This document shows positions 1-24,061 of a stretch of DNA of 24,061 nt, piece after piece; position 1 is the first letter of the stretch, and every line of letters starts with the position of its first letter. The notes under the pieces are model-generated. The model was not told the origin of the DNA. It did not search any database and saw nothing but the letters and a program-made list of their open reading frames with translations. The translations under genes were made by a program, and so were the position numbers. The DNA comes from a virus: the IMG/VR virus record IMGVR_UViG_3300045999_000387, positions 1-24,061 of that record; one strand, given 5' to 3'.

Positions 1-1
1 G

Positions 2-271
2 GGCTACAACTTGGTAACCAATTCTTATCCTGCGGCACCAGGCTACAACCCCCAAGTCATGCTGCGCTGGTCAGATGACGGCGGTCACACATATTCAAAC
101 GAGCATTGGTCATCAATTGGCAAAATTGGGGCTTATGGGCACAGGACTTTCTGGCGTAGGCTGGGCATGACATTAAAGCTGCGCGATAGGGTCTATGAAC
201 TTTCTGGCACTGATCCGGTAAAAATTGCCATCGTGGGCGCGGAATTGATACTTAGCCCAACGAATGCCTAA
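2..271 (+). CDS. P22 gp10-like tail accessory / packaged-DNA stabilisation protein (5' truncated)
   Basis: The reading frame is open from base 2, so the gene starts outside the window and only about the last 89 residues are visible. The segment RWSDDGGHTYSNEHW, then IGKIGAYGHRTFWRRLGM and FELSGTDPVK-like residues near the end, match my memory of the C-terminal signature of P22 gp10-family proteins. These form the tail hub below the portal and help keep packaged DNA inside the head. Its stop codon overlaps the start of the tail fibre gene by 8 nt, as expected in a virion operon. The TTG at base 11 is in frame but is not a real start, because family members run to several hundred residues. The family call is from motif recognition, with no search run. 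Confidence 0.75.
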   Translation, partial: GYNLVTNSYPAAPGYNPQVMLRWSDDGGHTYSNEHWSSIGKIGAYGHRTFWRRLGMTLKLRDRVYELSGTDPVKIAIVGAELILSPTNA

Positions 272-1037
272 TCTTAATACCCAGATCACACCGCCTCGCG
301 TGCCGCTTACTGACGAGCGCACGGGGGCAGTTTCGCGTGAGTGGTATAGGTGGTTTTACAACATTTACAACATTACGGGCGCTGGCCTTGGCATCACACC
401 AGTTGTCAACGGCGGCACGGGGCTAGGAACTATCCCCACCAACGGCCAACTGCTGATCGGCAATGGCACAGGGTATACCCTTAACACACTTGGTTTTGGC
501 GCTGGCATCTCAGTTACTAACGGAGTTGGGACAATCACCCTTGCCAACACGGGCGTGCTGTCGTTTGCAGGCGGCACTACTGGCCTGACCCCCGCAGCGG
601 CCACCACGGGCGCTGTGACGCTTGCAGGCACCTTGATTGCAATCAATGGCGGCACAGGGTTTGGCTCCTATGCTATTGGCGATCTGTTGTACGCTGGCAC
701 AACAACGACTTTGGCAAAACTGCCTGATGTTGCTACTGGCAACGCGCTTATCTCGGGCGGCGTGGGCGTTGCGCCAGCGTGGGGCAAGATTGGCCTGACA
801 ACCCATGTCAGCGGCATACTGACTGTGCCCAATGGCGGCTCGGGGGCGGCTACGTTGACGGGCTACGTCAAGGGCAATGGCGCGGCGGCTTTTACGGCGG
901 CGGCTACAATTCCCAATACCGACATTACTGGTTTGGGCACCATGTCGGTTAAGAACACGGGCGCAACCGGATCATTCACCACCGTCGATCTAAAGACAGT
1001 CACTGTCACTGACGGCATCATTACGAGCATTGTGTGA
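264..1037 (+). CDS. Tail fibre / receptor-binding-type virion protein with NGGTG repeats
   Basis: This 257-aa protein begins with a segment rich in Trp and Tyr (EWYRWFYNIYN, residues 26-36), typical of the virion-attachment end of many phage fibre proteins. It is followed by low-complexity Gly/Thr/Ala beta-type sequence. Three related modules of about 28 residues carry NGGTGLG (near 49), NGGTGFG (near 128) and NGGSGAA (near 190), each followed by a Gly-Leu-Leu/Gly-Tyr step and a Thr-rich stretch. Such repeats are common in trimeric phage tail fibres. The C-terminus ends in a short beta segment (VTVTDGIITSIV) that may be a trimer tip. It overlaps gp10 by 8 nt and the SET gene by 1 nt. Its short length suggests either a simple fibre or an adaptor that carries another receptor-binding protein. 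Confidence 0.7.
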   Translation: MPNLNTQITPPRVPLTDERTGAVSREWYRWFYNIYNITGAGLGITPVVNGGTGLGTIPTNGQLLIGNGTGYTLNTLGFGAGISVTNGVGTITLANTGVLSFAGGTTGLTPAAATTGAVTLAGTLIAINGGTGFGSYAIGDLLYAGTTTTLAKLPDVATGNALISGGVGVAPAWGKIGLTTHVSGILTVPNGGSGAATLTGYVKGNGAAAFTAAATIPNTDITGLGTMSVKNTGATGSFTTVDLKTVTVTDGIITSIV

Positions 1038-1912
1038 TGCAATTAGCTTGCAATCAAGAATTTAATCTTGCGGAAGTTACGCCGGACAAGGTGTTGGCGT
1101 TGCAAGATGAATTGCTTAAAATGCCGCAAGCCGACATTGTTACAGAGCATACGTTTTTGCCCAAGGTTTACGAGCGCAAGATTACGATCCCGCCTTGGGT
1201 CGTGTTGACGGGCGCGGAACACAAAACGCCCTATCGCGTTCGGCTAGAAAAGGGCACAATTGCGGTAAATACAGAAGATGGCGTAAAAGTGCTCACCGGC
1301 CCCTGCGAATTTGACGCTGCTGCCGGTATGCAACGGGCGGGGCGGGTGTTTGAAGACGAAGTGGTGTGGGTTGATGTTTACGACAATCCAGACGACTGCA
1401 CCGACATTGCTGTGTTAGAAGACCGTTTGTATGTGGTGCCTGAGTGCGGGCTTGGCGATAGCAGGACAGAAGCACAGAAAGCAAAAATTGATTACGGCGC
1501 TTTTTTGCATCAGCTTGGCATGACACAATCGGAATTAGACGCTATTGTTCACATTGATTCAGATTTAATGGATATGCCAGAAGGCGTTGCAGTAGAACTG
1601 CGCGATTCGCCAATTCACGGTAAAGGTTTATTTGCGACTTGTGATTTTGATGCGGGCGACATTGTGTGCCCAGGTCGGCTTGATGGCAAACGCACACCAG
1701 GCGGTCGATTTATTAACCACTCGTTAAATTGCAATGTTAAGCCCATAAAAATAGGCGATGACATCTATGCGTTAGCTGTGCGTAAAATACATGCAGGTGA
1801 TGAATTACTGGTAGATTACAGAGCATCAATGAGAGTCAATTTTGGACTCGCGTTACAAGGGGAAATAATATGTCTGGATGGATGGCAGCAGCAACAGTCG
1901 CAAGCGCTGTAA
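1037..1912 (+). CDS. Cupin-like plus SET-domain protein (putative protein-lysine methyltransferase)
   Basis: The protein has 291 residues. The N-terminal part (about 35-135) looks like the small cupin-type beta-barrel found in other phage proteins: TIPPWVVLTGAEHKTPYRV, an acidic Val-rich middle, and a conserved end, VLEDRLYVVP. The C-terminal part (about 186-263) shows the SET-domain signatures in order: a HGKGLFA strand, the SAM-binding motif RFINHS (N227-H228-S229) with a following N, and the GDELLVDY motif with the usual catalytic-region Tyr. No post-SET Cys cluster is present. SET proteins use S-adenosylmethionine to methylate lysines on proteins; a virion or host target here is inference. 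ATG 1037 (TGATG junction with the fibre gene) is preferred over GTG 1034. The last 43 nt overlap the next gene. Confidence 0.8.
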   Translation: MQLACNQEFNLAEVTPDKVLALQDELLKMPQADIVTEHTFLPKVYERKITIPPWVVLTGAEHKTPYRVRLEKGTIAVNTEDGVKVLTGPCEFDAAAGMQRAGRVFEDEVVWVDVYDNPDDCTDIAVLEDRLYVVPECGLGDSRTEAQKAKIDYGAFLHQLGMTQSELDAIVHIDSDLMDMPEGVAVELRDSPIHGKGLFATCDFDAGDIVCPGRLDGKRTPGGRFINHSLNCNVKPIKIGDDIYALAVRKIHAGDELLVDYRASMRVNFGLALQGEIICLDGWQQQQSQAL

Positions 1913-2592
1913 TTGGTTCTAGCGCGTCTAAGAGCGCAGCAAAAGCGCAAGCAGGCGCGGCTGACCGTGCGGCTGAGTTGCAACGCGAACAGTTTGAGCG
2001 TCAAGTCGAACTGCAAGCCCCGTTCCGCGAGGCCGGTGTTCGTGCGTTGCCGGAACTAGAAACAGCGTCTAGGTACACGCCGTTTGGCATGAAGCAGTTT
2101 ACTGCTGACCCTGGCTACGGTTTTCGGTTGGCTGAAGGCCAGAAAGCACTTGATCGTCAAGCTGCTGCCCGTGGCGGGCTAATCTCTGGCGGCGCTCTTA
2201 GGGCCGCGCAACGTTACGGCCAAGAGATGGGTAGCCAAGAGTACACCAACGCTTTCAATCGCTACCAGACTGAGCGTCAGGCTCGTCTTAACCCACTGCA
2301 ATCTTTAGCCGGTATGGCACAAACTTCTGTAGGCCAGTTAGGCCAAGCTGGCCAAGCAATGGCGAGCGGCATGGGCGAAGCCGGTATGCAAAGCGCCAAT
2401 GCGCGGGCATCTGGCTACATGGGTGGGGCAAACGCGCTGTCTCAAGGCTTGAGCCAGTACATGGGCTACAGTCAAGGCCAAGAACGTAACGCTTTGCTGT
2501 CGCGTGCTATTGGTGGCGGTGGCGGTGGCGGTGGGATGGCCTACACAGCCGAACCAGGCTTTTCCAACACGCCTTCGTATTTGGTTCGATAA
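1870..2592 (+). CDS. Ejection (DNA-transfer) virion protein, P22 gp7 position
   Basis: This 240-aa protein starts with an Ala/Gly/Ser-rich hydrophobic helix (MSGWMAAATVASAVIGSS), followed by a Gln/Glu-rich helix (residues about 25-55) and then Gly/Ala/Met-rich repeats of MAxxMGEAGMQ type. This organisation is typical of internal head proteins that phages such as P22 eject ahead of the DNA to build a channel across the cell envelope. A strong ribosome binding site (AAGGGGA) sits about 6 nt upstream of the ATG, inside the end of the SET gene. The C-terminus has an eight-Gly run (about 216-223). Gene order (gp10, fibre, three ejection-type proteins) parallels P22 genes 10 to 16. Confidence 0.7.
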   Translation: MSGWMAAATVASAVIGSSASKSAAKAQAGAADRAAELQREQFERQVELQAPFREAGVRALPELETASRYTPFGMKQFTADPGYGFRLAEGQKALDRQAAARGGLISGGALRAAQRYGQEMGSQEYTNAFNRYQTERQARLNPLQSLAGMAQTSVGQLGQAGQAMASGMGEAGMQSANARASGYMGGANALSQGLSQYMGYSQGQERNALLSRAIGGGGGGGGMAYTAEPGFSNTPSYLVR

Positions 2593-2601
2593 GGACTAAT
2601 C

Positions 2602-4056
2602 ATGCCAATCAACCCCAACATTGCAATGAGTTATCGCGGCGTAGAAATGCCGCAACAGAACGCGCTGGCTGACTACGCCGCCGTCCAACAGATTCAAAGC
2701 GGTCAGCGTCAAGCTGAAGTCTCGCAGATGCAGATTGAGCAGATGCGCCGTGATCAAGCTGCGCTGTCTAAGATGCAAGCCGCTATCACCGCCAAGGGTG
2801 GCCCCGCTGATTTGAATGTGGCGGCTGAAGAAATGATTAATTCGGGCATTCCCGAATACTTTAAACAAGGCTTGGTTATCAAGCAAACGCTTGACAAGCA
2901 AAGCCGGTTTGCCAAATTGCTTGGCGGGACTGGTGGCGCTGCGCCTGCTGCACCAGCAAGCGAATTATACCCAGGCTACAACGAGTCCATCGGCATGACC
3001 AATGCCCTTGCGCCAGCGCCAGCCGCGCCAGTCAACGCTATGGCTGACATGCAAAGAAAAATTAATGAAGCCTACATGATTGGCACACCAGAAGCATTGG
3101 CATTTGCTAAAGCTGGCGAAGAACGATTAAAGCCAACAACAGATGTTTCATCCATGCAAGCGTTGGGATTTCCATCAACGCCAGAAGGTTTTGCCAAATT
3201 TAAGGGCGCTCAATTTGCGCCTGTTGCGCCTGTAGCGCCAACAGATATTGCAAAATTGATAAAAGAGCGCGATGCGTTTCCAGTAGGTAGCCCTAACCGT
3301 GCGCTGTATGACCAAGAGATTGCAGACCGCCGTGCTACCGCAGAAAATGCTCGTCAGCGTTTGAAATTTGATCAAGAGAAATTTAACTTTGAAAGAGCTA
3401 ATCCTGGCTTTGAACTTAGAGAAGCAGATGACGGCTCAGTGGTTGGCGTCAACAAGCGCACACTACAAGCGTTCCCTGTCACTCTTGGTGGCGGTGCTGC
3501 TCCAGCAGCAGGCGGCGCTGGTATGCCTAGCGCTCGGGTGCCAGCACTTCAAGCACCTCTGGCTAGTGCAACACCTACCGCTGCGCGGCCATTGATAGGC
3601 AGAGGAAAAGAAGCACCAGTTAAGTTTAACGACACGGATTTACAACTATCTGGTTTGGCTGGCTCACTTCAAGATTTCAAAAAAGAAGTCAGTAGAGATG
3701 TATTTACAGGGGCTAAATTTCTTCCAACTGGTCAAGATACGGCCAGAATGCAAGCTAAGTACACAGCGCTGTTAATGGGCGTCAAAGACTTGTACACACT
3801 CGGCGCATTGACCGGCCCTGACATGGGTATTATTGAGTCGCAACTTACCAACCCTGCTTCATGGTCTGGTAAATTTACGACTAAAGAGGGTTTTGAAGCA
3901 CAGACTAAAGTTATTGAAGATATGTTAAAGCGCAGCGCAACAAATCTTGAAAATACTTATGGCCGAGTACCAAAAGCCACTAAAAAAGCTCTTGAAGGTT
4001 TGCCAAGCGTTGCGGGTAGCGAAAACGATCCATTGGGACTCCTTAAAGGAAATTAA
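2602..4056 (+). CDS. Ejection-type internal virion protein, P22 gp20 position
   Basis: A 484-aa soluble protein. Residues 15-75 are a Gln-rich coiled-coil-like helix (QSGQRQAEVSQMQIEQMRRD), followed by Ala/Pro-rich linkers near 110-150 and again near 295-335. The C-terminal third is helical and ends with a run of charged residues. I recognise no enzymatic motif. The position between two other ejection-like proteins, the alternation of helices and Ala/Pro linkers, and the size point to an internal head protein delivered with the genome. It is separated from the upstream gene by 9 nt containing AAGGACT, and its stop is directly followed by the next ATG. Functional assignment rests on context. 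Confidence 0.6.
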   Translation: MPINPNIAMSYRGVEMPQQNALADYAAVQQIQSGQRQAEVSQMQIEQMRRDQAALSKMQAAITAKGGPADLNVAAEEMINSGIPEYFKQGLVIKQTLDKQSRFAKLLGGTGGAAPAAPASELYPGYNESIGMTNALAPAPAAPVNAMADMQRKINEAYMIGTPEALAFAKAGEERLKPTTDVSSMQALGFPSTPEGFAKFKGAQFAPVAPVAPTDIAKLIKERDAFPVGSPNRALYDQEIADRRATAENARQRLKFDQEKFNFERANPGFELREADDGSVVGVNKRTLQAFPVTLGGGAAPAAGGAGMPSARVPALQAPLASATPTAARPLIGRGKEAPVKFNDTDLQLSGLAGSLQDFKKEVSRDVFTGAKFLPTGQDTARMQAKYTALLMGVKDLYTLGALTGPDMGIIESQLTNPASWSGKFTTKEGFEAQTKVIEDMLKRSATNLENTYGRVPKATKKALEGLPSVAGSENDPLGLLKGN

Positions 4057-5922
4057 ATGGCAACGCTTGCTGAATTCCGCGCACAGTATCCTCAGTACAA
4101 CGAGGTGCCAGATGTCAAGTTGGCTGACTCGTTGCACCAAAAATTTTATTCGTCCATTCCAAAAATGGACTTTTACAAGACCATTGGAATTGGTGCTGAA
4201 GCGTTGATACCAGGCGGCGAAAGCCGCATAACTCTTCCTCAGCCAGAAGTCTCTATGCGTGATCGCATCATGGGCGTTATTGAAACGCCTGCGGCACTTG
4301 TTGGTGGCCTTGCTGGGGGTTTAGCTTCAATTCCTGCGGCAATATACGGAAATTTGTCTAGCCCTGCGCCATCTGGATCGGCAGAAGCTAGGGCTGCGGG
4401 TGAGGCAATGGCGGCAAAGACTCGCGCTCAGTTTTACCAGCCCCGTACTCAAACTTCTAGAGACATTCTTGGCGCTGTTGGTAAAGTGACAGAGGGTTTG
4501 CCTCCAGTGTTGGGGGGCAGTCTTGGCACATCGTTAAACGCTTTGGCTATCCCTTCCATGCAACAAGCCGGTGCGATGGTTCGTCCAGCAGTTAGACAAG
4601 CAGTTGCACCAGTGCAAAATGTTTTAGCCAATGTGATGACCCGCAAACAACCAGACATGGTGGGCATGGGCGCAGCTAGCACTGCTGATGACTTGATGCG
4701 CCAGCAGCGCTTGGAGCAGTTTGGCATCCGTGCCACGGCTGGTGAGCGTGAGCGCAACTTGCAAAAGCAGCAGTTTGAGTCTGAAATTCAACGTGGTGCG
4801 GTTACTGGCATTTCAGAAGATGCAAAGACTCAGTTGTCTGAGCAAATGCGAAGATTTGAGGCTGGTAAGAAACAAGACATTGTTAGAAATTTTGAGCGCA
4901 TGACTGCTGAGACTGGCGCTGAAGTGGCCGACCCAACCCAATTGCGTGCTGTTGGCAAAATTGTTGACAAAGCCTTAAATGACGAGTACACCAAAAAGTT
5001 TGATGCTTACAAGGCACTGTATGCCAAGGCTGACAACGCTGGTGAGACTTTGCAGCCGGTGTCGTATCAAGGTTTGTTGGACTACATTAACACCAAGACG
5101 CCTACGGCCCGAGGCAAACTTGACCCAATTTTAGATTCGGTGGCTGAATCGTTGGCGATGAATGACCCTAACAAGACTGGCACCATTACTGTGCGGGCGC
5201 TAGAAGACATCTATCAGCAGATCGGCAAAGTCAAGGGTTCGCCAAGCGCACCAGAGATGAAGCAAATCATCACTCAGATGGGTGAGGGTGCAGGCGGTGA
5301 GCTGTATCAGGCGGCCAGAGCATCACGCAAGCAACTGGCTAAAGAGTTTGAGGATGTGTCTCGCGTTGACAAGCTGCTTGGCACAAAGGCTGGCTACGCT
5401 GACCGCAGGGTTGCGCTTGATGATGTGTTCAAGCATGTGGTGCTTGACGGTTCGCTAGAGGAAATGCGAACTGTCACCACGTTGCTAAAGAAGGCTGGCC
5501 CAGAAGGTCGCAAAGCCTATGCAGAACTGCAAGGTCAAACCATTCAGCAGATGAAAGAAATGCTCACCAAGGGTGATCAGATGTCTTTTAAGAACCTGAA
5601 CACATTCATCAATCAGTTGGACAATGAGGGCAAGCTAGACTATATGTTTGGCAAAACTGGTCGCAACCAAATTACTGATTTACGGGATGCCATCAAGGAT
5701 GTGGTGGTCAAAGAGCCAGGCGCTGTAAATTATCCAAACACTGCGGGCGTTGTGCTTCGGGGCTTGGAAATTTTGCAAAAATCGCCAATTAAAATACCTG
5801 GCACCCAAACAGCCGCAGAATTTGCTCGTACACGCCAAGTTAAAAAACAGGTTGAAAAAGCCTTAGAGCAGCCTAACCAGTTAGCGCCAACGCAACAAAA
5901 TCAAAACGCAATGAGGCGCTAA
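4057..5922 (+). CDS. Large ejection-type virion protein, P22 gp16 position
   Basis: A 621-aa protein. The N-terminus (MATLAEFRAQYPQYNEVPDV then KLADSLHQKFYS) is a short domain I recognise as recurrent at the start of phage ejection proteins. A Gly/Ala-rich hydrophobic stretch at about 73-103 (ETPAALVGGLAGGLASIPAA) could insert in membrane. The remainder is long charged helices suited to an extended or coiled form, with a Gln/Asn-rich end. There is no clear lysozyme or transglycosylase motif, unlike some gp16-like proteins. It begins right after the previous stop with AAAGGAAA as ribosome binding site. It is the last of the three-gene ejection block before the lysis region. Confidence 0.6.
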   Translation: MATLAEFRAQYPQYNEVPDVKLADSLHQKFYSSIPKMDFYKTIGIGAEALIPGGESRITLPQPEVSMRDRIMGVIETPAALVGGLAGGLASIPAAIYGNLSSPAPSGSAEARAAGEAMAAKTRAQFYQPRTQTSRDILGAVGKVTEGLPPVLGGSLGTSLNALAIPSMQQAGAMVRPAVRQAVAPVQNVLANVMTRKQPDMVGMGAASTADDLMRQQRLEQFGIRATAGERERNLQKQQFESEIQRGAVTGISEDAKTQLSEQMRRFEAGKKQDIVRNFERMTAETGAEVADPTQLRAVGKIVDKALNDEYTKKFDAYKALYAKADNAGETLQPVSYQGLLDYINTKTPTARGKLDPILDSVAESLAMNDPNKTGTITVRALEDIYQQIGKVKGSPSAPEMKQIITQMGEGAGGELYQAARASRKQLAKEFEDVSRVDKLLGTKAGYADRRVALDDVFKHVVLDGSLEEMRTVTTLLKKAGPEGRKAYAELQGQTIQQMKEMLTKGDQMSFKNLNTFINQLDNEGKLDYMFGKTGRNQITDLRDAIKDVVVKEPGAVNYPNTAGVVLRGLEILQKSPIKIPGTQTAAEFARTRQVKKQVEKALEQPNQLAPTQQNQNAMRR

Positions 5923-6144
5923 ATGGACTACCAAGTCTTGTTCAACGGCGCGGTTGTTCTGGCGTCTTTCTTTGGTGGGTGGACGCTCAACAGCATCACC
6001 AAGTCATTAGAGCGCTTGGACACTGACGTGCGGGCTATGCCTGTCAACTACGTGGCCCGCAACGACTACCGCGAAGACACCCGCGAGATCAAAGAGATGC
6101 TCAGTAAAATTTTTGACAAGCTGGAAGCCAAGGCCGACAAGTGA
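5923..6144 (+). CDS. Small membrane protein with C-terminal charged helix
   Basis: This 73-aa protein has one N-terminal transmembrane segment (about 5-25, VLFNGAVVLASFFGGWTL) and a long charged helix (about 28-73) with heptad-like spacing that could be a coiled coil. It begins immediately after the ejection protein stop, with GAGG upstream. The position at the head of the lysis cluster suggests a holin accessory, an antiholin or an envelope protein, but no sequence motif settles this. Function unknown. Confidence 0.65.
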   Translation: MDYQVLFNGAVVLASFFGGWTLNSITKSLERLDTDVRAMPVNYVARNDYREDTREIKEMLSKIFDKLEAKADK

Positions 6145-6147
6145 TAT

Positions 6148-6303
6148 ATGGACGCCTTACCTCCACCACCACCGGCAACGGTACAAGCACCCGCGCCCGT
6201 TTTTGAGTGCGTGAGATGGTCGTGGTCATCTGACCGCAAAGAGGTCTGGTGTTTAAAGTGGCGAGAAAAAGGTAAGCCAGAAAAGGTGGCCGAAAGTGAT
6301 TGA
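6148..6303 (+). CDS. Small hypothetical protein with polyproline start
   Basis: A 51-aa open frame fills the gap between two membrane-protein genes. It starts MDALPPPPPATVQAPAPVF, contains two Cys (ECVRW and VWCLKW) and several Trp, and ends in a basic/charged tail. It starts 3 nt after the upstream stop and overlaps the next GTG start by 8 nt, the packing seen throughout this operon. The Pro/Ala-rich N-terminus and Trp/Cys motif look like coding sequence rather than chance. The ribosome binding site is weak. No function recognised. Confidence 0.55.
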   Translation: MDALPPPPPATVQAPAPVFECVRWSWSSDRKEVWCLKWREKGKPEKVAESD

Positions 6304-6775
6304 CCCGCTTACCGCGCTAGCAGGCATCCAAGCAGCGGTCGCGCTGATCAAGAAGGTCAGCAAGACCGTCGATGACGTTTCCTCCCTTGGCCCTGTACTT
6401 GGGAAGTATTTTGATGCCAAGTCCACCGCCACCAAGGCTGTAGTCCAAGCCAAGAAATCCAAGTCAAGCATGGGCACGGCCATTCAGATCGAGATGGCCT
6501 TGGATCAGGCCAAGCGGTTTGAGGACGAGTTGCAATTGCTGTTCATGCAATCCGGCAAGATAGACGTCTGGAACAAGATCAAGTCCAGGGCGGCGGCGAT
6601 GGACGCGGAGTCTGCCCACGACGCTCGCAGAGAAAAAGAAATCAATGCAAGGCGCAAAAAAGAGATTGATGAGGTCATTGAGTTGGCATTGCTCGGTGTG
6701 GTGTTTACCGCCATGCTAGGAATCATCGCGTATTTCACTTTTGGAATTCTTGAGCAGTGCGGAGGCAAATGCTGA
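6296..6775 (+). CDS. Tail-anchored membrane protein in the lysis region
   Basis: A 159-aa protein with a GTG start, supported by AAGGTGG about 6 nt upstream. An N-terminal amphipathic helix (MIDPLTALAGIQAAVALIKK) is followed by a Lys-rich region, then a very charged helix (about 110-128, RREKEINARRKKEID), and a single C-terminal transmembrane segment (about 129-152, LALLGVVFTAMLGIIAYFTF) with two late Cys. The topology resembles a tail-anchored protein with most of its mass in the cytoplasm. I recall similar proteins upstream of holins in environmental phage contigs, without a known role. The TGA overlaps the following ATG. Confidence 0.65.
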   Translation: MIDPLTALAGIQAAVALIKKVSKTVDDVSSLGPVLGKYFDAKSTATKAVVQAKKSKSSMGTAIQIEMALDQAKRFEDELQLLFMQSGKIDVWNKIKSRAAAMDAESAHDARREKEINARRKKEIDEVIELALLGVVFTAMLGIIAYFTFGILEQCGGKC

Positions 6776-7386
6776 TGGCAACTGACGAACGCCTCAACCT
6801 AGTTGACAAAGTGCTGGCGTATGTCAGCAGCCCGTTCAGGCTGTTTGCAATGGTGCTGATGGCGGTGCTGACCTTTGCAGGGTACTTTGTATATACAAAT
6901 CAAGAGCTGCTGATCGGGGCGTACAAAGAATCTAAAAAGATACCAAGCATTGCAGAGGACAGGGTTGAGGATGCTGCCGCCCATCTGTTCAAGCAGTCTG
7001 GAGCCATCATCGTAGCGGTGTTCAAGGTGAACTCAATGTTTGGAACGCGCATCTTGCACAGGGCGTACACCCGAGAGGGGCGGGACAAGACCAACGATGG
7101 GCTGGACGTTGGCCTGTTCACCCAGAACGCATCGAACAACGCTGACGTAGTGCGCTTGATGGCAAACGAGATTCCATGCGGCGAGTACACCAGCGCACAG
7201 AGTGAAATGGGCATCTGGTACATTGAGAAGGGCGTAGGTTACACGTGCCGTATTTCAGTGCCGCCAGAGCCTGGACGCTTTGTAGGCCAGATCACAGTAG
7301 GCTGGGCATCACCGCCTGACAACTTAGAGAAGACCCGTGCAATGCTACAGATTGCAGCAACCATGCTTTCAAGGAGTAAACAGTAA
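6775..7386 (+). CDS. Membrane-anchored protein with probable sensor-like external domain
   Basis: A 203-aa protein. The start at 6775 is chosen because GGAGG (6761-6765) lies 9 nt upstream and the ATG overlaps the previous TGA; GTG 6757 and ATG 6769 are in-frame alternatives. It has one transmembrane helix at about 21-44 (FRLFAMVLMAVLTFAGYFVY), and the rest (45-203) forms a compact alpha/beta domain with two Cys (EIPCGEY and GYTCRIS) able to pair if exported. The strand pattern ending GRFVGQITVGW is reminiscent of GAF/PAS-type domains, but this is only an impression. Placement directly before the holin suggests an envelope role in lysis timing or superinfection, which is inference. Confidence 0.65.
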   Translation: MATDERLNLVDKVLAYVSSPFRLFAMVLMAVLTFAGYFVYTNQELLIGAYKESKKIPSIAEDRVEDAAAHLFKQSGAIIVAVFKVNSMFGTRILHRAYTREGRDKTNDGLDVGLFTQNASNNADVVRLMANEIPCGEYTSAQSEMGIWYIEKGVGYTCRISVPPEPGRFVGQITVGWASPPDNLEKTRAMLQIAATMLSRSKQ

Positions 7387-7883
7387 TGGATTGGTTAAAA
7401 CAAATTGCACCGACAATCGCCACGGCAATGGGCGGCCCACTGGCTGGCATGGCTGTATCTGCCATCAGCAAAGCGATTGGCGTTGACCCCGACAAGGTGG
7501 GCGACCTGATCTCTAACAACAAGCTGTCGGCAGAGCAAATTGCTCAAGTGAAAATCGCTGAGATTGAGCTACAGAAACAAGCACAGGAGCTTGGCCTGAA
7601 CTTTGAAAAGTTGGAGGTCGAGGACAGGAAATCAGCACGAGAGATGCAGGCCACCACTCGCAGCCTGATGCCGCCTATCCTTGCGGGTACGGTTACAGTG
7701 GGGTTTTTTGGCATCATGGTGATGATGTTCATTGGCAGAGTGGACAGTAGCAACCCAGCTATTTTGATGATGTTGGGGTCGCTTGGTACGGCTTGGACTG
7801 GAATAATCGCATATTATTTCGGCTCCTCTGCTGGCTCACAAGCCAAAACCGATTTACTTTCTAAGTCAGGGCCAGTGAAATGA
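7386..7883 (+). CDS. Holin of the 3TM / gene-transfer-agent type
   Basis: A 165-aa protein with the pattern of the three-TM GTA-type holin family (Pfam GTA_holin_3TM as remembered): a weakly hydrophobic N-terminal segment (IATAMGGPLAGMAVSAISKA), a charged helix (about 45-90), and two strong transmembrane segments (about 95-119 and 125-146, the latter ending AYYFGSSAGS). Holins form holes in the inner membrane and let the endolysin reach the cell wall. An AAGGAG ribosome binding site sits 9 nt upstream, the ATG overlaps the previous TAA by one base, and the endolysin gene overlaps its end by 4 nt. This gives a compact lysis pair. Confidence 0.8.
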   Translation: MDWLKQIAPTIATAMGGPLAGMAVSAISKAIGVDPDKVGDLISNNKLSAEQIAQVKIAEIELQKQAQELGLNFEKLEVEDRKSAREMQATTRSLMPPILAGTVTVGFFGIMVMMFIGRVDSSNPAILMMLGSLGTAWTGIIAYYFGSSAGSQAKTDLLSKSGPVK

Positions 7884-8389
7884 AAGAAAACTTTGACGCT
7901 GCACTGAAAGCCATCTTGCACCATGAAGGCGGCTTTGTGAACCATCCAAAAGACCCTGGTGGAATGACCAATTTGGGTGTAACCAAGCGCGTCTGGGAGG
8001 AGTGGGTTGGGCATGATGTGGATGAACAAGCCATGCGAGCGCTGACTCCCGAGGTGGTCGGCCCTATGTACAAGGTTAAGTATTGGGACAAGATCAAAGG
8101 TGATGATCTACCAGACGGCGTTGACTACATCGTGTTTGATGCTGCTGTCAACAGTGGCCCTGGCAGAGCCGCCAAATGGCTTCAGGCGGCTGTTGGTGCG
8201 TCTGTTGATGGGGCTATAGGCGCTGGCACTTTAAAAGCCGTAGCGGACTTCCCTGCTGGTGATTTGATTAATGCGTATCAGGCTAAGCGGCTGGAATTTT
8301 TACAGAACTTGCCAACTTGGGATACGTTTGGCAAAGGCTGGGGCAGGCGGGTTGCCGAGGTTAGTTCGACTGCTCAGACTTTCGCATAA
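7880..8389 (+). CDS. Endolysin, glycoside hydrolase family 108 (N-acetylmuramidase)
   Basis: A 169-aa protein with the GH108 signature: HHEGGFVNHPKDPGG starting near residue 14, where E16 is the expected catalytic acid, then TNLGVTKRVWEEW. The second half (VDYIVFDAAVNSGPGRAAKW and the following helix) matches the small peptidoglycan-binding module usually found with GH108. The length is typical. There is no signal peptide, so release depends on the holin encoded just upstream (4-nt overlap). It cuts the glycan backbone of peptidoglycan at the end of infection. Its last 29 nt overlap, tail to tail, a small leftward gene, leaving no room for a terminator at the convergent junction. Confidence 0.9.
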   Translation: MKENFDAALKAILHHEGGFVNHPKDPGGMTNLGVTKRVWEEWVGHDVDEQAMRALTPEVVGPMYKVKYWDKIKGDDLPDGVDYIVFDAAVNSGPGRAAKWLQAAVGASVDGAIGAGTLKAVADFPAGDLINAYQAKRLEFLQNLPTWDTFGKGWGRRVAEVSSTAQTFA

Positions 8390-8528
8390 GCGCTCGGTAC
8401 GCCTCAATGGCGTCCTTAAGGTCGCACTGAAGCTGTTGAATCCGGTCGTCTTGCTCAACCATCTTTGCGTTCGCTTCTTGGGCGAACTGTGCTAGGTTTT
8501 CTTGTGTCCAAGTTTTGAAGTTTGACAT
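8361..8528 (-). CDS. Small coiled-coil protein, last gene of the leftward operon
   Basis: A 55-aa leftward frame starts with MSNFKTWTQENLAQFAQEAN, contains a continuous charged helix (QDDRIQQLQCDLKDAIEAYR) likely to form a coiled coil, and ends EQSN. GGAAG lies about 4 nt before the ATG on the minus strand. It overlaps the upstream zinc-ribbon gene by 74 nt and the convergent endolysin gene by 29 nt. The regular helical pattern and good ribosome binding site argue that it is real. No function can be assigned. Confidence 0.6.
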   Translation of the reverse strand: MSNFKTWTQENLAQFAQEANAKMVEQDDRIQQLQCDLKDAIEAYRALMRKSEQSN

Positions 8529-8643
8529 GTTCTTCCGTTATGAATTTATGGCCGTTGCCGCACTCTCGGCGGCGTAGTGTATAGCCTTCCTTGTTTCTAG
8601 TCTCGCTGACAGTTGTCCATGTGTTGCAAGTTGGGCACTTCAA
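8455..8643 (-). CDS. Zinc-ribbon protein, NrdR-like N-terminal fold
   Basis: A 62-aa protein whose N-terminus (MKCPTCNTWTTVSETR, then RRRECGNGHKF) forms a Cys-x2-Cys followed about 22 residues later by Cys-x3-His, the layout of a zinc ribbon similar to the start of the regulator NrdR. The remaining tail is basic and Ser/Thr/Arg-rich. It uses TTG as start: AGGAG sits about 8 nt upstream, and the TTG overlaps the upstream TGA as TTGA. It may bind nucleic acid, but it lacks the ATP-cone of true NrdR, so regulation of ribonucleotide reductase should not be assumed. Confidence 0.65.
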   Translation of the reverse strand: MKCPTCNTWTTVSETRNKEGYTLRRRECGNGHKFITEEHVKLQNLDTRKPSTVRPRSERKDG

Positions 8644-9272
8644 GCGTTCTTCTCCTGAATGTCGTAGAACCAGTCATCGCCAGCGCTCCACTTGCGTGTG
8701 CCGTCAACGGTGTAGAAATTTTTGGCCGCTTGGAAGTCTGGGAACTTTGTCTCGGCGGGGATCAGGCTCTGGTCGTACCACAAGCAGCGGTTGTTGGGCT
8801 GGCAGGCAAACTGGCCGTTGTCCAACATGATCCAGTTAAACGACTTGTGTTCCTCGGCCTGTTCGGTAAATCCAGTGTCCAGCGCCATCTCATCAGCGCA
8901 GAAGTCTACTGTGAACATGTAGCGCCCAAAGTGCCACTGCTTGTCCTTGCCCAAGAACTTCACGCCCAGATTGCGTAGGCCAATCTTTTCCACGATGGTG
9001 AACCGGTAGCCCATGCAGTCCCATAGCTGGAGCGTGTCCACGGGCAAGTCGCCGTGGTCATCTTTCCAAACATACGCATGAATGGGCAGCTTGTCGTACA
9101 GAGCGCCGTAGTTAGGCAGCAGCGACTCTATGCGAAACACCTGGCCGCGCAGGGCTTTCAGGCTAACCCAAATTGCAGGCTCCAACTCGCCGTGGCCTTT
9201 GGTGTGGTTGTACAAGAACTCGCGCCTGACAAAGCATTTAATGGGCGGCAGCGAGGCAATGATGTAGCTCAT
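8640..9272 (-). CDS. Conserved phage protein of unknown function
   Basis: A 210-aa protein. The ATG at 9272 is chosen because AGGAG lies 6 nt upstream on the minus strand; a longer form from 9296 would add eight residues with no ribosome binding site. It begins MSYIIASLPPIKCFVRREFL and is rich in Trp, Tyr and Asp, with no transmembrane segment or known catalytic motif. I recall near-identical sequences in environmental phage contigs, always hypothetical. The final TGA overlaps the TTG of the downstream zinc-ribbon gene. The compact mixed alpha/beta pattern suggests a folded cytoplasmic protein made early. Confidence 0.65.
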   Translation of the reverse strand: MSYIIASLPPIKCFVRREFLYNHTKGHGELEPAIWVSLKALRGQVFRIESLLPNYGALYDKLPIHAYVWKDDHGDLPVDTLQLWDCMGYRFTIVEKIGLRNLGVKFLGKDKQWHFGRYMFTVDFCADEMALDTGFTEQAEEHKSFNWIMLDNGQFACQPNNRCLWYDQSLIPAETKFPDFQAAKNFYTVDGTRKWSAGDDWFYDIQEKNA

Positions 9273-9490
9273 GTGTTCTCCTGTGGTGGTGTGCATGTGT
9301 GAATTGTGGTCAGGTCAACAGTTCGTTTGCCGCAGCGTTCACAGAAGTTCCATTCCCGTTTAGCAAATTCTGCTGCTGCAACAAGGGCGGCAAAGACATT
9401 TAATTCTTTGCTGTCCCAGATACCAAAACCAAACATGTCCTCTTGCCAGCCAGCCTCCCGCGCCATGCGGATGATGTCTTCTTGTGTCAT
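9269..9490 (-). CDS. Small Cys-containing hypothetical protein
   Basis: A 73-aa protein starting MTQEDIIRMAREAGWQED and ending with Cys-x2-Cys (NFCERCGKR) and a late HTC. The helix-then-Cys layout, with FGFGIWDS and FAALVAAAEFAKRE between, resembles small phage early proteins. The ATG at 9490 overlaps the upstream gene's TGA (ATGA), and GGAG lies about 9 nt before it. A longer frame to 9730 exists, but its first 80 residues are the out-of-frame reading of the neighbouring membrane protein. It overlaps the next gene by 4 nt. Function unknown. Confidence 0.65.
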   Translation of the reverse strand: MTQEDIIRMAREAGWQEDMFGFGIWDSKELNVFAALVAAAEFAKREWNFCERCGKRTVDLTTIHTCTPPQENT

Positions 9491-9741
9491 ATCAACAAGC
9501 TCCAAATCCACATGCCTGTAAAAAACATCAGCGCAAAGAACACCACGATCATTGCCAACGCTGTGCCAAAAATAAACGCCCCGACTGCTTGCCAAGTGTC
9601 CGACACCGGCTCGATGTCCTCCGGCACCACGGGCCACGGCCGAACCTTGCGGGTTTCTAGTTCCGCATCTGTGAATTGGCAACTCCACAAGCACTGTGGC
9701 TTGTGAGGGCAAATCCCCCCTGCATCGCATGTTCTGTTCAT
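9487..9741 (-). CDS. Small Cys-rich single-pass membrane protein
   Basis: An 84-aa protein with a Cys-rich N-terminus (MNRTCDAGGICPHKPQCLW then CQF, five Cys within 21 residues) followed, after a Pro-rich linker, by a hydrophobic segment at about 50-82 (VGAFIFGTALAMIVVFFALM). The Cys cluster probably binds a metal or forms disulphides. A GAGGAG ribosome binding site lies 5 nt upstream; the gene overlaps both neighbours with ATGA junctions. Phage early membrane proteins of this size often affect superinfection or host physiology, but nothing here shows which. Confidence 0.65.
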   Translation of the reverse strand: MNRTCDAGGICPHKPQCLWSCQFTDAELETRKVRPWPVVPEDIEPVSDTWQAVGAFIFGTALAMIVVFFALMFFTGMWIWSLLI

Positions 9742-9944
9742 GTCGGCTCCTCAGTTTTACCCAAGTACGCTTTCAAGCGCTTGACTCGGTTCTTGTTGTA
9801 AGTAACCATCGACTGCGCGTACTCCACGCCAGTCTCTGCCCTCAATAAATCATGCTCGGCATGGATTAGTTCATGCGCTATAGCCTGTGCTGGCGTCACC
9901 GTCTTCAGCATTAGCCTCAACTCTGTCCATAGGTACTTGATCAT
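9738..9944 (-). CDS. Small helical hypothetical protein
   Basis: A 68-aa protein made mostly of charged helices (PAQAIAHELIHAEHDLLRAE, then YNKNRVKRLKAYLGK). The HELIHAEH string superficially resembles the HExxH metalloprotease motif: H-E-L-I-H fits exactly, but the protein is far too short for a known peptidase and the motif sits in an amphipathic helix, so I do not call it an enzyme. ATG 9944 shares one base with the upstream TGA (TGATG); GTG 9947 is the alternative start. GGTGAAG upstream is a weak ribosome binding site. Confidence 0.6.
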   Translation of the reverse strand: MIKYLWTELRLMLKTVTPAQAIAHELIHAEHDLLRAETGVEYAQSMVTYNKNRVKRLKAYLGKTEEPT

Positions 9945-10078
9945 CACTTCACCAACACGTCAAAGGTAACCAACAAAAAGATCACGCCGGAGCAGACCAG
10001 AAGGGCTGCACCCAAAAAGCTGATCACCAAGCTGCGAGCTTGATCATGGTTTTGCTGAGTAAAGTAGGTTTGTTTCAT
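9944..10078 (-). CDS. Tiny membrane protein
   Basis: A 44-aa leftward frame encoding a polar N-terminus (MKQTYFTQQNHDQARS) and one transmembrane helix (LVISFLGAALLVCSGVIFLL) with a short tail. AAGGAG lies about 8 nt before the ATG. The stop and the next start share one base, and its own start overlaps the upstream stop as ATGA. The strong ribosome binding site and clean hydrophobic segment support it as a real gene. Role unknown. Confidence 0.6.
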   Translation of the reverse strand: MKQTYFTQQNHDQARSLVISFLGAALLVCSGVIFLLVTFDVLVK

Positions 10079-10218
10079 TTTGTTTTCTCCTTGGTTAATT
10101 TACTGACATATCCACGCACTTTGGCGGCGTGTTCTAAGGTGAGATAGAACTCAACTCTGGTTAGGCCAAGCGCCTTTCGGCGTTGGCGTAGGGCTTGGAC
10201 TCGTTGGGTGGGGGTCAT
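10075..10218 (-). CDS. Small RHH-like putative DNA-binding protein
   Basis: A 47-aa leftward frame: a basic N-terminal helix (TQRVQALRQRRKALGL), a short strand-like stretch (TRVEFYLT), then a helix (LEHAAKVRGYVSKL). This order, with Arg/Lys before a beta strand of alternating residues, resembles the small ribbon-helix-helix-like proteins common in phages. The stop overlaps the next ATG (ATGA). There is no obvious ribosome binding site, which weakens the start choice. A role as an autoregulator of the operon is possible but unproven. Confidence 0.5.
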   Translation of the reverse strand: MTPTQRVQALRQRRKALGLTRVEFYLTLEHAAKVRGYVSKLTKEKTK

Positions 10219-10246
10219 TGTTGTTAGGGCCGTAGCCCTGTTTGGT

Positions 10247-10450
10247 TTATGCAACTGCTTTGCGTGCGTCCATTCTGGTGTTCACTTCAAACTGCTTACT
10301 GGCTTCGCACTTGATGCAGCGGTACTGAACTGGCTCATTCTTGTAGTCGCCCCAGTTGGCTGCCATTGGGGTACGCAAGATGTTGCGGCCACAAGCTGTT
10401 TTTGATGCCATTCCGCTGCCGGACTTGTTGAGGTGCATTTGATGTGTCAT
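10247..10450 (-). CDS. Small conserved phage protein with CxxC
   Basis: A 67-aa basic protein with the string NKSGSGMASKTACGRN, then NEPVQYRCIKCEASKQFE. I recognise this arrangement from other phage early regions, where it remains uncharacterised. The Cys near 20 and the Cys-x2-Cys near 45 could bind zinc. GGAG is 9 nt before the ATG. It is separated from the upstream nuclease by 56 nt, the widest gap in this operon, so an internal promoter could lie there. I see only a weak -10-like TAGAAT (minus strand) with no good -35. Confidence 0.6.
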   Translation of the reverse strand: MTHQMHLNKSGSGMASKTACGRNILRTPMAANWGDYKNEPVQYRCIKCEASKQFEVNTRMDARKAVA

Positions 10451-10506
10451 GTCGTTTACTCCGTTACTGTTGTTGATGACTGAATTCTAGCACTGTTTCC
10501 GGTAAC

Positions 10507-10857
10507 TCATAAACTAGGGACAAACCCTAACACCATCTTTTTAGCCTGATCAGCCCCCTTTGCCACAAAACAGGTGTAGCCACAGCCCTCAAGGTAGGCG
10601 ATCCAGTCCTTCTGCTCGGCGCTGAGACTACCGCCCTTGACTCGCTTCATCTCCACCCACAAGCGCCAGTCTGGAATGAACAGGTCAGGCACGCCAGGCG
10701 ATACTCCCTCAACCTTCAAGCGCCCCGCTGTCGCCATGCTTCTAGCCCCGCCATTTGGCACAGCAAAAATACGCACGCCTTTGTAGCCTTGGCGAAACCA
10801 ACGCACAAACTCGCGCTGCTCCTCATGCTCGGTTTTTATGCGCTCTAGAACGGACAT
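10507..10857 (-). CDS. VRR-NUC domain nuclease
   Basis: A 116-aa stand-alone VRR-NUC protein of the PD-(D/E)XK superfamily. Motifs in order: HEEQREFVRW (about 11-20, conserved Glu), PNGGARS (34-40), GVPDLF (55-60, metal-binding D58), VEMK (E69 and K71) and the SLSAEQKDW stretch (Q82). These are the catalytic residues of the family, which acts on branched or structured DNA in Fan1 and in many phages as a single domain. The start at 10857 is preferred because GGAGG sits just upstream; four more in-frame residues are possible. It overlaps the Cys-rich gene upstream by 13 nt. It probably resolves replication or recombination intermediates. Confidence 0.85.
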   Translation of the reverse strand: MSVLERIKTEHEEQREFVRWFRQGYKGVRIFAVPNGGARSMATAGRLKVEGVSPGVPDLFIPDWRLWVEMKRVKGGSLSAEQKDWIAYLEGCGYTCFVAKGADQAKKMVLGFVPSL

Positions 10858-11036
10858 TCGGCCTCCCACTTATCGCACTCGCCCACGGTGGCCGCAAACT
10901 CCTCTGGCGGCCGCATAAAGAACTCAACGCACAGGCCATCCACGCCGTAATGCTCACAGGTGTGGCAGCACCTCGGTGGCCCAGCGGCTAGCCAGCGTTT
11001 GTAGTCAGTCACTAAGTCTGGCTCAGGGTGTCTCAT
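10845..11036 (-). CDS. Small Cys-rich conserved phage protein
   Basis: A 63-aa protein with six Cys (RCCHTCEHYG, then LCVEF, GECDKW and ECPF). The spacing suggests one zinc site. Proteins with PPRCCHTCEHY followed by PPEEFA and CDKWE recur in phage early regions beside helicases and nucleases, but none that I know has a defined function. AAGGAG lies 5 nt before the ATG. It overlaps the helicase gene upstream by 14 nt and the nuclease gene downstream by 13 nt, so the three are probably translated together. Confidence 0.7.
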   Translation of the reverse strand: MRHPEPDLVTDYKRWLAAGPPRCCHTCEHYGVDGLCVEFFMRPPEEFAATVGECDKWEAECPF

Positions 11037-12621
11037 ACCATCTCCTTCTCATTACTCTAAAAAATTTACCATCGCGTTTGAACTCAATATGAATTGGTGG
11101 CTGCGCTTGATTCATGTTGTGAGCCATCTCCTCCAACGACTGCACGTTGAGGCCACCACGCTCGATCTGAGCTTGTTCTGCTATATCTACGAGCTTTTGC
11201 AAAGCCATCTGACCGGCGTACCCGTCATGCGTAACGGCTAGGTACTCTGTAATGGCTGGGTCACTCAAGCCGCCGTAGTAGGTCACCGCCAGCATTTCCT
11301 TGCCCGATGCCTTGCTGATGTGCTTGCGCCATGTCCAGCTTGTTACATCCAGATCAGTGCCATCTAGCCCCATGATGTCATCGTTGTGCAGCTTGAGTTT
11401 CTTAAGTTCTGGGGCTGGAAATGCAGTCCCACAAGCTGGGCAAACTGCCGCTGATATGGCGCACAGTTCACCGCACTCATCACAAACTTTAACTGGTGCT
11501 TCGCCATTGCCATCACCGCCCTTCTTTGGGGGCTGGACAGCGGTGATCGGCCCGTGCGTAGACACCACGCCAGCGAAATCCAGCACCAAGCAGTGATCGG
11601 TGTGGCTCTTGACCCGCATCCCGCGGCCAGCCATCTGGACATACAAACTAGCGCTCATGGTCGGGCGCAGCATGGCGATCAGGTCAATGTCGGGGTAGTC
11701 AAAGCCGGTGGTCAGCACATTGGCGTTGGTAAGCGCACGCAAGCGGCCAGCCTTGAAGTCGGCCAGCATTCTCTCGCGCTCCTTTTTTGGCGTCTCGCCG
11801 GTCACGCACTCAGCAGCCACGCCATGCTGGCGCAAGACCTCTGCAATGTGCTGTGCGTGCTTTACACCAGCGCAAAACACCAGCCACGCCTTGCGGTCAC
11901 CAGCCAAGCCAACCACCTCGCGCACCACCTTCTGGTTCTGATCGTCCGTGTCCACCGCAGCTTGCAACTCAGACTCAATAAACTCACCGCCACGCTTATG
12001 AACACCAGTCACATCCAGCTTGGCCTTGGTGGTTTTGGAGCGCAGGGTTGATAAATAGCCCTTGTAAATCAACTCCTCGATGCTGATAGGATTTATCAAT
12101 GCGTCAAACAGCGCTGGCTTGTCGGTGATGAGGCCATGCCCCAGCCGGTAAGGCGTGGCCGTCAAGCCAACCACCCGCAGCGCAGGGTTGATGGCCTTGA
12201 GCTGCTCCAACAGCGTGCGATAGCCGCCCTCGTCTTTGTGGTTGACCAAGTGGCACTCGTCAATGATCACCAGATCAGTGTGGCCTAACTGCTTGGCCTT
12301 GGTACGCACCGACTGGATGCCAGCAAAGGTGATCGGCTCACCCAAGTCCTTGCGGCCAATGCTTGCGCTGTAGATGCCCATCGGAGCGCCTGGCCAGTGC
12401 TGGCGCATCTTCTCAGCGTTCTGCTCAATCAATTCCTTGACATGGGTTAGCATCAGCACCCGAGTCTCCGGCCAGTTTTGCAAGGCGTCCTTGCACAGCG
12501 CAGCCACAATGTGGCTCTTGCCTGAGCCGGTGGGCAGCACCAGACAAGGATTGCCCTTGCCGCCCTCCTCAAACCATGCGTAAAGCTGGTCTATGGTGCG
12601 TTGTTGGTAGTCACGGAGCAT
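11023..12621 (-). CDS. Superfamily II DEAD/DEAH-type helicase with zinc ribbon
   Basis: A 532-aa helicase. It shows a Q-motif-like start (MLRDYQQRTID), Walker A LPTGSGKS (29-36), motif II DECH (121-124), motif III LTATPYR (153-159), motif V-like LTTGFDYPD and motif VI QMAGRGMR (329-336). A Cys-x2-Cys (380/383) and Cys-x2-Cys (394/397) pair form a zinc ribbon after the second RecA domain. A C-terminal domain of about 130 residues follows. It resembles the UvsW/RadD-type helicases found in phage recombination modules. The start at 12621 shares one base with the nuclease stop (TGATG); a longer frame from 12645 would read back through the upstream gene. It probably remodels forks or recombination intermediates using ATP. 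Confidence 0.9.
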   Translation of the reverse strand: MLRDYQQRTIDQLYAWFEEGGKGNPCLVLPTGSGKSHIVAALCKDALQNWPETRVLMLTHVKELIEQNAEKMRQHWPGAPMGIYSASIGRKDLGEPITFAGIQSVRTKAKQLGHTDLVIIDECHLVNHKDEGGYRTLLEQLKAINPALRVVGLTATPYRLGHGLITDKPALFDALINPISIEELIYKGYLSTLRSKTTKAKLDVTGVHKRGGEFIESELQAAVDTDDQNQKVVREVVGLAGDRKAWLVFCAGVKHAQHIAEVLRQHGVAAECVTGETPKKERERMLADFKAGRLRALTNANVLTTGFDYPDIDLIAMLRPTMSASLYVQMAGRGMRVKSHTDHCLVLDFAGVVSTHGPITAVQPPKKGGDGNGEAPVKVCDECGELCAISAAVCPACGTAFPAPELKKLKLHNDDIMGLDGTDLDVTSWTWRKHISKASGKEMLAVTYYGGLSDPAITEYLAVTHDGYAGQMALQKLVDIAEQAQIERGGLNVQSLEEMAHNMNQAQPPIHIEFKRDGKFFRVMRRRWYETP

Positions 12622-13646
12622 CAGCCAACTATCCTTGCATTCCAAACCTGACGCATCTCAGCAATCAAAGGGTCACCACTACCGCAAGCCTCGGCATTAG
12701 CCAGCAGTTCCGTACTACCCCAAACGCCCTCTTGCGCTGGGTCGCCGTTTGCCATGTTGACTCCATTGATCTCATAGACAGCAGTGAACTCGTCAGGCCC
12801 GTCCTTGCGTTGCCACGGCACTAAGTCTGGGTGTAGGACATGGCTCTCGCAACCCTTGTGCTGTGCGTCCACTGGAATCACATCGTTCCACTTAGCGCAG
12901 TGCCAAGTGCTATCAGGCATTGGCGTGGCGTTGGCACAGGTGCGGCAGTTCACATGCTTGGTGGTTTTGGTTTCGTGGCAGAACTTGTACGCATCGCAGA
13001 ACTTGCACTGATACCAACTTGGGTCAGTGCTGATCGGCTCTGGCATACGCTCGGCCAGTGCAATGTAGTGGCCTCGGCGCACCGCTTTTTCTGAAACTTC
13101 CTTATCAAACTTCACGCGCTCGGTGTGGATTCGGTCATCGTCCTTGCAAATGGCGACATACAGCGCACGGTCAATACCAGTGCCTTGCATGTACACCTGC
13201 ATCTGGGTGAAATGTTCTGGCTTGGCCTTCTCCACGCCATCCTTGACCAGCGCATCAAATGACTTCTTGCTGTGCGTCTTGAACTCGGCCACATGCTTGG
13301 CCTTCGGGGCTTCGGGAACGCCCTTGTCAATGATGGCGTCCAAGCTGCCAGAGACATGGCCTCCAAAATCAACTCTATGCTGGGCAGACACCTTGCGGAC
13401 ATCCAGCCCGATAGCCCGAAGGTCGCTGATGATGGTGGCCTCCTCGTTCTGCCCCCTGCGGAACAAACGGAGAATCCGGCCAGGGAACTCAGGCTGCACA
13501 GCCCACCGGAACGACAACCACAACCAACGGTCACAGACATGACCTAGCGTGCTAGCCCCAAGGTGTGCGCGGGGCTTCTCAGGCTTTGACTCGTGGTGCT
13601 TGTCAACTAGCGCGGCAATGGTATTATCTGGTTGGGGAATAATCAC
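12621..13646 (-). CDS. RecB/Cas4-like PD-(D/E)XK nuclease with Fe-S cluster motif
   Basis: A 341-aa protein. The nuclease core has SLDAII (D103), VAEFKTH (E121, K123) and TQMQVYM (Q148), the order expected for RecB/Cas4-type nucleases. A single N-terminal Cys (HVCDRW, C38) together with C214-x2-C217-x5-C223 matches the four-Cys iron-sulphur staple of Cas4 and AddB. Further Cys after 234 (NCRTC, HCAKW) may form a second metal site. The start is GTG, supported by AAGGAG 7 nt upstream and a GTGA overlap with the preceding small gene. It probably resects DNA ends for the annealing proteins encoded upstream. No CRISPR array or Cas1 is present, so a CRISPR role is not suggested. Confidence 0.85.
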   Translation of the reverse strand: MIIPQPDNTIAALVDKHHESKPEKPRAHLGASTLGHVCDRWLWLSFRWAVQPEFPGRILRLFRRGQNEEATIISDLRAIGLDVRKVSAQHRVDFGGHVSGSLDAIIDKGVPEAPKAKHVAEFKTHSKKSFDALVKDGVEKAKPEHFTQMQVYMQGTGIDRALYVAICKDDDRIHTERVKFDKEVSEKAVRRGHYIALAERMPEPISTDPSWYQCKFCDAYKFCHETKTTKHVNCRTCANATPMPDSTWHCAKWNDVIPVDAQHKGCESHVLHPDLVPWQRKDGPDEFTAVYEINGVNMANGDPAQEGVWGSTELLANAEACGSGDPLIAEMRQVWNARIVG

Positions 13647-13801
13647 TTGTTCTCTCCTTGATTGATCTTGAACCCCGCACTTTTATCGGTGCGGGGCTTT
13701 TTTTTAAGGTGGGGGTACTCGCTGCACTGTTTGCAACACGGTAATCCGAATTGCGTGACGCGGTGTGCGACACCAGCATCCGCTTTCCCCCCGAAAATCA
13801 C
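13643..13801 (-). CDS. Hidden 52-aa Cys-containing protein between SSB-like and nuclease genes
   Basis: On the minus strand a GTG frame starting at 13801 encodes 52 residues: an N-terminal GGKADAGVAHRVTQFGLP, a PCCKQCSEYPH cluster (Cys at 22, 23 and 26), a basic KKKPRTDK stretch and a polar end. Both junctions are four-base GTGA overlaps: the GTG shares bases with the SSB-like gene's TGA, and the TGA shares bases with the GTG of the nuclease gene. Two such junctions by chance are unlikely, and the CCxxC resembles small zinc proteins of phages. Against it, there is no strong ribosome binding site, and a terminator-like hairpin lies inside. Function unknown. Confidence 0.55.
   Translation of the reverse strand: MIFGGKADAGVAHRVTQFGLPCCKQCSEYPHLKKKPRTDKSAGFKINQGENK
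13673..13705 (+). terminator. Terminator-like hairpin facing right, inside the leftward operon
   Basis: CCCCGCAC (13673-13680) pairs perfectly with GTGCGGGG (13689-13696) around an 8-nt loop. A C and eight T (13698-13705) follow on the + strand, the classic intrinsic terminator layout for rightward transcripts. In the leftward direction the A-run precedes the hairpin, so it would not terminate the operon it sits in. It lies within the proposed 52-aa gene. It could stop late transcripts that read past the endolysin into the early genes, or be coding sequence that happens to fold. Confidence 0.5.
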
Positions 13802-14286
13802 TTCTTAGCCCAAGGTGGCGCAGCCTTTGCTGTAGCGGCTGGTGCAGAGGCCGGTGCTGCTGTAACGCTAGGCGCTACGCTGCCGGACACCGACTTAAAG
13901 CCCCGCACCTCATTGCTTGCGCCATATTGAGCGTCTTGCTTGATGTCCAGCTTGATGCTGATCTGACCACCGATTAGTTGATCAGTGTCGGCAACCTTTG
14001 CTAGCCCAATCGCACGCATGATCTCGCCAAGTTGCTGGCGTCCGATCTCCTCGGCCTTTGGATTGGCGTTCTTGATGTTAAGGTTGCCAAACACAACACG
14101 ACCTTGATGGCTTGGGCCGGTGATGTCAAAGCGCAGCTTGATGTACTGGCCGTTGTTAGCCTTAGTAGCTTTGAGTTCAGCCTGCGAAATAGTAGCCGTG
14201 TACCAGCCAGCAGGCAGCGGCTCAAAGTTGTTAGCGTTGCCAACTGGCAGTTCGTTAACGTCAAAAGTCTCGGTGAGAAAAGCCAT
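13798..14286 (-). CDS. DUF669-family ssDNA-binding-like protein
   Basis: A 162-aa protein with the DUF669 pattern: PLPAGWYTATISQAELK near residues 24-40, NGQYIKLRFDITGP near 45-58, then VVFGNLNIKN, an OB-like beta arrangement. The C-terminal third is an Ala/Pro/Ser linker ending in PPWAKK, like the flexible tail of single-strand binding proteins but without their acidic tip. DUF669 proteins accompany phage recombinases and are thought to act as SSB. AAGGA lies 9 nt before the ATG. Co-location with a Sak4-like ATPase is the usual pairing and supports a recombination or replication role. Confidence 0.75.
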   Translation of the reverse strand: MAFLTETFDVNELPVGNANNFEPLPAGWYTATISQAELKATKANNGQYIKLRFDITGPSHQGRVVFGNLNIKNANPKAEEIGRQQLGEIMRAIGLAKVADTDQLIGGQISIKLDIKQDAQYGASNEVRGFKSVSGSVAPSVTAAPASAPAATAKAAPPWAKK

Positions 14287-14291
14287 GTTGT

Positions 14292-14678
14292 TTATTCCTT
14301 AATAGTGATTTTGAAAGAGGGACGGCCAGGCTTGGCCGTAATTGCACCAGCCAAATGCTTGGTGATGGATTCGTCTGCTGATTTCCAGAGCGTCAGGTTT
14401 AGCTCTGGCTTCCAGCGGAACAGGGTCGCCAGATGCTCAGTGAGTCCTGACTCAGTAGCTAGCATTTGCAACTTCTCCGAATCAACCTTGCGGTCAATGC
14501 GGCCAGCAATTTTGACAACATAGCCATCTGGCTCTGCTGTCTCAGTAGTTTCAAAGGACTCAGGCAAGCGCAAGGCTTTAACGATCTTGTCCTCAATCTT
14601 GCGGCGCTCGACTACCGTGCGCTCCTCAAGGGTCTTGTAGCGCAGCCAGTCTGCGCTTAGGGTTTCTAGGTCGCTCAT
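14292..14678 (-). CDS. Hypothetical protein of the Sak4/SSB neighbourhood
   Basis: A 128-aa soluble protein. Its N-terminal half is a charged coiled-coil-like helix (DWLRYKTLEERTVVERRKIE), the middle is beta-rich (DGYVVKIAGRIDRKVD), and the end is basic (PGRPSFKITIKE). I recall similar proteins next to phage SSB and AAA ATPases, but no activity is known. The start overlaps the upstream gene by four bases (ATGA), and only 5 nt separate it from the SSB-like gene. It could be a recombination accessory that binds DNA or a partner, though nothing in the sequence proves this. Confidence 0.65.
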   Translation of the reverse strand: MSDLETLSADWLRYKTLEERTVVERRKIEDKIVKALRLPESFETTETAEPDGYVVKIAGRIDRKVDSEKLQMLATESGLTEHLATLFRWKPELNLTLWKSADESITKHLAGAITAKPGRPSFKITIKE

Positions 14679-14869
14679 AGTTCCCTCGCATTCAACATAG
14701 CCTCAGCCATACGATAAGAAGCAAGCGCAACTTCATCATCAGTTATTTCTGAATCTGAACTTATTGTTTCGGCCATGATCAATTGCATGGCCTTAGACGC
14801 AAAGTAATCCCGCAATGTCATGCCCTCATGGCCGTTGTAATGAACAGGAAATGCTTGATCGTGTTTCAT
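14675..14869 (-). CDS. Small conserved phage protein (MTLRDYF type)
   Basis: A 64-aa acidic protein containing GMTLRDYFASKAMQL, a string I recognise in many small phage and prophage proteins, followed by an acidic stretch (SSDSEITDDE) and a helix (VALASYRMAEAMLNAREL). It overlaps both neighbours by four bases (ATGA). No enzymatic motif. Function unknown. Confidence 0.65.
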   Translation of the reverse strand: MKHDQAFPVHYNGHEGMTLRDYFASKAMQLIMAETISSDSEITDDEVALASYRMAEAMLNAREL

Positions 14870-15543
14870 GCCTTGCCCCCGATCTTCTCAATGATTGCGC
14901 CAAGGTCTGGCGCTTCCCAAGCCTCCAGCTTGCCCGACCTGTCCTTGGCCAACCAGAGGCCATCCGAATCGCACATCAGTGCGCGTTGCGTTACGCCTTC
15001 GGCATCGCGCTCGACTCGCAGTGCGAGTACCTCATCAAAGAAGTAAGGCAAGCCTTGGGTCAGGCTCTTGCCTGGCATTCCTGGGTTGTAAAGCATCTTG
15101 CCCATCTCGTCCGTGCTTTTTTCCAACTTGGCGCTCATGTAGACGTGCTTGCCTGGCAAGTCACGAAAGGCGCGGATCAACTCCTGCATAGTGGTGTTCA
15201 TCTCACCATAAGCTGCGCGGCCATCTTTGGACTTCTTCATCTCAAAGGCCAGAACCACCTCGGCCACCTCGCTGATTGAGTCAAGCGCCACAGACTGAAA
15301 GCCTGATGCCTCCTTGCTGTCCTTGCACCATGTAAACGCCTCGCGCAAGTCGTCCATTGACGCAATCTCGATGTAAGGCAGATCAGCGTCTTGGATAGAC
15401 AACAAGCCGCCCTCAGCACTCAGCACAATCACATTGGGCAGCGTCTTGATCAGCGTGGTCTTGCCTGACCCTGCTGCTCCATACACCAACAACTTCACCC
15501 CATTGGCGGTTAGACCACCTGTTGACTTCAGATTGATAGCCAT
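14866..15543 (-). CDS. Sak4-like RecA-fold ATPase (single-strand annealing type)
   Basis: A 225-aa P-loop ATPase. Walker A is GAAGSGKTT (22-30), and a Walker B-like strand with acidic end is SVALDSISE (D88). The short RecA core without a DNA-repair extension matches Sak4/AAA_24 proteins that phages use for recombination by annealing, together with a DUF669 SSB. AAGGAG lies 7 nt before the ATG. It is the first gene of the leftward operon, about 49 nt from the promoter-like sequence, as expected for an early gene. It might equally act as a loader for another protein; the annealing role is inferred from family and neighbours. Confidence 0.8.
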   Translation of the reverse strand: MAINLKSTGGLTANGVKLLVYGAAGSGKTTLIKTLPNVIVLSAEGGLLSIQDADLPYIEIASMDDLREAFTWCKDSKEASGFQSVALDSISEVAEVVLAFEMKKSKDGRAAYGEMNTTMQELIRAFRDLPGKHVYMSAKLEKSTDEMGKMLYNPGMPGKSLTQGLPYFFDEVLALRVERDAEGVTQRALMCDSDGLWLAKDRSGKLEAWEAPDLGAIIEKIGGKA

Positions 15544-15594
15544 CTTGGCTCTCCTTGTTTTTCACCCACTTCAGGAAATCTGTTCTGGGTGCGC

Positions 15595-15624
15595 TTGCAT
15601 CATAAACATAAAACAGGCTATGAT
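15595..15624 (+). promoter_or_regulatory. Rightward sigma70-like promoter
   Basis: TTGCAT (15595-15600) and TATGAT (15619-15624) are separated by 18 nt; the -10 differs from TATAAT at one base, and the -35 matches TTGACA at four of six. A transcript from about 15631 would have a leader of roughly 33 nt before the HTH gene and continue into the primase-helicase. It overlaps the leftward promoter. Confidence 0.55.
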
Positions 15625-15628
15625 GCAA
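15599..15628 (-). promoter_or_regulatory. Leftward sigma70-like promoter
   Basis: By the symmetry of the inverted repeat, the minus strand carries the same TTGCAT (15623-15628) and TATGAT (15599-15604) with an 18-nt spacer. Transcription would begin near 15592 and enter the Sak4 gene after about 49 nt. It is the only good promoter-like sequence I see for the long leftward operon. Confidence 0.55.
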
Positions 15629-15663
15629 GCGTTCCCGCAAAAATATTTTCACAGGTGCAAATT

Positions 15664-15846
15664 ATGATGACTATCGAGCAGATTAAACAACGACTTGAGG
15701 ATGCCAATCTCAAGAGGGTGGCTGAGAATGCAGGCGTGCATCCGGCCACGGTTTACCGCTTCATGCAAGAGGAGTCCAAGCCTTTGTACGAAACGGTCAA
15801 GGCTTTGAGCGATTACCTGACAAAGCAGGCGGTGACGCATGGCTAG
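15664..15846 (+). CDS. Small helix-turn-helix regulator
   Basis: A 60-aa protein. Residues about 16-33 (LKRVAENAGVHPATVYRF) form a helix-turn-helix in which VAENAG is the first helix and turn and HPATVYRF the recognition helix. The following helix (YETVKALSDYLTKQ) is typical of Cro/repressor-type proteins. ATG 15664 is chosen, with AGGTG 6 nt upstream; ATG 15667 is an alternative. It lies directly downstream of the symmetric operator and overlaps the primase-helicase gene by 8 nt. Probable role: a Cro-like regulator of both divergent early transcripts. There is no sign of an integrase or second repressor in the window, so a lysogeny function is not indicated. Confidence 0.75.
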   Translation: MMTIEQIKQRLEDANLKRVAENAGVHPATVYRFMQEESKPLYETVKALSDYLTKQAVTHG

Positions 15847-17848
15847 TCTAGAAAATGTCCTCGGTGGCCCGTGGTCACCGTCCCCTGAGAAGCTGGTCGC
15901 TCCCCCTGAAGCGCAACTTATAGACGCCATGCGTGCTGCGGGGCTGGAGCCACCAGATCAAATCCACTTTGACGGCAAGATTCACCGCTTTCGCTCGGGC
16001 ACCAAGGGCTCACCAGGCCACGGTGACAAGCCTGGCTGGTATTTGGTCTTTGGCGATGGCATTCCTGCGGGGCGTTTTGGGTGCTGGCGTGCAGGTCTTG
16101 AATTTACTTTTCGGGCTGACATTGGCCGCAAGCTCACTCAGACCGAGGAAATGTCCAATGCCAAGCGTCTTGCCGAGGCCAAGGCACTGCGGGACGCCGC
16201 CATCGAGCGCCAACATCAAGTCGCCAGCGAGACTGTCGAGAAAATCTGGACAACAGCCAATCCCGCAATTGTTGAACACCCCTACCTAGCCAAAAAGGGC
16301 ATTGGTGTTCACGGCGCACGAATTACAGGTGATGGCCGGTTGATGGTGCCTTTGTACGATGCAGACGGCACATTGTCCAGCTTGCAGTACATTGACCACG
16401 AAGGCGGCAAGTTGTACCACGCTGGCGGTCAAACTGGTGGCAAGTTCTGGGTGGTAGGCTCATCAGATGAGCCTGGCACGCTGTACGTGGCCGAGGGCTT
16501 TGCCACCGCTGCCACTATTTTTGAGGCTACCAACCGGCCTTGCGTAGTAGCCTACAGCGCCAGCAACTTGGTGCCAGTGACCGGCAGTTTGCGAGAAAAG
16601 CACGGCATTATGCAAGATATTGTGATTGTGGCTGACCATGACCAATCGGGCGTTGGTCAACGTTATGCAGAACAAGCATCAGCCAAGTATGGCGCACGCA
16701 TGGTGATGCCCCCGATTTTCGGTGATGCCAACGATTATGCCCAAGCGGGGCACAATTTAGCGGCACTGCTCATGCCACCAGCAAATGACTGGCTCATCCC
16801 CGCAGACGAGTTTTCAGCCCAACCCAGCCCCATTTCATGGCTGGTCAAGCGTTGGATTCAGTCCCAAGCCTTAGTCATGGTTCACGGCCCGTCAGGCGGC
16901 GGCAAGACCTTTGTGGTGCTAGATTGGTGCCTACGCATGGCAAGCGGCATAGAAATCTGGGCAGGCCACAAGGTACGCCAGGGCAATGTGGTTTATCTGG
17001 CCGGTGAAGGCCACCACGGCCTGCGAGGTAGGGTAGCAGCATGGAAGCACCACAACAAGGCCGGAAAGCTCAATATGTGGCTATCTAAGGACGGCTGTGA
17101 CCTTAACACCCCCATCGGTTACCTCAAGGTAGTAGAACAGGTCAGGATGCTCAAAGACCGGCCAAGCGTGATAGTGGTCGATACCCTGCACCGATTCTTA
17201 GCTGGTGACGAAAACAGCGCCCAAGACGCCAAGACCATGCTAGACGCCTGCAATGCCCTGATGATGGAGTTTGACTGCTCAGTCATCCTAGTCCACCACA
17301 CAGGCGTGTCAGACGAGGCTCAACACCGTGCCCGAGGCTCAAGCGCGTGGCGAGGCGCTTTGGATATAGAGATCAGCATCGTGCCAGGCAAGGATGACCA
17401 GCCCATGCAAATCGTTCAGCGCAAGTCTAAAGACGCTGAATTGGCCGAAACCGTGTTCGTAGAACTCCAACAAGTGACCATCCCCGCATGGTATGACGAG
17501 GACAACCAACCCGTCACCAGCGCAGTCATTGTCCAAGCCCAGACCCCCATTGCCACCAAAAAAGACAGCAAAATCGATAGCCACCGCAAAGCCTTTGAGA
17601 ACGCTTGGTGGGGCACTGGCGCTGAAATTCGTGATGGCCTGCCCTACGTAAGTCGGTCAGCATTGAAGGACAAACTGGCCTCAGATGGGCGCAAACCACG
17701 CACCATTGAGAACGATTTGAGCGCAGCATATCCAGATAAATTGATCGGTGCGCTCATCGTTTCTGAGATCATTAGTCCGCTTGAGCATGGCTGGATTGTG
17801 GTGGACGAGGTGCAATCGAGCGCCATGTTGGTGCGAAAAGGTGGGTGA
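15839..17848 (+). CDS. Primase-helicase fusion (TOPRIM plus RecA-like helicase)
   Basis: A 669-aa replication protein. An N-terminal region with primase-associated features (1-140) is followed by a TOPRIM domain with LYVAEGFATA (E219) and VIVADHDQSG (D266, D268). A RepA/AAA_25-type helicase core follows, with Walker A GPSGGGKTF (350-358), Walker B VIVVDTLHRF (D448) and the VILVHHTG motif (H486, H487). The last 110 residues include a helical segment that may bind DNA. Synthesis of primers and unwinding on one chain is common in phages that replicate without a host primosome. It overlaps the HTH regulator by 8 nt, so both are expressed from the rightward promoter. No DNA polymerase is visible, so host polymerase is probably used. 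Confidence 0.88.
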   Translation: MASLENVLGGPWSPSPEKLVAPPEAQLIDAMRAAGLEPPDQIHFDGKIHRFRSGTKGSPGHGDKPGWYLVFGDGIPAGRFGCWRAGLEFTFRADIGRKLTQTEEMSNAKRLAEAKALRDAAIERQHQVASETVEKIWTTANPAIVEHPYLAKKGIGVHGARITGDGRLMVPLYDADGTLSSLQYIDHEGGKLYHAGGQTGGKFWVVGSSDEPGTLYVAEGFATAATIFEATNRPCVVAYSASNLVPVTGSLREKHGIMQDIVIVADHDQSGVGQRYAEQASAKYGARMVMPPIFGDANDYAQAGHNLAALLMPPANDWLIPADEFSAQPSPISWLVKRWIQSQALVMVHGPSGGGKTFVVLDWCLRMASGIEIWAGHKVRQGNVVYLAGEGHHGLRGRVAAWKHHNKAGKLNMWLSKDGCDLNTPIGYLKVVEQVRMLKDRPSVIVVDTLHRFLAGDENSAQDAKTMLDACNALMMEFDCSVILVHHTGVSDEAQHRARGSSAWRGALDIEISIVPGKDDQPMQIVQRKSKDAELAETVFVELQQVTIPAWYDEDNQPVTSAVIVQAQTPIATKKDSKIDSHRKAFENAWWGTGAEIRDGLPYVSRSALKDKLASDGRKPRTIENDLSAAYPDKLIGALIVSEIISPLEHGWIVVDEVQSSAMLVRKGG

Positions 17849-17854
17849 TTTTAA

Positions 17855-17904
17855 GCCCCCTAGCCCCCTGAAGTCCCCTTTAGGGGGATTGAGGGTTAGG
17901 GGGC
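17855..17904. repeat. GC-rich imperfect hairpin, copy 1
   Basis: An outer stem GCCCCCTA (17855-17862) pairs with TAGGGGGC (17897-17904), and an inner stem TCCCC (17874-17878) with GGGGA (17884-17888). It shares CCCTTTAGGG and GGGTTAGGGGGC with copy 2. There is no T-run after it, so it is not a standard intrinsic terminator. Confidence 0.65.
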
Positions 17905-17918
17905 AAAACGCTCGAAAA

Positions 17919-17966
17919 GCCCCCTCCCCTCCCCTCACACCCTTTAGGGTGAGGGGGTTAGGGGGC
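17919..17966. repeat. GC-rich imperfect hairpin, copy 2
   Basis: An outer stem GCCCCCT (17919-17925) pairs with AGGGGGC (17960-17966), and an inner stem CACCC (17938-17942) with GGGTG (17947-17951). It lies 14 nt after copy 1 and has the same core and end. The pair fills most of the 176-nt gap between the helicase and small terminase genes; nothing else is seen there except AAGGACT before the terminase gene. Confidence 0.65.
17920..17942 (-). other. G-quadruplex motif
   Basis: On the minus strand there are four G-runs of 3, 4, 4 and 5 bases separated by loops of 5, 1 and 1. This fits the standard intramolecular G-quadruplex pattern. It lies in the left arm of hairpin copy 2, so the two structures would compete. 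It could slow replication or transcription between replication and packaging genes. Confidence 0.5.
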
Positions 17967-18024
17967 ATCGATGCGGCGAGGATTTGGGGTGAAGTTATAA
18001 ATTTGGAAGTGAGCAAGGACTAAC

Positions 18025-18546
18025 ATGGAAAAAGATGTTTTGGAAATGGCGGTGGCTAAACATGCTGGCGGTAGGCCAACGACTTTTGGGATTGATCATC
18101 CGTGCTGGATGACGATGTGCCAAGACATTAGCCAGGGCAAGAGCTTAAGCACTTCGCTCAAAGCTGATGGAATGCCGTCTTATGTGCTTGTCATGGCGAT
18201 GATTAAAAAAGATGTGGCGTTTCGAGCTATGTACGAAAAGGCCATCGAGGATCGGGCTGATCGTCTCGCTGAGGAAATACTGGAGCTGGCTGATGAAGCC
18301 ATCCCAGCGCATCTTGATGGGCCTTCAAAAAGCGCTTGGGTCAACCAAAAGCGGATTCAGGTAGATGCCCGCAAGTGGGTGGCCGCTAAACTCAAGCCAA
18401 AGGTCTATGGGGATCGAATCGATGTCTCGGTGACCGATACCCGCATCAGCGTCTCTGATGCGCTTAAAGAGGCCAAACAGCGCGTCCTAACGGATGAAAG
18501 CAATATCGTTGATGTGGCGGTTAAAGAGATGGTGAACAAGGAATAG
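18025..18546 (+). CDS. Small terminase subunit, Sf6-like
   Basis: A 173-aa protein. An N-terminal basic GGRPTTF and a homeodomain-like HTH region (about 27-60) precede the YEKAIEDRADRLAEEILELA helix (about 71-90) typical of Sf6-type small terminases. Then follow VNQKRIQVDARKWVAAKL and KPKVYGDRIDV, the conserved oligomerisation end. The small terminase recognises the packaging site and recruits the large subunit. AAGGACT lies just before the ATG. In most phages the large subunit follows directly, but here a non-coding region and a 799-aa gene intervene. The packaging site is often within or beside this gene. Confidence 0.85.
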   Translation: MEKDVLEMAVAKHAGGRPTTFGIDHPCWMTMCQDISQGKSLSTSLKADGMPSYVLVMAMIKKDVAFRAMYEKAIEDRADRLAEEILELADEAIPAHLDGPSKSAWVNQKRIQVDARKWVAAKLKPKVYGDRIDVSVTDTRISVSDALKEAKQRVLTDESNIVDVAVKEMVNKE

Positions 18547-18593
18547 GCTTTGACTATCGATTGTGCGCTTTGCGAAGGGATTCTTAATAACTA

Positions 18594-18603
18594 CGCATAT
18601 GCG
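18594..18603. repeat. Perfect 10-bp palindrome CGCATATGCG
   Basis: A self-complementary decamer 48 nt after the small terminase stop, in non-coding sequence. A possible operator or part of a packaging site; no direct evidence for either. Confidence 0.35.
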
Positions 18604-18613
18604 CGGCGCAGTC

Positions 18614-18625
18614 AGGGTTAACCCT
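18614..18625. repeat. Perfect 12-bp palindrome AGGGTTAACCCT
   Basis: A self-complementary dodecamer in the same non-coding region. It lies inside a wider inverted pair, CAGTC before it and GACTG after it (about 25 nt apart). It could be a protein-binding site for terminase or a regulator. Confidence 0.4.
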
Positions 18626-18680
18626 ACAATAAGCCCCGACTGATATTCCACAGTGTCCATTATGTTAAGTCGGCAGTGAG

Positions 18681-18894
18681 TTACGCACAGGTTATACAGA
18701 GCAAAACCGCAGTAGTGCCAGTTATCCACAGGGCTAGGCGCATAACTTGCCTTTTGCCCTGTGCATAACCCAGAAAACGGCCTAAGTAAGCGCCCACTTA
18801 CAAACGAGGGGGGCGGGTAGGGCCCAGCGCCGAGGGGTCACGGTGACGGTGCGTTCACGAACATTTTTATTTTATTTTTTAGAAATATCATTTA
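18681..18894. other. Candidate replication origin with DnaA boxes and AT-rich tract
   Basis: The 358-nt gap between 18546 and 18905 has no convincing gene. It contains two perfect matches to the DnaA box TTATNCACA: TTATCCACA (18722-18730, + strand) and TTATGCACA (18760-18768, minus strand). Two one-mismatch sites are TTACGCACA (18681-18689) and TTATACAGA (18692-18700). Downstream is an AT-rich tract (18863-18894) that could unwind, and a G-run cluster (18808-18837) with G-quadruplex potential. DnaA boxes beside an AT-rich element are the layout of bacterial and plasmid origins. GTCAC-G-GTGAC (18837-18847) is a further small palindrome. Function is inferred from architecture alone. Confidence 0.45.
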
Positions 18895-18904
18895 CCATCG
18901 AGCT

Positions 18905-21304
18905 ATGCCGATAAACAACGCACTTACCCCAGAAGGCCAGAACGCGCTTGGTGCTGCGTTTGGCTACTACCCGCAGTTAAGGCGCAACCGAACTATCCAA
19001 GACCCCAGACTGGCCGCTGAGATGCCGTTGCAGTTCTTGCGGGGTAGGTTGGCGGGAACGCTGGGATTGCCATCAGATGTGGCGAACTTGGTGCGTAGCC
19101 CCATGCCAATGGAGATGTACGGTGATGTGGACTATGCGCAGCAAGCGCAAGTGCCGTATGGCTCGCAAGAATTGCTAAGGACGCTGCCCTTGCCCCCACA
19201 AGGGGCGGCGCAGGCAGCCGCGGCCAATGTTGGTGCGTTTATCCCGCTAACACCGATGGAGGCATTGCAAGCGGCAAGGGCTGCTAGGCAGGCGGCGTTT
19301 GCCACGGGTAGGACGTTGGGGCCGACAGCGGCAAGAATGACTGAGGGGTATTTGCAGCGGCAGGGGTTGATGCCTGGGGTGTTGCCTGCTGAGGCTCCTA
19401 AATTTAACGCAAACCAGTTGGCTCAAAGCGTAAAGCCAAGGGCAGAAGTATCGCCGCTGGGCTTTTACAGCGCGGTGGAGCAGCAGGCGTTGAACCTTCC
19501 CCGTAAACAAGGCACTGGTGAATCGTTCCTTAACGATCTGGCGAAGGGCCAAGATGTTAAGAAGTATGAGATGGAGACAATGGGGTTGGATGCGTTCTTG
19601 AGGGGCAGGACTAACGTGACCCGTCAAGAGGTGCAGGACTTTATTGCTAACAACCGTATCAATGTGCAGGAGAGGCAACTTGGCGCGGCTGTTAGTGAAG
19701 ACCCAATAGGCATAGCTAAACGCAAAGAAATTTTTGATCAGTACGAGCCGCAGATACAGGCTATGTACAAAGAGATGGACAGCCCCAGCTACAAGCTGGT
19801 TAACCGGCAAGTTAGCCCAGAAGAAAAGCAGCGCGGCATAGTTTTGCAAAACAGGGTTTATAGGAACGAGCCATTGACCGCACATGAACAGGCTGAATTG
19901 ACCAGCATTACGGACAGATTTGGTGGTGTTGCTGTTAAAGAATTTGCAAATGTAGACGAAGCGCGTAAATTCTATTTGGGCATGAGTCAGGAAGAACGGC
20001 TTAGGCATTCCATAATGCCGGTAAACAATCCTACGCAATTGCAAGAAAAAATAAACACATTGCAAAATGTCAGGGACGCACAAGCAGATGCGGCGTATGT
20101 GGTTCCGGAAAGAGTACCTAGCAAATACCACAAGTTCCAACTGCCAGGCGGTGAGAACTACCGTGAGATTTTGCTGACTTTACCCAACAAGCCAATGGAA
20201 GCAAGCAGGGCAGCGGAAAATTACTACACGCAATTTGTTAAGCGTGGGGGTGAGCCAGAATGGGCGCAGTTAAATTCTGCAAGACAACAAGAAATTACAA
20301 ACGCAATGCCAGCGCAAGCTAGAAACGCCTCAGCATCACCGGAATATAGATCATCCCATTTTAATGAACCCAACATCTTGGCGCACATGCGGGTCAATGA
20401 TCGAGTGGATGCTGACGGCAAAAAGATGTTGTTGGTTGAGGAAGTGCAGTCGGACTGGCATCAGGCTGGGCGGGAGAAGGGGTATAACACCCCAGAAAAA
20501 CGAGCTGCGGAACAAAAGAAATTAGATGATTTGCTCATAGAAAGACAGCAATTAGGAGAAAGACAAAAGCAACTTGAAGAACTTGCATCACCATATACAA
20601 GTCAAGGCAAAGATGCCCCAAGAGATATTCTTGATGAATGGAACAGTGTTTCTAACAGACTTAACAGATTGCAAACTGAGCAAAATAGGCTTGGCAGAAG
20701 TACTGGCGAAGGCGTACCAGACGCGCCATTTAAAGACACATGGCATCAACTGGCGCTGAAACGGGCGCTAAAAGAAGCGGTTGACAAGGGCTATGACAGG
20801 ATTGGTTTGACTACGGGCAAGCAGCAAGCAGAGCGCTATGACTTGAGCAAACAGATCAGCAAGGTTTATTACAGCCCCCCTGATTCAAAACAAGCAAACA
20901 AGTACGGCACGGTGTTCAAGGCTTTTGACAGTCGCGGCAATGAAATTATCAACAAGTCTGTGACCCCTGAAGAGCTTCCAGGCATTGTCGGCAAAGAGGT
21001 TGCTCAAAAGCTACTTAATGCAGAGAGCAACAGCATGGGCGTTAAGGCGCTTGAAGGCGTTGATTTGCAGGTCGGCGGCGAGGGCATGAAGAAATACTAC
21101 GATGAGATTTACCCTGCTTTCCTTGAAAAGCAAGGCAAGAAGTACGGTGCGAAAGTCGGAGAGACACGCATAAAGACAGGGCGCGGCGTGCCAGGTGGTG
21201 AAACAGTGCGCTACCTAGACATCACGCCAGAGATGCGTAAAGCCATCAAAGAAGGCCAGCCAATTGCGTCTATCACAAACCACCTTGCAAATGCGATGGC
21301 TTAA
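18905..21304 (+). CDS. Large polyvalent-type phage protein inserted between terminase genes
   Basis: A 799-aa protein. The N-terminal 150 residues are Ala/Pro/Leu-rich helices. Residues about 182-260 (SPLGFYSAVEQQALNLP, then GLDAFLRG and VTRQEVQDFI) form a small domain I recall from large multi-domain phage polyvalent proteins. Residues about 484-525 (FNEPNILAHMRVNDR, LLVEEVQSDWHQAGR) and about 604-780 (VPDAPFKDTWHQLALKRAL, GYDRIGLTTGKQQAERYDL, then YLDITPEMRKAI) are a second conserved module with invariant-looking Glu, Asp, Trp and His. A coiled coil (about 535-595) separates its halves. The catalytic role is unknown. Polyvalent proteins are thought to be injected with DNA to protect or prepare the infection; that is inference. 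The ribosome binding site is weak. Confidence 0.6.
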   Translation: MPINNALTPEGQNALGAAFGYYPQLRRNRTIQDPRLAAEMPLQFLRGRLAGTLGLPSDVANLVRSPMPMEMYGDVDYAQQAQVPYGSQELLRTLPLPPQGAAQAAAANVGAFIPLTPMEALQAARAARQAAFATGRTLGPTAARMTEGYLQRQGLMPGVLPAEAPKFNANQLAQSVKPRAEVSPLGFYSAVEQQALNLPRKQGTGESFLNDLAKGQDVKKYEMETMGLDAFLRGRTNVTRQEVQDFIANNRINVQERQLGAAVSEDPIGIAKRKEIFDQYEPQIQAMYKEMDSPSYKLVNRQVSPEEKQRGIVLQNRVYRNEPLTAHEQAELTSITDRFGGVAVKEFANVDEARKFYLGMSQEERLRHSIMPVNNPTQLQEKINTLQNVRDAQADAAYVVPERVPSKYHKFQLPGGENYREILLTLPNKPMEASRAAENYYTQFVKRGGEPEWAQLNSARQQEITNAMPAQARNASASPEYRSSHFNEPNILAHMRVNDRVDADGKKMLLVEEVQSDWHQAGREKGYNTPEKRAAEQKKLDDLLIERQQLGERQKQLEELASPYTSQGKDAPRDILDEWNSVSNRLNRLQTEQNRLGRSTGEGVPDAPFKDTWHQLALKRALKEAVDKGYDRIGLTTGKQQAERYDLSKQISKVYYSPPDSKQANKYGTVFKAFDSRGNEIINKSVTPEELPGIVGKEVAQKLLNAESNSMGVKALEGVDLQVGGEGMKKYYDEIYPAFLEKQGKKYGAKVGETRIKTGRGVPGGETVRYLDITPEMRKAIKEGQPIASITNHLANAMA

Positions 21305-21308
21305 ATAA

Positions 21309-22838
21309 ATGCAAACCACAATCTACAAGCCCGAAGACGAGCAAGAGCTAATGGCCACGCTGTGGTCACCAGCGTTAGCTGATGATCCAGAGGCGTTTGT
21401 GTTGTTTGCGTTTCCGTGGGGCAAGGAGAATACGCCGCTGGCGAATTTCAAGGGGCCGAGGAAGTGGCAGCGGGAGGTGCTGCGGGAGATCACCGCCCAC
21501 ATCAAGCGTCAAAAGGGGCTGGTAGATTTTGAGACGCTCAGACATGCGGTGAGTTCTGGGCGGGGGATTGGCAAGTCTGCGCTGGTGTCTTGGCTGACCA
21601 TCTGGATGCTGTCCACGCGCATTGGCTCGACCACGATTATTTCGGCCAACAGCGAGTCGCAGTTAAGGGCGGTGACATGGGCTGAGATCACGAAGTGGCT
21701 GGCGATGAGTATCAATTCGCACTGGTTTGAGGTGAGCGCTACGAAGGTGGCTCCGGCCAATTGGTTGACGGAGCTGGTGGAAAAGGACTTGCGTAAGGGC
21801 ACGCGGTATTGGGCGGTGGAGGGTAGGCTCTGGTCTGCTGAGAATCCAGACTCGTATGCGGGTGTACACAATCACGATGGTGTGATGGTGATTTTTGATG
21901 AGGCATCAGGTATTGACGACTCGATCTGGGCGGTGACCGCGGGATTCTTTACGGAGAACACCCCGAACAGGTTGTGGCTGGCGTTTTCTAACCCGCGGCG
22001 TAATACGGGGTATTTTTACGAGTGCTTTAATTCCAAGCGGGATTTCTGGACGAATAAGGTGGTGGACGCTCGCACGGTCGAGGGCACGGATAAGGCCGTT
22101 TACCAGAACATCATTGATGAGTATGGGCCGGAAAGTTCCCAGTCGCATGTGGAGGTGTACGGCATGTTTCCGTCTGAGGGGGATGACCAGTTCATTCCTG
22201 CCGATGTGGTGGACGGGGCGATGAAGCGCGAGAAGTACAAAGATCAGTCGGCGCCAATTATTATCGGGGTCGATCCGGCGCGGTTTGGTGCTGATGCCAC
22301 GGTGATTGCGGTGCGGCAGGGGCGGGACATTGTGCGGATTGACCGGCATCGGGGCGACGACACCATGACTGTGGTGGGTCACATTATTGAGGCAATTGAC
22401 GAGTTCAAGCCTGCGATGGTGGTGATTGACGAGGGTGGGCTGGGGGCGGGGATTGTTGATAGGCTCAAAGAGCAGCGCTACAAGATCAAGGGCATTAACT
22501 TTGGCAACAAGGCCAAAAACCCGATAATGTATGGCAACATGAGGGCACAGATGTGGGGCGACATGCGCGAGTGGCTGAAGTCGGCCAGTATTCCCAATGA
22601 TCGGTTCTTGAAGACGGACTTAATTTCGCCTATGATGAAGCCTGATTCACGGGGTACGATCTTTTTGGAGTCGAAAAAAGACATGAAGGCGCGTGGTTTG
22701 GCCTCACCGGATGCTGCTGACGCTATTTGCGTGACTTTTGCGTTTCCCGTGGCGCATCGGGGCGAGTACAATGCGCGCACAACCACCCGCCGAACGTATT
22801 CAGACACTTCGGCCAACACATCTTGGATGGGAAGCTAG
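21309..22838 (+). CDS. Large terminase subunit (packaging ATPase-nuclease)
   Basis: A 509-aa protein with both terminase domains. ATPase: Walker A SSGRGIGKS (82-90) and Walker B VIFDEAS (D197, E198). Nuclease, RNase H-like: GVDPARFG (D322), VVIDEGG (D374) and SPDAADAI (D468, D471). Length and motif order match P22/Sf6 and related headful packaging enzymes. It drives DNA into the prohead through the portal and cuts the concatemer. It begins 4 nt after the 799-aa gene without a clear ribosome binding site, suggesting coupled translation. The Ser/Thr-rich C-terminus (TTTRRTYSDTSANTS) is probably the portal-interacting tail. Confidence 0.92.
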   Translation: MQTTIYKPEDEQELMATLWSPALADDPEAFVLFAFPWGKENTPLANFKGPRKWQREVLREITAHIKRQKGLVDFETLRHAVSSGRGIGKSALVSWLTIWMLSTRIGSTTIISANSESQLRAVTWAEITKWLAMSINSHWFEVSATKVAPANWLTELVEKDLRKGTRYWAVEGRLWSAENPDSYAGVHNHDGVMVIFDEASGIDDSIWAVTAGFFTENTPNRLWLAFSNPRRNTGYFYECFNSKRDFWTNKVVDARTVEGTDKAVYQNIIDEYGPESSQSHVEVYGMFPSEGDDQFIPADVVDGAMKREKYKDQSAPIIIGVDPARFGADATVIAVRQGRDIVRIDRHRGDDTMTVVGHIIEAIDEFKPAMVVIDEGGLGAGIVDRLKEQRYKIKGINFGNKAKNPIMYGNMRAQMWGDMREWLKSASIPNDRFLKTDLISPMMKPDSRGTIFLESKKDMKARGLASPDAADAICVTFAFPVAHRGEYNARTTTRRTYSDTSANTSWMGS

Positions 22839-23099
22839 ATGGCAACGAAAAAAACTGTTTCTTTGTCTGTCGGACGCGGTGAAAAACTGCCCGTATCCAA
22901 GGGCGCTGGCCTGACCGAGAAGGGTAGAGCCAAGTACAACGCTGCGACTGGCTCAAACCTCAAGGCGCCAGCCCCGAACCCCAAGACCAAGGCAGACCAA
23001 GGCCGTAAAGATTCATTTTGTGCAAGAATGGGCGCCGTAGCGGCCAACGCCAAAGACGGCGAACGCGCTAAAGCAGCCCTTAAACGATGGAAGTGCTAA
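22839..23099 (+). CDS. Small basic conserved protein (DUF6321-like)
   Basis: An 86-aa Lys/Ala-rich protein that begins directly after the terminase stop. GAGLTEKGRAKYNAATGSNL and then GRKDSFCARMGAV match what I recall of the DUF6321 pattern seen in phages, including cyanophages; I could not search to confirm. It has one Cys in SFCARM and one at the C-terminus. The basic charge suggests binding to DNA or to acidic virion proteins. Position between large terminase and portal suggests a head-related or packaged protein. Confidence 0.65.
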   Translation: MATKKTVSLSVGRGEKLPVSKGAGLTEKGRAKYNAATGSNLKAPAPNPKTKADQGRKDSFCARMGAVAANAKDGERAKAALKRWKC

Positions 23100-23101
23100 T
23101 C

Positions 23102-23254
23102 ATGGCAACAAAACCTGGCCTCTACGCAAACATCCACGCAAAGCAAGCTCGTATCAAAGCTGGCTCTGGCGAAAAAATGAACAAGGTTGGCAGCAAAGCT
23201 GCGCCGACCAAGCAAGACTTTATAAAGTCGGCTAAAACTGCAAAGAAAAAATAA
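23102..23254 (+). CDS. Tiny basic phage protein (GLYANIHAKQ type)
   Basis: A 50-aa Lys-rich protein: MATKPGLYANIHAKQARIKA, then GSGEKMNKVGSKAAPTKQDF and a KKK end. I recall near-identical small proteins beside terminase/portal genes of environmental phages. It starts 2 nt after the upstream stop, and its TAA overlaps the next ATG (TAATG). Probably a DNA- or RNA-binding or virion accessory protein; unproven. Confidence 0.65.
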   Translation: MATKPGLYANIHAKQARIKAGSGEKMNKVGSKAAPTKQDFIKSAKTAKKK

Positions 23255-23658
23255 TGTCTAACACCAAAGCAACTGGCGTTGCATACCTAGACCCAGAGTT
23301 CACCACTTGCTATGCCAGTGAAGAAATTGGCTACGCTCTTGCCGGACAAGGCGCGGTAACTCAAGAGACAAGCAAGTCAACTGGCGTCACGCTCGATGCG
23401 AGCATGGGCCGGATCACAACAAACAGCGCAACGCTCAATACGTTGACCAATGTAACTTTCACGCTGACCAACAGCTTAATCAGCGTAAAAGATGTGATTA
23501 TTTTGAACGTAAGTTCTGGTGCTACATCGGGCGCATATAACTGCTGGATCAGCAGCATGAGCGCGGGCACTTGCACAATTACGTTGCGAAACATCAGCGG
23601 TGGCAATTTATCCGAAGCTGTCGTAATCAACTTTGCGATCATTCACGGAGCGTCTTAA
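23254..23658 (+). CDS. Beta-rich virion-type protein
   Basis: A 134-aa protein. The first 35 residues are variable (MSNTKATGVAYLDPEFTTCY); the rest is a regular beta pattern (STGVTLDASMGRITTNSATL, then TNVTFTLTNSLISVKDVIIL and SSGATSGAYNCWISSMSAGT) ending LSEAVVINFAIIHG. This Ser/Thr/Asn-rich beta module recurs in phage virion proteins, either alone or as an end domain of capsid or tail proteins. A role as a head decoration or fibre component is likely from context (terminase to portal) but not proven. Its ATG overlaps the previous TAA. Confidence 0.65.
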   Translation: MSNTKATGVAYLDPEFTTCYASEEIGYALAGQGAVTQETSKSTGVTLDASMGRITTNSATLNTLTNVTFTLTNSLISVKDVIILNVSSGATSGAYNCWISSMSAGTCTITLRNISGGNLSEAVVINFAIIHGAS

Positions 23659-23660
23659 TT

Positions 23661-23798
23661 ATGCCGCTTGTCAAGTCAAAAACACCCGAAGCCTTTCGCA
23701 AGAACGTCAAGGCCGAAGTGGCTGCTGGCAAGCCTGTGAAGCAGGCCGTGGCAATTGCCTACTCGGTTAAGCGCGAAGCAGCAAAGAAAAAGAAATAA
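23661..23798 (+). CDS. Tiny basic phage protein (MPLVKSKTPEAF type)
   Basis: A 45-aa protein beginning MPLVKSKTPEAFRKNVKAEV and ending in five Lys after KREAA. This family is widespread in phage head regions and, like its two small neighbours, is strongly basic. It begins 2 nt after the upstream stop. A longer in-frame extension to 23571 exists but runs through the beta-protein gene and has no ribosome binding site. Function unknown. Confidence 0.65.
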   Translation: MPLVKSKTPEAFRKNVKAEVAAGKPVKQAVAIAYSVKREAAKKKK

Positions 23799-23799
23799 C

Positions 23800-24061
23800 A
23801 TGGCAGACCCAACAGGCATAGTCGCCGCCGCAGCCGTTGCTGTTGGTGGTTCGGCCAAAGACAAAACCGACGCCAGCGTGCTGGCTACCGCCCGCGCCCG
23901 TCTGGACATGGCCGTGTCGGCGCTGTCTGAGTCGCGTGAGGACGAAGTAGATGACCTAAAGTTTTACGCTGGCTCGCCCGATAACCATTGGCAGTGGCCT
24001 GCGGATGTGCTGGCAACTCGCGGCGCGGTGCAGGGCCAGACAATCAACGCCCGCCCGTGCC
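23800..24061 (+). CDS. Portal protein, P22 gp1-like (3' truncated)
   Basis: Only the first 87 residues are inside the window. After an Ala/Val-rich start (MADPTGIVAAAAVAVGG) and a helix (SVLATARARLDMAVSALSES) comes DDLKFYAGSPDNHWQWPADV, matching the P22-type portal signature that precedes the RPC-L-T-I-N motif; the window ends at ARPC. Portals form the dodecameric ring through which DNA enters and leaves the head. Family members run to roughly 700 residues, so most is missing. The A-rich end of the upstream gene offers only a weak ribosome binding site. Confidence 0.75.
   Translation, partial: MADPTGIVAAAAVAVGGSAKDKTDASVLATARARLDMAVSALSESREDEVDDLKFYAGSPDNHWQWPADVLATRGAVQGQTINARPC

Follow-up and report, generated by a model that had tools for sequence, protein, structure and literature searches.

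SET enzymes are known chiefly from eukaryotic chromatin, and the bacterial SET enzymes in the literature that we found mostly act on eukaryotic hosts. Among viral members, the vSET protein of chlorella virus PBCV-1 is a single-domain histone H3K27 enzyme of a eukaryotic virus that keeps a short SET-I. It is packaged in the virion (PMC7019647). For bacteriophages, we came across a mention of a single SET-domain ORF, in Stenotrophomonas phage Ps15 and with no function assigned (PMC9025141), and no paper describing a cupin-SET family in the open-access literature.

Here we analysed a stretch of viral DNA of 24,061 nucleotides (IMG/VR record IMGVR_UViG_3300045999_000387; hereafter the window) encoding P0001, a protein in which a tail-type cupin is joined to a compact SET domain. 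The closest catalogued relative is phrog_34170, listed in PHROGs as of unknown function, which matches P0001 over its full length (E 3.8e-37) and includes Rhodoferax phage P26218 gp30, Pseudoalteromonas phage PH1 ANY29560.1, phage zth2-2 and ct1fd225 UOF81456.1. These members share the cupin-linker-SET architecture and the gene slot of P0001 at 28–30% identity, and several of them insert approximately six residues (a GG..G loop) ahead of the ExxxDY motif that P0001 does not have. A search of NCBIfam profiles gave no match for P0001. The sequence-only reading had held that such a modifier would be new; this stands for the function but not for the sequence family, which is already catalogued as phrog_34170 and has two database entries named SET or methyltransferase. 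What is new here is a SET domain without SET-I, the cassette exchange of linker and SET, and the accessory status of the SET domain. The features of the locus are as follows:

2..271, + strand: C-terminal part of a P22-gp10-like head-closure (Hc3) protein (phrog_578, E 7.9e-14)
264..1037, + strand: upstream tail-fibre protein (phrog_31660, E 1.1e-6)
1037..1912, + strand: cupin-SET fusion gene (P0001), 291 aa, ATG at 1037 to the stop ending at 1912
1124..1390, + strand: cupin (jelly-roll) of the 'short tail fibre / tail fibre adhesin' kind, residues ~30–118 (PHROG and Foldseek)
1454..1585, + strand: conserved helical linker, residues 140–183 (helices 145–160 and 164–171; AlphaFold), recurring in the free-standing SETs of loci L189, L192 and L193
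1586..1843, + strand: compact SET domain without SET-I, residues 184–269 (Pfam PF00856; pLDDT 96–98; MLL1, SETD8 and vSET matches)
1616..1627, + strand: XGXG SAM-binding motif HGKG, residues 194–197 (G197 in 56/56, G195 in 55/56)
1691..1696, + strand: R219-T220 of the GKRTP loop replacing SET-I (invariant, 56/56 and 63/63)
1715..1723, + strand: N227-H228-S229 motif (N and H invariant; S in 45/56, A in 11/56)
1802..1819, + strand: E256...D260-Y261 motif with the predicted catalytic tyrosine (E and Y invariant)
1870..2592, + strand: DNA-ejection protein, ejection 1 (phrog_598, E 7.7e-38)

The genes are tightly packed: the tail-fibre stop and the fusion-gene start share the sequence TGATG (1035–1039), and the ejection gene begins (ATG at 1870) within the fusion gene, whose last 43 nt belong to both. 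The order in the window (head-closure Hc3, tail fibre, cupin-SET, ejection 1 and two more large ORFs) is that of a typical virion operon, and the PHROG matches of both neighbours bear out the earlier placing of the fusion between tail fibre and ejection genes. Hc3/tail fibre upstream and the ejection gene downstream are kept across relatives, the ejection gene adjoining in 132 of 158 related loci, and P22-like and T7-like podophages alike keep this slot, flanked by head-closure/tail-tube genes on one side and ejection genes on the other. The window comes from a podophage related to P26218 and the P22-tail group. T7 gp13, whose gene sits in the corresponding slot (tail tubular B on one side, gp14 on the other), was rejected as a homologue (hhalign probability 0.6%). 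A recurring 'C-Q-Q' C-terminus, found in cupin proteins both with and without SET, was rejected as a functional peptide, since the start of the ejection gene overlaps it in another frame.

Two further genes of the window drew attention. At 18905–21304, a 799-aa protein lies between the small and large terminase genes, an odd spot for a large protein; its sole link is to part of phrog_7348, an 'endolysin' profile of 2564 positions, and Pfam gives no match. At 8455–8643 on the minus strand, a 62-aa protein is a stand-alone NrdR-type zinc ribbon (Pfam Zn_ribbon_NrdR, E 4.9e-7) without the NrdR ATP-cone.

The cupin-like nature of the N-terminal half was upheld by tail-protein families and by structure. 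This half matches phrog_12032 (short tail fibre, E 1.9e-21) and phrog_24280 (E 1.2e-17), and Foldseek with its predicted structure returned cupins, including PDB 4e2g (E 1.9e-6, TM-target 0.65) and KdgF. 'Short tail fibre' is the name of the matching PHROG profile rather than an observed position in the particle. The proteins of these two families (VvAW1, BA3, VPMS1, Shewanella phage X14) share with P0001 the N-terminal cupin and the gene position but are shorter (~140–186 aa) and have no SET. In the 56 divergent fusions compared, which span 26–82% identity to P0001, the invariant positions N-terminal to SET are G59, G73, G97 and W111. A metal-dependent cupin enzyme was rejected, as the HxH...E...H ligands are not conserved and columns 61, 63 and 71 vary among the 56 fusions.

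In the C-terminal half, the three motifs named from the letters alone lie at residues 194–200 (HGKGLFA), 224–229 (RFINHS) and 254–261 (GDELLVDY). None of 200,000 shuffles of P0001 matched the SET-motif pattern, and P0001 was its sole match among the 162 window frames of at least 60 aa. The Pfam SET profile (PF00856) gave 38.6 bits (E 1.6e-9), above its cut-off of 22.4, with the match limited to profile positions 61–104 of 105. AlphaFold using 56 divergent homologues gave a mean pLDDT of 87.9, rising to 96–98 in the SET region, and the PDB matches of the full model were cupins for the first half and the SET domains of MLL1/SETD8 for the second. Modelled alone, linker and SET reached a pLDDT of 91.6 and a pTM of 0.84, and Foldseek matched them to MLL1, SETD8, vSET (3kma) and PRC2/EZH2. 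The TM-scores were moderate (~0.45–0.5 by query; 0.61 for vSET by target), which fits a missing SET-I. The structure prediction suggested earlier as a check thus yields a confident predicted SET fold, as judged from whole-fold matches rather than from the threading of the knot; together with the Pfam score above cut-off and the PHROG tail families, the predicted structures confirm the fusion of cupin and SET.

The part of the earlier claim that did not hold is a full-length SET domain: the core motifs are present, with SET-N and SET-C, but there is almost no SET-I. In the alignment with MLL1, residues 185–211 of P0001 correspond to SET-N and 214–263 to SET-C, with two residues between them as against ~40 in MLL1. 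The XGXG-to-NH spacing is short and constant across the family, and the place of SET-I is taken by a GKRTPxGR loop that carries the invariant R219-T220. No conserved tyrosine between XGXG and NH that would be a counterpart of the SET-I cofactor-site tyrosine was found in the 56 divergent fusions. P0001 lacks both the SET-I and the cofactor-site tyrosine of canonical SET lysine methyltransferases, and binding of SAM and substrate would need a different arrangement. The tyrosine that is counted among the usual cofactor motifs in the account of inactive MLL5 (PMC5094779) thus has no conserved counterpart here, which is the main reason for caution on activity.

A search for the same fusion recovered it in at least 160 homologues from IMG/VR, cultured phages and prophages; one viral scan gave 240 matching places, and distant queries added further families. 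Other phages (VvAW1, X14, VPMS1, 234P9, Amaethon, 1.067.O, VAC_51 and Sphaerotilus R1) carry the cupin alone, without SET, in the same slot, indicating that the SET domain is accessory; no SET was found anywhere in five SET-less relatives (records of 35–39.6 kb). Two loci, L176 with SET and L178 without, share 89% DNA identity through the cupin gene. This identity ends at L176:2706 / L178:1296 and returns at 3089 / 1384, and between these points L176 has 382 nt of linker and SET, whereas L178 has an unrelated tail of 87 nt; the swap is flanked by 77–89% DNA identity. In a Paraburkholderia ferrariae prophage (L189), cupin and SET are separate adjacent genes with a 4-nt overlap (L189:5716-7163), lying between RecA-like helicase/ATPase and small-terminase-like genes, while in L192 and L193 linker and SET are present and the cupin is absent. 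On the cupin-domain tree, six changes of SET state are needed, at least three of them on well-supported branches, the deep forks being weak. From these sequence comparisons, linker and SET behave as an exchangeable cassette.

Several of these loci have features of their own. The SET protein of L189 has an extra C-terminal part of ~100 aa, seemingly common to L193; plasmids queried with the free-standing L193 SET gave no match. L192 (G023:C45, ~17600–25200) is a Comamonadaceae chromosomal element that carries primase/RepA and ejection-like genes besides the free-standing SET; its ORF list shows no evident capsid genes, and it is possibly a degraded prophage or a satellite. In the record of Podovirus ctfPj964 (MW202557.1), the cupin-SET gene at 3809–5237 is unannotated, and a reverse-strand ORF named 'contryphan-vn-tryptophan' covers part of it.

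The active-site residues are conserved throughout. Across the 56 divergent fusions, the SET-side invariants are S191, G197, R219, T220, N227, H228, E256 and Y261; in 81 near sequences, G195, G197, R224, N227, H228, S229, E256 and Y261 are all invariant, and the SET residues stay invariant in 63 SET modules that include the free-standing copies. Loss of the N-H and Tyr residues, named beforehand as a sign against a SET enzyme, was looked for in the homologues and these residues proved invariant instead. Purifying selection acts on both SET and cupin, with dN/dS of ~0.10 and 0.06, respectively, at synonymous distances near saturation.

Our main reading, to which we give a probability of about 0.42, is that P0001 is an active SET methyltransferase on a virion cupin, carried in or on the particle, whose target around entry is a host protein. 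The cupin would be a structural tail-to-ejection component, common to many podophages with or without SET, onto which linker and compact SET would have been grafted as an accessory SAM-dependent protein-lysine methyltransferase cassette. The fusion protein would be made late, its translation coupled to that of the tail-fibre and ejection genes, and would assemble at the tail/ejection site; carried on or in the virion, it would act during or just after entry, and SET would be an accessory trait that assembly can do without. Phage enzymes that travel in the particle and modify host proteins have a precedent in T4 Alt.

This reading has to be weighed against a SET domain that is catalytically dead and retained as a binding or structural module. 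The absence of SET-I and of the cofactor-site tyrosine points that way, and inactive SETs such as MLL5 exist; MLL5, however, has lost XGXG, Y and NH (PMC5094779), whereas XGXG, NH and the final Tyr are retained here across more than 70% divergence. Since inactive SETs lose the motifs that are kept in this family, their retention is most simply read as selection for catalysis, and a dead module seems improbable. The predicted SET fold and the invariant motif residues support the probable catalytic competence proposed by the sequence-only reading: with active-site residues that never vary, the SET domain is probably a working enzyme, and we consider an active cassette likely. Virion association, suggested by gene context, is somewhat favoured. 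A late cytosolic enzyme that is merely encoded in the virion operon, with a cupin that binds a small ligand or partner, would agree with the many cupins that are soluble binding proteins, with the cupin and SET genes of L189 outside the virion operon, and with the absence of virion proteomics on any member of the family from the literature searched, but the cupin metal ligands are not conserved and the slot is kept over P22-like and T7-like podophages, which makes such a product quite improbable.

The substrate is the more evenly balanced matter. The SET cassette may methylate the phage's own virion proteins (tail fibre, cupin, ejection) during assembly, tuning stability or adsorption; its action would then take place in the producing cell and would not be meant for a new host. 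Being fused to a structural domain, and encoded by a gene that overlaps those for the tail-fibre and ejection proteins, the enzyme would lie close to these proteins while SAM is available, and in L189 the separate SET gene lies directly 3' of the cupin gene. Scored for ejection 1 alone, however, no lysine is conserved in more than 58% of the SET-bearing phages and none is invariant, which argues against ejection 1 as a conserved-site substrate; close relatives also persist without SET, and some SETs sit outside virion operons. Such free-standing phage and prophage copies point to a substrate for which the cupin is dispensable, and together with the accessory presence of SET they fit a host-directed role. 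Overall, we regard modification of the phage's own particle as a tentative explanation, ranked just below host-directed methylation and nearly as likely, and the choice of a host protein over virion proteins as about even with a slight preference for the host. By analogy with the packaged PBCV-1 vSET, a host target at entry would be favoured.

If phages of a widespread family have kept a particle protein with its SET active site intact, this would imply lysine methylation in the contest between phage and bacterium, and the missing SET-I bears on the minimal size of a SET domain. The isolated members P26218 and PH1 open activity, packaging and target to direct test, with the natural pairs with and without SET as a ready comparison.

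Among known systems, the best PDB matches of the P0001 SET domain in sequence and fold are MLL1 and SETD8, which are eukaryotic histone methyltransferases with a full SET-I and a post-SET. The 99-aa free-standing SETs of phrog_28741 (cyanophages P-SSM7 and P-RSM6) share the compact domain and an RTPLGGFxNHS loop but have neither cupin nor helical linker; carrying the same loop, they indicate that the phage-type compact SET is not confined to the fusion. Their genes, annotated as hypothetical at L212:2558-2857 and L213:2477-2776 in T4-like cyanophages, adjoin gp25 (baseplate wedge) in P-RSM6 and nrdB in P-SSM7. The vSET of PBCV-1 resembles P0001 as a small viral SET with a matching fold (3kma, E 6.4e-6); packaging has been seen for vSET, whereas for the P0001 family it is suggested by operon context. 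That the family represents a virion-borne phage lysine methyltransferase with a reduced, cassette-exchanged SET, entering with the genome and methylating a host protein, is in its entirety a doubtful proposition; if true, it would be a bacterial counterpart of the packaged vSET, built from SET-N and SET-C with a GKRTP loop in place of SET-I.
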